Shown: positions 1 to 56,485 of the stretch, one piece after another
Numbering within the stretch: position 1 is the stretch's first letter
Layout: every line of letters begins with the position of its first letter
Source: Pseudomonadota bacterium
GTDB taxonomy: Bacteria > Pseudomonadota > Alphaproteobacteria > SHVP01
Assembly: GCA_022566715.1 (NCBI GenBank)
Contig: JADFIH010000004.1
Coordinates: 1 to 56,485 of the forward strand
DNA length: 56,485 nucleotides
Direction: 5' to 3'
The notes under the pieces: generated by a model
The model's input: the letters and a program-made list of their open reading frames with translations, nothing else
Databases searched by the model: none
What the model was told of the DNA's origin: nothing
Made by a program: the position numbers and the translations under genes

Positions 1-974
1 TAAGGCAGCAATACCGTAGAGCCGGTCGTCTTGCGTGCCGCGAGATCCCGGTGAGCTTGTGCGGTGTCTTTCAGGGCGTAGGTCTGATTGACCCCGACCT
101 TCACGGCCCCGCTTTCGACCACCTTGAAAAGATCCTTGCAGGTCTCCACGAGCTCTTGCCGCGTAGCGGTGTAGTTGGCGAGCGACGGCCGGGTCAGGTA
201 GAGCGAGCCCTTCGCCACCAGCACGAGGGGAGCGAACGGCTCCACCGGCCCCGAGGATTGTCCGAATAGGACCATGAAGCCGCGCGGTTTCAGGCAATCT
301 AGCGAACCCATGAAGGTATCCTGGCCAACCGAATCGTAGACCACGGATACGCCCTTGCCGCCGGTGATGTCCTTCACCTTCTCAACGAAGTCGTCGCGCG
401 TGTAGACGATCGGATGATCGCAGCCGTGGGCCCTGGCGAGTTCGGCCTTCTCCTCGCTGCCCACGGTGCCGATGACGGTGGCGCCAAGATGCTTGGCCCA
501 CTGGCAAGCGATCAGGCCGACACCCCCGGCCGCGGCATGGAATAGGATCGTTTCGCCGGGTTTTACTTCGTAGGTGCGGCGCAGCAGGTACTGCGCCGTC
601 GTGCCCTTGAGCATGATCGAAGCGGCCACCTTGTCGGAAATGGCGTCGGGAAGTTTGACCAGGCGCGCCGCGGGGATGGTGCGCTGCTCGGCATAGGCGC
701 CCATGACCATGTTGTAGGCAACGCGGTCGCCCGGACTTAGATCGGTGACGCCGTCGCCGACCGACTCGACCACGCCCGCGGCTTCCATGCCGAGAATAGC
801 CGGCAGCGCCGGGGGAGGATTGAGGCCCGAGCGGAAATAAATGTCGAGGTAATTGAGGCCCACGGCGGTTTGGCGGATGAGCGCCTCGCCCGCGCCGGGC
901 GCCGGCACATCCGTCTGCTCCCATTTCAGAACGTCGGGTTCACCGGTTTCGTGGATGCGCACGGCCATGGTCAT
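1..974 (-). CDS. Quinone oxidoreductase (zinc-free MDR family), copy 1, stop codon clipped by window edge
   Basis: A 324-codon reading frame runs from ATG at 974 to the window edge, where the last visible bases read TA, so only the final base of the stop codon is missing. It belongs to the NADPH:quinone reductase branch of the medium-chain dehydrogenases. The N-terminal GroES-like half carries ILGMEAAGVVESVGDGV, and the Rossmann half carries HAAAGGVGLIACQWAKHLGA, the dinucleotide-binding AAxGGVG motif. No structural or catalytic zinc cysteine cluster is seen. GGAG lies about nine bases before the start. It is the last of three tandem paralogues (1009-1977 and 2186-3154), 34 bases after the previous one, so probably the same operon. 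The electron acceptor cannot be told from sequence. Confidence 0.93.
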   Translation of the reverse strand, partial: MTMAVRIHETGEPDVLKWEQTDVPAPGAGEALIRQTAVGLNYLDIYFRSGLNPPPALPAILGMEAAGVVESVGDGVTDLSPGDRVAYNMVMGAYAEQRTIPAARLVKLPDAISDKVAASIMLKGTTAQYLLRRTYEVKPGETILFHAAAGGVGLIACQWAKHLGATVIGTVGSEEKAELARAHGCDHPIVYTRDDFVEKVKDITGGKGVSVVYDSVGQDTFMGSLDCLKPRGFMVLFGQSSGPVEPFAPLVLVAKGSLYLTRPSLANYTATRQELVETCKDLFKVVESGAVKVGVNQTYALKDTAQAHRDLAARKTTGSTVLLP

Positions 975-1008
975 GATTGGGTACTCCGTATGAGGGCGGT
1001 GGATGAGA

Positions 1009-1977
1009 TCACGGGATGAGAACGGTTTGGCCGGTCGTCTTGCGCGCCTCGAGCGCGGCATGGGCCCGGCCAACGTCTTTCAGGGGGAAGGTTTGACCGA
1101 TCTCGATCTTCACCGCACCTTGGGCGACAACGTCGAAAAAGTCTTTTGCGAGGGTGAGCCGATCCTCGCGCGTCGCGGTATAGGCGCCGAGTGTCGTGCG
1201 GATGTAGTAACGGTCCATCGGAATTTTCGCGAAGTATTCGTCCGGAACGGGACCCGAGGCGTGACCAAAGAGGGCCAGGGTTCCATGCGGCGCCAGCACC
1301 GAGAGGGATTGCAGGAAGGTCTTGACGCCGATCGATTCGTAGACGGCCTGCACGCCCTTTCCGCCCGTGATGTCCTGCACACGTTCGGCAAAATCTTCCG
1401 TCTCGTAGTTGATCGGATGATCGCAGCCGTGGGCGGCCGCGGACTTCGCCTTCTCCTCGCTGCTCACCGTGCCGATCACCGTGGCGCCGAGATGCTTCGC
1501 CCACTGACAGACCAAAGTGCCGACGCCGCCCGCCGCGGCGTGGATCAGGACGGTATCGCCCGCCTTGACGCGATAGGCCTGGCGCAGCAGGTATTGGGCC
1601 GTCATGCCCTTCAGCAAGCCGGCGGCGGCCTCTTTGTCGCCGACACCGTCGGGGAGGGGAATCAACGAACCGGCCGGGATATTTCTCTCCTGGGTATAGG
1701 CGCCAAGGGCAAAGCAATAACCCACGCGGTCGCCGACAGAGACTTCGCTCACTCCGTCGCCCACGGCTTCGACAACGCCCGCGCCCTCGAATCCGATGGT
1801 GGCGGGCAGGGACGCGAGCGGATAGGAACCGTCGCGCAAGTGCGTGTCGATAAAATTCAGCCCGACCGCGGTCTGACGCAGACGAACCTCGCCGGCCCCT
1901 GGGTCGGAGATGGTGACGTCCTCCCATTTGAAGACTTCCGGTCCCCCGGTTTCATGCTGGATGATGGCCTTGCTCAT
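1009..1977 (-). CDS. Quinone oxidoreductase (zinc-free MDR family), copy 2
   Basis: This 322-residue protein has the same architecture as its neighbours: an N-terminal GroES-like fold, then a Rossmann domain with HAAAGGVGTLVCQWAKHLGA. It is expected to use NADPH to reduce quinones or other activated carbonyl or alkene substrates in the cytoplasm. The N-terminus (MSKAIIQHETGGPEVFKWED) matches that of copy 1 over most positions, so the three genes are clearly tandem duplicates. GGAGGACCC precedes the ATG. It lies 34 bases upstream of copy 1 and 208 bases downstream of copy 3, so it may have its own promoter. Physiological substrate unknown. Confidence 0.94.
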   Translation of the reverse strand: MSKAIIQHETGGPEVFKWEDVTISDPGAGEVRLRQTAVGLNFIDTHLRDGSYPLASLPATIGFEGAGVVEAVGDGVSEVSVGDRVGYCFALGAYTQERNIPAGSLIPLPDGVGDKEAAAGLLKGMTAQYLLRQAYRVKAGDTVLIHAAAGGVGTLVCQWAKHLGATVIGTVSSEEKAKSAAAHGCDHPINYETEDFAERVQDITGGKGVQAVYESIGVKTFLQSLSVLAPHGTLALFGHASGPVPDEYFAKIPMDRYYIRTTLGAYTATREDRLTLAKDFFDVVAQGAVKIEIGQTFPLKDVGRAHAALEARKTTGQTVLIP

Positions 1978-2185
1978 TGGGTCCTCCCATTACGGCGCGC
2001 GGAAATTAGGCGCCAGATTAATCCGGCCCGAGGCCAACGTGAACCGTGCACGGCGAATCGCGTGGTGCGTCGCGCCCCCAATTGGGTGTGTGCAAGGCTG
2101 GCGCGGGGGCCGCAAAGTCTTCTCAATGGCGAACATTTAGTCGGCCTGTATGGTGCTGCGTTGCGTCTTGGCCACGGTGTTGCTC

Positions 2186-3154
2186 TTAAGGCACCAGGAT
2201 GGTCGAGCCGGTGGTGCGCCGCGCTTCCAGGTCGCGGTGGGCTTGCGCCGCATCCTTCAGCGCGTAGGTCTGGTTGATTTGGACCTGGACGCCGCCGCGT
2301 TCGATCACGTCGAAGAGTTCCCGCGCCGTCTTGAGCAAATCGTCGCGCGTCGACGTGAAACCGCCGAGTGTCGGGCGAATGAAGAAGCGGTCCGGCGGCA
2401 GGCGCGTAAACACGTCGGGCGGAACGGGGCCCGACGCCTGTCCATAGAGCGCCGCCGTCCCTTGCGGGGCAAGGAGTGGAAGCGATTTCTCGAAGGTCTT
2501 GGCGCCAACCGAATCATAGAGGGCCTGCACGCCTTTTCCGTCGGTGATGTCCTTCACACGTTCCGCGAAGTCCTCGGTCTCGTAGTTGATGACGGCGGCG
2601 CAGCCGTGCGCGGCGGCGATCGGGACCTTGTGTGCGCTGCCCACGGTGCCGATCACCGTCGCGCCGAGGTGTTTGGCCCACTCGCAGGCGATCAGGCCGA
2701 CACCACCCGCGGCGGCGTGATAAAGGATCGTGTCCCCGGGTCCCAGATCGCACACCCGGCGCACTAGGACCTGAGCCGTCATTCCCTTCTGCATGATGGC
2801 GGCGGCAATGTCGTCGCTAATATGATCCGGTAGCGGAACAAGGCGGTCGGCCGGTGCGTTGCGCAGTTCCGTGTAGGCTCCATGCAGGCCGGCGTAAGCA
2901 ACCCTTTGACCAACCGCAACCTCCGAGACGCCCTCGCCGATGGCTTCGACGGTGCCGGCGCCTTCGCGTCCCAAGATAGCCGGCAGTTGGGGTACGGAAT
3001 AGAGGCCGGAGCGAAAGTGGATGTCGATAAAATTGAGACCCACCGCGGATTGGCGGATTTGCACTTCGCCGGGGCCGGGGTCGGGAACATCGATGTCACC
3101 CCAGGTGAAGGATTCCGGCGGGCCCGGTTCGGGCAACAAGACGGCTTTGGTCAT
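2186..3154 (-). CDS. Quinone oxidoreductase (zinc-free MDR family), copy 3
   Basis: A 322-residue protein of the NADPH:quinone oxidoreductase family and the first of the three tandem paralogues in transcription order. ILGREGAGTVEAIGEGV and YHAAAGGVGLIACEWAKHLG mark the catalytic and nucleotide-binding domains. It has diverged somewhat more at the N-terminus (MTKAVLLPEPGPPESFTWGD) than the other two. A 208-base gap separates it from copy 2; I see no convincing terminator or promoter in that gap apart from a short palindrome, CCCAATTGGG, near 2078. Upstream, 74 bases separate it from the dienelactone hydrolase stop. Confidence 0.94.
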   Translation of the reverse strand: MTKAVLLPEPGPPESFTWGDIDVPDPGPGEVQIRQSAVGLNFIDIHFRSGLYSVPQLPAILGREGAGTVEAIGEGVSEVAVGQRVAYAGLHGAYTELRNAPADRLVPLPDHISDDIAAAIMQKGMTAQVLVRRVCDLGPGDTILYHAAAGGVGLIACEWAKHLGATVIGTVGSAHKVPIAAAHGCAAVINYETEDFAERVKDITDGKGVQALYDSVGAKTFEKSLPLLAPQGTAALYGQASGPVPPDVFTRLPPDRFFIRPTLGGFTSTRDDLLKTARELFDVIERGGVQVQINQTYALKDAAQAHRDLEARRTTGSTILVP

Positions 3155-3228
3155 GTTTCAATCATTACGAAAGCGAGACGTTATCGATCCGCTTACGAAA
3201 CGGATGAGGAAAACAGCGGTTTTTGCCG

Positions 3229-3930
3229 TTAAACAGCGAGATTCGTGTTGAAAAATTCGATCGTTCGGCCGTTTGCGAGATCGGCCGCGGCGGCCACATA
3301 AGCGTCGCCACCCTTGCGGGCGAAGGCGTGGTCCACGCCGGGGTAATTGAAGAGGGTGACCTGGTCGTTGCTCTTGAGGCCATCGGCGACTTGGGCCTGC
3401 GCGTCCTTGGGCACGAAATGATCGTCTTCCGCCACATGCAGCATCAGGGGACGAGAAATTTTCGAGGCTTCGCCGAGCTTGGTCTCGATTCCGACGCCGT
3501 AGTACCCGACCGAGGCGTCGGCATCGGAGCGGGCGGCCATGAGATAGGCGAGGAAGCCGCCCAGACAGAACCCGACCGCGCCGACCTTGCCGGTACAGCC
3601 CTCCAGGCCCCTTAAATGGGTCACGGCCGCCTGGAGATCGTCGATGCCCTTATCCGGGTCGAACTTGCCATAGAGTCCAAAGGCTTTTTGGAACGCTTCT
3701 TCGTCTTCCGAATTGATTTGCACGCCGGGCTCGATGCGCCAGAACAGATCGGGACACAGGGCCACATAGCCGGCCGCCGCCAAATCGTCGGTGATGTTGC
3801 GCATCCAGGCGTTGACGCCGAAGATCTCCTGGATCACGACGACGCCGGGTCCGGAGCCCGAGGTGGGCGTGGCGAGATACCCCATGATCTCGCCGTCGGG
3901 AACGGTGATGGTGATTTCCTTGCCGGCCAT
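3229..3930 (-). CDS. Dienelactone hydrolase family protein
   Basis: A 233-residue alpha/beta hydrolase of the dienelactone hydrolase family, cytoplasmic. The expected Cys-Asp-His triad is visible: C122 in GFCLGG, D170 in HVAEDDHF, and H201 in GVDHAFARKGG. The oxyanion region IQEIFGVN is near residue 33. The ATG at 3930 is chosen over an upstream in-frame ATG at 4005 because GGAGGG lies five bases before it and the family starts here (KEITITVPDGEIMGYLA). Such proteins hydrolyse cyclic esters in aromatic catabolism or act as general carboxyl esterases. No other ring-cleavage genes are nearby, so the substrate is not known. Confidence 0.92.
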   Translation of the reverse strand: MAGKEITITVPDGEIMGYLATPTSGSGPGVVVIQEIFGVNAWMRNITDDLAAAGYVALCPDLFWRIEPGVQINSEDEEAFQKAFGLYGKFDPDKGIDDLQAAVTHLRGLEGCTGKVGAVGFCLGGFLAYLMAARSDADASVGYYGVGIETKLGEASKISRPLMLHVAEDDHFVPKDAQAQVADGLKSNDQVTLFNYPGVDHAFARKGGDAYVAAAADLANGRTIEFFNTNLAV

Positions 3931-4029
3931 GGCGACCCTCCCAATAATCTTTTTGCGCCAATAGTTTTTTTTGAGTTGTTGCGAGCACTTTAGCGGCGGC
4001 CTCAAATGATGTCACGCCGTGGCGCGTCT

Positions 4030-4196
4030 TAGGGCGTCTCCGGTTCAACTGGAAACGCTCAAGGCTGCAGGAATTGCCCAAGGCCGCGAGGCGGCCCGCC
4101 GGTTATCCGGCGCGCCCGCGCAGGCGCGGACGGGACCGTCCGCAGCCGTGAGCGAAAAAAACTAGAGTGGTTCCGGCCAAGCCGGAACGACTCTAA
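4030..4196. repeat. Intergenic two-hairpin repeat, copy 1
   Basis: A roughly 167-base structured repeat with relatives at 12870-13037 and, inverted, at 51112-51281. The left end is an imperfect hairpin around GGTTCAACTGGAAACGC (hairpin A). The middle contains GGCCGCGAGGCGGCC and CCGGTTATCCGGCGCGCCC, shared almost exactly by all copies. The right end is hairpin B, with GTGGTTCCGGC opposite GCCGGAACGACTCT. The TAG stop of ogt at 4193-4195 lies inside the right tip. It contains no open frame of interest and no long T tract. Confidence 0.85.
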
Positions 4197-4654
4197 AGCC
4201 GCGCGCCCTCCAAACGGAGCAAGGCTGTCTTGGTGGTCAATCCGTCGCCGCCGGAAAAGCCGCCCAGGCCATTCGCGCCGACGACGCGGTGACAGGGGAT
4301 CAGAAGGGGAATGGGATTGGCGCCGCAGGCGTTGCCGACGGCTTGCGCCGCGGTGTTGAGCTCGCGCGCGAGGTCGCCGTAAGACCGCGTCCGGCCGGAT
4401 GGAATGGCGGCCATAGCGCGCCAAACTTGTTTCTGGAACGCACTTCCGACCGGTCGTAAGGGAATATCCGGCGCGTCGGAGTCGCCGTCGAAGAACCCGT
4501 TGAGCCAATCGCGGGCGCGGTCCAGCAACGGCGAAGGTGTGTGCATCGGACTCCAGCCCCAATCGAGCGCCACGATCGCATCATCCAGAGCGCTCACCGT
4601 GATGTCGCCGACCGGGGTGTGAAGCGAAAGTTGCTGCGCGGGCGAGAGGTGCAT
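4193..4654 (-). CDS. ogt: Methylated-DNA--protein-cysteine methyltransferase
   Basis: A 153-residue repair protein that transfers the alkyl group from O6-alkylguanine to its own cysteine. The active-site motif is IPCHRVVGANGLGGFSGG with the acceptor C121, and the preceding winged-helix segment (SAFQKQVWRAMAAIPSGRTR SYGDLA region, residues 71-96) reads as expected. It lacks the N-terminal Ada regulatory domain, so it is the Ogt type. The start at 4654 is one base from the stop of the upstream DUF255 gene (TGATATG), which suggests translational coupling. The stop codon is formed within the tip of the intergenic repeat at 4030-4196. Confidence 0.94.
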   Translation of the reverse strand: MHLSPAQQLSLHTPVGDITVSALDDAIVALDWGWSPMHTPSPLLDRARDWLNGFFDGDSDAPDIPLRPVGSAFQKQVWRAMAAIPSGRTRSYGDLARELNTAAQAVGNACGANPIPLLIPCHRVVGANGLGGFSGGDGLTTKTALLRLEGARL

Positions 4655-4655
4655 A

Positions 4656-6683
4656 TCAGGGCGAGGGCAATGCGGCCGTCAGGGCGGTGGGGTCGGTGAC
4701 GGGGAGCGAACAGATGGTTCCGACACAAACATAGGCCGTCGCGCGGCCATCGGCCCGGGCCTTACCGGCGGCCGGGTGCGAAGCCGGTAAATCGCCCCCC
4801 GGCGCAAGCACGCTGACGATCCGATTGGGAAGGGGGTGCGTGAAAATAGCGTCCAACAGGGCGGTCGTTTCGCTCTCGGCCCTATCGCCAATAACCACGA
4901 CTTGGACGGGGCCGGTCAGGACATCGAACCCAATGAGGAACGTCGTCAAGGGAAAGAAGTTGCGCCCGATTTCCGGTGCGAACGCGGCGACCAGAGCGTC
5001 GGCGCGGTGCTGGTAAGCGGCGTCGCCGGTCAGCAGATAAAGCCGCGCCAGCACGCCGACCATGGTTCCGTTCCCCGCCGGGGTGGCGTTGTCCGCCGCG
5101 GTGCGGGGGCGCGCGATCAACGTCTCGCCGTCGGCGGGCGTCTGGAAATATGCGCCGCCCCCGTCATCCCAGAACTGGCGGTCGAGGGTTGCGCTCCAAC
5201 GCCGCGCGTCCGCGAGGTAGCTGTCCGATCCTGTGGCTTCATAAAGGGTGAGGGCCGCGCGCGCCATATTGGCGTAGTCGTCGAGGAGGCCCGCATTGCG
5301 GGTTTTACCGGCGCGCGCCGCGTGCCACAGCCGATCATCGGGCGCCGACATTTGCGTCGAGACAAAGGCGTAGGCGCGCTCGGCCGCGGTCCGCCATTCG
5401 CGCCTCCCGAAGGCAAGCGATGCGTTCGTCAGGGCGGCGATCATCAGACCGTTCCAGTCCGCCAGCACTTTGTCGTCCCAGCCGGGCCGTGTGCGTTTCG
5501 CGCGCGCATCGAGAAGGACCGTGCGCATCCCTTCGAGACTCGCCTCGCCGGCCGCATCGCCAAGCGGCAAATCACCGCTACGATTGAGGATGGTCTTGCC
5601 CTCCCAATTACCGCCCGGCGTTACGTCGTAGACCTTCTTGAAGCGCGCCGAGTCGGAACCCAGCAACGCATCGATGTCCTGTTCTTGCCAAACGTAGAAC
5701 TTCCCTTCCTCGCCTTCGGAGTCGGCGTCGAGGGACGCGGCGAACGCGCCGCCCTCGGCGATCATCTCGCGTAGGCACCAGTTCACGGTTTCGCGCACCC
5801 GCGCCTCGTACAGGGGGCTGCGGGTATGCTGCCAGGCCGCCGTCAACAGGTCGATCAGCAATGCGTTGTCGTAAAGCATCTTCTCGAAGTGCGGGACGAG
5901 CCATTGCTCGTCCGTCGAATAGCGCGCGAAGCCGCCGCCCACGTGGTCGTAAATTCCGCCCTGGCACATGTGGTCGAGGGACAGGGTGACGGCATCGCGC
6001 AAGTGTGCATCGCCCGTGCGCAGGTAGGCGCGCCAGATGAACTCGAGCGCCATGGTTTGGGGGAACTTGGGCGCGCCGCCGAGTCCGCCGTAGGCGCGGT
6101 CGATTCCTTGTGCGAGCCGCATCGCCATACGGTTGAGCATGTCGGGACCGATGGCCGCGTCGCCGGCCGGTTCAGGGAGTTGCGACATCTTGCGTAGCGC
6201 CTCCACCAACACGCCGGTATTTTTGGCGACCTTGTCTTTATCGTTGTGATAGATCGCGGCCATGCGTTCCAGTACCTGCGGGAACCCCGGACGGCCCCAG
6301 CGGTTCTCAGGCGGGAAATACGTACCGCCCCAAAAGGGTTCCGCATCGGGCGTCAGGAACATGGTGAGTGGCCAGCCACCTTGTTCGCCGAGTAACGAAA
6401 GCGCCGACTGATAAATGGTGTCGAGGTCGGGGCGTTCCTCACGGTCGATTTTGATATTGACGAAGCGTTCGTTCATGAGGTCGGCGATGTCGGGCGATTC
6501 GAAACTTTCGTGCGCCATGACATGGCACCAATGACAGGCCGCGTAGCCGATGCTTATGAGGATCGGTTTGTCGTCCCGTTTGGCGGCCGCGAGAGCCTCT
6601 TGGCTCCAGGGTTGCCAGTGGACGGGGTTGTCCTTGTGTTGCAGCAAGTAGGGGCTTGTCTCGCCGCCGAGTTCGTTTCGCAT
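4656..6683 (-). CDS. Thioredoxin-domain protein, YyaL/DUF255 family
   Basis: A 675-residue member of the YyaL/SSP411 family. The N-terminal thioredoxin-like domain carries CHWC at residues 50-53 within [15 protein letters not shown], preceded by the family hallmark ETSPYLLQH. The rest is an alpha/alpha-barrel resembling six-hairpin glycosidases or N-acylglucosamine epimerases (for example [23 protein letters not shown] and [15 protein letters not shown]). ATG 6683 is chosen because family members begin almost at ETSPYLLQH; an in-frame start at 6743 would add 20 residues of low-complexity arginine-rich sequence. The biochemical role of the family is poorly defined. It overlaps ogt functionally only by position. 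Confidence 0.93.
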
Positions 6684-6836
6684 GGGGGTGATTCGTGTTG
6701 CGGATCGAGTCCAACGCGACCCTAACACAAGGCGGCGGCGCAAAAACCTGCGGGCCCGTAGGGCGATTCAAGACGCACGCCACCCACCGCGTTCCTATAT
6801 AAACGGCGACGAAGCGAACATCTAAAGGGCCCGTAC

Positions 6837-7193
6837 GTGAGCGAAGCATCCGCCGATCCCGCGCTTTATTTCGCGCGGCATATCTTCTGTTGCGTCAATG
6901 AGCGGCCTGATGACGACCCGCGCGGATGTTGCGCGGCCAAAGGGTCGCCGGCGCTACGCGACTACATGAAAACGCAGGTGCGCAAGCTCAAGATCAAAAG
7001 AACGCGGGTCAACGCCGCCAAGTGCCTCGACCGCTGCGAGCTCGGGCCCACCATGGTCATTTACCCGGAGGGTGTCTGGTACACCTACCGCAGCGAGGCC
7101 GACGTCGACGAGATACTTCAGACCCATGTGATCGGCGGGGGCCGGGTGGAACGTTTGATGCTCTATCCCGATCAGCGCGAGCCCCGCCGTTGA
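6837..7193 (+). CDS. Thioredoxin-like [2Fe-2S] ferredoxin-domain protein
   Basis: A 118-residue cytoplasmic protein of the (2Fe-2S) ferredoxin domain family, starting at GTG. Cysteines C18/C19, C31/C32, C63 and C67 fit the spacing of the thioredoxin-like [2Fe-2S] fold (first pair about twelve residues apart, second pair CLDRC). The C-terminal GPTMVIYPEGVWYTY is the characteristic second half. It sits 18 bases before mnmE and is likely cotranscribed with it. A divergent region of about 150 bases separates it from the DUF255 gene, with a TATATA box near 6797 but no good -35 partner. The electron partner is unknown. Confidence 0.9.
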   Translation: MSEASADPALYFARHIFCCVNERPDDDPRGCCAAKGSPALRDYMKTQVRKLKIKRTRVNAAKCLDRCELGPTMVIYPEGVWYTYRSEADVDEILQTHVIGGGRVERLMLYPDQREPRR

Positions 7194-7211
7194 GCCGGCC
7201 GCCGATGTGAC

Positions 7212-8531
7212 GTGACGATCTTCGCCCTATCGAGCGCCGCCGGTCGGGCCGGTGTTGCCGTTATCCGGGTGTCGGGGCCGGCCGCGGCGTCAGCGCTGCG
7301 GGCGCTCGCCGGGATCGCCGATCCGAGGCCGCGCCATGCCGAATTGACCCGCCTTTCGGATCCATCGAGCGGCGAGGCCCTGGATGACGGTTTGGCCCTG
7401 TGGTTTCCGGCGCCGCACAGTTTCACCGGGGAGGATGTCGCCGAGTTCCACATCCATGGGGGGCGCGCCACGGTTGGGGCCGTCCTGGAGGCCTTGAGCG
7501 CCCTAGACGGGCTGAGGCCGGCCGAGCCCGGAGAATTCACCCGGCGCGCCTTCGAAAACGGCAAACTCGATCTGACCCAGAGCGAAGGCCTCGCCGATCT
7601 GATCAACGCCGAGACCGAGGGGCAACGCCGGCAAGCTTTGCGTCAGCTCGAAGGGGAACTGGGCGCGCTCTACGACACCTGGTCGGTACGTCTGGTCCGG
7701 GCGCAGGCCCACCTGGAGGCGGGGATCGACTTTGCCGACGAAGACGTGCCCGAAGGCGCGGAAAAGGAGGCCAACCACCACATATTGTGGGTTCAAGAAC
7801 AAATAACACACCATCTTGATGATGGAAGAGCCGGCGAGAGAGCGCGGGAGGGTCTCTACATCGCCATTATCGGGGCGCCCAATGTCGGGAAATCGAGCCT
7901 TCTCAACCGGCTGGCCCGCCGCGATGCGGCCATCGTTGCGGAATCGGCGGGTACGACGCGGGATGTCATCGAGGTTCACCTGGACGTGGCGGGGTATCCG
8001 GTGATCCTCGCGGACACCGCGGGTTTGCGCGCGGCCGACGGGGAGGTCGAAACGGAAGGCGTTCGGCGGGCGATGAACCGCGCCAGTAGCGCCGACTACA
8101 AAATCGCCGTATTCGATGCACGGCTTTGGCCGCAACGGGATGCCGAGACGGAAGCGTTCGTGGACCAGGCGACCCTGATCGTCGCCAATAAATGGGACCT
8201 TGCGGGCAGGGCGGAGTCGGCTTATGAACCCGCCCTTCCGGTGTCGGCCAAAACCGGCGAGGGTCTGGACAATCTTTTGGCGGCGCTGGAGGAAGTTGTT
8301 CTGGGCGCGTTGGGGGGCAGCGCGTCAGCGCCGAGGTTGACCCGGGCCCGGCACCGCGCGGCGTTGGAGGAATGCCGGGCCGCGCTCGAGCGGGCCGCGT
8401 CAGCCGAGGCCATCGAATTGCGCGCCGAGGACGTGCGCCTTGCAATCCGCTCGCTGGGGCGGATCACGGGGCGCGTCGACGTGGAGGATGTGTTGGACGT
8501 TATCTTCAGCGAGTTCTGTATTGGCAAATGA
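7212..8531 (+). CDS. mnmE: tRNA uridine-5-carboxymethylaminomethyl modification GTPase MnmE
   Basis: A 439-residue GTPase that, with MnmG, installs the carboxymethylaminomethyl group on wobble uridine 34 of certain tRNAs. The N-terminal tetrahydrofolate-binding domain starts IFALSSAAGRAGVAVIRVSG. The embedded G domain has GAPNVGKSS (G1, 221-229), DTAGL (G3, 268-272) and NKWD (G4). The C-terminal FCIGK ends with the conserved C436. The start is GTG at 7212; the upstream ATG at 7205 runs straight into a stop. The gene begins the conserved alphaproteobacterial block mnmE-mnmG-rsmG-parA-parB. Confidence 0.97.
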   Translation: MTIFALSSAAGRAGVAVIRVSGPAAASALRALAGIADPRPRHAELTRLSDPSSGEALDDGLALWFPAPHSFTGEDVAEFHIHGGRATVGAVLEALSALDGLRPAEPGEFTRRAFENGKLDLTQSEGLADLINAETEGQRRQALRQLEGELGALYDTWSVRLVRAQAHLEAGIDFADEDVPEGAEKEANHHILWVQEQITHHLDDGRAGERAREGLYIAIIGAPNVGKSSLLNRLARRDAAIVAESAGTTRDVIEVHLDVAGYPVILADTAGLRAADGEVETEGVRRAMNRASSADYKIAVFDARLWPQRDAETEAFVDQATLIVANKWDLAGRAESAYEPALPVSAKTGEGLDNLLAALEEVVLGALGGSASAPRLTRARHRAALEECRAALERAASAEAIELRAEDVRLAIRSLGRITGRVDVEDVLDVIFSEFCIGK

Positions 8532-8541
8532 TGTGTCTCTG

Positions 8542-8555
8542 GTTTCACGTGAAAC
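8542..8555. promoter_or_regulatory. parS: parS centromere site 1 (ParB-binding)
   Basis: A perfect 14-base palindrome GTTTCACGTGAAAC, identical to the core of the bacterial parS consensus. It lies in the 66-base gap between the mnmE stop and the mnmG start. With parA and parB encoded 2.5 kb away, this is a convincing nucleation site for ParB loading and chromosome segregation. Confidence 0.93.
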
Positions 8556-8597
8556 AACATTTTGATTTTCTTTGAGTCCGTACCTAGGTTCCGCACC

Positions 8598-10490
8598 ATG
8601 ACGCAACTGTCGAATTCAGTCCGCAAGTCCGAAACCTACGACGTGATTGTCGTGGGGGGCGGTCACGCCGGGTGCGAGGCCGCCGCCGCCGCCGCACGTC
8701 TCGGCGCGCGCACCCTGCTGCTCACGCACCGCCTCGATACCGTCGGCGCCATGTCGTGCAATCCGGCCATCGGCGGACTTGGCAAGGGCCATCTCGTGCG
8801 CGAGATCGATGCCCTCGACGGGCTCATGGGCCGCGTCGCGGATGCCGCCGGGATCCAGTTTCGCCTTCTCAACCGCGGGAAGGGCCCGGCGGTGCGGGGT
8901 CCGCGCGCGCAGTGCGACCGCGCCCTTTACGCGGCCGCCATGCAGGGCGCCCTGGCGGAGCAGGAGAACCTGGAAATCGTGGCGGCGGCGGTGGAAGACC
9001 TGTTGGTCGAGAAAGGCCGGATCCGTGGGGTGCTCAGCGGCGGCGGACGGGAGTTTCTGGCGCCGCGCGTGGTGCTGACGACGGGCACGTTCTTGCGCGG
9101 GATCATCCACATTGGGGAAAAGTCTTGGCCGGCGGGCCGGACGGGGGAAGCGCCGGCGCTCGGACTGGCGAAAACTTTGGACCGCGTGGGATTCGCCTTG
9201 GCGCGGCTCAAGACCGGCACGCCACCCCGGCTCGATGGCCGGTCGGTCGATTGGGCGAGCCTGGAGCGTCAGCCCGGCGACGAAAAGCCGGTTCTGTTCT
9301 CATTTCTTTCGTGCGGCACGGTCAACCGCCAGGTGGATTGCCACGTTACGGGCACGACGGCGGCGGGCCACGCGCTGATCCGCGAGAATCTGCACCGCTC
9401 ACCCATGTACAGTGGGCGAATGGAGAGTGCGGGCCCGCGCTATTGCCCCTCCATAGAGGACAAAGTCGTTAAATTCGCGGAACGATCGCGCCATCAAATC
9501 TTTCTGGAGCCGGAAGGACTTTCCGACCATACGGTCTACCCGAACGGAATCTCGACCGCGCTTCCCGAAGAGGTGCAAGCCGACTTTCTTCGGACCATAC
9601 CCGGTCTGGAGCGCACGATCATGCTGCGGCCGGGCTATGCCATCGAGTACGACTACGTGGACCCGCGGGAGCTCCGCCCGACCCTGGAAACGCGGCGAAT
9701 AAGGGGACTTTATTTCGCCGGACAGATCAACGGTACCACGGGGTACGAGGAAGCGGCGGCCCAGGGACTGATCTCCGGTTTGAACGCGGCCCTAGCCGCC
9801 GCAGGGAACGGGGATTTCATACTGGACCGGGCCGAGGCGTATATTGGCGTTCTGATCGATGATCTGGTGACGCGTGGGGTGACCGAACCCTACCGCATGT
9901 TCACCTCCCGCGCCGAATTTCGCCTTTCGTTGCGGGCCGACAATGCCGACCAGCGACTCACCCCCCGCGGCCTCGCGGTTGGTTGCGTATCAACCCGGCG
10001 GAAACAAGTATTTGATCGTAAAATCAATGCGTTGCAAAATGCGCGTCGTACCCTGGCCGGGCTGTCCCTGACGTCTACCGAGGCCCGCCGGGCCGGTCTG
10101 GCGGTCAGCCAGGACGGCGCGCGGCGCACCGCGACCCAACTTCTGGCCTATCCGGACGTTTCGGTCGCGAGTCTATCTGGGATTTGGCCGGAATTACAAC
10201 GGCTTGAGGGTGAGGTGGCGGAGCAACTAGAGTTCGATGCCCATTACGCCGCCTATCTGCAGCGGCAAGAGGCCGACATCAAGGCCTTCCGCCGCGACGA
10301 AATTCTGAGGATTCCGGACGATCTCGACTATGGGCTTGTGGGTGGCCTCCGCACCGAGATCCGCGCGAAACTGACACAGCATCGCCCCGCCACGCTTGGC
10401 GCCGCAGCCCGAATCTCCGGGGTCACCCCGGCGGCACTGACGGCCCTGTTGGGACACGTCAAGCGCTTGGGCGCGGGCACACCGGCATAG
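8598..10490 (+). CDS. mnmG: tRNA uridine-5-carboxymethylaminomethyl modification enzyme MnmG
   Basis: A 630-residue FAD-dependent partner of MnmE. The Rossmann motif [16 protein letters not shown] is at residues 14-29, followed by [20 protein letters not shown], the conserved substrate-channel sequence. The central [16 protein letters not shown] and the C-terminal helical domain ([19 protein letters not shown]) are intact and the length is normal. ATG 8598 fits the family N-terminus; an in-frame TTG at 8562 would extend the protein by 12 residues and begin close to parS site 1. ParB spreading from that site could cover the promoter or leader of this gene. Confidence 0.97.
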
Positions 10491-10501
10491 CCTCCGCCGG
10501 C

Positions 10502-10515
10502 GTTTCACGTGAAAC
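10502..10515. promoter_or_regulatory. parS: parS centromere site 2, overlapping the rsmG start codon
   Basis: A second perfect GTTTCACGTGAAAC palindrome, identical to site 1 and 1960 bases from it. The GTG at 10509-10511 inside the palindrome is the only reasonable initiation codon for rsmG, so the site is both protein-binding and coding. It begins 12 bases after the mnmG stop. Confidence 0.93.
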
Positions 10516-11231
10516 GCAACCCGCAACGGGGCCGATACGGGCCCGAGGAATTTCGCGACGAATTGGGCGTCTCCGCTGAGGAGTTGGAGCGTCTCCAGGA
10601 ATTTGTGGCGCTGCTCACCCGGTGGCTGAAGCGTGTAAACCTGATAAGCCGAAATAGCCTGGCCGACATCTGGCGCCGGCATATCCTCGATTCGGCGCAG
10701 TTGCTTCAATACGCCCCACCCACGGCCCGGCGTTGGGCCGACCTCGGCAGTGGCGCGGGATTCCCGGGCCTCGTAACCGCCATCCTTGGGGCCCCGGATC
10801 AGCACCTCATCGAATCCGATGGTCGTAAATATGCGTTTCTCGTCGAAGCCGTCCGCGCCACGCAGGTCGAGGTTACGCTTCACCACGCCCGAATCGAGGA
10901 CTTGGAGCCGCTTTCGGCCGACGTCGTTACGGCCCGCGCACTTGCTCCCCTCACCGATCTCCTACCTCATGCCTCGCGGCACGGCAGCGGGCGCCACACT
11001 TGCTTATTGCCAAAGGGCCGCAACGCCGCTATTGAGTTACGGGATGCGGCGAAATCCTGGAGCTTGACCTACCGATGCTTCCCGAGTCTGAGCCACCCAG
11101 AGGGACGAGTTCTAGCGATCCAGGCGGCGCAATTTCGCCAAGACCCGAGGAAACCAAAAAACGTCGATCCAAGCGGGTCATCGCCATCGCCAACCAAAAA
11201 GGCGGGGTCGGCAAAACGACGACTGCCATAA
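10509..11231 (+). CDS. rsmG: 16S rRNA (guanine-527-N7)-methyltransferase RsmG (GidB)
   Basis: A 240-residue S-adenosylmethionine-dependent methyltransferase acting on 16S rRNA. WRRHILDSAQLL and the SAM-binding motif ADLGSGAGFPGLV are diagnostic, and LPKGRNAAIEL is the later conserved loop. The only start codon before the conserved PEEFRDELGVSAEELERL segment is the GTG within parS site 2. Homology to the family ends near HPEGRVLAI; the last 30 or so residues are basic and unlike RsmG, and they overlap the start of parA by 157 bases in another frame. Either the tail is extra sequence from a displaced stop codon or it is tolerated overlap. Confidence 0.93.
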   Translation: MKRNPQRGRYGPEEFRDELGVSAEELERLQEFVALLTRWLKRVNLISRNSLADIWRRHILDSAQLLQYAPPTARRWADLGSGAGFPGLVTAILGAPDQHLIESDGRKYAFLVEAVRATQVEVTLHHARIEDLEPLSADVVTARALAPLTDLLPHASRHGSGRHTCLLPKGRNAAIELRDAAKSWSLTYRCFPSLSHPEGRVLAIQAAQFRQDPRKPKNVDPSGSSPSPTKKAGSAKRRLP

Positions 11232-11947
11232 ACTTGGCGACCGCGCTCGCGGCGGTGGGGCGGCGGGTCCTGGTGATCGACCTCGATCCCCAAGGAAATG
11301 CCAGTACGGGCCTCGGCTGCGACCGTAATGGCCGGGAGGTCAGCGTCTACAATGTCGTTTTGGGGGCGGCGCCGTTGCGCCAAGCCATTGTTCACACTCG
11401 CATTCCGGGTCTCGATCTTTTACCGTCGACGGTCGATCTGCTGGGCGCCGAACTCGAGTTGATCGATATGGAACGGCGCAGCTATCGGCTGCGCGACGCC
11501 ATCGCGGCGAGCGGCGCCTCCTATGACTATATTCTTATCGACTGTCCCCCCGCGCTGGGCCTTCTGACCCTAAACGCCCTCACGGCAGCGGATGCGATCC
11601 TGGTTCCCCTGCAGTGCGAATTTTTCGCCCTCGAGGGTCTGAGTCAGCTTTTGCGGACGGTGGAACGAGTCCGCCGTTCCTTCAACCCCACGCTCGAGCT
11701 TCAGGGCGTCGTGCTGACAATGTTTGATAAGCGAAACAATCTATCCGACCAAGTCGCCGCGGACGCCCGCGACTTTCTCGGCGAGAAGGTGTTCAAGACC
11801 GTCATTCCCCGCAACGTCAGGATTTCCGAGGCGCCCTCCCACGGCAAGCCGGCGCTGCTGTACGACCACCGTTGCGCGGGCAGCAGGGCTTATATGAGCC
11901 TTGCCCGCGAGTTCCTCATCCGCGAACGGGCGCAGTTAGCCGCCTAG
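11075..11947 (+). CDS. parA: Chromosome-partitioning ATPase ParA
   Basis: A 290-residue deviant Walker ATPase that drives segregation of ParB-parS complexes over the nucleoid. The motif NQKGGVGKTTT has both lysines (K42, K47); DLDPQGNASTGLG and LIDCPPALGLLTLNAL are the A' and B motifs. The start at 11075 gives about 33 residues before the conserved RVIAIANQKGG. No ATG, GTG or TTG occurs in frame between this codon and that motif, so the 157-base overlap with rsmG appears real. It is followed 14 bases later by parB. Confidence 0.96.
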   Translation: MLPESEPPRGTSSSDPGGAISPRPEETKKRRSKRVIAIANQKGGVGKTTTAINLATALAAVGRRVLVIDLDPQGNASTGLGCDRNGREVSVYNVVLGAAPLRQAIVHTRIPGLDLLPSTVDLLGAELELIDMERRSYRLRDAIAASGASYDYILIDCPPALGLLTLNALTAADAILVPLQCEFFALEGLSQLLRTVERVRRSFNPTLELQGVVLTMFDKRNNLSDQVAADARDFLGEKVFKTVIPRNVRISEAPSHGKPALLYDHRCAGSRAYMSLAREFLIRERAQLAA

Positions 11948-11961
11948 CGGTGGTTTCGCCG

Positions 11962-12855
11962 ATGGCTGACGACAGCCCGCGCAAAGGTCTCGGCCGGGGC
12001 CTTTCCGCGCTGTTGGGCGATGACGACACGGACTATGCCGCGCTCGACAAGGTGCGTGGCGGGCGGGATGTGCCGATCGAATTTCTCCGCGCCAATCCCT
12101 TTCAACCGCGGCGCCGGTTCGGCGAGGAAGAACAGGAATCTCTGGTCGCGTCGATCCGCGAACACGGAATTCTGCAACCCATTCTCGTACGCCGCGTCAT
12201 CTCCGAGGAGGAGGATGCCGGCTCCTACGAAATCGTCGCCGGCGAAAGGCGTTGGCGGGCGGCACAGGAAGCCCGGCTCACCCGGGTCCCCGTCCTCATC
12301 CGCGACTTCGACGACTCGGAGGCCCTGGAGATTGCGCTGGTCGAAAATGTTCAGCGCGTCGACCTGTCGCCGATCGAGGAAGCGGGCGGATACCAGCGCC
12401 TGATCGATGAGTTCGGGCACACCCAGGAAGCCCTGGGCCAGCTCATCGGGCGCAGCCGCAGTCACATCGCCAACACTTTGCGTCTATTGAACCTTCCGGA
12501 GGAGGTCCGCGACATGCTCGGCGATGGGCAGCTTACCGCCGGTCACGCGCGGGCCCTGTTGGGAACGGAGGATCCCGTCGGCCTCGCCCGCCGGATTGTT
12601 CGAGGCGGGCTGAATGTCCGCCAGGCCGAGCGCATGAAGCGAACCGGCAGTCCCAAATTGCCCTCCGAACCGCCGCCAAAGGATGCCGACACCCTTGCGC
12701 TTGAAAAGAATCTTTCCGCCGCGCTGGGCCTGAGCGTGCAAATCGTGCACGACGCTCACAAAGGCGGCAGCGTCAGGATCAAGTACCGCACTCTCGAGCA
12801 ACTCGACGAAGTGTGCCGCCGCCTCATCCACCCCGCCCTACCCGGCGACGAATAG
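11962..12855 (+). CDS. parB: Chromosome-partitioning protein ParB
   Basis: A 297-residue ParB that binds parS and acts as a CTP-dependent sliding clamp. The N-terminus has KGLGRGLSALLG, the usual ParA-stimulating segment. GERRWRA at 94-100 is the nucleotide-binding box, and a helix-turn-helix lies around 153-178 (TQEALGQLIGRSRSHIANTL). A C-terminal dimerisation domain ends LEQLDEVCRRLIHP. ATG 11962 is chosen because it gives the canonical N-terminus. Its likely targets are the two parS sites at 8542 and 10502. It converges on holA across repeat copy 2. Confidence 0.97.
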   Translation: MADDSPRKGLGRGLSALLGDDDTDYAALDKVRGGRDVPIEFLRANPFQPRRRFGEEEQESLVASIREHGILQPILVRRVISEEEDAGSYEIVAGERRWRAAQEARLTRVPVLIRDFDDSEALEIALVENVQRVDLSPIEEAGGYQRLIDEFGHTQEALGQLIGRSRSHIANTLRLLNLPEEVRDMLGDGQLTAGHARALLGTEDPVGLARRIVRGGLNVRQAERMKRTGSPKLPSEPPPKDADTLALEKNLSAALGLSVQIVHDAHKGGSVRIKYRTLEQLDEVCRRLIHPALPGDE

Positions 12856-12869
12856 CCCCGGCCGGAGCC

Positions 12870-13037
12870 AGAGCGATTCCAGTTCATCTGGAATCACTCA
12901 AGACTGCTGCAATCGCTAAGGGCCGCAAGGCGGCCCGCCGGTTATCCGGCGCGCCCGCGCCCGCCTGGACATTCCGGTCCGCAGCCGTGAGCAAATAAAA
13001 AGCTAAAGTGGTTCCGACTCGGCCGGCACCACTTTAA
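12870..13037. repeat. Intergenic two-hairpin repeat, copy 2
   Basis: About 168 bases, same orientation as copy 1, filling the gap between convergent parB and holA. Hairpin A is GATTCCAG opposite CTGGAATC (12875-12895). The middle contains GGCCGCAAGGCGGCCC and CGGTTATCCGGCGCGCCCGC. GTCCGCAGCCGTGAGC is shared with copy 1. Hairpin B (13005-13035) pairs AAAGTGGT with ACCACTTT. The holA TAA stop (13034-13036) is inside its right tip, just as the ogt stop is in copy 1. Confidence 0.85.
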
Positions 13038-14068
13038 GTGCGGGCGCGGGCGGCCGCAGCGACCCGCATGAGCGCCCGGCCGCAAATGGCCTGCGCGGGA
13101 ACGCCTGTGGATTTACATTGTAATTCCGCTTCCGTAATAATATCGAGAGCGCCCGTGATTTTGGCCGACGTCCATCGTCGGATCTGGTTAGCGAACGCGG
13201 GCTTTCTTCGGAAGAACACCGGCGGCCGGAGGCGCGCCATCGCATCGCCGGAAGACACGCCCGTTTCCACCGCGGCCAGCGCCAATTGCAATCGTTGCAG
13301 GTGCGAGGCCGTCCTTCTTAAAACAACCACGGCGTCGTTCCCCTCGCGAAACAACCTCGCAAGACGCCCGTCGAGTAGTGCCAGTTCGCCGTCCGCCGCC
13401 GCGTAGGTCAGATCCTCCAGAGCCAATCCGGTGCCGTCGCCAACGCAGGCCCGAGCCTCGTCTTCGCTGATCGTTCCACCGGTCCCACCCTTGAATAGAA
13501 TCAGTTTTTCGACCTCCTGCCGCGTCAGGCCGCGATCGGCGCCAAGCCACTCCGCGAGGTAGGCGACGGCGGCGCGATCGATCTTAAATCCGGCGGCCTG
13601 CACCGCGGACTCGACGATCCTCGCCACATCCCGTGCATCGTCGGCATAACAAGGTACCGCCGCCGCATGACCGGCGCTCTCGAAGGCCTTTCGCAGGCGC
13701 GATTGGGCCGGCAAATTGCCGGCTTCGCAGACCACCAGTGCCGCGCCGGGGCCGTCGTCCAAAAGCGCCGCAAAATCATCCGCCAGCGCGTCCCCCGCCC
13801 CGCGCACCAGGACCAGCCGGCGGCCACCCGTTAGGGAAAGGGCCGCGGCCTCGTCCCTGAGGCGCGCCGGATCAGCGCCAAGCTCGGACGCCATTAGCTC
13901 GGTGAACCGGAACGGGTCCCGCTCGCCGCCAAGCGCTGCATCGACAAGCTGGGTAGCGCGTTCACGAACCAAGCCGTCGTCTGGGCCATAGATCAGGACC
14001 GCGGCCATTTCGGTTCCCGGCGCGCGGCGCACGAAGTTATCCGCATCGCGCGCGGCGATCTTCACCAT
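13034..14068 (-). CDS. holA: DNA polymerase III subunit delta
   Basis: A 344-residue HolA, the clamp-loader subunit that opens the beta sliding clamp. The N-terminal degenerate AAA+ fold is recognisable from AVLIYGPDDGLVRERATQL and LVLVRGAGDALADDF, and the C-terminal collar domain has VVLRRTASHLQRLQLALAAV and RRWTSAKITGALDIITEAE. No Walker A lysine is expected in delta. It is the third gene after leuS and lptE, the standard alphaproteobacterial order, 20 bases after the lptE stop. Its stop codon is embedded in repeat copy 2. Confidence 0.95.
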   Translation of the reverse strand: MVKIAARDADNFVRRAPGTEMAAVLIYGPDDGLVRERATQLVDAALGGERDPFRFTELMASELGADPARLRDEAAALSLTGGRRLVLVRGAGDALADDFAALLDDGPGAALVVCEAGNLPAQSRLRKAFESAGHAAAVPCYADDARDVARIVESAVQAAGFKIDRAAVAYLAEWLGADRGLTRQEVEKLILFKGGTGGTISEDEARACVGDGTGLALEDLTYAAADGELALLDGRLARLFREGNDAVVVLRRTASHLQRLQLALAAVETGVSSGDAMARLRPPVFFRRKPAFANQIRRWTSAKITGALDIITEAELQCKSTGVPAQAICGRALMRVAAAARART

Positions 14069-14088
14069 GGCTCACCCATTCCGCGCGG

Positions 14089-14637
14089 TCACGTCCGCCC
14101 GTCGATCACTTGAGAGAAATAAACCCCCAACCGAATCCAGATGTCCTCGCCAACGGCCCGCGCCGCCCGGCGCTCAGCGTCGGCCTCCGCCGAAATATTG
14201 GCGAACTCCGAGCGCACCACGCTGAAGGCAGCGACGGACCGCGCCGATCCAGCGGTCACGATGTTTCCAGTGGCGACCTCGGTAAGCTGGTAGGTCGCGC
14301 TCAACGTGAGATTGATACGGGTAACGCTCTCGTCTTTCTCGAACGCCAGACCCTCTTTCTGCTTCACCATGCTGACCCCCAAGCGGTAGCGCGGGTTCAG
14401 CGGCGCTCCGCCGGGCGTGAGGCGGTCGAGAAGGCTATTATGCAGAACCTGCCCGATCCGATCGGGGATCGGTAAAACCCTAACCGAGGCAAGCTCGGCA
14501 AGAGAGGCGTCGTAACCGCCTTGCGGACCATAGAGCGGGCGAAACCCGCACGCCGTTAGCCCGGCGAGAAGGACCAAGGCGCAAAACCTGGACCACGGCC
14601 TGGACCTAGACCACGACCCAGACCTAGACCACCACAT
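14089..14637 (-). CDS. lptE: LPS-assembly lipoprotein LptE
   Basis: A 182-residue outer-membrane lipoprotein that plugs and stabilises the LptD channel for lipopolysaccharide insertion. The signal peptide ends in a lipobox LLAGLTAC with C30 as the lipidated residue, followed by GFRPLYG, the family hallmark. The ATG at 14637 overlaps the leuS stop by 14 bases. The first 18 residues are encoded by an 18-base tandem repeat ([16 protein letters not shown]), giving an unusual arginine- and tryptophan-rich n-region. Identification rests on the lipobox, GFRPLYG and synteny. Confidence 0.88.
14587..14634. repeat. 18-base tandem repeat at the leuS/lptE junction
   Basis: Two 18-base units sharing GACCTAGACCAC plus a shorter third unit. 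They encode the WSRxxx repeats in the lptE signal peptide on the minus strand and extend to the leuS stop. Slippage here would alter the LptE n-region in steps of six residues without changing frame. Confidence 0.75.
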
Positions 14638-17215
14638 TGACAATTTTGTTCGGCACGACGATGACTTTCCGCACCTCCTTGCCGGCGATCGCCCGTTGAA
14701 CATTCTCGTCGGCCAACGCCGCAATCTCCAGCCGCTCGCGAGCCGCATCCCGCTCGACCTCGAGTGTTGCCCGCAGTTTGCCCCCCACTTGGACCGCAAT
14801 GGTCACCATATCCTCCGTGGCGGCGGCCAAATCTGTCTCCGGCCACGGCGCCCGCGCCAACAAGTCATCGTGACCTAGATGGTGCCAGAGCTCCTCGGCG
14901 ACGTGGGGCATCATGGGACCCACGAGTTTGACTACGGTCTCCAGGGCCTCGCGGCGAACCCAGGCCGCTTCCGCGTCATCCGCGTCGAATTCCTCCAGAA
15001 GGTTCGTGAATTCGCGGATACGGGCAACGGCGCGGTTGAAATGAAAGCTGTCGAGGTCCTTCGTGACCCCGGCAATGGTTTTGTGAAGCGAGCGGTAGAC
15101 CTTACCCGCCGGGCTATCCGATGGCGCCTTGATGAAGCCCGGCGGCGGCGCAACGCCGGCCGCCGCGACCGGACCCCCGGGCTCGGTGACGTCCCGCCAC
15201 AAACGGTTCAGATAACGCCAAGCTCCTTGAATTCCCTGATCCGACCACTCCAGATCGCGGCCCGGCGGGCTGTCGGACAACATGAACCAGCGCGCGGTAT
15301 CGGCGCCGTATTGTTCGATGATGCTGCCCGGGTCGACCACATTCTTCTTCGACTTGCTCATCGATTCGGAACGTCCGACCGTCACGGGCGACCCGTCCTT
15401 TCCGTTCGTCGGCGCGGCGCCGGAGAAATCCACTTCCTCCGGGTACAGCCATCGTCCGTCGACGTCGCGATAGGTCTCGTGACAGACCATGCCCTGGGTG
15501 AACAAGCCCGCAAAAGGCTCATCGAGCGCTACATGGCCGGACTTGCGCATGGCCCGCACATAGAAGCGCGAGTACAGCAGATGGAGGATCGCGTGTTCGA
15601 TTCCGCCAACGTATTGGTCGACCGGCAGCCAGTAATCGACCGACGCCTTATCGACGGGAAGGTCGGCCCGGGCCGAACAAAAGCGCGCGAAATACCACGA
15701 CGAGTCGACGAAAGTGTCGAACGTATCGGTTTCGCGTTTCGCATCCGCGCCGCACGCCGGGCACCCCACATTCTTCCATGTTGGGTGATGATCGAGCGGA
15801 TTCCCCGGTTTATCGAAGGTAACGTCTTGCGGGAGTTCGACCGGCAGGTCCGCCAAGGGGACCGGAACGATGCCGCAGGCAGGGCAATGAATCACCGGAA
15901 TCGGGCAGCCCCAATAGCGTTGCCGCGACACGCCCCAATCCCGCAGCCGGAAGCGAACGGCGCGCCGACCGCGCCCAGCCGCCTCCAGGCGGCGCGCCAC
16001 CTCGCCTTTCGCATCCCCGATGGACATGCCGTCGAGGAAATCGGAGTTTACGAGCCGCCCCGGACCAACGTAGGCCTCGGTGGCGACCGTGAAGTCGGCG
16101 CCGCTCCCTTCGGGCGCAACCACCGGCAGGACGGCCAGATCATATTTCCGGGCGAAATCAAGGTCCCGTTGATCGTGCGCCGGACAGCCGAAAATAGCGC
16201 CCGATCCATAGTCCATGAGCACGAAATTCGCAATGTAAACAGGTAGTTCGACGTTGTCGCGGAAGGGGTGCAACGCTTTTATTCCGGTATCGAAACCTAT
16301 TTTTTCCTCGCGCTCGATGACGGCTTCGCTGGTTCCCAGGCTTTGACATTCGGCGATAAATGCCGCGGCGGCCTCATTATCGGCGGCAATCACCGCCGAA
16401 AGCGGATGGTCCGGCGAAATCGCGCAAAAACTGGCGCCAAATAGGGTGTCGTGCCGCGTCGTATAAACTTCCAGACTGTCATCGCGGTCTTTCAGGGCGA
16501 ATTCGACCGTCACGCCCTCGGAGCGCCCGATCCAGTTTTTCTGCATCAGCCGCACCCGCTCGGGCCAGCGGTCCAGCGTGTTCAACGCGCTCAGAAGCTC
16601 GTCCGCGAACGCCGTAATGCGGAAAAACCATTGATGGAGCGTACGCTTTTCCACGCGGGCCCCCGAACGCCAGCCTCGTCCGTCGATGACCTGCTCGTTT
16701 GCCAGGACGGTTTCGTCGACGGGATCCCAGTTGACCAGGGATTCGCCACGGTACGCCAATCCCTGCTCCAGCATCTCAAGGAACATTTGCTGCTGATGGC
16801 GATAGTAGCCGGGGTGGCAGGTGGCGATCTCCCGGCTCCAATCCAACGAGAGCCCCATGGTCTTGAGCTCGCGCCGCATGTTCGCGATGTTGCTGTAGGT
16901 CCACTCGGCCGGGTGGACCTTCTGCTCGCGCGCCGCGTTCTCGGCCGGTAGTCCAAAGGCGTCCCATCCCATGGGGTGCAGCACGTTGTATCCGCGAGCC
17001 CGCTTGTAACGGGCGATGACGTCGCCAAGCGTGTAATTGCGGACGTGCCCCATATGAATGCGGCCCGAAGGATAGGGAAACATCTCCAGGACGTAGTATT
17101 TGGGTTTGTCCGAGGCGTCGGGCGCTTCGAATATTTTCTGCCGGTCCCACTCGGCCTGCCAACGCGCCTCGGCTTCCGCGGCGTTGTATCGCCCAGGGGA
17201 TTTAACGTCGTTCAT
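14624..17215 (-). CDS. leuS: Leucyl-tRNA synthetase
   Basis: An 863-residue class I aminoacyl-tRNA synthetase charging tRNA-Leu. The HIGH-box equivalent HMGH is at residues 54-57 in [20 protein letters not shown], and the KMSKS loop reads [11 protein letters not shown]1 editing domain ([13 protein letters not shown]) and a C-terminal extension ending in [14 protein letters not shown] are present. Length is standard. It is the first gene of leuS-lptE-holA. The 217-base upstream gap to the DUF3576 lipoprotein gene holds the 16-base repeats at 17396-17443; I see no confident promoter. Confidence 0.97.
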
Positions 17216-17395
17216 TTCTAGTCCGGCTGTCGAGCGAGGCCCGCCTCCTTCGGAGTCCGATCATTATCGGGATTTGGCCAAGCCGCAAGGATCAAGCGCA
17301 TTGGCCCCGGCGAAAGCGTCTCGTGTGTCTATTTCGGGGTGGCCAGGCGGCAAGCCGCGAAACCTGCGTCAAGCCGGGCGGGCTTGGGCCTGCGC

Positions 17396-17443
17396 CAGCG
17401 CTATCTGACCCCAGCGTTACCTGACCCCAGCGTTACCTGACCG
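17396..17443. repeat. Three tandem 16-base repeats at the DUF3576 gene 3' end
   Basis: Units CAGCGCTATCTGACCC, CAGCGTTACCTGACCC and CAGCGTTACCTGACCG follow one another without spacers. The TAA stop of the minus-strand lipoprotein gene (17433-17435) lies in the third unit, so two further in-phase copies of the stop-containing unit follow the gene. Confidence 0.85.
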
Positions 17444-17987
17444 TGGAGCTAATCCGCAGCTGCCGCGCGCGGGTCAAGATGGCGTCCTCGAGCTCCGTGC
17501 GGGCCACGGGACTCGCTTCCGAATCCTCCCATTCCCCCTGTTCCCGCTCCTGCCGGAACAAGGCGACCCGTACGCCATCGGCGCGCAAACGGGTATCGAG
17601 GATATATACGGTCAATTTGAAGCGCTCATCCGGAGATTCAGGCGGCGTGTACCACTCCGTGATAATCACCCCACCAAAGGGATCCGCCGATGAAAGGGGC
17701 ATGAAAGATATGGTGTCCAGGGAGGCGCGCCACAGGAAGCTATTGACGCCAATGCCGCCGCCGCCGCCGCGGTCGTCGTCCAGCGCCTTGCTGCCGAAGA
17801 GCACGATGCCGTCGCCGGTGATGCGCCCGCCCGTGGCTTGTTCCACCCGGCTCTCCGGGACATAAACGTTGTCGCCGACCTTCTCGTAGGGGTCCGCCCT
17901 ACCGCCGGCGCAAGCGGCCACCAGCAGCATCAAACCGCCACCTAAAAGCAAGTTCCGGGCCGTTTTCCGCCTTCCCGTCCGAGACAT
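17433..17987 (-). CDS. DUF3576-type lipoprotein
   Basis: A 184-residue predicted lipoprotein. The signal peptide MSRTGRRKTARNLLLGGGLM is followed by LVAACAGG, a lipobox with C27. The mature part contains NSFLWRASLDTISFMPLSSA and GGVIITEWYTPPESPDERFK, typical of the alphaproteobacterial DUF3576 family that is usually found beside leuS. Function is not established; envelope biogenesis is a guess from its leuS-lptE neighbourhood. ATG 17987 has GGAGGGCAGG before it and is preferred to the ORF start at 18131. The stop codon is within a tandem repeat. Confidence 0.88.
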   Translation of the reverse strand: MSRTGRRKTARNLLLGGGLMLLVAACAGGRADPYEKVGDNVYVPESRVEQATGGRITGDGIVLFGSKALDDDRGGGGGIGVNSFLWRASLDTISFMPLSSADPFGGVIITEWYTPPESPDERFKLTVYILDTRLRADGVRVALFRQEREQGEWEDSEASPVARTELEDAILTRARQLRISSTVR

Positions 17988-18202
17988 TTCCTGCCCTCCG
18001 TATATTTCTTCCGCAAACTCGAAAAACCACTGCCGTCCAAGGGCATCATAGAGGACTTTGAGACGCTTGCACAACTTGGTCCGAGGCTGGCGGTCATCCG
18101 CGCGGACGTTTCGCGGCATTTCGCGGCCCATACCCGGATGATAGACTTTGGCCCACGGATTGCTTTCGCCCGCGTGGCCATCAAAGGACGGTTAGGACCG
18201 CC

Positions 18203-20080
18203 ATGACCTCACCCAAGGTTCTAATAGGGAGAGCCGCCGGTCATTATGCGTCTGGAAACCTGAAGACCGCCGCGAACCTCTGCCGGCGCGTTCTGAAGGA
18301 GTGGCCTCGTAACGCCGACGCCCTGCACCTTCTCGGCGTCGTGACCTACAAGGCGGGTGACTCGAGGCGGGCCGCGCGGTACCTCAAGGACGCTTTGGCG
18401 CAAGGCCGCGCGGACCCAGAGATTTACCGAAACCTGGGCTTCGCATTGCGCGACAGCGGCGACCCCGCGGGCGCGGCTCACAGCTACCGCGAGGTATTGG
18501 CTCTCACTCCCGGCGACCCGGTCTCGCATTTTCAGTTGGGGGTTATTTTTGCTGAGCGAGATGAGGCCGAGCAGGCGGTCTGGCATTTTGATCAGGTGCT
18601 TCTCCACGATCCAGAGAATGGTTTTGCGCAATACAACCGCGCCAAAGCTCTCCTCGCCCTCAGTCGGATCACGGAGGCGGAGCGGGGATACGCCTCGGCG
18701 TCACGTCTATTAGCCACGGACTACCGGGTCTATGCTGGTTGGGGAATGGCCTTGTCCATTTTGGAACGGCCCGAAGAGGCGCGGCGGAAGTTCGTTTTGG
18801 CGCTGGAACAGGAGCCCCCGCCTCCAATCACCACTGATTTGCTCGCGGGTATCGGGGGCACCTATCACGATCAAGGGGGTCTGGATGAGGCCCGCGCCAA
18901 GTATGAGGCCGCGCGCGAACGGGACCCGACACACCCCGACGCGGCGGCGGGCCTTGCGGCCGTTTACGACCGCGAGCGTGATTACCAGGGGTCGTACGAC
19001 CTGATCCGGCCATTTTCGGCGGAAAATCCTCCAAATGTGTCGGTTGTGGTCGCTTTCGCGCGGGTCGCCCCGCACTTCGGCGAAGCCGAAAAGGCCGTCG
19101 AACGGCTGGAAGCCGCCTTCGCGCAAGACTCCTTGCTCCCCCATCAAAACCGGCGCCTACATTTCGCCCTTGGGAAACTGAGGGACTCTGTGGGCGAATG
19201 GGACGCGGCCTTTCAGGACTATCGACTGGCCAACGAACTGTACGGCGACTCACACGATCCTGAGGTGTACACACAGATCACGGATCAAAAAATCAAGGCC
19301 TTTGGCCAAGCCGATGCGGCCCGATTGCGGCTCCGCAAATCGCCCTCGGAATTGCCTGTGTTTATCCTCGGTATGCCGCGCTCGGGCACGAGCCTGGTCG
19401 AACAGATACTGTCCTGTCATCCGCGCGTCGCCGGCGGCGGGGAACTCTTCACGCTCCCGAACATAGTTGGCGGCTTGCCCGGCCAACTCGGCATCGAAGC
19501 CGACCTTCGGTCCCTGATCGGACGGATCGACCCAGGCACCGTCGAGACGGCTGCCCGAACCTATGTCGAAGCGCTACGAGCCGTCGATCCGGGGGCTGCG
19601 CGCGTCACGGACAAACTGCCGCACAATTTCGAACACCTTTGGCTGATCGCCGCGGCTTTTCCAGGCGCCCCCATCATTCACTGCACGCGCCATCCGCTCG
19701 ACACCTGCCTGTCATGCTATTTCCAGGACTTTGCCGGCCGGCACGCCTACTCCCGCAATCTCACTCATCTGGGGCGCCACTACGCCGACTATCGCCGGCT
19801 CATGGGGCACTGGCGCGACACGCTCGATCTCAACATGATGGAGGTGGCCTACGAGGATGTAGTGCGGGACACCGAAGTCCTGAGCCGAAAGATTGTCGCG
19901 TTCTGTGGGCTTGACTGGGACCCCGCCTGCCTCGAGTTCCATGAAAACAGGCGCTACGTCGGGACGGCAAGTTTCGACCAGGTGCGCCGCCCAATCTATG
20001 CTCGGTCGGTGGGCCGGTATCGGCACTACGAACGCCACACCGGGGAGCTCAAGGACGCCCTTCAAGTGGCCGCGATCTAA
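18203..20080 (+). CDS. TPR-repeat sulfotransferase family protein
   Basis: A 625-residue fusion. Residues 1 to about 345 are tetratricopeptide-like repeats (DALHLLGVVTYKAGDSRRAA, PEIYRNLGFALRDSGDPAGA and others). The rest is a sulfotransferase domain with the 5'-phosphosulfate loop VFILGMPRSGTSLVEQIL (386-403) and a 3'-phosphate-binding region CTRHPLDTCLSCYFQDF. No signal peptide, so cytoplasmic. It would transfer sulfate from PAPS to an unknown acceptor; TPR-sulfotransferase fusions are common in marine alphaproteobacteria. It is monocistronic as far as can be seen and precedes the porin by 168 bases. Confidence 0.93.
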   Translation: MTSPKVLIGRAAGHYASGNLKTAANLCRRVLKEWPRNADALHLLGVVTYKAGDSRRAARYLKDALAQGRADPEIYRNLGFALRDSGDPAGAAHSYREVLALTPGDPVSHFQLGVIFAERDEAEQAVWHFDQVLLHDPENGFAQYNRAKALLALSRITEAERGYASASRLLATDYRVYAGWGMALSILERPEEARRKFVLALEQEPPPPITTDLLAGIGGTYHDQGGLDEARAKYEAARERDPTHPDAAAGLAAVYDRERDYQGSYDLIRPFSAENPPNVSVVVAFARVAPHFGEAEKAVERLEAAFAQDSLLPHQNRRLHFALGKLRDSVGEWDAAFQDYRLANELYGDSHDPEVYTQITDQKIKAFGQADAARLRLRKSPSELPVFILGMPRSGTSLVEQILSCHPRVAGGGELFTLPNIVGGLPGQLGIEADLRSLIGRIDPGTVETAARTYVEALRAVDPGAARVTDKLPHNFEHLWLIAAAFPGAPIIHCTRHPLDTCLSCYFQDFAGRHAYSRNLTHLGRHYADYRRLMGHWRDTLDLNMMEVAYEDVVRDTEVLSRKIVAFCGLDWDPACLEFHENRRYVGTASFDQVRRPIYARSVGRYRHYERHTGELKDALQVAAI

Positions 20081-20248
20081 CGAATATCGCGTGTTGCAGG
20101 CCCGCAACAGTGCGCGGCATTTGACACAGTGGCGGCTGGGTGCGCTTGACCTGCCGCAGTATCACTGGCCTTATTACCTCGTCCAAGTACCTGAGGGAAC
20201 AATCGACGCACACTAAAATACTGTGCGCATTTTTGAGAGAGGTTTGGA
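20081..20248 (+). promoter_or_regulatory. Porin upstream region with leader hairpin
   Basis: The gap holds the porin promoter by position. TTGACA at 20121 and TTGACC at 20146 are possible -35 boxes, but no matching -10 at 16-18 bases is convincing. A TAAAAT box sits at 20214. CGCACA (20207-20212) and TGTGCG (20222-20227) form a small hairpin 21 bases before the ATG. GAGAGAGG just ahead of the start is a strong ribosome-binding site. Confidence 0.4.
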
Positions 20249-21397
20249 ATGAAAAAATTACTCCTTGGAACCTCGGCTATTGTTGCGGCGGGCCTGTTGT
20301 CCACCGGCGCGATGGCCCAGGAAGGGTTCACCGTTACCGTAAGCGGTTTCTTCAACTTTAGCGCTGCTCTGATCAGTCAAGACGATGGTGTGGGTCAGCC
20401 CGGCGAGTTCATGCGTGACAACGCGTTCGGGCAGGACTCGGAAATCATCTTCCAGGCTAATCAGACGTTGGACAACGGCACGCGGGTCCGCGCCACGATC
20501 GAGCTGGAAGGCGAGACCGGGAGCGACCAAATCGACGAGACGTTCCTACGTTTCTCGAATGACGCTTGGGGCACGCTCGAATTGGGAAGCCGTGACAACG
20601 CTGCGAATAAGATGACCGTGTTCAGTCCGATCGGCGTTGGGGCTCACCTTATCGGTTGCACGACTTTCGCCCACGCCACGGCCCCCGGCACGGGTAATGT
20701 GGCGGGTTTCTACTGCGTAAACGGCGCGGGCGGCGACTCGATCAAGATCAATTACTTCACGCCGGTCATCAATGGCTTCCGGTTGGGCGTCAGTTACGAG
20801 CCTGAGCCTGGGATCGATGGCGGTGCGGGGGCCATCACGGGTGCGCCATCGGCCGATTCCGCTGCTCCGGGGACTGCGGGTGCGTTCGGTGAACAATACT
20901 CAGTTGCTGCGGAATACATCAATACATTTGGCGATGTGTCCTTCCGCGGGATGGTTGGGTTTACGCATTCGGAACAGGAAGTCACCCCGACGGCTGGAAG
21001 TTTTCTGGACGACTTTGACCTGTGGCATACCGGCGTAACTCTTTCGTTCGGGGCGTTCTCGATCGGCGGGATGTACCAATCCGGGGAAGTCAACCAGAAT
21101 ACCGGCACCGCGGTGAACGGGGATGACACCCGTATCCGCATAACCGCGACCTATTCCGTCGGCCCTTGGCTGCTGGGTGGCGGTTGGTCGGAGCGCAAGG
21201 TAGAAGACCGCATTGTCGGCGGCGTGAACGGCGAAGACAAGCTCACGAACTGGGGCGCCTCCGTCCGCAGGAGCCTTGGCCCCGGCGTTCAGGTTTCCCT
21301 CGGCTTCCGCAATTGGACTTGGGAAGACGACGACAATGCCATCGCCGCAGAGAACGATGCGAGTCATGTCTTCTTCGCGACGAACGTGAACTTCTAA
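20249..21397 (+). CDS. General porin (Gram-negative 16-strand type)
   Basis: A 382-residue outer-membrane protein. The signal peptide MKKLLLGTSAIVAAGLLSTG ends AMAQ with predicted cleavage near residue 23. The mature protein shows alternating beta-strand patterns, an early FTVTVSGFFNFSAALIS strand, ELGSRDNAANKMTVF in the constriction-loop region, and a C-terminal aromatic FFATNVNF matching the BAM recognition signal. It is followed by a strong intrinsic terminator, so it is a single-gene unit, consistent with high expression. Substrate selectivity cannot be inferred. Confidence 0.93.
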   Translation: MKKLLLGTSAIVAAGLLSTGAMAQEGFTVTVSGFFNFSAALISQDDGVGQPGEFMRDNAFGQDSEIIFQANQTLDNGTRVRATIELEGETGSDQIDETFLRFSNDAWGTLELGSRDNAANKMTVFSPIGVGAHLIGCTTFAHATAPGTGNVAGFYCVNGAGGDSIKINYFTPVINGFRLGVSYEPEPGIDGGAGAITGAPSADSAAPGTAGAFGEQYSVAAEYINTFGDVSFRGMVGFTHSEQEVTPTAGSFLDDFDLWHTGVTLSFGAFSIGGMYQSGEVNQNTGTAVNGDDTRIRITATYSVGPWLLGGGWSERKVEDRIVGGVNGEDKLTNWGASVRRSLGPGVQVSLGFRNWTWEDDDNAIAAENDASHVFFATNVNF

Positions 21398-21419
21398 GCG
21401 TAACAAGCTTGTGTGTTTT

Positions 21420-21450
21420 GAGAGCGGGCTTCGGCCCGCTCTCTTTTTTT
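21420..21450 (+). terminator. Rho-independent terminator of the porin gene
   Basis: A ten-base-pair GC-rich stem (AGAGCGGGC opposite GCCCGCTCT, closed by an outer G-C pair) with a TTCG tetraloop is followed by seven Ts. It starts 22 bases after the porin stop codon and is the clearest intrinsic terminator in the window. Confidence 0.95.
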
Positions 21451-21467
21451 GTGCCCCCGGGGCGGCC

Positions 21468-22079
21468 TCACTGGGTGGCTGCGCCGAGAGCACCGACGGC
21501 GGCGATGCCCACCGCCCCCCCAGCCAATAAACGCGCCGCCGTGCCGTCATTTACGCCTCCCAACGCATAGACCGGCAGGTCCACCGAACGAACCAGGGCG
21601 GCGAACCGCGTCGGGCCCAGGTTCGGGCGTCCGGGATGGCTTCCGGTCTTGAACACCGGCGCTAGGATGGCCGCGTCGGCGCCCGCCCGGCGCGCCCGCG
21701 CCAATCCGGCGGCCGAATGCGCCGCCGCCGTCACAATCCAATGCGATTTCGGCCGCTCGATCGAACCGGCGCGCGGAACTAGGGCCTCCGGATAATGAAT
21801 TCCGTCGGCCCCAACCGCTCGCGCTAACGCCGTGTCCGCACCGATCAGCAACAAGATCCCGCAGCGTCGGCACACCGCGCGCAACGCGCGCGCCAAGTCG
21901 GCCCGGCGTGGATTCTCATAATCGCGTAGGATGACCGCGCTGCCGCGCGGCAACGCGGCGGCGGCGGCGAGCGGGCTTTTCAATCGCACCCAGTCCGTCA
22001 TTAGGATCAGTGGCGGCAGGCCCCTCCGGCCGCTGGCCAAATTGAGCTGCAACGCTCTCTTTGCTAGGGTCAGGGGCAT
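21468..22079 (-). CDS. Divergent thiamine-phosphate-synthase-like (ThiE/TenI fold) protein
   Basis: A 203-residue TIM-barrel protein of the ThiE/TenI superfamily. The fold markers are LPPLILMTDWVRLKSPLAA at the N-terminus, AVGADGIHYPEALVP in the middle, DAAILAPVFKTGSHPGRP for the phosphate loop and VYALGGVNDGTAARLLAGGA at the end. Compared with true ThiE, the HLGQ segment reads HYPE and the usual NDR is missing, so thiamine-phosphate synthase activity is doubtful; a TenI-like or orphan role is possible. ATG 22079 is chosen for normal length; an in-frame start at 22151 would overlap divergent yggS. No thiamine genes are nearby. Confidence 0.78.
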   Translation of the reverse strand: MPLTLAKRALQLNLASGRRGLPPLILMTDWVRLKSPLAAAAALPRGSAVILRDYENPRRADLARALRAVCRRCGILLLIGADTALARAVGADGIHYPEALVPRAGSIERPKSHWIVTAAAHSAAGLARARRAGADAAILAPVFKTGSHPGRPNLGPTRFAALVRSVDLPVYALGGVNDGTAARLLAGGAVGIAAVGALGAATQ

Positions 22080-22135
22080 TTGTTTTGGCCAGTGCTCGGT
22101 ATTCCGGGGCCGAACTTGCCACGGCGGCGCCACGC

Positions 22136-22825
22136 ATGGGAAGCACACCAATTCTTCAAACCGATATCGCGGCGAATCTGCGGCAGGTCGCCTCGGCTAT
22201 GGTTGCGGCGCTCAACGCGGCTGATCGAAGCGGCGACAAGATCGATCTGGTGGCGGTCAGCAAGACCCATCCCGCGGAGCGCGTCCGTTTGGCCCTCGAA
22301 TCCGGCCACCAGCTCTTTGGCGAAAACCGTGTGCAGGAGGCAGGAGCCAAGTGGCCCGCCCTCAAAGAGGAGTTCCCACAGGCCCGCCTTCATTTGATTG
22401 GCCCACTGCAAACCAACAAGGTGCGCGGCGTCCTCCCCCTATTTGACGTGATCGAAACGGTGGACCGTCCCAAGTTGGCGCGTTCGTTGGCGGCTGAGAT
22501 GTCCCGCCAGGGGCGCAGGCCCATCTGTTTCGTTCAAGTGAACACCGGCGAAGAGGCGCAGAAAGCGGGCGTTTTGCCCGGCGAGGCGGACGCCTTCATC
22601 GAGCAATGCCGCGGGGATTTGGAGTTGCCGATCGCCGGCCTCATGTGCATCCCGCCAGTGAATGAAGAGCCGGCCATGCATTTTGCCCTGCTGGCTAAAA
22701 TCGCCGCGCGCAATGGGCTCTCCCGGCTCAGCATGGGGATGAGCCACGATTTTGAGACCGCGATCGAATTTGGCGCGACCGAAGTGCGCGTCGGAACCGC
22801 TATTTTCGGCCCGCGCGGTCCTTAG
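22136..22825 (+). CDS. YggS family PLP-binding protein
   Basis: A 229-residue pyridoxal-phosphate homeostasis protein of the YggS/PROSC family. K43 in LVAVSKTHP is the PLP-binding lysine; GENRVQEAGAKWP, LHLIGPLQTNK and the C-terminal LSMGMSHDFETAIEFGATEVR, shortened here to its parts, are family signatures. It has no catalytic partner domain and is thought to buffer free PLP. ATG 22136 gives the usual length; the longer frame from 22061 would overlap the start of the divergent ThiE-like gene. The divergent spacer is 56 bases. Confidence 0.94.
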   Translation: MGSTPILQTDIAANLRQVASAMVAALNAADRSGDKIDLVAVSKTHPAERVRLALESGHQLFGENRVQEAGAKWPALKEEFPQARLHLIGPLQTNKVRGVLPLFDVIETVDRPKLARSLAAEMSRQGRRPICFVQVNTGEEAQKAGVLPGEADAFIEQCRGDLELPIAGLMCIPPVNEEPAMHFALLAKIAARNGLSRLSMGMSHDFETAIEFGATEVRVGTAIFGPRGP

Positions 22826-22843
22826 GATCAGAACCAAGGCCGT

Positions 22844-23338
22844 TCATCGCCCAACCACGCATAATTTCGTTTCGGTATCGCAACTTTTTACAATCTCCAA
22901 GAAATCCGAGCGTTTCAGTGCGACACACCCCTCCGTGGATTCGAAATCGCCGGCGGCAAGATGCAGGAATATGGCGCTTCCCGCACCTGGACGCACCGGG
23001 TCGTCGTTGTGACCCAACACGATCAGAAGATCGTACAGGCGATCGTCACGCCACAGCGCCTCGGCCCGGGCGGGATAGGGCAGTGTGACGGGGCGATTAT
23101 AGAATGGGTCGGCCGGGTCGTCGCACCAACCGTCATCCCGTTCGATCGCGGCGGCCGGAAGGCCCGACTCGGGGGCTGATTCGCGGTCCGGCCGGTACAG
23201 CAACCGCCGCAGCGGAAAGCAGCCTTCCGGAGTGGCCATGTCCCCTTCGCGCTTCGCCACGCGAACTCCGGCCGCGCCAAGGGCACAGCGATAGACCCGG
23301 CCCTTCCACTCGAGCGTTCGGCCCAAAGTCACTTTCAT
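22844..23338 (-). CDS. L,D-transpeptidase catalytic-domain (YkuD) protein without signal peptide
   Basis: A 164-residue protein of the YkuD fold. H126 in IFLHLAA and C138 in STEGCVALK match the catalytic HxnSxGC motif of L,D-transpeptidases that crosslink or hydrolyse peptidoglycan peptides or attach proteins to it. No signal peptide or transmembrane segment is visible from ATG 23338, nor in the longer frame from 23392, which is unusual for a periplasmic enzyme. It converges on yggS with an 18-base gap. Similar short forms in alphaproteobacteria are annotated as L,D-transpeptidase family without experimental role. Confidence 0.86.
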   Translation of the reverse strand: MKVTLGRTLEWKGRVYRCALGAAGVRVAKREGDMATPEGCFPLRRLLYRPDRESAPESGLPAAAIERDDGWCDDPADPFYNRPVTLPYPARAEALWRDDRLYDLLIVLGHNDDPVRPGAGSAIFLHLAAGDFESTEGCVALKRSDFLEIVKSCDTETKLCVVGR

Positions 23339-23428
23339 GATTTCCGCACACACGGAATGCACCGGTCTCCAGATGTGCGCACATGAGTGCAAGACCCTAC
23401 AATATCTGGGGCCTGCTGGCGGGTCAGT

Positions 23429-24181
23429 TTAATCGAGCATTGGATCGAGAGGAAGAATTCCCAGCCGCGGAGGGGGCCCAGGTTCCATCGAAAGGGCTGT
23501 AGGGCTGGGCGAAGCGCCGGTGCCCCGTTGAAATTGCATTAGAATCCGGACGAGCTGTTCCGCCGAAAGGTCCTCCGCGCGAACCGCGCGTCCCGCCTGG
23601 ATTCGCTCGAACCGATCTTCAGCCGGCGCAGCGGCTTCCCTTCGCGACGAGTCTTCGTCATACGCCGCTGCCGGCACGTCAAGCGGTAGTGCGAACAGGC
23701 CGCTCCGCGCGGCCGCCACGGCGCCGAGGGTCGGCGCGCCAAAGGGCGGAACGGAGGCGCCCGGCACCGGCGATGCATCCACCCCTGACGCCGCGCCGCC
23801 ACCAAAAGGTGCGGCACTGGCGACCTGCGCCGGGGTGAAATCCGGTTCTTCGCCGCCACCATCGACCATCGCGAACACATGACCGCCGATGTCGGTTCCG
23901 CTGGCGTCTTCCACGACGACGTTGGCCAGCGCGGCCGCAAATCCGATCGGTCCGCCAAACAAACTGCCACCGATCAGGCGCGACCCCGGCGAGATCTCAT
24001 CGCCGGTGATCTTGCGATAGAGCCCCGAAAGGATAGGAATGTGCTGGAGCGGGTTGATGATGTCCAGGAAGTCGAAGAAGCCGAAGCCATCTTTGCCGAA
24101 GAAATCCTCCTTGCCGCCCGGCTTGGGGCGGCTTACCGCCGGTTCAGGCGCGTCGATACCGGGGAGATCTTCGATAGCCAT
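23429..24181 (-). CDS. Conserved-looking protein of unknown function
   Basis: A 250-residue protein I cannot assign. Residues 33-105 are conserved-looking and hydrophobic: FFDFLDIINPLQHIPILSGL, then a GDEISPGSRLIGG stretch, FGGPIGFAAALANVVVE and GTDIGGHVFAMV. This could be a membrane-associated hairpin or an amphipathic module. The second half is proline/alanine-rich and low in complexity, ending in PRLGILPLDPMLD. No signal peptide is evident. I have a recollection that the INPLQHIP segment recurs in other alphaproteobacterial hypothetical proteins, but that needs a search. A 142-base gap without clear signals follows upstream of it towards ribA. Confidence 0.75.
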   Translation of the reverse strand: MAIEDLPGIDAPEPAVSRPKPGGKEDFFGKDGFGFFDFLDIINPLQHIPILSGLYRKITGDEISPGSRLIGGSLFGGPIGFAAALANVVVEDASGTDIGGHVFAMVDGGGEEPDFTPAQVASAAPFGGGAASGVDASPVPGASVPPFGAPTLGAVAAARSGLFALPLDVPAAAYDEDSSRREAAAPAEDRFERIQAGRAVRAEDLSAEQLVRILMQFQRGTGASPSPTALSMEPGPPPRLGILPLDPMLD

Positions 24182-24323
24182 GGCGCATTCCTTCCCGCAA
24201 GATGGTTAGCAAGGGACGCGCCAACAACAATACTGTGTATTTCCAATTGCTTAGGCGGCCGAACGCCGCTGATCCGCGCAAAACCGGCAAAAATCTCCTA
24301 TTGTTCCGGTTCCGAAACTTTCC

Positions 24324-25475
24324 CTAGAGTTTGTGGCCGCGGCGGAGCGCCTTGGTCCGCAGGTAGCGTTCATTGTGATTATTGGGCGGAAAGGCATGGG
24401 GCACCCGCTCGGCCACGATAATTCCATGCCGTTCGAGCCCTTCGACTTTCTCCGGGTTATTGGTGAGAAGGCGTACACGGTCATATCCAAGGGCCCGCAA
24501 CATCTGCGCCGCGGGCAGAAAAATCCTTTCGTCGGCCTCGAATCCCAATCGTTCGTTGGCGTCCACGGTGTCAAAACCCTGGTCCTGCAGCCGGTAGGCC
24601 CGCAATTTGTTGATCAGGCCGATGCCGCGGCCCTCTTGAGCCAGGTAGATTAGAACTCCGCTACCCTGTTCAGCCATCAGGACGATGGCCCCCCGCAATT
24701 GCTGCCCGCAATCGCAGCGCAGGCTCTCCAGCAGGTCGCCGGTAAAGCACTCCGAGTGAAGGCGCGTGAGCACGGGTTGGCTGCGGTCGGGATCGCCAAC
24801 CACGATGGCCACATGCTCGACGCCGCCATCCGCCGGCCGGAACGCAATCAGGCGCGTGTTCTCCGCGCCCGCAAGGGGAACCTGGGCGCTTGTCACCGCC
24901 CGCAGGGTCAACGCGGAGTCATTCTCGTGTGCCGCCACATCGTCTGCCTGCACCACCAAGATATCGTGCCGGGCCGCCCAATCAGCCAGCTCGCGCGCCG
25001 AACCGGTCGGAACGCGCACGAGAAGCACGGCCGGGATGAGGCGCGCTAGTTTGCAAAGGGTGAGGGCGGCGGTGCTGCCCGGCCATGGATCGGATTCGAC
25101 CTCGAAGGGCCCGCGCAAGGGATTGTCCAAGTCCGTCATCGGGTCCGCCAATCCGCACAGGCCCGCTGTATTCAAATGCGGCGGCGGCGCAAGCACTACC
25201 GCATCGCGCCCGGTCGGCGCAATATTGAGAACCCGGGCGCGATGGGCCGAAAGGGCTATTCCAGCGCGGCCCGCGCCGGCCTCTTCGAGCGCCGCGATGG
25301 TCTCCTCGTCGGCTAGTTCGGTCGCCACCACGAGACAACCGGCCCCGCCGTCGAGAACCGCCACGGGGACGCCGCGCCGCACGTCGGCGACAGCGCGGCC
25401 TACTTGCCTGAACGCCCCCTTAGCCGCGGCGGGAGCGCCGGCATTGCTCTCTCCGGTGGGCATGATCACTCGCAA
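24324..25475 (-). CDS. ribA: GTP cyclohydrolase II with degenerate RibB-like N-terminal domain
   Basis: A 383-residue protein for the first step of riboflavin synthesis. The C-terminal GTP cyclohydrolase II domain has the zinc site HSECFTGDLLESLRCDCGQQ (C243, C254, C256) and the catalytic region LIYLAQEGRGIGLINKLRAY. Residues 1 to about 200 resemble the DHBP synthase (RibB) fold (NPLRGPFEVESDPWPGSTAA) but lack its acidic catalytic signature, so that half is probably non-catalytic, as in other alphaproteobacterial RibA proteins. GTG or ATG starts at 25475 and 25463 are both possible. It stands alone; no rib operon or FMN riboswitch is seen. Confidence 0.92.
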   Translation of the reverse strand: MRVIMPTGESNAGAPAAAKGAFRQVGRAVADVRRGVPVAVLDGGAGCLVVATELADEETIAALEEAGAGRAGIALSAHRARVLNIAPTGRDAVVLAPPPHLNTAGLCGLADPMTDLDNPLRGPFEVESDPWPGSTAALTLCKLARLIPAVLLVRVPTGSARELADWAARHDILVVQADDVAAHENDSALTLRAVTSAQVPLAGAENTRLIAFRPADGGVEHVAIVVGDPDRSQPVLTRLHSECFTGDLLESLRCDCGQQLRGAIVLMAEQGSGVLIYLAQEGRGIGLINKLRAYRLQDQGFDTVDANERLGFEADERIFLPAAQMLRALGYDRVRLLTNNPEKVEGLERHGIIVAERVPHAFPPNNHNERYLRTKALRRGHKL

Positions 25476-25670
25476 TAGCCGCCAAATCCGCCGGAAAACC
25501 CCGGAATCCTAGTGGCGGCGAAAGGTCCAATCCTCTCACATAAGGCCTACGCTGATACCCGGCAAGCGCTTTGGCCCGGGAGTCCGGAAACCAGAAAGAC
25601 CTTGCACGCCACGGCCCCGGGCGGCACGCTGTTTTTCGAGGGGAGACCCCAGGAGAGCCCAGGGAGAGCA

Positions 25671-26540
25671 ATGACCGGCGACACCGTCTTTGGAGCCTAT
25701 GACCGCGCGGCGCTCGACGCCCAATACGACAATCGTGCGCGGTACGCCGACCACGACGTCTATTTCCGCAATTGGGAGGCCGCGAACCAGGCGGCCCGCG
25801 GGATGCCGAATCTGCGTGCGAATATTTCCTACGGGCCCGGCCCCGAGGAGACGCTCGATATCTTCCCGGCCGGCGAAAGCCCGGCGCCGGTGCACGTCTT
25901 TATCCACGGAGGTTACTGGCAGCAGCGCACCAAGGACGACTTTAGCTTCGTCGCCCAAGGCCTGGTGCCCCTGGGGGCTCACACCGTCGTGATCAACTAC
26001 GCCTTGGCGCCACAGGTCACGATGGACGAGATCGTCCGCCAGAACCGTGCCGCATTGGCTTGGATTTGGCGGAACGCGCCTGACTTTGGCGGCGACCCGG
26101 ACCGGATCTTTGTTTCAGGCCATTCGGCCGGGGGTCACCTGGCCGCAATGGTCATGGCGGCCGACTGGACCGCGTTCGGCGATCATCTGCCGCCGGACCT
26201 CGGCAAGGGGGGCTGCGCCATCAGCGGCCTTTACGACCTCGAACCGATTCGCCTGACCTACCTGAACGATGCGTTGGGTTTGGACGCCGAAGCGGCGGCG
26301 CGCAACAGCCCCGTTCTCCATCCGCCGACGCGCAAGGCGCCAATCATCGTCGCCGTCGGCGCGGAGGAGTCCGAGGAGTACCACCGTCAAGCAGGGGATT
26401 TCGTCTCGGTTCTCACCAGTCGCGAGGTACCTTGCGAACACTTTATCGCGCCAGGGCTTAATCACTATTCGATTATCGATCAGTTCATGCGGCCGGACAC
26501 CGCACTTTCCTTGGCTGTTGGGCGGCAGATGGGCCTGTAG
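25671..26540 (+). CDS. Alpha/beta hydrolase, arylformamidase-like
   Basis: A 289-residue cytoplasmic hydrolase of the kynurenine formamidase/esterase branch. The oxyanion motif HGGYWQ is at 79-84, the nucleophile S152 is in SGHSAGGHL, and the C-terminal histidine is in APGLNHYSIIDQ. ATG 25671 follows AGGGAGAGCA and is preferred over the long upstream frame. No tryptophan-catabolism genes are adjacent, so N-formylkynurenine hydrolysis is only one possibility; a general short-chain esterase is another. Confidence 0.88.
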   Translation: MTGDTVFGAYDRAALDAQYDNRARYADHDVYFRNWEAANQAARGMPNLRANISYGPGPEETLDIFPAGESPAPVHVFIHGGYWQQRTKDDFSFVAQGLVPLGAHTVVINYALAPQVTMDEIVRQNRAALAWIWRNAPDFGGDPDRIFVSGHSAGGHLAAMVMAADWTAFGDHLPPDLGKGGCAISGLYDLEPIRLTYLNDALGLDAEAAARNSPVLHPPTRKAPIIVAVGAEESEEYHRQAGDFVSVLTSREVPCEHFIAPGLNHYSIIDQFMRPDTALSLAVGRQMGL

Positions 26541-26619
26541 CCGACCCCCCGCAGGCGTTCCGGTTCCCGGAAAACATGCTAGGATCGGCGAAACGCGCTC
26601 GCCTGACAGGGGAACCACC

Positions 26620-27309
26620 ATGTCCACATCCAAGCGAATTCTGCTGGTCGACGACGACCAGCCGCTTCGCGCGTCCCTCGCGGAGCAGCTGACCATGCAC
26701 GAGGAGTTTGAGGTAACGGAATCGGCCACGGGTGCCGACGCCATGGAGCGTGCGAAAAATGATCGCTTCGACCTCATTCTTCTCGATATCGGCCTTCCCG
26801 ACCTCGATGGCCGCGAAGTGTGCCGAATGATGCGCCGCGCCGGAGTCAACATACCGATCATCATGTTGACCGGCGCCGACAGCGATTCAGACACCATTCT
26901 CGGCCTCGACTCGGGCGCTAACGACTACGTGACCAAACCGTTCCGGCTCAATGTCTTGCTCGCCCGCGTCCGCGCCCAGTTGCGCCAGCACGAGCAGAGT
27001 GAAGATGCGACATTTTCAATCGGCCCTTACAGCTTCCGGCCCAGCGCCAAGATGCTGTTGGCGGGTGAGGACAAGCGCAAAATACGCCTCACCGAAAAAG
27101 AGACGGCCATCCTGAAGTACCTGTGCCGCGCCGGGAACAAAGTGGTGGCGCGCGACGTGCTTTTGGCCGAGGTCTGGGGCTACAACGCGGGTGTAACGAC
27201 CCATACGTTGGAGACCCATATCTACCGCCTGCGCCAGAAGGTCGAGCTCGATCCTTCGAATGCGATCCTTTTGGTAACCGAGCCCGGCGGGTACCGGCTG
27301 AACGCCTGA
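26620..27309 (+). CDS. OmpR/PhoB-family response regulator, orphan
   Basis: A 229-residue DNA-binding response regulator. The receiver has the acidic pair DDD at 11-13, phosphoacceptor D56 in LILLDIGLP, and K106 in DYVTKPF. The C-terminal winged helix is clear from LTEKETAILKYLCRAGNKVV and HTLETHIYRLRQKVE. ATG 26620 is used, preceded by AGGGGAACC. No histidine kinase gene is adjacent, so it is an orphan here; its kinase and regulon are unknown. Confidence 0.94.
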   Translation: MSTSKRILLVDDDQPLRASLAEQLTMHEEFEVTESATGADAMERAKNDRFDLILLDIGLPDLDGREVCRMMRRAGVNIPIIMLTGADSDSDTILGLDSGANDYVTKPFRLNVLLARVRAQLRQHEQSEDATFSIGPYSFRPSAKMLLAGEDKRKIRLTEKETAILKYLCRAGNKVVARDVLLAEVWGYNAGVTTHTLETHIYRLRQKVELDPSNAILLVTEPGGYRLNA

Positions 27310-27434
27310 TCGGCGGCCCGATGATCTGAAAGGCCCGGCGGAGGGCGCAAACGCCTTGATTTCTGGGGTTCGGCCTTTCCTTTGGCCTGGCTCTAAGACA
27401 GAATGGCGGACTTTTTCCCGCCGGAGCGCGCGTT

Positions 27435-28292
27435 TTGTCAGCGAAAGACGACTTCTTTGTCCGGTTTTGGGGGGTCCGCGGAAGCATCGCCTGTCCGGCG
27501 CCAAACACGGTGCGATACGGGGGCAACACCTCGACGCTCGAAGTGCGGTGCGGCGGCGAGCTTCTGATTCTCGACGCCGGCACGGGGCTGCGCTATCTCG
27601 GCAACAGCCTGAAAGGGGGCGCCAAACTCCACGCGCATATGCTTCTCTCGCACACGCATTTGGATCACATCTGCGGCATGCCCTTCTTTCAACCCGCGTA
27701 TAACGCCGAGAACTCGTTTGATCTGTGGGCCGGGCATCTTCCCGAGGGTCACAAGATCAGGGACGTTCTCGCGCAAATGATGGCGCCGCCGCTGTTTCCG
27801 GTGCCGCCCGATATCTTCAAGGCGGAGATGACGTTCCGCGATTTCCGGGCGGGAGAGACGATCAACACTTACGCCGGCGTGCGCATTCGGACAGCGCCGC
27901 TCAACCATCCGAACGGCGCCACCGGCTACCGCATCGAATACAAAGGCCAGTCCATTTGCTACATCACCGACCACGAGCACGACCGCGGCCCGTGTGACGC
28001 GGTCCTGGTCGATCTGATACGGGACGCCGACATCGTGATTTTCGATGCGACGTTCACCGACGACGAATACACCCGTTGCGCCGGAATGGGCCACTCGACC
28101 TGGCAGGAAGGCGTGCGGATTTGCGACGAGGCGAATGTGGGGCGGTACGTCGTATTTCATCACAATCCCGAGCACGACGACGACTTCATGGACGGCATCG
28201 CCCGAGACGTCGCGGCGGCGCGGCCGGGCTCGGTCGTTGCCCGCGAAGGGTTGGTGCTTCGGCCCGGCCAAATCGAACCTGGCGGTGTCTAG
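27435..28292 (+). CDS. Metallo-beta-lactamase-fold hydrolase
   Basis: A 285-residue MBL-fold protein. The zinc-binding motif SHTHLDH is at about residues 72-78, with further metal ligands in CYITDHEHD, DATFTDDEY and the late VVFHHNP. The N-terminal FWGVRGSIACPAPNTVRYGG identifies a subfamily related to cyclic phosphodiesterase or RNase Z-like proteins of unknown substrate. The start is TTG at 27435; no ATG lies close enough. It is 125 bases after the response regulator and may be cotranscribed with it. Confidence 0.88.
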   Translation: MSAKDDFFVRFWGVRGSIACPAPNTVRYGGNTSTLEVRCGGELLILDAGTGLRYLGNSLKGGAKLHAHMLLSHTHLDHICGMPFFQPAYNAENSFDLWAGHLPEGHKIRDVLAQMMAPPLFPVPPDIFKAEMTFRDFRAGETINTYAGVRIRTAPLNHPNGATGYRIEYKGQSICYITDHEHDRGPCDAVLVDLIRDADIVIFDATFTDDEYTRCAGMGHSTWQEGVRICDEANVGRYVVFHHNPEHDDDFMDGIARDVAAARPGSVVAREGLVLRPGQIEPGGV

Positions 28293-28320
28293 GGCAATAT
28301 CCGAAGTGATTGCACCCCGC

Positions 28321-28367
28321 CGGATAAAATTGCTCTATTCTTCAAGATGCTAGAGCAGCTTTATCCG
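28321..28367. repeat. Inverted repeat between MBL-fold and methyltransferase genes
   Basis: Arms CGGATAAAATTGCTCTA (28321-28337) and TAGAGCAGCTTTATCCG (28351-28367) pair at 15 of 17 positions around a 13-base loop. There is no T tract after either arm. It resembles short palindromic repeats scattered in alphaproteobacterial genomes and is not the same family as the hairpins at 45940 or 54456. Confidence 0.7.
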
Positions 28368-28450
28368 TTCGGTGATCGCCCCCCGACGTTTTCAATGGGG
28401 CGATTCGGCCTGAACGGACGCCGCTCTCGTGGCGCCGCGTCCAGCCCCAA

Positions 28451-29287
28451 ATGAGCCGCCGCCTTCGCATGGGCCTGGTGACGGTCCTTGGGCTCGCGAA
28501 GCGCGGTTACTTTATTCCCCACCGTTACGCCGCGCACACCGCGCCCAGCGACGAGTCCACGGCATACACCGCGCTGGGGCAAATATTCGAGGCCGCGCGG
28601 CCTCAATTCAAGAATGTTCTCAAGGTCATCGACAGTTTCGCCGAGGCCCTTGAAGGTCTTGGCGATGAGCCACCGCCCGCGCCCCGTTGGGGCCAGGATT
28701 GGTTTCCCCGGCTGGACGCGGCCTGCGCCTATGCGCTCACGCGCCATCATGCGCCGCGCCGTGTTATCGAGGTGGGGTCGGGGCATTCGACCCGTTTTCT
28801 GGCCCGCGCCATCCGCGACGGCGGCCTCGACACGTCGGTCATCGCCATCGATCCGGCGCCCCGCGCGACGCTTGAGGCGCTGCCCATAACCCTGCTGCGC
28901 AAGCCGCTGCAGGAGATCCCGCTCGATACCTTCAAGCCGCTCAGGGAAGGCGATTTTCTGTTCATCGACTCGAGCCACGTGCTCATGCCGGGGACGGACG
29001 TGGATATTCTGCTCAATCAGGTTTTGCCCGAGCTTCCCGCCGGTGTCTTCATCCACATTCACGACGTTTTCCTGCCCCGAGGCTACCCCGCGTCATGGTC
29101 CTGGCGCGGCTACAACGAGCAGCTTGGGGTGGCGGCGCTTCTGCAGGGCGGGGCCTACGAGCTCGTTTTCGCCAGCGCCTTCGTGCGGACGGCGATGGCA
29201 AGCGACCTGGCGGGCACGGTTGCCGCCCGGCTTCCGATGCCAGACGGGGCCTTTGAAACGAGCCTGTGGCTGCGCAAACTCGGTTAG
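28451..29287 (+). CDS. Class I SAM-dependent methyltransferase
   Basis: A 278-residue protein with a Rossmann-type methyltransferase core. Motif I reads RVIEVGSGHSTRFLARAI at about residues 103-120, followed by VIAIDPAPRATLEAL and GDFLFIDSSHVLMPG. C-terminal FIHIHDVFLPRGYPASW resembles the methyltransferase_24 group, members of which act on sugars or small acids. The substrate is unknown. It converges on the ABC permease at 29303 with a 15-base gap and no terminator. Confidence 0.85.
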   Translation: MSRRLRMGLVTVLGLAKRGYFIPHRYAAHTAPSDESTAYTALGQIFEAARPQFKNVLKVIDSFAEALEGLGDEPPPAPRWGQDWFPRLDAACAYALTRHHAPRRVIEVGSGHSTRFLARAIRDGGLDTSVIAIDPAPRATLEALPITLLRKPLQEIPLDTFKPLREGDFLFIDSSHVLMPGTDVDILLNQVLPELPAGVFIHIHDVFLPRGYPASWSWRGYNEQLGVAALLQGGAYELVFASAFVRTAMASDLAGTVAARLPMPDGAFETSLWLRKLG

Positions 29288-29302
29288 GCGGTTCGCGGCC
29301 GC

Positions 29303-30481
29303 CTATTTGTAGGGGTCGGCGGCGTCCCGCACGCCGTCGCCAAAGAAGTTCAACGCCAAAACGGTGACGATCACCGGAACGACGGGGAACATCAGCCAGG
29401 GATTGATGACCACGGCGTTGATATTTTGCGCCTCGTTCAAAAGCACGCCCCAGCTAGTGATCGGCGGGCGCAGCCCGAGTCCGAGGAAAGACAAGGCCGT
29501 CTCGGCCAAGATCATGGCCGGGATCGAGAGGGTGGCCGAAGCGATCAAGTGGCTCATGAAACTGGGCAGAAGGTGGCGGACGATGACGCGCTTGGGCGAG
29601 GCCCCAAGCAGCACTGCGGCCGTCGCGAAGTCCTCCTCGCGTAGCGCCAGCAACTTGGAGCGCACCGCTCTGGCGAGACCTGTCCAATCTATCAACCCGA
29701 GTATGATGGTGATGCCGAAGTAAATGAAAATCGGGCTCCAGGTCACGGGAAGCGCCGCCGACAGGGCCATCCAAAGGGGCAGTTCGGGGAACGAGCGAAT
29801 AACCTCGATGGTGCGCTGCACCGCGCTATCGACCCAACCGCCGTAGTAACCCGCGAGCCCGCCAAGGGTAATGCCCAGAAGGAAGCTGATCGTAATCCCG
29901 AAGAGGCCGACCGTCAGAGAGATGCGCGTGCCGTAGATGATGCGGGACAACATGTCGCGTCCCAGCCGGTCGGTGCCGAGCAGGAAGAGGGTGCCGCCCT
30001 CGGCCGGGCAGACCAGATGGAAGCTCGCGTCGAAAAGGCCCCAAAAGCGATACTGATCGCCGCGGCAAAAGAAGCGTATTTTCTGCACCTTCTCCATATT
30101 CGGCGTGTATTCGCGGCGCAAAAACTCCAGGTTGAGCTTGGAATCATAGCCGTAGACGAAGGGCCCTTTGAACTTACCCTCGTGGAAGAAGTGAACGGTT
30201 TGCGGCGGCGCCAGGATGTGCCGGCGGTCGCGCGTGGTGAGGTCATAAGGCGCCAGAAATTCACTGATCAGGATCGAGAAGTACAGCAGCAGGAGGATGG
30301 CGCCCGAGATGACGGCGATCCGATGATGCCGCAGCTTCCACCACATCATCTTCCACTGCGAGGCCATGAAGAAACGCTCCTGCTCGGGCGTTATGGCCTC
30401 CACCGAATAGGGATCGAAAGGCTCCTCGTTGACGAAGTGCTCGAGCGGCCGATCCCGGGGGTCGACGGGCCGCTCCGTCAC
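29303..30481 (-). CDS. Peptide-type ABC importer permease 2 (YejE/DppC-like)
   Basis: A 392-residue inner-membrane permease. One transmembrane helix (near AVISGAILLLLYFSILISEF) precedes an unusually long periplasmic insert of about 100 residues (residues 70-165), then the BPD_transp core with five helices. The EAA loop that docks the ATPase reads EEDFATAAVLLGASPKRVIV. GTG 30481 overlaps the upstream permease stop by four bases (GTGA), with GGAGG ten bases before. A longer frame to 31285 is only antiparallel shadow of that gene. Last gene of the eleven-gene minus-strand run. Confidence 0.92.
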   Translation of the reverse strand: MTERPVDPRDRPLEHFVNEEPFDPYSVEAITPEQERFFMASQWKMMWWKLRHHRIAVISGAILLLLYFSILISEFLAPYDLTTRDRRHILAPPQTVHFFHEGKFKGPFVYGYDSKLNLEFLRREYTPNMEKVQKIRFFCRGDQYRFWGLFDASFHLVCPAEGGTLFLLGTDRLGRDMLSRIIYGTRISLTVGLFGITISFLLGITLGGLAGYYGGWVDSAVQRTIEVIRSFPELPLWMALSAALPVTWSPIFIYFGITIILGLIDWTGLARAVRSKLLALREEDFATAAVLLGASPKRVIVRHLLPSFMSHLIASATLSIPAMILAETALSFLGLGLRPPITSWGVLLNEAQNINAVVINPWLMFPVVPVIVTVLALNFFGDGVRDAADPYK

Positions 30482-31503
30482 CGGGTCGTTCCTCCACCCA
30501 ACCGAATGCGCGGATCGAGCGCGGCGAGCGCGATGTCGGAAAGAAACATGCCGACGACGGTCAGCGCGGCGAGCGCCATGAGGAACGATCCCGCCAGGAA
30601 TTGATCCTGCGACTGCAGGGCTTGCAGGAGCATGGGCCCCGTCGTCGGCAACGAGAGAACCACCGACACGATCGCGGCGCCGGAAATGATTTGCGGCAAC
30701 AGGTTGCCGATGTCGGCGATGAAGGGGTTCAGCGACATGCGCAAGGGGTATTTGAGCAACAGCTTGAGGGGCGGCAGACCCTTGGCCCGTCCCGTCACGA
30801 CGTATTGCTTTTGCAACTCGTCGAGTAGGTTCGCGCGCAGGCGCCGGATCATTCCGGCCGTCCCGGAGGTGCCGATGACGACCACCGGGACCCATAGGTG
30901 GGCCAGTATGGACCCGGCTTTCGCCATACTCCACGGCGCATCGAGGTATTGCTCGTCCATCAGGCCGCCGATTTCGGTGCCGAACCAAAGATTGGCGAAA
31001 TAGAGCAGTACCAGGGCCAGCAGAAAGTTCGGCGTCGCAAGGCCGATGAAGCCGATGAAGGTCAGCGTGTGATCGCCCCAACTGTACTGATGCGTCGCCG
31101 AATAGACCCCGATGGGGAACGACACCAGCCAGGTGAAGATGATGGTCGTGAAGGACACGATGAATGTCAGCAACACCCGGTCGCCGACGACTTCGTTTAC
31201 GGGCAGGTCGAACTCGAAGGAATGACCCAGGTCGCCTTGCAACAATCCGGCGAATCCATCGGCTCCGGGCCACACCCCCAGCCATATGGCGTATTGCTCG
31301 ATCATCGGCTTATCCAGGCCGTATTGCGCACGGAGAAACGCGATCTTTTCGATCGCCGCGGTGTCGCCCTGGCTACGCAGCTCCGAGAGCTGGTTTGACA
31401 GGAAATCGCCCGGCGGCAGCTGGATAATGATGAAGACAATGATGCTGATCACCAACAGCGTTGGGATCATGATCAGAATCCGTTGGATGAGAAAATTGAA
31501 CAT
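30478..31503 (-). CDS. Peptide-type ABC importer permease 1 (YejB/DppB-like)
   Basis: A 341-residue permease of the oligopeptide/dipeptide type. The N-terminal helix MFNFLIQRILIMIPTLLVIS and the late helices around LSLPTTGPMLLQALQSQDQF are typical of DppB. The EAA motif reads QKQYVVTGRAKGLPPLKLLL. It pairs with the 29303 permease to form the membrane channel. It begins 26 bases after the binding-protein stop. Confidence 0.94.
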   Translation of the reverse strand: MFNFLIQRILIMIPTLLVISIIVFIIIQLPPGDFLSNQLSELRSQGDTAAIEKIAFLRAQYGLDKPMIEQYAIWLGVWPGADGFAGLLQGDLGHSFEFDLPVNEVVGDRVLLTFIVSFTTIIFTWLVSFPIGVYSATHQYSWGDHTLTFIGFIGLATPNFLLALVLLYFANLWFGTEIGGLMDEQYLDAPWSMAKAGSILAHLWVPVVVIGTSGTAGMIRRLRANLLDELQKQYVVTGRAKGLPPLKLLLKYPLRMSLNPFIADIGNLLPQIISGAAIVSVVLSLPTTGPMLLQALQSQDQFLAGSFLMALAALTVVGMFLSDIALAALDPRIRLGGGTTR

Positions 31504-31529
31504 GGCTGGTGTTGCGCCGCCGCGGGCCG

Positions 31530-33458
31530 CTAGTTAGCGGATTCGGCCCAGAAGAAAGTGTCGGGCCGGTACATGCCGAACTGTGCGCCCGGGTCCCAGT
31601 TATAGATGCCCTCGCGGGGCACGTTGCGCAAGCCATTGCGGACGACGATCGGTTGCAAGACTCCGGAAACGACTCCGATCGAAAGGACCTGGTCGGCGTG
31701 GATCGACAGCATCTTGCCCCAAACCTCGGTTCGCTCCTCGTCCGAGTCCGCGGCCAGCCATTGGCGGTGCAGTTCCTGTAGCTCGATGGCGGCGGGCATG
31801 TCGGGCGGCTCACCCAATTTGCCCCCGGTCTCGTAATATTGGCCCCATTTCGGCCATTGATAGCTGTGCTGCGACGTGGGCGCGAGCGCGACGGGATTGA
31901 AAGCGGCCGTGGGCACGCCGTTTTCGAAGCCCGTCCAGACCGAGATCTGCGTTTCGCCGGCGAAAATCCGATTGCGGAATACTTCCCGTTGCAGGGGCTT
32001 GGTGAACAGCTTGATGCCGATGGACGCCCAATCATCCTTGATTAGCTCGAGGATGTCGGTCTGTTCGGTATCTTCACCGGCGGTTTCGACGATGATGTTC
32101 ATTTCGCGGCCGTCCGGCAGAAGACGGACGTTCCTGCGGCCACGCTCGGTCAGACCCATTTCGTCGAGCAACTCGTTGGCGAGATCGATATCGAATTGCG
32201 CCCATTTGGTCTGATATTCCTCGCGAAACAGGGGGCTTTCGGGAAGCACCGTGTTGTTTCCGGGTATCGCCAATCCGAAGAAGATCGCCTCGTTGATGAG
32301 GTCGCGGTCGATCGCCAGCGACAGGGCGCGGCGGAAACGCGCGTCGCGCATGACCTTGCGCCAGACGGGGTCGTTGATATTGAGGTTGGGGAAAAGCGCG
32401 AAATGGGAACCCTTGGCTTCGCGCCAAAGGTAGGTCTCGAAATTATTTCGCTCCTGCGCCGCGCGCAGGAACGTGTAGTTGTTGAAGAAGATGCCGCGCG
32501 CCTGCAAGTCCACCTCGCCGGCGCCGGCCTTGGCCGGGATCAGCTGCGCCGTCGCCTGGCTCATAATGACGCGGTCGATGTAGGGCAACTGCCGCCCGTT
32601 CTCGTCCACCCGATGGAAGTAAGGGTTTCGCACGGCCTTGAAGCGCGTGGCGGGCGGCCTGGTGGTGTTCATCCAGGGCTGCAAGGTCGGCAGGCTCGGG
32701 TTGTTGAACCGGTACATGTTGTCCTGCCGGTTGTGCTGCGCCGCCCAATTGCGTGCGCGGCCGATGCGCTCCTCCAACTCCGCTTCCGTCGCGTAATCCG
32801 CGTGGTACTTCTTCAAGAAGTGCGCCGGCCGGTAGATGAACAAGGGCGACGCGCCGGCCAGCCGCGGCAGGAACCTCGGATTTATCGCGGGCCAAGTGTA
32901 ACGAACGGTGGTTTCGTCCACGACCTCGAAAACCGGCAGTTCTCCATTGACCAGCATATCGACCGGCGGTCCGGAGGGAGACAGGTTCGGGTTGTTGGCG
33001 ACGTCCTCCCACCAATAGCGGAAGTCCTCGCTCGTGAAGGGCACGCCGTCCGACCATTTGTGCCCCGGCCGAAGGTTAAGGGTGAAGATGCGTCCTTCCT
33101 CGACGTCGATGCTTTCCAGGATGTCCGGCACGAGTTCGAAGTTCTCATTGTAGCCAACCAGGCGGGCATATCCGTAAACCACCAACAGCCGTATGTCGCG
33201 AGGCCGCCCGATCAACATGCGCAGATCGCCCCCGTGCCGGCCGGCTTGGCGCTCTCCGCTCAGGGCCACGACGCTCGGCGTGGCCGGCAGCCGTTCGGCG
33301 ACCGGCGGTAGCCGGCCGGCTTTCACGGCGTCTTCGAACATGGGCGTTTCGATGAGGGTGAGCGCGGACGCCGTGGGCAAAAGGCCGGGCGTCGTCAGCA
33401 ACAGGAGCGTGGCAAAGACCGCCGCCGCCATACCAAACACGCGCATGAGCGGCTTCAT
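31530..33458 (-). CDS. ABC importer substrate-binding protein (SBP_bac_5 family)
   Basis: A 642-residue periplasmic binding protein of the peptide/nickel/oligosaccharide family. The signal peptide [20 protein letters not shown] ends near ASA at about residue 32. Family features include GHKWSDGVPFTSEDFRYWWE and DARFRRALSLAIDRDLINEA. At 642 residues it is longer than DppA/OppA and nearer to YejA. It overlaps the ATPase stop by four bases (ATGA at 33455-33458). The ligand may be a peptide or a glycan fragment, since the operon is full of glycan genes. Confidence 0.93.
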   Translation of the reverse strand: MKPLMRVFGMAAAVFATLLLLTTPGLLPTASALTLIETPMFEDAVKAGRLPPVAERLPATPSVVALSGERQAGRHGGDLRMLIGRPRDIRLLVVYGYARLVGYNENFELVPDILESIDVEEGRIFTLNLRPGHKWSDGVPFTSEDFRYWWEDVANNPNLSPSGPPVDMLVNGELPVFEVVDETTVRYTWPAINPRFLPRLAGASPLFIYRPAHFLKKYHADYATEAELEERIGRARNWAAQHNRQDNMYRFNNPSLPTLQPWMNTTRPPATRFKAVRNPYFHRVDENGRQLPYIDRVIMSQATAQLIPAKAGAGEVDLQARGIFFNNYTFLRAAQERNNFETYLWREAKGSHFALFPNLNINDPVWRKVMRDARFRRALSLAIDRDLINEAIFFGLAIPGNNTVLPESPLFREEYQTKWAQFDIDLANELLDEMGLTERGRRNVRLLPDGREMNIIVETAGEDTEQTDILELIKDDWASIGIKLFTKPLQREVFRNRIFAGETQISVWTGFENGVPTAAFNPVALAPTSQHSYQWPKWGQYYETGGKLGEPPDMPAAIELQELHRQWLAADSDEERTEVWGKMLSIHADQVLSIGVVSGVLQPIVVRNGLRNVPREGIYNWDPGAQFGMYRPDTFFWAESAN

Positions 33459-35344
33459 GTGCGTAACTCCTCGGGACCAACATTTCCGGTGGCACGAACG
33501 TAGTGGCCGCCGCCCAGATCAACCATATTGGACGCCTCGGCGCCGTTCAAGGCGAAGGGTTCGGGCCACGAGGCGGGGTCCGACGCTCGCCCTTCCCAAA
33601 GGGCGCCAAAATCGAGGGGTGAGTCCGGGTCCGGTTCCGGCACCGCGGCCAGAAGCGCTTTCGTGTACGGGTGTACGGGGTCACGGAAGAACTCCTTGCG
33701 CGAGGCGACCTCGACGATCCTGCCCGCGCACATGACGGCGATTCGGTCCGCGATGTAATCGACGACGGCCAAATTGTGAGAAATGAACAGGTATGTAAGC
33801 TGGAGCTGGTCCTGAAGGTCCTTCAGGAGATTGAGAATCTGTGCCTGGATCGATACGTCCAGGGCCGAGACCGGCTCGTCGCATATCAACAGGTCGGGTT
33901 GTAGGGCGAGGGCGCGGGCGATGCCGATGCGCTGCCGCTGTCCCCCCGAGAAACTGTGCGGGTAACGCCGAAGATTCCGCACGCTGAGGCCGACCAGGTT
34001 CATCAGTTCGCGAACGCGGTCTACCCGCTCTTCCTCCGCGCCGATCTTGTGGATGACCAAAGGCTCGCTGATGATGTCGAAAACCGTCATTCGCGGATTG
34101 AGCGAGCCAAAGGGATCCTGAAAGATGTACTGAGCGCGCTTCCGGTAGTTCGTGAGCTCGCGCTTGGTCATCGTCAGGACGTCGAGCTTCGTGCCGCGGT
34201 CGTTGAAGGTAATCTCGCCCGCGTCCGCCTGTAGGGCCCGCATGATCAATTTGCTGACCGTCGTTTTGCCACAGCCCGATTCGCCGACCAAGCCCAGACA
34301 TTCACCGCGCCCGATTTCAAAGCTGACGTCGTCGACGGCAAGTAAACCGCCCACGGGCCTGCCGCCGAACAGGGTACGTTTGCGCGACCAAAAGGTCTTC
34401 GATAGGGCCTTGACTTGGAGCAAGGGGCTACGCCGGTCGAGATCGTCGGGCCAGGGATCGCGCCGCAGCAGCAGCCCGCCCGGTTCCGCCTTGATTTCGC
34501 GAATGGGTACCAGCCTCTCATTGGGCTCCATATCGAATCGCGGCACGGCCTTGAGCAGGGCGACGAGGTAAGGATGCTTGGGATCCTTGAAGATATCGAA
34601 CAGGGTTCCTTGCTCCATCACCTTGCCCTGATAAAGAACGACGATCTCGTCGGCCATGTTGGCCACCACGCCGAGGTCGTGGGTGATCATCAGGATCGCC
34701 ATCCCAAGCTCACTCTGCAGTTCCCGCATCAGGCGCAGGATTTGAGCCTGAATCGTAACGTCGAGAGCCGTCGTGGGTTCGTCCGCGATCAGCAGGGCGG
34801 GGCGGCAAACCAGCGCCATTGCGATCATCACGCGTTGGCGCAGGCCCCCTGAAAGCTCGAAGGGGTAATTGGACAGAGCGGCTTTCGGGTTGGGATACCC
34901 GACAAGCCGCAACATCTCCTCGCTCGCCTCGTCGGCCTCCGCCTTGCCCACTTTTCGGTGCAGGCGGTAAGCCTCCCCGATCTGGTCGCCCACCGTGTGC
35001 AGCGGCGACAGGGACGTCATCGGCTCCTGGAAAATGATCGACATGCGGTGGCCGCGCAGGTTCCGCGCCTCCGGCCCGTCCCGGCGGAGTTTCACGATAT
35101 CGACAAAGGTCCCGGGCTTGTCGGGATCGAAAAAGATAATCTCGCCGTCCGTGATTCGGCCGGCCTTTGGGAGAATCCCCATGATGGATTGCGAAATGAC
35201 GGATTTGCCCGAACCCGATTCACCGACCAATGCAACCGTCTTTCCCCGGGGAATGCGAAACGAAACCCCGTCGACCGCCTGAATGCGTCCCTCGGGAGCT
35301 TGAAATTCGACCTTCAGATTGCGGACGAGAAGAACGTTGCTCAT
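33455..35344 (-). CDS. ABC importer ATPase, two fused NBDs (YejF-like)
   Basis: A 629-residue cytoplasmic ATPase with two complete nucleotide-binding domains. Domain 1 has GESGSGKS (41-48) and signature LSGGLRQR; domain 2 has GESGCGKT and FSGGQRQR. Both Walker B segments are intact ([18 protein letters not shown]), so unlike the exporter-like protein at 42258 this one should hydrolyse ATP. Each half ends with an oligopeptide/dipeptide transporter C-terminal motif ([24 protein letters not shown]). The fused layout resembles YejF of the YejABEF importer. Four-base overlaps join it to the genes on both sides. Confidence 0.95.
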
Positions 35345-35883
35345 GTGCGGCCGGCGACTTTGCTCTTCGTATTGGCGGCGGAGTCATCGGGAGGGTCGGC
35401 GTGCTGCTCGCCCAGTCCCATGGCTTTCAGGTTTGCCCGCGTGAGTGCGCTCAACTCGATTCCGTGTTGTGGGGCGAATTCCGTCGTCCGCCGGACGATG
35501 TGCTCAAACCCCTCGATCATGGATTCAATGCGCAGGGTATGGCGGCGGCCTTTCAAACGAAGATCCATCCAACCGCGTTCGCGGTCGCGCCGCGTCGAGT
35601 AGTAGCGCAGTCGGACGTCACGCAGGTCTTCCCAGGCAATCGTGGCGCCAAGCGGTCCGCTGTTCCGCACGCCCACATCCGATAACTCGATGACCGTCAT
35701 GTGGCGAAGCGCCGTCCGCAACCCAAAAACGAGGAAGAGAATAGTCAACGCGAGGAATATGAAAAAAACGATTACCGATATACTGCCGACGAAGAAGAGG
35801 GGGGTCGCCGACACGGCGAGGCCCAGTGCGGCCTTCAAGTCATCCTTCAAGAGGGTTTGGAGAGGGTAGCGGTGGCGGCTCAT
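35341..35883 (-). CDS. Small membrane protein with PH-like (bPH2) domain
   Basis: A 180-residue protein with two closely spaced membrane segments near residues 20-55 (LAVSATPLFFVGSISVIVFF and onward), then a soluble region. MTVIELSDVGVRNSGPLGAT, WEDLRDVRLRYYSTRRD and MDLRLKGRRHTLRIES look like the beta-strand pattern of bacterial pleckstrin-homology domains. The charged tail follows. Start and stop each overlap a neighbour by four bases, placing it between the deacetylase-like gene and the importer ATPase. Function unknown; possibly an accessory of the glycan or transport machinery. Confidence 0.75.
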   Translation of the reverse strand: MSRHRYPLQTLLKDDLKAALGLAVSATPLFFVGSISVIVFFIFLALTILFLVFGLRTALRHMTVIELSDVGVRNSGPLGATIAWEDLRDVRLRYYSTRRDRERGWMDLRLKGRRHTLRIESMIEGFEHIVRRTTEFAPQHGIELSALTRANLKAMGLGEQHADPPDDSAANTKSKVAGRT

Positions 35884-36671
35884 GCCACCAGATTAAAGAC
35901 TTCCGGCGCGGAGAGCCAGCAAACGCGCCGATTTTCGGCGGTTGCCGCGAACAGGCGAGCGAGGAACCCCCAGGCCGCTTCGTCCATGACCGCGTGGTGG
36001 GTCAAGAGACCCGTTGGACTTGACTCGCGGCGCAGCCGGCGGACGCGCAAACAATCGGACAATTGGGTTAGCGCCTCGGAATCCCCAATGAATCCGCGTG
36101 TGCCCCGCCAATCCACGATATCGAGATGGACGTCCGCGACGGCAAGGCTCGGGGCCACGGCTAGGCTCGGCTGGGGTTCAACCGGTTCGCGCGGCGCCTT
36201 GCGCGAGATGGCCCGCAAACCGAGTTGTGGCAAATGCGGATAAAGATTATCGGTCATGCGATTCCATGGGGGCACAAAGACGGGAACCGCGCGGCCACCA
36301 AACAGCGTGTGAACCTTTTCCCATGCAGCGGCGATCTCGGATTTCATTGCGGCGATGGGCCGGTCCGCGCCGAACTCGGCCTTCTTTTTACCGGCGGGCG
36401 CGTGGTTCAGGTGGCGGTAGCCATGGACGGCGGCGTGAACGTGGCTCGCGCCCTCAAGGCGCGCCGCCAGCGCGGCTTCGGCGGGGTCGGGAATAACGGC
36501 GAGGCAGAGCGGCAGCGCGGACTGGTCTTGCAACTCGAGTAAACGGTCTAGCTCCTGCGTCACGGCGGCCGCATCGTCATCGCGCCACCACAGGGTCGCG
36601 GCCATCCCCGCACGATCCCAGTCAGCGAGCTCTTGCTCGAAGCGCGCCCAGGCGCTGCCGTCGGCGTCCAT
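35880..36671 (-). CDS. Polysaccharide-deacetylase-like protein
   Basis: A 263-residue protein of the NodB/polysaccharide deacetylase superfamily. The metal-site segments are WWRDDDAA (residues 28-35) and HAAVHGYRHLNHAP, and FVPPWNRM is the substrate-groove motif. HAVMDEAAWGF near the C-terminus may supply the last catalytic histidine. No signal peptide, so it would act on a cytoplasmic lipid-linked or nucleotide-linked sugar rather than on periplasmic glycan. It lies 3 bases after the upstream glycosyltransferase stop and overlaps the PH-like gene by four. Confidence 0.82.
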   Translation of the reverse strand: MDADGSAWARFEQELADWDRAGMAATLWWRDDDAAAVTQELDRLLELQDQSALPLCLAVIPDPAEAALAARLEGASHVHAAVHGYRHLNHAPAGKKKAEFGADRPIAAMKSEIAAAWEKVHTLFGGRAVPVFVPPWNRMTDNLYPHLPQLGLRAISRKAPREPVEPQPSLAVAPSLAVADVHLDIVDWRGTRGFIGDSEALTQLSDCLRVRRLRRESSPTGLLTHHAVMDEAAWGFLARLFAATAENRRVCWLSAPEVFNLVA

Positions 36672-36674
36672 GCC

Positions 36675-37835
36675 TTACCAGTCCAGCGCGTCGGCCCACC
36701 CGCGCACCAGGTCCGCGGTCTTTTCCGCGCCCGCCGTGTCGAGCCCCGCGTTACTTGTGGGCGGCCCCGCGAGGGCGGCGTCGGCCGCGCGGGCAATCGC
36801 CCGGGGCGACAAATCATCCTCATTCACCACCTGGAACGCGCCAAGCTTGGCCATTTCGCGCGCCCGAAGGGTCTGCTCGGTTTCGATTCCGCCGGCATAG
36901 GGGACGATGACCGCCCGCGTACCGGCCTCCAGCACTTCCATCAGCGTATTGTAGCCACCCTGGCTGATCGACAGGCCGCAGTTCGCAAGCAGGGTGGTGA
37001 AGTCGGCGCGCGCGCGCTCCACCACGACGCCGCCGCCAGCAAGGGCCGCGACCTCACCGTATTCGGGCTCCGGCACGTTTACACCGACGAGGACCCGCCA
37101 GGTGCGGCCCGCGGCGGACGTCAATGGCCGGGCCTCGATCGCGTCGCGCAACAGGGTCAGCCCCACCGCGCCGCCGCCCGCGGACACGATGACCTCCCCG
37201 CGGCCCGTGGCCGAGTCGCCGCGGCTGCGTCCCGTGCGGTCGACGACGTAACCCGTGTAATTGATCTTGCCGGCGATCTCGCGCGCATGGGGAAAGGTTC
37301 GCTCGAAGGGGATGAAGTCGGGGTCGCCATGCACCAACACATGATCGAAATACCGATTCACGCGCGCCAGCATCTCCTCGTTACGCTCCGGCTTGTGCTG
37401 GGCCACCAGGATGTCCCGCACGGAGGAGGCGATGACCGGGCGCCGTTCGCGCGCGCTCGCCTCGTCGAGCAGGGGCAGAAGCTCGAAGCGCATCTGGCGC
37501 CGCCCGAAGGGGAAGAGCTCCACCAGGACGACGTGAGGGTCAGAGTCGCGGTAGGCGGCGAGGAGCGTTTCGCGGCGGCGTGCCTTCCAGGCCTCGTCGA
37601 TCGGCGCGCCGTGGTCATCCAGGAGTTTCTTGAAATGAAGATCGGCGGCGCGGGTGGCCGGAAGTTGAACGAACCGGGCGTCCGCGAAATCCACCCCGGG
37701 AATCTCGCCCCCGCCCGACGCGACGGTCACCGCCAGACCCCGCGCCGCCATGGCCCGCGTGATCGTCGCCGCCCGGCGCAGGTGGCCGATGCCAAGCAGG
37801 TGTTGCACGTAGAAGAAGACGCGCCGGCGGCTCAT
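36675..37835 (-). CDS. MurG/COG4671-like glycosyltransferase, second copy
   Basis: A 386-residue GT-B fold protein. The N-terminal loop QHLLGIGHLRRAATITRAMA matches the GLGHxxR signature of MurG-like enzymes, and the C-terminal donor-binding half has SQGGYNTLMEVLEAGTRAVI, followed by YAGGIETEQTLRAREMAKLG. It is homologous to the product at 40854-42158 in overall layout. Likely cytoplasmic or peripheral on the inner membrane, adding a sugar to a lipid or glycan acceptor. It overlaps the phosphatase stop by four bases. Confidence 0.87.
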   Translation of the reverse strand: MSRRRVFFYVQHLLGIGHLRRAATITRAMAARGLAVTVASGGGEIPGVDFADARFVQLPATRAADLHFKKLLDDHGAPIDEAWKARRRETLLAAYRDSDPHVVLVELFPFGRRQMRFELLPLLDEASARERRPVIASSVRDILVAQHKPERNEEMLARVNRYFDHVLVHGDPDFIPFERTFPHAREIAGKINYTGYVVDRTGRSRGDSATGRGEVIVSAGGGAVGLTLLRDAIEARPLTSAAGRTWRVLVGVNVPEPEYGEVAALAGGGVVVERARADFTTLLANCGLSISQGGYNTLMEVLEAGTRAVIVPYAGGIETEQTLRAREMAKLGAFQVVNEDDLSPRAIARAADAALAGPPTSNAGLDTAGAEKTADLVRGWADALDW

Positions 37836-38428
37836 GGCGAGGCCGCGCTCAGCGGAAGGTTCAATTCCTTGACACTAGGATGCCCGTCCGCGTCCAGGGT
37901 GAACAGGTGGGCGGCGCTGCGTTCGAACGTGCAGGGCGGCTCGCCGGTCATGTCCCAGTCGAGAGCGAGCGAGGTCAGGGCCCGGATGACGCCCAGATGG
38001 GTGACGGCGGCCACGGGTTCGCCGGCCCGCGCCACTTCGGCGAGCCACGGCGCGATGCGGTGGCGAACTTCGCGGGGCGACTCGCCGCCGGCCGGCCGGA
38101 AGTCGAGCCCCCGTGCTTCGTTGGCGGTGAACGCCGAACCGTGTTCCACCCGTAACTCGGCGAGGGTCCGGCCCTCCCATGCGGACCAGTTCATTTCGAT
38201 AAGTCTTGGTTCGATCTCGGGCGCGCGGCCGAACAGGAGAAGCGCGGTTTCGGTGGCGCGCGACAAGGGGCTGGCGACCACGCGCACACCCTCCAACATC
38301 TTGGGAACCCGCCAACGCGATACTTCGGCGCGCCCCTTTTCGCTCAGCGGAATATCCCGATGCCCCTGTGTGCGGCGCTGCTCGTTCCACGCCGTCGGGC
38401 CGTGCCGGATGAGCGCGACAAGGGTCAC
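37832..38428 (-). CDS. Histidine phosphatase family protein
   Basis: A 198-residue member of the phosphoglycerate-mutase-like phosphatases. RHGPTAWNEQRR at residues 8-19 contains the phosphohistidine H9; SPLSRATETALLLF supplies a second arginine, and VAAVTHLGVIRAL the second catalytic histidine. GTG 38428 overlaps the preceding glycosyltransferase stop by four bases. In this setting it may dephosphorylate a sugar phosphate or lipid-linked intermediate; alpha-ribazole phosphatase activity is an alternative but no cobalamin genes are near. The long frame up to 39334 is shadow. Confidence 0.9.
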   Translation of the reverse strand: MTLVALIRHGPTAWNEQRRTQGHRDIPLSEKGRAEVSRWRVPKMLEGVRVVASPLSRATETALLLFGRAPEIEPRLIEMNWSAWEGRTLAELRVEHGSAFTANEARGLDFRPAGGESPREVRHRIAPWLAEVARAGEPVAAVTHLGVIRALTSLALDWDMTGEPPCTFERSAAHLFTLDADGHPSVKELNLPLSAASP

Positions 38429-39621
38429 GGCGCCGTCCGCTGGCCGCCACGCCGATGATGGCGGGCCTGCGCGTGCTTCAGGGTCCGGGCCAGAATGCGC
38501 GCGGCATGCCCAACCGTCCTCTCGCTGGTGATGCGCGCTTGCCCCTGCGAACCCAATTTTCGGCGAAGCCGGCCATCTTGTAGAAGTTGCTCGACGAGAC
38601 GCGCCAGCGCCGCCGCGTCTTCCTCCGGCGCCAGCAGGCCGCCCACGCCGTCCTCCACTACGTCCGGGACGCCCCGAACGCGGCCCGCGACAACGGGTAT
38701 CCCGGCGGCTTGCGCTTCCAGCATCGCCATTCCATAAGCCTCGTGGACCGCCGGCCAGACATAGAGGTCGCTCGCCGCGTAGAGGCCGGGCAGGGTCTCG
38801 GGCGCGCACGCGCCGGCAAAGGACACCAACCCGCGCGAATCGGACTCGGAAGCGGACTCGAGCGGCTCGAGGGCCGCGTGAACCCGCGCCCGGACAGGTC
38901 CGTCGCCGACGATAAGAAGCCGCCACGGTGCGGCGCGGATGAAGCCCAAGGCCTTGGCCAGAAGCCGGTAAGACTCGAGTTTCGGGCCATCGCGCATCAT
39001 TGCGACCGCCAGTATCCAAGGCGCCTCCGGGTCGAGGCCGAATTCCGCCGCCACGGAGTGCCGGTGCGCCGCCCTGTTTTCGCATGCCGCCACGAAGGGC
39101 GCCGGATCGAGAAACGGCGGCAGGTAGACCATCCTCTCCGGGTCCGCCACCAGGGGCCCGACCATGGCCATGTCGGCCCGGGTCAGGTTGACCACGGCGT
39201 CCGCGGCGCGGATGGCCGCTTCCGTGGCGTCGTGCCCAAGGCCCCAAGGGCCGTTTGCCCGCTTCGGCGCGTGCGACGCCTCGGCGATGACATAGGGAAT
39301 GCCGAGTGCGCGGCTGATATGCGGGCCCAACCAATCGGGCGCCTTGTAGTAGACGTGATAGGTGAACCAGGCTTCGGGGCTGGGCAGTACCCCCGACTTG
39401 TATTGGGATACCAGCCGGGCGGCCTCGGCTTCGCCCGCGGCCCGGATATCCGCCTGGGTATCAGGCGCGGTCGCGGCGCAGAAGCTGCGAAACCCAGAGG
39501 CCACATCGACCTCATGCCCCGCCTGACGCAAGGCATCCAGCAGCAGACGGCCAACCCGGCGGTCGCCAGACGGCGTCTTATGCGAGGGCGTCTTGAGCGG
39601 CGCGTAAAAGGCAACGCGCAT
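38425..39621 (-). CDS. GT4-like glycosyltransferase (a)
   Basis: A 398-residue GT-B glycosyltransferase. The N-terminus MRVAFYAPLKTPSHKTPSGD is typical of GT4 acceptor domains, and the donor site E-x7-E reads EAYGMAMLEAQAAGIPVVAG. The C-terminal TSERTVGHAARILARTLKHA has the usual return helix. Start at 39621 is 6 bases after the next upstream gene's stop. Sugar donor unknown. Confidence 0.9.
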   Translation of the reverse strand: MRVAFYAPLKTPSHKTPSGDRRVGRLLLDALRQAGHEVDVASGFRSFCAATAPDTQADIRAAGEAEAARLVSQYKSGVLPSPEAWFTYHVYYKAPDWLGPHISRALGIPYVIAEASHAPKRANGPWGLGHDATEAAIRAADAVVNLTRADMAMVGPLVADPERMVYLPPFLDPAPFVAACENRAAHRHSVAAEFGLDPEAPWILAVAMMRDGPKLESYRLLAKALGFIRAAPWRLLIVGDGPVRARVHAALEPLESASESDSRGLVSFAGACAPETLPGLYAASDLYVWPAVHEAYGMAMLEAQAAGIPVVAGRVRGVPDVVEDGVGGLLAPEEDAAALARLVEQLLQDGRLRRKLGSQGQARITSERTVGHAARILARTLKHAQARHHRRGGQRTAP

Positions 39622-39627
39622 GCCTGC

Positions 39628-40857
39628 TCATTCCGCCGCCTGGCGGCGATCCAATCCGAACTTCGCCGCCAACTGATCGATACCGCGGCCCATGCCGTAT
39701 GACTGACGCACCCTTGCGGCGCCGGCCTGGCCGAACCGGGCGCGTTCCGACGGATCGCGAATGAGGGAGGCCAACGCCGCGGAGAGCGCATGCACGTCTC
39801 CAGGCGCGACGAGGCGCCCTGTTTTTCCATCCTCGATCAACTCGGGGATCGCGGAAACCCTGGTTGAAAGGCAGGCGAGTTCCTGGCTTTGCGCTTCCAT
39901 GAGCACGTTGGGGAGCCCATCGCGGTCGCCACTTTTGGCAATGCGGCTCGCCAACACAAAGATGTCGGCCTCGCGGTAGGCGGCCAGGACAACCCCCTGC
40001 GGCTGGGCGCCTCGCCATTCGATTCGCCCGCTCAGTCCAAGGCGGCGGGCCCGCGTCTTGAGGTCGCGGAGGCGTTCGCCACCGCCGATGTGAATAAACC
40101 GCCAATCGAGATCATCCGGCAGGTTTGCCAGCGCGCGGAGGAGGTCGTCATAGCCCTTTTTCTCGACCGCCCGGCCGACCGAAAGAATGACGACTTGCTC
40201 GCCCGCGCCGCGCGGCGGCCGCTTTGGCGGCACGGCGAAGCGCGCCATATCAAGCCCGTGGTAGACCAGATCGACCTTGTCCGGCGCACCCAGAGCGGCC
40301 AGGTGCTCGCGGTTCACCGCGGTACACGTGACGAGCCAGGCGCAGTCGGAAAGTTTTTCGCGCTTCTCCCATTCGGGCGTGGTCCAAACGTCCTTGGCGT
40401 GCGCCGACACGCTCCACGGCAGGTCACGCAGCATCGCGGCATAGCGGGTCACCGATGCCGGCGTATGCAGGAAATGGGCGTGAAGGTGCCTCACCTCCGC
40501 GCCGAGTTCATGCGCCAGCACCAGCGCCTGACCGAAGCGGCGGATTCGGTTGGAGGTCCGCTCGCGCCGAAGATCGCGCCACCAAACCGCGCGCGCGGCC
40601 CGGTAGGCCGGCCAGCGGCGCAGCGCCCGCCAGGCCCGCCAGACCCGGCGTGGCTGACGCCACAGATATTCCGGCAGGTAAAGAAGCGGCGCCTCGATTT
40701 CCGCGTGAACGGGGTGCCGCGCGCGGTCGGTGGGCTGGCGCAACGACACGATCAGGATGCGCAGGCCGCGCTCCTCCAGCGCCCTGATCTCCTGAGCGAT
40801 GAATGTCTCCGACAGCCTCGGGTAGCCTTTGAGAATGAAAGCGACTGTCCCTGTCAC
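39628..40857 (-). CDS. GT4-like glycosyltransferase (b), WcaL-like
   Basis: A 409-residue glycosyltransferase. AFILKGYPRLSETFIAQEIR at the N-terminus is the signature seen in colanic-acid-type WcaL enzymes, HLHAHFLHTPASV is the acceptor-side motif, and the donor site has DGLPNVLMEAQSQELACLST. The catalytic EX7E is represented by the glutamate in LMEAQ. It overlaps the upstream GT by four bases (40854-40857), consistent with translational coupling. It likely extends an exopolysaccharide or glycolipid. Confidence 0.91.
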   Translation of the reverse strand: MTGTVAFILKGYPRLSETFIAQEIRALEERGLRILIVSLRQPTDRARHPVHAEIEAPLLYLPEYLWRQPRRVWRAWRALRRWPAYRAARAVWWRDLRRERTSNRIRRFGQALVLAHELGAEVRHLHAHFLHTPASVTRYAAMLRDLPWSVSAHAKDVWTTPEWEKREKLSDCAWLVTCTAVNREHLAALGAPDKVDLVYHGLDMARFAVPPKRPPRGAGEQVVILSVGRAVEKKGYDDLLRALANLPDDLDWRFIHIGGGERLRDLKTRARRLGLSGRIEWRGAQPQGVVLAAYREADIFVLASRIAKSGDRDGLPNVLMEAQSQELACLSTRVSAIPELIEDGKTGRLVAPGDVHALSAALASLIRDPSERARFGQAGAARVRQSYGMGRGIDQLAAKFGLDRRQAAE

Positions 40858-42158
40858 GGACGCCTCTGGCCGAGGGCGGCCGCCGTTTCGACCGGGTCCT
40901 TCCGCCGTTCGATCCAGGGCTTGATGAGGCGGTCGAGGTTTTCCAGGCCCTCCAACAGGCCCGGCACCACCACTTCGGACGGCTTGGTCTGCCGCGGCAG
41001 ACGCCGCAACGCCGCGGCCATGACCTTGGGGTCCAGATCGTCTTGGTATTCAAGCATCTGCACCAAGCCCAGCTCCTGCGCCCGCGACGCACGAATGAAT
41101 TGCTCGCGCCGCGGCGCCGTACGCGGCAGGAGGATCGCCCGCTTGTCGAGCGAGAGAATCTCGCAAAAGGTATTGTAACCGCCCATGGCGATGACTCCCA
41201 CGGCGTCGGCCACCAGGCTCTCCATGTGGGTATCGAAGGTGATGGCCTCGACGCGCTTGAGCTTGGCCGCGCGGGCGCGGAAGTTCGCCTGAAGCTCGGG
41301 CTGCATGAACGGCCCGAGCACGAGCAACGCCGGATAGGGAAGCAAGGGATCGGTCTCGTAGGCCCGTAGAATCCACTCGATCAAGGCCTCGCCGTCACCG
41401 CCACCGCCCGTCGTCGCCAGCACGTACGGATTGCGGGTTATTTCCAATGGCGCCACGTCAGAACTCTGTGGGACGCTGCGCCGCAGATAGCCGGTATAGG
41501 TCAACTTTCGCAACACCGAATCCGGCATCTCGATCGACTCCAGCGGTTTGCAGATTTGCGGCAGACCGTAGACCCAGATCGCGTCGTAAAGATTCCGCAG
41601 CGCCGGCATGACGTTCTTGCGCTTCCATTCGGGCGCCAGGAGCTCGGGCGAATCCATGACGTCGCGCAGGCCCAGCACCAGATGCGAGCCGCGTTTTTTC
41701 AGCATGATCAGGGTCTCGTGGACCTCGCCCCGCAGGCCCAGCGGTTCCTTGTCGACGATGAACACGTGCGGGTCGAAAATTTCGGCCGTGTGTTTAATGA
41801 TGGACGACCGCATCGACAGGGTCTTCTCCAGGTCGATGTGCAGGTTCAGGGCCGTGTACTCACCGTTGCGCAGCTTGATGACGCCGGGGATTCGCACGAA
41901 GTCGACGCGCGCCCGGAAATCGAAGCTGCCGATGATGGGCGACCCGGAAAGGATCAAGACGGAGAGATTCTTATTCCGCTCCACGAGGGCGTGGGCAATC
42001 GTGCGGCAGCGCCGCAGATGTCCAAGGCCCATCGTGTCGTGACTGTAAATGAGGACGCGTGAACCGTCTTCGCCGCGCCCAGTGCCCATTTCGCCGCCCA
42101 TTACCGCGTTCATTTCGAATCTTCTGTCCGTCCCTAGAACCGGCGGAAATCGATTCAT
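40854..42158 (-). CDS. MurG/COG4671-like glycosyltransferase, first copy
   Basis: A 434-residue predicted glycosyltransferase and the first gene of the minus-strand run. YSHDTMGLGHLRRCRTIAHA carries the GLGHxRR loop, and MGGYNTFCEILSLDKRAILL then PRTAPRREQFIRASRAQELG form the nucleotide-sugar half. The start is uncertain: ATG 42158, 42113 and nearby codons are all in frame, and the conserved part begins at about residue 35. A 99-base divergent region separates it from the ABC-exporter-like gene, where promoters for both directions must lie. Confidence 0.87.
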   Translation of the reverse strand: MNRFPPVLGTDRRFEMNAVMGGEMGTGRGEDGSRVLIYSHDTMGLGHLRRCRTIAHALVERNKNLSVLILSGSPIIGSFDFRARVDFVRIPGVIKLRNGEYTALNLHIDLEKTLSMRSSIIKHTAEIFDPHVFIVDKEPLGLRGEVHETLIMLKKRGSHLVLGLRDVMDSPELLAPEWKRKNVMPALRNLYDAIWVYGLPQICKPLESIEMPDSVLRKLTYTGYLRRSVPQSSDVAPLEITRNPYVLATTGGGGDGEALIEWILRAYETDPLLPYPALLVLGPFMQPELQANFRARAAKLKRVEAITFDTHMESLVADAVGVIAMGGYNTFCEILSLDKRAILLPRTAPRREQFIRASRAQELGLVQMLEYQDDLDPKVMAAALRRLPRQTKPSEVVVPGLLEGLENLDRLIKPWIERRKDPVETAAALGQRRP

Positions 42159-42257
42159 TTTTATGCTTGATCGGATTGTGGATAGATTCGAGGATAAAGG
42201 TCAAGAGAAACGCCAGATTATGAAGAGGGCCGCACGGTTTAATTTAAGGCGACCGCG

Positions 42258-44915
42258 ATGGAATCAAGTATTTTCAAATATATACGGCGCTATAGCCTTC
42301 GCCAGCAGATCTGGATAGTTATCGTCTCGGGCGCTTCATTTCCGTTTCTCTATCTGTTCTATGAATTGCCCAAGAGGATCGTCAATGACGCGATCCTTTC
42401 CGATCCCGAGCGCTTTCCGGTCGAGTTGTTTGGTCTGGAGCTAGGCCACTTCACTTTCCTGTTCGCCTTGTGCGGGGTGTTCCTGATCCTCGTCGTGATC
42501 AATCAGGGGTTCAAGTATTACATCAATCTTTTCAAAGGTTTAACCGGAGAGCGGATGCTCCGCCGGCTGCGCTTCGACCTCTACTCCCGGGTTTTGCGCT
42601 TTCCGTTGCCGACCTTCCGCAACATGTCCCAGGGCGAAATCATTCCCATGATTACGGCCGAAGTGGAGCCGCTCGGCGGCTTCATTGGCGACGCCTATGC
42701 CCAGCCCGCCTTCCAGGGCGGGCAACTTCTTGTGATTATTGCCTTCCTGTTTGTCGCCAATCCGATCATGGCGGGCGCGGCGGTGGCGCTCTATCCGCTG
42801 CAGGTTTACGTCATCCCGAAGCTGCAACGCCGGGTGAACCTGTTGGGTAAGGAGCGGGTTCGGTTGGTGCGAAAACTGTCGGATCGCATCGGCGAAACCG
42901 TGCAGGGCGTGCAGGAGGTGCACGTCCACGACACGTCCCGGTTGGAACGCGCCGACTTCTCCATCCGGCTCGGCGAGATCTTCGAGGTTCGCTACAAGAT
43001 CTACCGTCAGAAATTCGTCATCAAGTTCATCAATAACTTCATCCAGCAACTGGGGCCGTTCTTTTTCTATTCTCTGGGCGGGTTCCTGGTGATCAGCGAG
43101 TCGCTTGACATCGGAACGTTGTTGGCGTCCATCGCCGCCCACAAGGATTTGGCGGCGCCGTGGAAACAGCTTCTGAACTACTACCAAATCAGCGCCGACT
43201 CGCGAATTAAGTACGAGAATGTCGTTTCGCAATTCGAGCCGGCCGGCATGCACGATTCAAGCCTACAGGACACGGAACCCGAGCAGATAACGCCCCTGAC
43301 GGGCGAGGTTGCGACCTTCAACCTGACGCTTAACGACGACCAAGATGTCCCCGTCGTCGACGGTGTCAATTTGAAATTCAGCCTGGACCAGAGCGTCGCC
43401 GTCGTTGGCGCCGGGGGACCGGGCCGCGACAACTTGATGCTGTTGCTCGCACGGCTTTTGGACCCGCACGGCGGCCGCGTGACCGTGGGCGGACAGGATA
43501 CCATCGGCCTACCCGAAGCGATCACCGGGCGGCGCATGTCGTTCGTCGGGTCCGCCGGGTACGTCTTCGCCGCGACAATCGCCAGCAATCTTTACTACGG
43601 GCTTAAGCACCGTCAAATCGGTCCAAATCCCGACGATGAGGCGGCGACCGAGCACAAACAAAAAACCGCGGAATCACTGCGGTCGGGCAACAGCACCGAT
43701 GATTTTTTTGGGGATTGGGTGGACCTGGCCGGGGCCGGGCTCGCGAACACCGCGGAGCTCGACCGGAAGGCGTTCAGGGTTCTCGACCTCGTGGAGTTTA
43801 GGGACGACGTTTACCGGTTCGGCTTGCGCGGCACGTTCGATCCGGGCAAGGAACCGGAGCGCGCCGAAGCCATCATGAAGGCGCGCGAGGCGCTGCGGGT
43901 TCGGGCAAAGGCCGACCCTGGCATCGCCGCGTTGATCGAGACCTTCGACCGTACGAAGTACAACGCCAACGCGACCATGGCGGAAAACCTTCTATTCGGG
44001 AACGCCATCGGTGATGTGTTCAAGATGGACCGTTTGGCAGAAAACGACTACGTCCGATCCGTCCTGAAAAAGGCCGGTCTTACGGACACGATCCTTCAGG
44101 TTGGTTTCCAGGTCGCCGCGACCATGATCGAGTTGTTCGCCGATCTTCCGCCCGATCACGAAATTTTCCAGCAATTCAGCTTTATCAGCGCGGATGAACT
44201 CTCGGAATTTCAAGCCATACTGAGCCGCGCGGACAAGGATCACCCAGAGACGTTGTCGTCCGACGACCGGTCGAAGTTACTCTCCTTGCCCTTCCTCATC
44301 ATTCCGGCGCGCCATCGTCTCGGCCTGATTACGGACGATCTGCAGGCCCAAATTCTCAAGGCGCGCGAAATCTTCGCCGCCGACTTGCCGGACGATCTGC
44401 GCGCCGCGGTGGAGTTTTACGAGCCCGACCGGTATATCAGCGCCGCCAATATCCAGGACAACATTCTGTTCGGGAAGATATCGCACGGCGAAGCCCATGC
44501 GGCGGACAATGTCGGTCAGCTCATCTCCGAGGTCATCCGCGACCTGAGCCTAAGCGACGAGATTGTCCGCGTGGGTCTTGACTACCATGTCGGTGTCGGC
44601 GGCGCCCGGCTGACGCCTGCCCAGCGGCAGAAGCTGGTCCTCGCCCGCTCCCTGATCAAACAGCCGGATCTACTCCTGATATCAGAGGGATTAAACACGC
44701 TGGACGCGGCGGCCCAATCTCGGATCATGGAAAATCTCCTTGAGGAGTATGATGGGCGGGCGCTCGTCTGGTCGCTGCAGCGGCCCGAGCTCGCCGAGGC
44801 GTTCGATCGGGTGATCGTGATGGAAGGGGGCAAAGTCAAGGAACAGGGTACGTTCGCCGAATTAAAGGGGGCGGGAAACCTGCTTGCCGGACTCGTCGCC
44901 GAAAGGGTTGCGTAA
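42258..44915 (+). CDS. ABC-exporter-like protein with degenerate, internally triplicated ATPase domain
   Basis: An 885-residue protein. Residues 1-330 are an ABC exporter transmembrane domain with about six helices (for example FTFLFALCGVFLILVVINQ). The ATPase half is degenerate: Walker A reads GAGGPGRD (384-391, lysine to arginine), the Q-loop glutamine is absent at VGSAGYVF, the signature is LTPAQ (785-789), Walker B is LLLISE (805-810, aspartate to serine) and the H-loop is SLQRPE. The Q-loop-following segment occurs three times: TIASNLYYG (440), ATMAENLLFG (572) and ANIQDNILFG (730), each followed by a helix ending near VGL. It is the first gene of a plus-strand unit. ATP hydrolysis is doubtful. 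Confidence 0.93.
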   Translation: MESSIFKYIRRYSLRQQIWIVIVSGASFPFLYLFYELPKRIVNDAILSDPERFPVELFGLELGHFTFLFALCGVFLILVVINQGFKYYINLFKGLTGERMLRRLRFDLYSRVLRFPLPTFRNMSQGEIIPMITAEVEPLGGFIGDAYAQPAFQGGQLLVIIAFLFVANPIMAGAAVALYPLQVYVIPKLQRRVNLLGKERVRLVRKLSDRIGETVQGVQEVHVHDTSRLERADFSIRLGEIFEVRYKIYRQKFVIKFINNFIQQLGPFFFYSLGGFLVISESLDIGTLLASIAAHKDLAAPWKQLLNYYQISADSRIKYENVVSQFEPAGMHDSSLQDTEPEQITPLTGEVATFNLTLNDDQDVPVVDGVNLKFSLDQSVAVVGAGGPGRDNLMLLLARLLDPHGGRVTVGGQDTIGLPEAITGRRMSFVGSAGYVFAATIASNLYYGLKHRQIGPNPDDEAATEHKQKTAESLRSGNSTDDFFGDWVDLAGAGLANTAELDRKAFRVLDLVEFRDDVYRFGLRGTFDPGKEPERAEAIMKAREALRVRAKADPGIAALIETFDRTKYNANATMAENLLFGNAIGDVFKMDRLAENDYVRSVLKKAGLTDTILQVGFQVAATMIELFADLPPDHEIFQQFSFISADELSEFQAILSRADKDHPETLSSDDRSKLLSLPFLIIPARHRLGLITDDLQAQILKAREIFAADLPDDLRAAVEFYEPDRYISAANIQDNILFGKISHGEAHAADNVGQLISEVIRDLSLSDEIVRVGLDYHVGVGGARLTPAQRQKLVLARSLIKQPDLLLISEGLNTLDAAAQSRIMENLLEEYDGRALVWSLQRPELAEAFDRVIVMEGGKVKEQGTFAELKGAGNLLAGLVAERVA

Positions 44916-44924
44916 GGAGACTCC

Positions 44925-45383
44925 ATGAGCCTGAACGAAGAAGTAGAGATTCTGCGCAACATTCCATTGTTCGCGAACATCGAACCGTCGAAGCTGAAGC
45001 TTCTGGCTTTCACATCGGAGCGCCTGACCTTCCGCAAAGGACAGGACCTGTGCGTGCAGGGTGAAATGGGGGACGCCGCTTTTATCATCATCGACGGCGC
45101 GGTCGACGTTCTTGTCAACACGGATGACGGTCCGCTTTCGGTCGCGAAGATGGGCAAGAACGATGTGGTTGGTGAAATCTCTATTTTGACCGACGTTCCA
45201 CGGACCGCGACGGTCCGTGCGACCAGCGACGTAACGGTGCTTCGCATTTCGAAGGACCTGTTCCTGCGTCTGATGCGGGAGTTCCCGCAGATGGCGGTCG
45301 AAATAATGCGCGAGCTGGCGCGCCGTCTCGACAAGACGACCGCCGATCTGACGCGCGCGCTCGCCGCGGACGGTTCCAACTGA
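44925..45383 (+). CDS. Stand-alone cyclic-nucleotide-binding domain protein
   Basis: A 152-residue protein consisting only of a cNMP-binding (CAP-type) beta-roll. The phosphate-binding cassette VVGEISILTDVPRTATVRA has the conserved GE (83-84) and RTA (93-95), so it should be able to bind cAMP, cGMP or a related nucleotide. There is no DNA-binding helix-turn-helix. It begins nine bases after the stop of the ABC-like gene, with AAGGAGAC as ribosome-binding site, suggesting that it acts with that transporter-like protein as a separate regulatory subunit. Confidence 0.92.
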   Translation: MSLNEEVEILRNIPLFANIEPSKLKLLAFTSERLTFRKGQDLCVQGEMGDAAFIIIDGAVDVLVNTDDGPLSVAKMGKNDVVGEISILTDVPRTATVRATSDVTVLRISKDLFLRLMREFPQMAVEIMRELARRLDKTTADLTRALAADGSN

Positions 45384-45438
45384 CCGGGAGCCAGGACGCC
45401 CACGGGCCAAGGCGCTACCAGGCCGGGCGTTAGCGGAA

Positions 45439-45927
45439 ATGAGCCGCCTCGATAGCGCGATCCGCCGCCTCGTTGCGCAACGCAGCTGCCTGGACATGGC
45501 CGCCGGCCTCATTCGTGATGTGCCGGGTCCGGTTCTCGAACTGGGTCTTGGCAATGGCCGGACCTACGACCATTTACGCACCTTGTTTCCGGAGCGCGGG
45601 ATTTTTGTTTTTGACCGCCGAGTCGCGGCGCACCCTGACTGCATTCCCGATGATACCCACATGATCATCGGCGATGTGATGCAGACGCTTCCCGGCGCCC
45701 TGAGCCGCATCGGCACCCGCGCCGCGATGGTGCACAGTGATATCGGTAGCGGTGACAAGGCCGAGAGCCGGCGCCAGGCCGGCGCGTTGGTGCGGTTGCT
45801 CGGGCCGTTGCTGGCGCCCGGCGCTATTGTGGTCAGCGATCAAGACATGGCGATGGCGGGCTGGCCGGAGGTGGCGCTGCCCGAAGGGATCGCGCCCCGC
45901 CGCTATTACTTGTACCGCCTCCCGTGA
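45439..45927 (+). CDS. Small class I SAM-dependent methyltransferase
   Basis: A 162-residue protein with motif I VLELGLGNGRTYDHL (about residues 32-46) and later FVFDRRVAAHPDC and VHSDIGSGDKAESRR, a compact SAM-methyltransferase core. It ends in PRRYYLYRLP. It is the third gene of the plus-strand unit, 55 bases after the cNMP protein. Likely substrate: a glycan or lipid intermediate of the locus, by context only. It converges on the unknown gene at 45968, with hairpin A between them. Confidence 0.83.
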   Translation: MSRLDSAIRRLVAQRSCLDMAAGLIRDVPGPVLELGLGNGRTYDHLRTLFPERGIFVFDRRVAAHPDCIPDDTHMIIGDVMQTLPGALSRIGTRAAMVHSDIGSGDKAESRRQAGALVRLLGPLLAPGAIVVSDQDMAMAGWPEVALPEGIAPRRYYLYRLP

Positions 45928-45939
45928 CCTCCGCCGCGA

Positions 45940-45968
45940 GGGCGTTTCCAGTTGAACCGGAAACGCCC
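45940..45968. repeat. Solo hairpin A
   Basis: GGGCGTTTCC (45940-45949) and GGAAACGCCC (45959-45968) form a perfect 10-base-pair stem around a nine-base loop. It matches the left hairpin of the full intergenic repeats (compare GGTTCAACTGGAAACGC at 4042 and the sequence at 51251). It lies between convergent genes and the TAG stop of the minus-strand gene (45968-45970) begins at its edge. It could act as a bidirectional 3' barrier, but no T tract follows. Confidence 0.85.
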
Positions 45969-46576
45969 TAAAAGAGAGAGAAGGTCGTGCCGATGACACC
46001 CAGGGGGAAACGTCCCGTCTCCAGCAGGCGGAACTTGAGGGCAAAGGGATGGTCCTCCCCGGCGTTGGCCGCCAGAACAAGTCCCGCGGCGTAACACGCC
46101 GCGACCATGGCGCCCGCCGCCGCGGTCAGGAACTCGTCGTCGTCGTAACCGGCGTCGATGGCGGCGCCCGAGACCAGCTCGGTGGCGACGCCGGCCGCCT
46201 GACCGGCGATATGATTAAGCGCGTTGGTCAGGTCCGCTTCGTCGATATCTTCCGCCGCCTGGGTGATAAGGCCCGCGCGCAACTGTTCCTCGGCCTCCCA
46301 CCATTCGGTATTCCAGTCCGGGTTTTCGGCGAATACGGCGGCCTCTTCCCAGGTCTCCACGGCGCTCACATGGGAACCAGGAAACCCGAGCGCACTCAAA
46401 TAGGCCTCGGCGAATTCGAGGTCTTCTTGAGACAGCGGCCGGCCCACTCGCGAAAGCCACGGAATTTTATTGAGTCCGAGGGCAAACTTCGCCATCGCCG
46501 TAAGACGCTGGTACTCCGGAAGGTCCGGATCCAGCGTCTCCTCGTCCGTCTCCTCGTCCGTGTCGTCGCCGGTCAC
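45968..46576 (-). CDS. Acidic protein of unknown function
   Basis: A protein of about 202 residues that I do not recognise. From GTG 46576 it starts with a very acidic stretch (TGDDTDEETDEETLDPDLPE); an ATG at 46495 is a good alternative start (MAKFALGLNKIPW). The body is helical and acidic with tryptophan-rich NPDWNTEWWEAEEQLRAGL and a weakly hydrophobic alanine-rich segment (TAAAGAMVAACYAAGLVLAA, residues 150-169). No signal peptide. The stop codon is at the edge of hairpin A. It overlaps the possible end of the amidotransferase gene only if the longest frame is used. Confidence 0.65.
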   Translation of the reverse strand: MTGDDTDEETDEETLDPDLPEYQRLTAMAKFALGLNKIPWLSRVGRPLSQEDLEFAEAYLSALGFPGSHVSAVETWEEAAVFAENPDWNTEWWEAEEQLRAGLITQAAEDIDEADLTNALNHIAGQAAGVATELVSGAAIDAGYDDDEFLTAAAGAMVAACYAAGLVLAANAGEDHPFALKFRLLETGRFPLGVIGTTFSLF

Positions 46577-46598
46577 TTTGAAAAACCCAGCGCTCGAC

Positions 46599-47372
46599 TT
46601 ACGCCGCGGCGCGGCGCTTGGCGCGTTCCCGCGCGGCGTCGCCGAAAGCCGCGAACAGGGCAATGGAAACGGGATCGCTCGTTGCCGCGAACTCGGCGTG
46701 CCACTGGACCCCCAGGGCGAAGGTGTGCGCGCCGTCGACGCTAATTCCCTCGATCGTCGAGTCGTCGGCGACGGCTTCGACGGTGGTGCCGGGCGCGGGC
46801 CGGTCCACCCCTTGGCCGTGAAGCGAATTCACCATGGCCTCCGTCACGCCGGTCACGCCCTCGAGGACCCCGCCGGGCGTTATGGTGATGTGGTGAATGG
46901 GCGCCGCTTGTTCCTCAAAGGGCTTGGTGCGGTCGCGGCGGTGATCGAACCGGCCCGGCACCTCGTGCAGGTATTGGTGCAGCGTACCGCCCAGGGCGAC
47001 GTTGAGTTCCTGCATCCCGCGGCACATGGCGAAAACCGGGACACCGCCATCGAGGGCGGCACGCGTTAGCGGCAAGGTCGTGGCATCGCGCAGGGGGTCG
47101 TGCAGATCGCCGTCGCGGCTCGGCGCGCCGCCGTACCGGTGAGGTTCGATGTTCGACGCGCCGCCCGTCAGGAGCACGCCGTCGAGTCCCGCCAGCGTCT
47201 CCGCAATGTTGAGCCGGTCCCCGACGGCCGGGACAATAAAAGGGGTTGCGTCCGCGGCCTCGATGACGGCGAGAACGTTTCGATCGCCCGTCACGTGGAC
47301 GTGGAAGCTGTCAAAGGCGCGGTAACCCGCTGGAATGCCGATGAGGGGCCTGATCTTTGCCGGCTGGGTCAA
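46599..47372 (-). CDS. Class I glutamine amidotransferase, PuuD-like gamma-glutamyl hydrolase family
   Basis: A 257-residue protein of the gamma-glutamyl-GABA hydrolase family. Nucleophile C117 lies in FAMCRGMQELNVALGG, with VLLTGGASNIEPHRYGG for substrate binding and LGVQWHAEF holding the catalytic histidine and glutamate. The start is TTG at 47372; there is no nearby ATG. It may cleave gamma-glutamyl amides in polyamine breakdown, but no other puu genes are present. It follows the response regulator by 125 bases on the same strand. Confidence 0.88.
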   Translation of the reverse strand: MTQPAKIRPLIGIPAGYRAFDSFHVHVTGDRNVLAVIEAADATPFIVPAVGDRLNIAETLAGLDGVLLTGGASNIEPHRYGGAPSRDGDLHDPLRDATTLPLTRAALDGGVPVFAMCRGMQELNVALGGTLHQYLHEVPGRFDHRRDRTKPFEEQAAPIHHITITPGGVLEGVTGVTEAMVNSLHGQGVDRPAPGTTVEAVADDSTIEGISVDGAHTFALGVQWHAEFAATSDPVSIALFAAFGDAARERAKRRAAA

Positions 47373-47408
47373 TATGCTGGGAACTCGTGAACAACCTGAG
47401 GGACTAAT

Positions 47409-47442
47409 GGGCGCTTAGGCGGCGGGCATTACGCAAGCGCCC
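47409..47442. repeat. Hairpin in the gap between response regulator and amidotransferase
   Basis: GGGCGCTT and AAGCGCCC form an eight-base-pair stem over an 18-base loop. No T tract is present on the minus strand after it. Further towards 47490 there is a short direct repeat of AGCCAGATT. Confidence 0.5.
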
Positions 47443-47497
47443 AGGCTCGGATCAGGCAACGGACCAGATCAGCCAGATTAGCCAGATTAGAATGATA

Positions 47498-47875
47498 TCA
47501 GGTGATTTTTTTCAAGACCGATCGTAGGTCGGCCAGTTGAATCGGTTTGCGGAGGGGCTCGGTCAGGTTCAGCCCAAGGGCTTCCCCGAGGCTGATCGCG
47601 CGGCGCACCATTGGTTGGTCGTGGCCGCTAATCAATGCGATCGGAGCTTCGCATCCTTCCGTGGCAAGAAACCGCAAGATCTGAATACCGTCGCGTTCCG
47701 GCATGACCAGATCGAGGACGATAGCGGTTGGCTGAAAGGCGCGGTAGACGTCGTCCACCTCGTGCGGGTCGGATACGGACCTGACCTCGAAACCCAAGGA
47801 GCCGGCGGCATCCTCAAGGAATTCGCAAACCTCGGGATCATCGTCGATCGCCAGAAGACGCGGTTTGTCAGCCAT
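47498..47875 (-). CDS. Single-domain response regulator
   Basis: A 125-residue receiver-only protein. Acidic residues DDD (11-13), phosphoacceptor D55 in AIVLDLVMPE, and K110 in PLRKPIQ are all present. It has no output domain, so it acts as a phosphate shuttle or by protein contact. ATG 47875 is chosen because the next upstream in-frame start would add a cysteine- and glycine-rich tail that is not receiver-like. No kinase is adjacent. Confidence 0.91.
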   Translation of the reverse strand: MADKPRLLAIDDDPEVCEFLEDAAGSLGFEVRSVSDPHEVDDVYRAFQPTAIVLDLVMPERDGIQILRFLATEGCEAPIALISGHDQPMVRRAISLGEALGLNLTEPLRKPIQLADLRSVLKKIT

Positions 47876-47972
47876 GGCCCCGCCCGCAAAACCTTCGCCT
47901 CCGAGGACACAGCCGCGGCAGGCTGCATACAAAATAACAGATTAACGCCGGAGAGCAACCATGAAGTGTGCG

Positions 47973-47992
47973 AGAGTGTCTGGAACCACTCT
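47973..47992. repeat. Short hairpin resembling part of hairpin B
   Basis: AGAGTG and CACTCT form a six-base-pair stem around TCTGGAAC, followed by TAAAA. The tips match those of hairpin B in the full repeats (AGAGTGGTTCC...). It lies 31 bases past the lolA stop, and probably is a decayed or partial copy. Confidence 0.55.
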
Positions 47993-48022
47993 AAAACGGG
48001 TAAACCGATTTGGCTCGCGCCG

Positions 48023-48667
48023 TCACTGCGGATCCCCCGATGTTTGCCCAAAGGGGTCCGGATTGACGAACCGGAAGAGCTCGGCGTCCAGCGTCAAATT
48101 CGTCCGCATCCCCGACAGGGCGATCGTGGTGACCTTGCCCTGGGCGTCGGTGACGCGCCACATGCGCAGGCGCAAAGGGGAATCGCTGAAGATCAAAGTA
48201 ATCGTCCCGTCGCGCCGCCCTTTCTTATCGGCCAATGTGATGGCGAGCGCGCCAGGCTCGCGGTCGACGCGCACGACCTCGGTATCGCCGGAGAACGAAA
48301 TTGTTTCGTCGACCAGGAATCCAAGCGGTGTCGATTTGATTGGAACGTACGTGACCTGCCCAAGCCGCGAATCGTAGAAGACAATGGTTTTGCCGGTTCC
48401 GACAATGAGAATGGGCGTTGGTGGATCGTATTCGAAGCGAAGCCGGCCGGGCCGCTGAAGATAGAAAACACCCTCCGCGGTGCCGCCGTTGTCCGAAAGC
48501 TGGGTGAACCGGGCTTGCAAGGTTTGAATGCCGTTGAGGAGATCCTCGACCCTGGAAATGTCGGCCTTGTCCTGGGCCGATAGTTCCGCCCACGCCATGC
48601 CGTGGAGGCCCACGGTTAAACCAGCCGCGACCACCAGCGTCAGAAAAACCTTGGCGTACCGAGTCAT
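48023..48667 (-). CDS. lolA: Outer-membrane lipoprotein carrier protein LolA
   Basis: A 214-residue periplasmic chaperone that ferries lipoproteins from LolCDE to the outer membrane. The signal peptide MTRYAKVFLTLVVAAGLTVG ends at AWA, residue 27. LQARFTQLSDNGGTAEGVFY and RPGRLRFEYDPPTPILIVGT are family motifs, and the C-terminal half of the open beta-barrel is complete. It lies 26 bases after ftsK, the usual alphaproteobacterial arrangement, and is probably cotranscribed with it. Confidence 0.93.
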   Translation of the reverse strand: MTRYAKVFLTLVVAAGLTVGLHGMAWAELSAQDKADISRVEDLLNGIQTLQARFTQLSDNGGTAEGVFYLQRPGRLRFEYDPPTPILIVGTGKTIVFYDSRLGQVTYVPIKSTPLGFLVDETISFSGDTEVVRVDREPGALAITLADKKGRRDGTITLIFSDSPLRLRMWRVTDAQGKVTTIALSGMRTNLTLDAELFRFVNPDPFGQTSGDPQ

Positions 48668-48693
48668 GGCTTGCTTCCCACCGCCGGGGCCGT

Positions 48694-51066
48694 CTAGGCG
48701 AGCTCTCCGGTGCGTCTCGCCAGGACCTCGCGCTTGCCCACGTGATTGGCCTGGCTTATGACGCCTTCGGTCTCCATGCGCTCGACAATCCGAGCGGCCC
48801 GATTATAGCCTATCTGCAGGTGCCGCTGGACGAAACTGGTGGACGCCTTGCCCTCGCGGCACACCAAATCGACCGCCTGGTCATATAATGCGTCGTCCAG
48901 GCCCCCGCCAGAGCCGGCCACGGCCGCCTCGGGCTCTTCGGTCACTTCTTCGAGATAGACGGGCTCGCCCTGCCGGCGCAGGAAATCAACCACCCGCTCG
49001 ACCTCTTGTTCGCCGACATAAGGGCCATGCACCCGGGTCAGGCGTCCGCCCGTCTGCATGAACAGCATGTCTCCGGACCCCAAGAGCTGCTCGGCCCCGG
49101 ATTCTCCCAGGATCGTGCGGCTATCGATCTTCGAGGTGACCTGGAAGCTGATGCGGGTCGGGAAGTTGGCTTTGATCGTCCCCGTGATGACGTCCACCGA
49201 CGGCCGTTGGGTCGCCATAATGAGATGTATCCCCGCCGCCCGCGCCATCTGGGACAGGCGCTGGACGGAGGTTTCGATCTCCTTGCCGGCCAGGAGCATG
49301 AGATCGGCCAGTTCATCGACGACCACGACGATGTAAGGCATCGGGGCCATGTCGAAGGGTTGGTCCTCGAACACCGGATCGCCGGACTCTGCGTCGAAAC
49401 CCGTTTGTACGGTCCGTTTGAGCGTCTCGCCCTTGCGGCGCGCCTTCTCGAGGCGCTGGTTGTAGCTCGCGATGTTGCGCACGCCGAGACGCGAGATGGC
49501 GCGGTAGCGCGTCTCCATCTCACGCACCGTCCACTTGAGGGCGAAAACGGCCTTGGCGGGTTCGGTGACGACCGGGGTCAACAGGTGCGGGATGTCGTCA
49601 TAGACCGACAGCTCGAGCATTTTGGGATCGATAAGGATCAGTTTGCACTGGTCGGGACGCAGGTGATAAAGCAGCGAAAGGATCATCGAATTGATCGCCA
49701 CGGACTTGCCCGATCCCGTGGTGCCCGCAACCAATAAATGCGGCATGCGCGAGAGGTCGGCGATGACCGGCGCCCCACTGATGTCCTTGCCCAGCGCCAG
49801 CGGCAAGTTGCACGCGGAACTTTCATAGTCTGGCGCCGACAACAGCTCGCGCAGCATGACGGTTTCGATCTTGGTGTTGGGAAGTTCGATGCCGATGGCG
49901 TTGCGGCCCGGCACCACGGCGACCCGCACCGACACCGCGCTCATCGACCGGGCGATGTCGTCCGCCAAACCGATGACGCGGGAGGTCTTGGTGCCGCGCG
50001 CGGGCTCCAGTTCATAGAGCGTGACAACCGGCCCAGGCCGCACCCGCGTTATTTCGCCGCGCACGCCAAAGTCGTCGAGCACGGTCTCGAGCATGCGCGC
50101 ATTCTGCTCAAGGGCGTCCTCGTTGATGTTGACGGTGCGGCCCCGCCCCTCCGCCGCGCGTAGAAAACTCAGCGCCGGAAGCTGGATCTCTTCCGGGTCG
50201 AGATCGAAACTGGGCTGGGCTTCCGCGGCCACACGCCGTCCCGTGCGAAGGCTCGGCGCGCGCTTGGCGATGCGTTGGCGCGTCTTGGGCTTGGCGCCGA
50301 ACTCGGGTACGGGCTCCAGGTCCTCGTCTCCGGTGTCGGCCCGGGGGCCAACAAATACCCGCGGCTCCATTCTTTTCTTGATGATGGGCTGCAGGCGCCG
50401 TCCGAGTCCGGAAACAGGCCGCCAAGTGGTCCGCAGGGCCCAGGCGGCTGCGCGCCAGGCCCTCGTCAACAACCACCACGAGCGCTGCAACAGGCGTCCC
50501 CAATCGCCCATCGACAGGCCGAGCGTGAACAGAACGGCGGCGAGGCCCAGGACCGCCACCGTGACCCCATGAATCCAGGGATTGTCGGCCACGCCGATCC
50601 ATTGCGCGAAGGCCAGCACTTGGCGCTGGAGGAGGTCGCCCGTGAAGCCACCGAACCCGCTGCTGACCGGCCAGCCGGACGGCGCCGTGAATGCCGCCGC
50701 CAGGGTCGCGGACAAAATGACGCTGACCGGAAGCGTGGCGAACTTCATCCAGATCCAGCGCAGGCCCTGATGCGAGATCAGCCGCCAGGCCCAGGCGAAC
50801 AAAACGACGACCAATGTGAACGTGCCGAGGCCAATCGTTTGCAAACTAATGTCCGCGACATAGGCGCCGGGTCCGCCTAGCCAATTGGTTGCCGCAATCG
50901 GGGTCGCGTTGTTGAAACTCGGATCGCCCGGCGAGAAGCTGACCAACGAGATCGCATAGGACAACGCGAGGCCCAACACGGCAAAGCCCAAAAGCTCGGT
51001 GATCCGGCGCCGGAAAAACTCGCCGGTCCCTCGCGGTAGGAAAGTGTCCTTGCTTGCAATCGTCAT
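48694..51066 (-). CDS. ftsK: DNA translocase FtsK
   Basis: A 790-residue septal DNA pump that moves chromosomal DNA and activates XerCD at dif. The N-terminus has four or five membrane helices (residues 25-185), a short linker follows, and the RecA-like motor carries Walker A GTTGSGKS (448-455) and Walker B VVVVDELADLM. The C-terminal gamma winged helix (YDQAVDLVCREGKASTSFVQ, then YNRAARIVERMETEGVIS) reads KOPS. Compared with E. coli the linker is short, as usual in alphaproteobacteria. It starts 46 bases from repeat copy 3. Confidence 0.96.
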   Translation of the reverse strand: MTIASKDTFLPRGTGEFFRRRITELLGFAVLGLALSYAISLVSFSPGDPSFNNATPIAATNWLGGPGAYVADISLQTIGLGTFTLVVVLFAWAWRLISHQGLRWIWMKFATLPVSVILSATLAAAFTAPSGWPVSSGFGGFTGDLLQRQVLAFAQWIGVADNPWIHGVTVAVLGLAAVLFTLGLSMGDWGRLLQRSWWLLTRAWRAAAWALRTTWRPVSGLGRRLQPIIKKRMEPRVFVGPRADTGDEDLEPVPEFGAKPKTRQRIAKRAPSLRTGRRVAAEAQPSFDLDPEEIQLPALSFLRAAEGRGRTVNINEDALEQNARMLETVLDDFGVRGEITRVRPGPVVTLYELEPARGTKTSRVIGLADDIARSMSAVSVRVAVVPGRNAIGIELPNTKIETVMLRELLSAPDYESSACNLPLALGKDISGAPVIADLSRMPHLLVAGTTGSGKSVAINSMILSLLYHLRPDQCKLILIDPKMLELSVYDDIPHLLTPVVTEPAKAVFALKWTVREMETRYRAISRLGVRNIASYNQRLEKARRKGETLKRTVQTGFDAESGDPVFEDQPFDMAPMPYIVVVVDELADLMLLAGKEIETSVQRLSQMARAAGIHLIMATQRPSVDVITGTIKANFPTRISFQVTSKIDSRTILGESGAEQLLGSGDMLFMQTGGRLTRVHGPYVGEQEVERVVDFLRRQGEPVYLEEVTEEPEAAVAGSGGGLDDALYDQAVDLVCREGKASTSFVQRHLQIGYNRAARIVERMETEGVISQANHVGKREVLARRTGELA

Positions 51067-51581
51067 GGGCTGGCCGGCGCTGGTTGTTCGACCAAGGTCT
51101 CGGAAAGCGCCTTAGAACGATTCCGGCTTGGCCGGAACCACTCCAGCTTTTTGCCGCTCACGGCCGCGGACCGGCCAATCTCGGATGAATTAAGGATGGC
51201 CGCGCCTGTGCGGGCGCGCCGGATAACCGGCGGGCCTCCTTGCGGCCTTGAGCGATTCCAGGTGAACTGGAAACGCTCTAGGTTCCAGCTCGTTGAAACG
51301 GGGGTTCAACATGGATGCGTAAGCCATTACAAAGCACGAATAAATCTATCCTCCCAGCGGTCCCGGCACAAGTGCGGCGGGCCGGTCACAGCCTAAAACA
51401 TGGCCGTGGGACCGCCTGAATTCTCAAAATATTTTCCATAATTCCAAATCGATGGCCGCGTTCCGACGGGAACACGGCCATCTTGGGGGAGTTATCCGGG
51501 TGGGGCCGGATCGATTGCGGCCCCTACCGAATTCTGGACAAGCCTCCAGCCCGAGCTCGGTCTTGCCGAGCGGGTGCTCGT
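51067..51581. other. 515-base intergenic region between amtB and ftsK
   Basis: This gap contains repeat copy 3 (51112-51281), which comes within about 45 bases of the ftsK start, and a hairpin at 51452-51481 (ATGGCCGCGTTCC opposite GGAACACGGCCAT, 12 of 13 pairs) about 100 bases past the amtB stop. GCGGTCCC near 51357 and GGGACCGC near 51410 are further inverted arms. I see no convincing gene. The ftsK promoter should lie in or beside the repeat. Confidence 0.6.
51112..51281. repeat. Intergenic two-hairpin repeat, copy 3 (inverted)
   Basis: About 170 bases, in reverse orientation to copies 1 and 2: hairpin B first (ATTCCGGC opposite GCCGGAA, 51120-51137), then the shared middle (GGGCGCGCCGGATAACCGGC on this strand), then hairpin A (GATTCCAG...CTGGAAACGCTC, up to 51279). 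The middle lacks about 25 bases present in copies 1 and 2 beside hairpin A and has other sequence near hairpin B. Unlike the others it lies upstream of a gene start (ftsK). Confidence 0.82.
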
Positions 51582-52886
51582 TTAGGAGACGCGCTCGCCG
51601 TGGAAGTTGAGGTCCAGGCCCTCGCGCTGCTCGTCCTCGGTGGCGCTCAGACCGATCACCGAGCCGATGACCTTGAGGAGGATGAACGACACGACGGCGC
51701 ACCACACGACGGTCACGCCGACGCCATAGAATTGGATCCAGATCTGGCCGAAGTTGCCTTCGATGGCGCCGGGCGTGCCGCCGATCGACTCGACGGCGAA
51801 GACGCCGGTGAGGATGGCTCCGGTTATGCCGCCAAGGCCGTGAACCGCGAAGACATCGAGGGAATCGTCATAACCTAGTTTGTTCTTGAGCCAGGTCGCT
51901 CCGCCATAGCACACCAGCCCGGCGGCGAGGCCGATGGCCAGCGCACCGCCCGGGGTGACAAAACCGGACGCCGGGGTGATGGCGACGAGCCCGGCGATGG
52001 CCCCGGAGATGATCCCCAGCACGCTCGGTTTGCCCCTGAGACCCCACTCCAGGAACATCCAGGTCAGGGCGCCGGCGGCCGACGCCACCTGGGTGACCAT
52101 CATGGCCATGCCTGCGGCGCCGTCGGCGGCCAGCGCCGAGCCCGCGTTGAATCCGAACCAGCCGACCCACAGAAGCGCGGCGCCCAAGACACTATAGGTG
52201 AGGTTGTGCGGCGCCAGGATGTCCTTGCCGAAGCCGACGCGCTTGCCGACGACGATGGCCGCGACCAATCCCGCGATGCCCGAATTGATGTGGACGACCG
52301 TGCCGCCCGCGAAATCGAGAACGCCGGCGCTGCCGAGGAATCCGCCACCCCACACCCAGTACGCGACCGGCGCATAGACGAGCAGGGACCACAGGCCCAA
52401 AAATATCAGGAGAGCGGAGAACTTCATACGCTCGGCGATGGCGCCGGTGACAAGCGCCGCGGTGATGATGGCGAACGTCATCTGGAAGATGACGAACACC
52501 GATTCGGGGATTGTGCCGCTGAGCGTATCGACACCAATGCCGCTCAGGAAAATCCGGCCGAACCCGCCGATGACGCTACCGCCGGGGCTGAACGCCAAGC
52601 TGTAGCCCACGACCATCCACACGATACTGATGAGACAGGTGACGGCGAAGCTTTGCATCAGCGTCGCCAGCACGTTCTTCTTTTGCACCATGCCGCCGTA
52701 AAACAGGGCGACGCCGGGGATCGTCATCATGAGGACAAGCGCCGTCGAGGTCAGCACCCAGGCCGTATCGCCGGAATCGAGCACCGCCGTTTCCTGGGCC
52801 ATGGCCATCCCGCCACTCGGGCCACCACTCAAATAGACCACGACGCCCAAACCCAACGCCGCCAAAAAACTCCATGCCTGTCTCAT
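51582..52886 (-). CDS. amtB: Ammonium transporter
   Basis: A 434-residue Amt/MEP channel protein. After an N-terminal signal or first helix (MRQAWSFLAALGLGVVVYLS) the core starts LDSGDTAWVLTSTALVLMMT, with eleven membrane helices and the family sequences FAGGTVVHINSGIAGLVAAI and VHGLGGITGAILTGVFAVES, which hold the twin pore histidines. Length and order are normal. No glnK/PII gene flanks it, whereas most bacterial amtB genes are linked to one. The upstream region is shared with divergent ubiH-like DNA. Confidence 0.96.
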   Translation of the reverse strand: MRQAWSFLAALGLGVVVYLSGGPSGGMAMAQETAVLDSGDTAWVLTSTALVLMMTIPGVALFYGGMVQKKNVLATLMQSFAVTCLISIVWMVVGYSLAFSPGGSVIGGFGRIFLSGIGVDTLSGTIPESVFVIFQMTFAIITAALVTGAIAERMKFSALLIFLGLWSLLVYAPVAYWVWGGGFLGSAGVLDFAGGTVVHINSGIAGLVAAIVVGKRVGFGKDILAPHNLTYSVLGAALLWVGWFGFNAGSALAADGAAGMAMMVTQVASAAGALTWMFLEWGLRGKPSVLGIISGAIAGLVAITPASGFVTPGGALAIGLAAGLVCYGGATWLKNKLGYDDSLDVFAVHGLGGITGAILTGVFAVESIGGTPGAIEGNFGQIWIQFYGVGVTVVWCAVVSFILLKVIGSVIGLSATEDEQREGLDLNFHGERVS

Positions 52887-53196
52887 CGTTTCGCCCCTGC
52901 CAGAAGGTCAATTAGACCGTCCATTTCAAATCTCGTGCCGCCCAGCGGCGGGGCGGTATGCTATTGATAAACAACGGAAAACCCTGGGCCGGGTCGAAAC
53001 GGCACCCCGCAACCGTCAATATTTGCTCAAAAAACAGGCGCACGGGTTCCTGGCGCTTAAATATTAGGCAGACCCGCCCGGCCGCGCACGATCGGCTGGA
53101 CAGATGGGGGGTCCGGCGCGATGCTGGGGTCACGGCGCAAGATGCCGCGCCGGCGCGAGGTTCGTGCCGGTGCCGCGGGGCGCCGACGAGGCGGAG
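52887..53196. other. Divergent 310-base region between amtB and the UbiH-like gene
   Basis: No gene is supported here. Short AT-rich stretches near 52965 (TGATAAACAACGG) and 53060 could hold promoters for either direction. A weak sigma-54-like sequence for amtB at 52926-52940 lacks the essential -12 GC (see rejected items). GAGGCGGAG just before 53197 is the ribosome-binding site for the plus gene. Confidence 0.5.
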
Positions 53197-54444
53197 ATGA
53201 CCAAGCGGCCCAAAGGGCACGGATCAGGGACAGCGGAGTACTCGGCCGAGGTGGCCGTCATCGGCGGCGGCATGGTGGGCACCACCATCGCGGCGATCCT
53301 GGCCCGGGCCGGACTGGAAACCGTCCTGGTCGACCGCGAGGAGCCGGCGAAGTTGACCGGGGCCGCCTACGACGGCCGCGCCTCGGCGATCGCGCACGCC
53401 TCCCAGAAGTTAATGGCGGCCGGCGGCCTGTGGACGCACATGGCGGCCGAGGCGCAAGCCATCCTGGAGATTCGCGTTTCGGACGGCGGATCGCCCCTGT
53501 TCCTGCATTACGACCACGAGGATCTTGGCGGCGAGCCCCTGGGCTACATGGTGGAAAACCGGCATATCCTTTCCGTCCTTCACCAAGAGGCTGCGGCTTC
53601 GCCCAACTTGCGGATTCTGGCGCCGGCCACGGCCCAGGGGATGGAGCACCACGATCACAACGTCGAGATCGCGCTGGCCGGTGGGGGCCGCGTCACGGCG
53701 CGCGTCGCCATCGCGGCGGATGGGCGCGAGTCGGCTTTGCGGGCGGCGGCGGATATCCGCACCATCGGCTGGAAATATCCGCAGACGGGAATCGTCTGCA
53801 CCATCGAGCATGAAAGGCCGCACCGGGGCGTCGCCCATGAACATTTCCTGCCCGCGGGTCCCTTCGCCATCCTGCCGCTCAAGGGCAACCGTTCGTCACT
53901 CGTGTGGACCGAACGAAACGAACTCGCTCCGGCGATGATGGCGCTCGACGACGACGCCTTCGATTCGGAGATTCGCGTGCGCATGGGCGACTTCCTCGGC
54001 GCCGTCAAGTCGGCCGGTCCGCGCTGGTCCTATCCGTTGGCCCTGCACCACGCGGAGACCTACACCGCACACCGGCTCGCGCTTGTCGGCGACGCGGCGC
54101 ACGGCATGCATCCCATCGCCGGGCAAGGCTTGAACATGGGCTTGCGCGATGTCGCGGTGTTGGCCGAGGTGCTGGTCGATGCCCGCCGCCTCGGGCTCGA
54201 CATCGGCGGCCCCGATGTGTTGGCGCATTACCAGCGCTGGCGCCGCTTCGATAACACGGTGCTGTTGGCCGTAACGGACATTCTGAACCGGTTGTTCTCC
54301 AACGACATCGCGGCGGTACGCACGGCGCGCGATCTCGGGCTCGCGGCGGTCAACAAGATGCCGAGGCTGAAGAAATTCTTTATGGAACATGCCCGCGGCA
54401 CGGCCGGTACCCTGCCGCGCTTGCTGCGCGGCGAGGCGCTTTAA
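53197..54444 (+). CDS. UbiH/UbiF/Coq6-type FAD-dependent monooxygenase
   Basis: A 415-residue flavoprotein hydroxylase of the ubiquinone-ring family. VAVIGGGMVGTTIAAILAR at residues 19-37 binds the FAD ADP moiety, and GDAAHGMHPIAGQGLNMGLR is the second FAD motif, with the Coq6-type HPIAGQG. Which ring position it hydroxylates (C5, C6 or C1) cannot be decided, as alphaproteobacteria use UbiL/UbiM-type variants. ATG 53197 is chosen for the GCGGAG before it; the frame extends to 53104 without family resemblance. It converges on tupA with solo hairpin B beyond its stop. Confidence 0.91.
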   Translation: MTKRPKGHGSGTAEYSAEVAVIGGGMVGTTIAAILARAGLETVLVDREEPAKLTGAAYDGRASAIAHASQKLMAAGGLWTHMAAEAQAILEIRVSDGGSPLFLHYDHEDLGGEPLGYMVENRHILSVLHQEAAASPNLRILAPATAQGMEHHDHNVEIALAGGGRVTARVAIAADGRESALRAAADIRTIGWKYPQTGIVCTIEHERPHRGVAHEHFLPAGPFAILPLKGNRSSLVWTERNELAPAMMALDDDAFDSEIRVRMGDFLGAVKSAGPRWSYPLALHHAETYTAHRLALVGDAAHGMHPIAGQGLNMGLRDVAVLAEVLVDARRLGLDIGGPDVLAHYQRWRRFDNTVLLAVTDILNRLFSNDIAAVRTARDLGLAAVNKMPRLKKFFMEHARGTAGTLPRLLRGEAL

Positions 54445-54453
54445 CGCAACCTC

Positions 54454-55362
54454 TTAGAGTCGTTCCGACCCCAAGTCTTCCGACCAAGTCGGAACGACTC
54501 TAGCGTTGGGAAAAAACAGCTGCCGGTCGTTGACGCGGTAGGCCGCGATGGCCCGCTGACCTTCCGGCGAACTCAGCCAATCCATGAAGGCAAGGCCCTC
54601 CACCGCCTTGACGTGGGGAAACATCCTCGGGTTCACTAGGATGACGCTGTATTGATTGAAAAGCCCGGGATCGCCTTCGACTAAGACTTCCAGACCGTCC
54701 CGATTCGCGAAGCTCGTCCACGTTGCACGGTCGGCAAGTCCGTACGCGGCCATCGCCTGCGCAATATTCAGAGTCGTGCCCATCCCCGCGCCGGTCTCGC
54801 GGTACCAGGTCCCCGATGCCGCGGCGGCGTCGATTCCCGCGGCCAGCCACAGGCGGACCTCCGCCTTGTGGGTGCCGCTGTCGTCGCCACGCGACACGAA
54901 CGGTGCGCGCGTTTCCGCGATTCGCCGCAGGGCGTCCGCCGCCCCGGTCAACCCGCGAATGCCGGCGGGGTCGTCGATCGGCCCGAAGAGGACGAAGTCG
55001 TTGTACATGACCTCACGCCGCTGCGCGCCGAAGCCCTCGCGCATCAATGCGAGCTCGGAAGGGGCGTCGTGCACCAGCAACACATCGGCATCGCCGCGCC
55101 GGGCCATGCCCAGGGCCTGACCCGTGCCGACGGCGATTATCCGGACCTCGATCCCCGTGCGGCCGGTGAAAAGGGGAAGCAGGTGTTCGAACAGGCCCGA
55201 GTTCTCCGTGGAGGTGGTCGAGGCGACCACGATGAAGCGGTCTTGCGCCGTGGCCGCGCCGGAATAGTTCGAGAGCGCGGCCGCCACGGCTAGAAGTCCG
55301 GCGCCGGCTACGCGGGTCATTCTTCCAAAGCCGCCGTGTGCGGAGCACGCCATGGCGAACAT
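54454..55362 (-). CDS. tupA: Tungstate ABC transporter substrate-binding protein
   Basis: A 302-residue periplasmic binding protein for tungstate (TupA type). VVASTTSTENSGLFEHLLPL holds the TTST oxyanion-binding hallmark, with GDADVLLVHDAPSE and APFVSRGDDSGTHKAEVRLW as further family motifs. ATG 55362 overlaps the tupC stop (TGATG); ATG 55320 (MTRVAGAGLLAVAAALSNYS, cleavage after ATAQ) is an attractive alternative because it leaves a compact signal peptide. The C-terminal residues RVVPTWSEDLGSERL are encoded by solo hairpin B and are not expected in the family. Confidence 0.9.
   Translation of the reverse strand: MFAMACSAHGGFGRMTRVAGAGLLAVAAALSNYSGAATAQDRFIVVASTTSTENSGLFEHLLPLFTGRTGIEVRIIAVGTGQALGMARRGDADVLLVHDAPSELALMREGFGAQRREVMYNDFVLFGPIDDPAGIRGLTGAADALRRIAETRAPFVSRGDDSGTHKAEVRLWLAAGIDAAAASGTWYRETGAGMGTTLNIAQAMAAYGLADRATWTSFANRDGLEVLVEGDPGLFNQYSVILVNPRMFPHVKAVEGLAFMDWLSSPEGQRAIAAYRVNDRQLFFPNARVVPTWSEDLGSERL
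54456..54501. repeat. Solo hairpin B within the 3' end of tupA
   Basis: AGAGTCGTTCCGAC (54456-54469) and GTCGGAACGACTCT (54488-54501) are a perfect 14-base inverted repeat with an 18-base loop. The sequence matches hairpin B of the full repeats (for example GCCGGAACGACTCTAA at 4181-4196). On the minus strand it encodes the last 15 or so residues of TupA and its TAA stop (54454-54456). Confidence 0.88.
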
Positions 55363-56108
55363 CAGCGGATCAGTTCGCCGCCGACGAACGCCGCCGCCTC
55401 GGGGGTCGCGGGACGGGCGAAGAAATCCTGCGTGCACGCTCTTTCCAGGACGCGGCCCGCGTGAAGAAACACGACTTCGGAGGCAAGGCGGCGCGCCTGC
55501 GCGAGGTCCTGCGTTGTCAGGATGACCTTGACCCCGGTCGCCGCGAATTTCGCGATGACCTGCTCGACCGCATGGACCGCCGCGGGATCGAGGCTCGCCG
55601 TGGGTTCGTCGAGGAGCAGAACCTGCGGGCGCAACGCCCAAGCGCGGGCAAACGCGAGCCGCTGCTGCTCGCCACCGGACAAAACCTGCGCCGGCCGTTG
55701 CGCCACTTCGGCAAGGCCGGTCCACTCGAGCGCCTGCGCGACGCGGGCGCGCCGTTCACGGCGGGGTACGCGGCGCAGCTTCAGGGCGTAAGCGACGTTC
55801 GCGGCGGCCGAGCGGCGCAGCATGACCGGGCGTTGGAAGACCATGGCCTGCTCGCGTCTCGCGGCGCCCGGTGAGCGCCCGGCCCAGAGAATCGATCCGC
55901 TCGTAGGCGCGATCAAGCCGTGACACAGCCGCAGAAAAAGTGTCTTGCCGGCGCCGTTCGGCCCAAGGACCACGGTGGGTGCGCCGCCGCCGATCTCGAT
56001 CGACAAACGGTCAATCAAGCGGACGCCCGCGGCGTCATAACAGACCTCCGACATGGATAGGGGCAGAATCGCCGCCGCATCGCTTGGAACGTCGGGCAGG
56101 AGGAACAT
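55362..56108 (-). CDS. tupC: Tungstate ABC transporter ATPase
   Basis: A 248-residue ABC ATPase. Walker A GPNGAGKT at 49-56, signature LSGGEQQR at 143-150, Walker B VLLLDEPT at 163-170 and the H-loop equivalent VILTTQDLAQARRL are present; the glutamine in place of histidine in the switch (TTQD) is seen in other tungstate/molybdate ATPases. It follows tupB by about 10 bases and overlaps tupA. An internal ATG (residue 19, MSEVCYDAAGV) may be the true start. Confidence 0.9.
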   Translation of the reverse strand: MFLLPDVPSDAAAILPLSMSEVCYDAAGVRLIDRLSIEIGGGAPTVVLGPNGAGKTLFLRLCHGLIAPTSGSILWAGRSPGAARREQAMVFQRPVMLRRSAAANVAYALKLRRVPRRERRARVAQALEWTGLAEVAQRPAQVLSGGEQQRLAFARAWALRPQVLLLDEPTASLDPAAVHAVEQVIAKFAATGVKVILTTQDLAQARRLASEVVFLHAGRVLERACTQDFFARPATPEAAAFVGGELIR

Positions 56109-56119
56109 CCCTTATCGCC

Positions 56120-56485
56120 TCATGCCCGCTTGGGTTGGGTTGCTTCGCTGAACAGCATGACCGCCGCATTGACGCCGACCGCGATCGCCAGCAGCACCAT
56201 GCCGAGGCCGAGCGCGAGGGCGATGTTGCCCTTGCTGGTTTCCAAGGCGATCGTCGTTGTCATCACCCGCGTCACGTGGGCGATATTGCCGCCGACGATG
56301 AGCACGGCCCCGACCTCGGCGCTGGCGCGGCCGAAGCCCGCCAGCATGGCGGTGGCCAGGCTCAATCGCGCCTCCCACAAAAGCGTCCATAGGGCCCGCC
56401 CCGGCCCGGCGCCCAGCGACTGGAGTTGTTCCGCATATCCCGCATACAGATCGCGGGTGACCTGGTGCGTCAGGGCGGCCACGAT
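56120..56485 (-). CDS. tupB: Tungstate ABC transporter permease, N-terminus outside the window
   Basis: The C-terminal 121 residues of a permease; the frame is still open at the window edge. RLSLATAMLAGFGRASAEVG is the ATPase-contacting EAA loop, and VLIVGGNIAHVTRVMTTTIA then LALGLGMVLLAIAVGVNAAV are TupB-like membrane segments. Together with tupC and tupA it makes a complete minus-strand tungstate uptake operon in the order B-C-A, supplying tungsten cofactor enzymes encoded elsewhere. Confidence 0.88.
   Translation of the reverse strand: MVAALTHQVTRDLYAGYAEQLQSLGAGPGRALWTLLWEARLSLATAMLAGFGRASAEVGAVLIVGGNIAHVTRVMTTTIALETSKGNIALALGLGMVLLAIAVGVNAAVMLFSEATQPKRA

Follow-up and report, generated by a model that had tools for sequence, protein, structure and literature searches.

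A class-wide alphaproteobacterial family of ABC-exporter-like proteins with an eroded, partly triplicated nucleotide-binding domain and a linked cNMP-binding partner

The open reading frame at positions 42,258-44,915 (+) of the window, a 56,485-nucleotide stretch of an alphaproteobacterial contig (JADFIH010000004.1), encodes one half of a type IV ABC exporter whose nucleotide-binding domain (NBD) is split by about 276 residues. It belongs to a family that joins this architecture to a partial triplication of the NBD, family-wide erosion of the catalytic residues, linkage or fusion to a cNMP-binding domain and co-occurrence with a glycosyltransferase gene. We propose, with a probability of about 0.5, that these proteins are ABC-fold permeases that carry a glycan of the cell envelope, have given up or reduced ATP turnover and are now gated by the cNMP-binding subunit, a mechanism that we infer from the features described below.

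The reading frame and its coordinates were verified, and the product is 885 residues long. Pfam detects ABC_membrane at residues 65-292 (2.5e-18) and a split match to ABC_tran (3.4e-8), i.e., a transmembrane domain (TMD) followed by an NBD on one chain, the arrangement that defines the type IV exporter fold. An AlphaFold2 model made from 27 sequences (pLDDT 85.3, pTM 0.79) matched ABCB1, TmrAB and MsbA in Foldseek at a probability of 1.0. The closest curated profile is that of MsbA, TIGR02203, against which the protein scores 158.3 bits and falls short of the cut-off of 602, a threshold that canonical alphaproteobacterial exporters likewise score just under. The TMD (residues 1-330; 42,258-43,247, +), as delimited by Pfam, the model and the family alignment, is more conserved than any other part of the family, with a mean entropy of 1.46 bits. 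Within it, the aligned stretch at about residues 217-231 (42,906-42,950, +) would, from exporter topology, correspond to coupling helix 2 in ICL2. The N-terminal lobe of the NBD (residues 350-430; 43,305-43,547, +) carries a degenerate Walker A motif, VGAGGPGRD (383-391). The domain is broken after the Q-loop helix, at about residue 449, and resumes at about residue 725, where a Q-loop-like segment appears for the second time and continues into the signature region. Its C-terminal lobe (residues 778-870; 44,589-44,867, +) contains the signature LTPAQRQK (785-792), the Walker B motif LLLISE (S809 and E810), the D-loop D816 and Q841 at the H-loop position.

Three segments of the protein share the same order of elements. 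Copy 1 (residues 425-526; 43,530-43,835, +) runs from a strand through the Q-loop position and TIASNLYYG (440-448) to a helix ending in VYRFGLRG, has its own internal extra stretch at 451-497, and aligns in hhalign with positions 79-103 (Prob 94) of a canonical NBD profile built from 21 canonical alphaproteobacterial exporters. Copy 2 (residues 533-616; 43,854-44,105, +) comprises a helix bearing KARE (541-544), ATMAENLLFG (572-581) and a helix ending in ILQVG; copy 3 (residues 691-777; 44,328-44,588, +) comprises a helix bearing KARE (701-704), ANIQDNILFG (730-739) and a helix ending in VRVG, and runs on into the signature. Copy 2 aligns in hhalign with copy 3 (Prob 98.5, E 2.5e-15), and copy 3 aligns with positions 73-148 of the canonical NBD, through LSGGQ (Prob 94.6). 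The leading helix with KARE, a motif which the initial annotation of this DNA had rightly noticed in both places, is an extra element common to copies 2 and 3.

That annotation, made from the sequence alone, had described an ABC-like protein with an NBD segment present three times, and family profiles bear this out: comparison of copies 2 and 3 gave 88.1 (maximum of 150 column shuffles, 20.7), of copies 1 and 2, 36.4 (column-shuffle maximum, 20.9), and of copies 1 and 3, 37.3 (column-shuffle maximum, 23.6). The self-comparison that it recommended recovers the likeness of copies 2 and 3 from the single sequence (score 80; maximum of 200 shuffles, 53); copy 1 shows no significant likeness to either by single-sequence alignment, and is connected to them only by the profiles. 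The pattern [IM]xxN[LI]xxG occurs three times in the protein and three or more times in 1 of 5000 shuffles, a figure that is a rough guide because the pattern was composed after the motifs were seen. Copies 1 and 3 align with the same 25-residue stretch of Q-loop and helix in the canonical exporter NBD, while copy 2 matches the canonical profile weakly (27.3; control maximum, 21.8). The canonical segment is thus confidently present twice, and the third occurrence follows from the likeness of copy 2 to copy 3.

The repeat unit is a strand and Q-loop, an ENxxFG helix and a helix ending in VG. It lacks the signature: the internal duplication proposed at the outset holds as a partial duplication of the NBD, with copies 1 and 3 on the same canonical stretch, and its description as a helical subdomain was imprecise. 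The proposed pairing of ISADELSE (643-650) with ISEGLNTLD (808-816) does not form part of the repeat, since copies 2 and 3, when compared as profiles, align no further than just past the VG, and the former lies in or beside a predicted helix whereas the latter is the Walker B strand.

The insertion between the copies (residues 450-725; 43,605-44,432, +) has no Pfam match in the segments tested. It includes a conserved helical linker domain of no known fold (residues 617-690; 44,106-44,327, +) with the consensus VAxTMVELFADLPPxHEFF...LPFxLIPARHRLG. A search of the PDB by sequence found no relative of the insertion, and a search of the PDB by fold found no match for residues 527-700 (best E 2.5), which when predicted in isolation give a pLDDT of 94.3. 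A known domain is ruled out by these Pfam and PDB searches. This confident fold without a solved-structure match marks most of residues 527-700 as a new helical domain, the repeat unit being the sole part that derives from the ABC fold. A partial NBD duplication set within a new helical domain thus makes up the insertion, and the concern raised beforehand, that it might be an unrelated domain, proved half correct.

The catalytic motifs of the window protein are altered throughout, as had been reported initially for the Walker A lysine, Q-loop, signature, Walker B aspartate and H-loop. Its Walker A sequence, GAGGPGRD, departs from GxxGxGK[ST] by R390 in place of Lys and D391 in place of Ser/Thr; the Q-loop Gln is replaced by S432; the signature LSGGQ has become LTPAQ (785-789); S809 replaces the Walker B Asp, leaving SE where an Asp followed by the catalytic Glu is expected; and the H-loop His is Q841. 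The catalytic-Glu position, E810, and the D-loop D816 are retained.

We checked seven core residues in 93 sequences, namely the window protein and 92 orthologues. The Walker A Lys is found in 46/93 (Arg in 35), the Mg-coordinating Ser/Thr in 7/93 (Glu/Asp in 69), the Q-loop Gln in 23/93, the second Gly of the signature in 13/93, the Walker B Asp in 13/93 (absent in 80/93; Asn in 45, Ser in 19), Glu at the catalytic position in 50/93 and the H-loop His in 24/93. The D-loop Asp is present in 85/93, and the signature Gln is mostly retained. None of the 93 sequences has all seven core residues: the maximum is five, and the window protein has one. The Lys, Ser/Thr, Asp and Glu occur jointly in two. 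On a tree of the TMD columns, the Lys, Gln and Glu positions each change state at least 17 times and the His position at least 15 times, counts that do not separate gain from loss; which catalytic residues went missing differs between lineages. This mosaic indicates that constraint on catalysis has been relaxed in a gene that is otherwise strongly constrained. Sporadic loss in one genome is ruled out by the 93 sequences, and homologues with intact motifs, which had been named as grounds for dismissing the changes, are absent from this set. The initial view of the protein as non-hydrolysing would fit these residues. The Walker A Lys and the catalytic Glu each survive in roughly half of the orthologues, so ATP binding or slow hydrolysis may persist in some members.

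Orthologues were detected in 148 of 387 sampled alphaproteobacterial genomes and in 23 of 60 relatives. The search for homologues with the same insertion, which had been suggested as a check, found it in every one of the 92 orthologues that were aligned to the window protein; among 398 genomes of the phylum its occurrence was confined to the Alphaproteobacteria. In dozens of families the orthologues remain open over their full length of 880-1,050 aa, and their insertion holds invariant residues. Searching the 398 genomes with the TMD (E<=1e-20) returned full-length family members and TMD-only proteins, and no intact close relative of canonical length. A further 345 plasmid records, mostly rhizobial, contain matches, some of them to the TMD only. 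Direct orthologues that share both architecture and gene neighbourhood are present on Rhizobium etli p42e (RHE_RS24195) and R. johnstonii pRL11 (RL_RS29995). The rhizobial orthologues are annotated as 'ABC transporter ATP-binding protein', and we found no functional study of them among the papers searched, locus-tag searches included, with tags guessed from replicon position. The orthologue on pSymB of S. meliloti 1021 (L067:9944-12710) is divided between two reading frames, while the match is unbroken in several other strains of the species.

The gene that follows starts 9 nt past the ABC stop and encodes a stand-alone cNMP-binding-domain protein of 152 residues (44,925-45,383, +; PF00027, 3.4e-20), whose phosphate-binding cassette, VGEISILTDVPRTATV, is intact. 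A cNMP gene is near the ABC gene in 75/92 loci, and 15 orthologues carry the domain as a C-terminal fusion to the ABC protein. The cassette Arg is conserved in 76/76 stand-alone and 15/15 fused domains, and the Glu/Asp in 75/76 stand-alone ones. At the sequence level the family thus has what is expected of a cNMP-regulated transporter, a linked cNMP domain with a ligand-competent-looking cassette. Cyclase genes are not constant neighbours, being near only about 12/92 loci. By these residues, the nucleotide-sensing module is conserved and the ATPase module is not.

The TMD also occurs alone. TMD-only relatives of 380-500 aa, with about 40% identity to residues 1-330, retain the family signatures ELPKxIVN, EVEPxGGF and KDxxxPxKEL. 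Those on roseobacter plasmids (L065:7773-9266, L066:7773-9077 and L070:7758-9020) lie beside copper-binding, plastocyanin-like and cytochrome c genes, and further ones are present in other genomes. Alignment shows that the ICL2 coupling stretch is kept in the full-length forms and lost, either shortened or scrambled, in the TMD-only relatives; its retention in full-length members suggests that the eroded NBD still docks on the TMD. A remoter alphaproteobacterial TMD-only group of 320-380 aa shows 26-32% identity (L191:6413-7444, L192:6276-7298 and L193:5927-6922), and in the proteins of loci L181 (3434-6022) to L185 the same degenerate NBD with its insertion follows a TMD whose divergence prevents alignment with that of the window protein.

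Glycosyltransferases, a phosphatase, a deacetylase-like gene and an importer lie upstream of the ABC gene and divergent from it. Its immediate divergent neighbour encodes the GT28-C-type glycosyltransferase GT28b (40,854-42,158, -; PF04101). Beyond it are two GT4-type glycosyltransferases (39,628-40,857, -, in 63/92 loci; 38,425-39,621, -, in 57/92 loci), a histidine phosphatase (37,832-38,450, -, start approximate; PF00300, 1.4e-38), the GT28-C-type glycosyltransferase GT28a (36,675-37,835, -, in 58/92 loci), a polysaccharide-deacetylase-like protein with a weak DUF2334 match (35,880-36,671, -, in 47/92 loci), whose Mesorhizobium homologue is annotated as a polysaccharide deacetylase, and an Opp-type importer made up of two permeases, a family 5 SBP and a fused double-NBD ATPase (29,303-35,344, -). 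A 180-aa protein without a Pfam match (35,341-35,883, -) is encoded beside the importer ATPase in 43/92 loci. Past the cNMP gene lies a Methyltransf_17 SAM methyltransferase (45,439-45,927, +; PF12692, 1.3e-55), which 41/92 loci have close to the ABC gene.

The whole importer-glycosyltransferase-ABC-cNMP region (window positions 29,303-45,927) is a cluster conserved across the class. The same gene set is found class-wide in varying order and also on Rhizobium and Mesorhizobium replicons, which brings to light a sizeable glycan gene cluster conserved among rhizobia and other Alphaproteobacteria; the literature searched gave no description of its product. When GT28b is missing from the vicinity of the ABC gene, the genome encodes it elsewhere in 22/25 cases, against 0/20 genomes without the ABC family at the same threshold, a difference that genome size may explain in part because the ABC-absent group takes in several small genomes. 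The ABC gene and GT28b very probably serve one process. In S. meliloti, smb20804 and smb20805 affect capsular polysaccharide (PMC5539429); these genes may lie nearby on pSymB.

In the mechanism that we propose, the ABC protein would form one half of a permease, probably a homodimer. Its NBD would dock on the TMD yet no longer act as a normal ATPase, since several residues for Mg-ATP coordination or hydrolysis are lost in each lineage. The partial NBD duplication and the new helical domain would enlarge the region that meets the TMD coupling helices in ordinary exporters, and could provide an extra docking or regulatory surface for the NBD. The cNMP protein, whether encoded next door or fused at the C-terminus, would respond to a cyclic nucleotide or a comparable ligand by gating the permease. 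Genomic context makes a glycan or glycolipid built by the adjacent glycosyltransferases the most likely cargo, and transport might be driven by the proton motive force, a gradient or weak ATP turnover. A stricter version can be held only tentatively: here every site would be without ATP hydrolysis, the NBD would have been rebuilt as a regulatory module and a cyclic-nucleotide subunit would gate a glycan permease, making the family a living intermediate between full ABC exporters and NBD-less secondary transporters, with the TMD-only relatives as forms in which the loss is complete.

The residue counts could also describe a slow ATP-powered glycan or lipid flippase, like MsbA or PglK, with a divergent active site and an expanded subdomain that offsets the lost residues. 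The catalytic Glu (50/93) and Walker A Lys (46/93), the mostly kept signature Gln and D-loop Asp, the retained docking stretch, the neighbouring glycosyltransferases and the position of MsbA as closest curated profile, though far under its cut-off (158 against 602 bits), all agree with such a flippase. We nevertheless consider it unlikely, as the Mg-coordinating Ser/Thr has mostly become Glu/Asp, the Walker B Asp is lost in 80/93, the Q-loop Gln and the His are gone in about three quarters, and the losses differ by lineage. It is distinctly unlikely that the protein transports nothing and is a membrane scaffold or receptor which organises glycosyltransferases and reports ligand binding via the cNMP protein: the lost catalytic residues, enlarged helical surface and co-occurrence with the glycosyltransferase cluster are what this would predict, but conservation is strongest in the TMD rather than in the NBD, and the existence of TMD-only relatives on copper-resistance plasmids suggests that the TMD is the working part. 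The scaffold-like role put forward in the initial annotation is one of several options; a regulated permease is the one indicated by the cNMP partner, the glycan cluster and the TMD-only relatives.

We give little credence to the protein being the degenerate half of a heterodimer whose intact half-exporter is encoded elsewhere, as in TmrAB or TM287/288. Among exporters, a degenerate site typically accompanies a canonical one in a heterodimeric or full-length transporter (PMC7756269), and further half-exporters, of canonical type, are encoded in the window's genome. However, another half-exporter is found in the examined flanks at only 1/92 loci, so a linked intact partner is rejected, and degradation of both Walker A and signature in one chain would give such a dimer two mixed sites. 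Gene decay, with the changes as drift under relaxed selection, is very improbable: varying catalytic residues and the split S. meliloti 1021 copy are in keeping with it, and it is contradicted by class-wide conservation, including the long open frames (880-1,050 aa), the invariant insertion residues and the conserved synteny and partner.

The best sequence and structure matches of the window protein are exporters of the MsbA, ABCB1 and TmrAB fold, with which it shares a six-helix TMD followed by an NBD, as well as Q-loop/helix and signature segments that remain recognisable by profile; it differs from them by the 276-residue insertion with two extra partial copies and by belonging to a family with the full catalytic set in 0/93 sequences. 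To our knowledge, known degenerate ABC exporters retain one working ATP site. A review describes degenerate-site transporters as having one degenerate and one canonical site (PMC7756269). Walker B or catalytic residues have likewise been lost in TM287/288, TmrAB, MsRv1273c/72c and the ABCC family, which are conserved and presumably functional (PMC7756269), whereas in a homodimer of the window family all sites would be degenerate, with no linked intact partner. In SbmA/BacA of the SLiPT family, an ABC-type TMD works without an NBD on a proton gradient (PMC13316013). These proteins, marked by a glutamate ladder, lack both the NBD and the coupling helices, and the TMD-only relatives likewise lack the ICL2 stretch; the window protein, in contrast, keeps its eroded NBD and this stretch, and so departs from the SLiPT architecture. 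The peptidase-containing ABC exporter HetC requires its cNMP domain, which is reported to bind ppGpp rather than cAMP, and an ATPase catalytic residue is also essential (PMC10986499). Unlike HetC, with its C39 peptidase and dependence on that residue, the window family has its cNMP domain at the C-terminus or in a separate gene and a degenerate ATPase. The family mixes features of degenerate-site exporters, SbmA/BacA and HetC, and by the criteria tested is a member of none. With no intact site, a partly tripled NBD segment, a cNMP partner of ligand-competent appearance and TMD-only cousins, it would make testable both whether a trigger other than ATP can gate the ABC fold and how ABC transporters became NBD-less secondary transporters such as SbmA.
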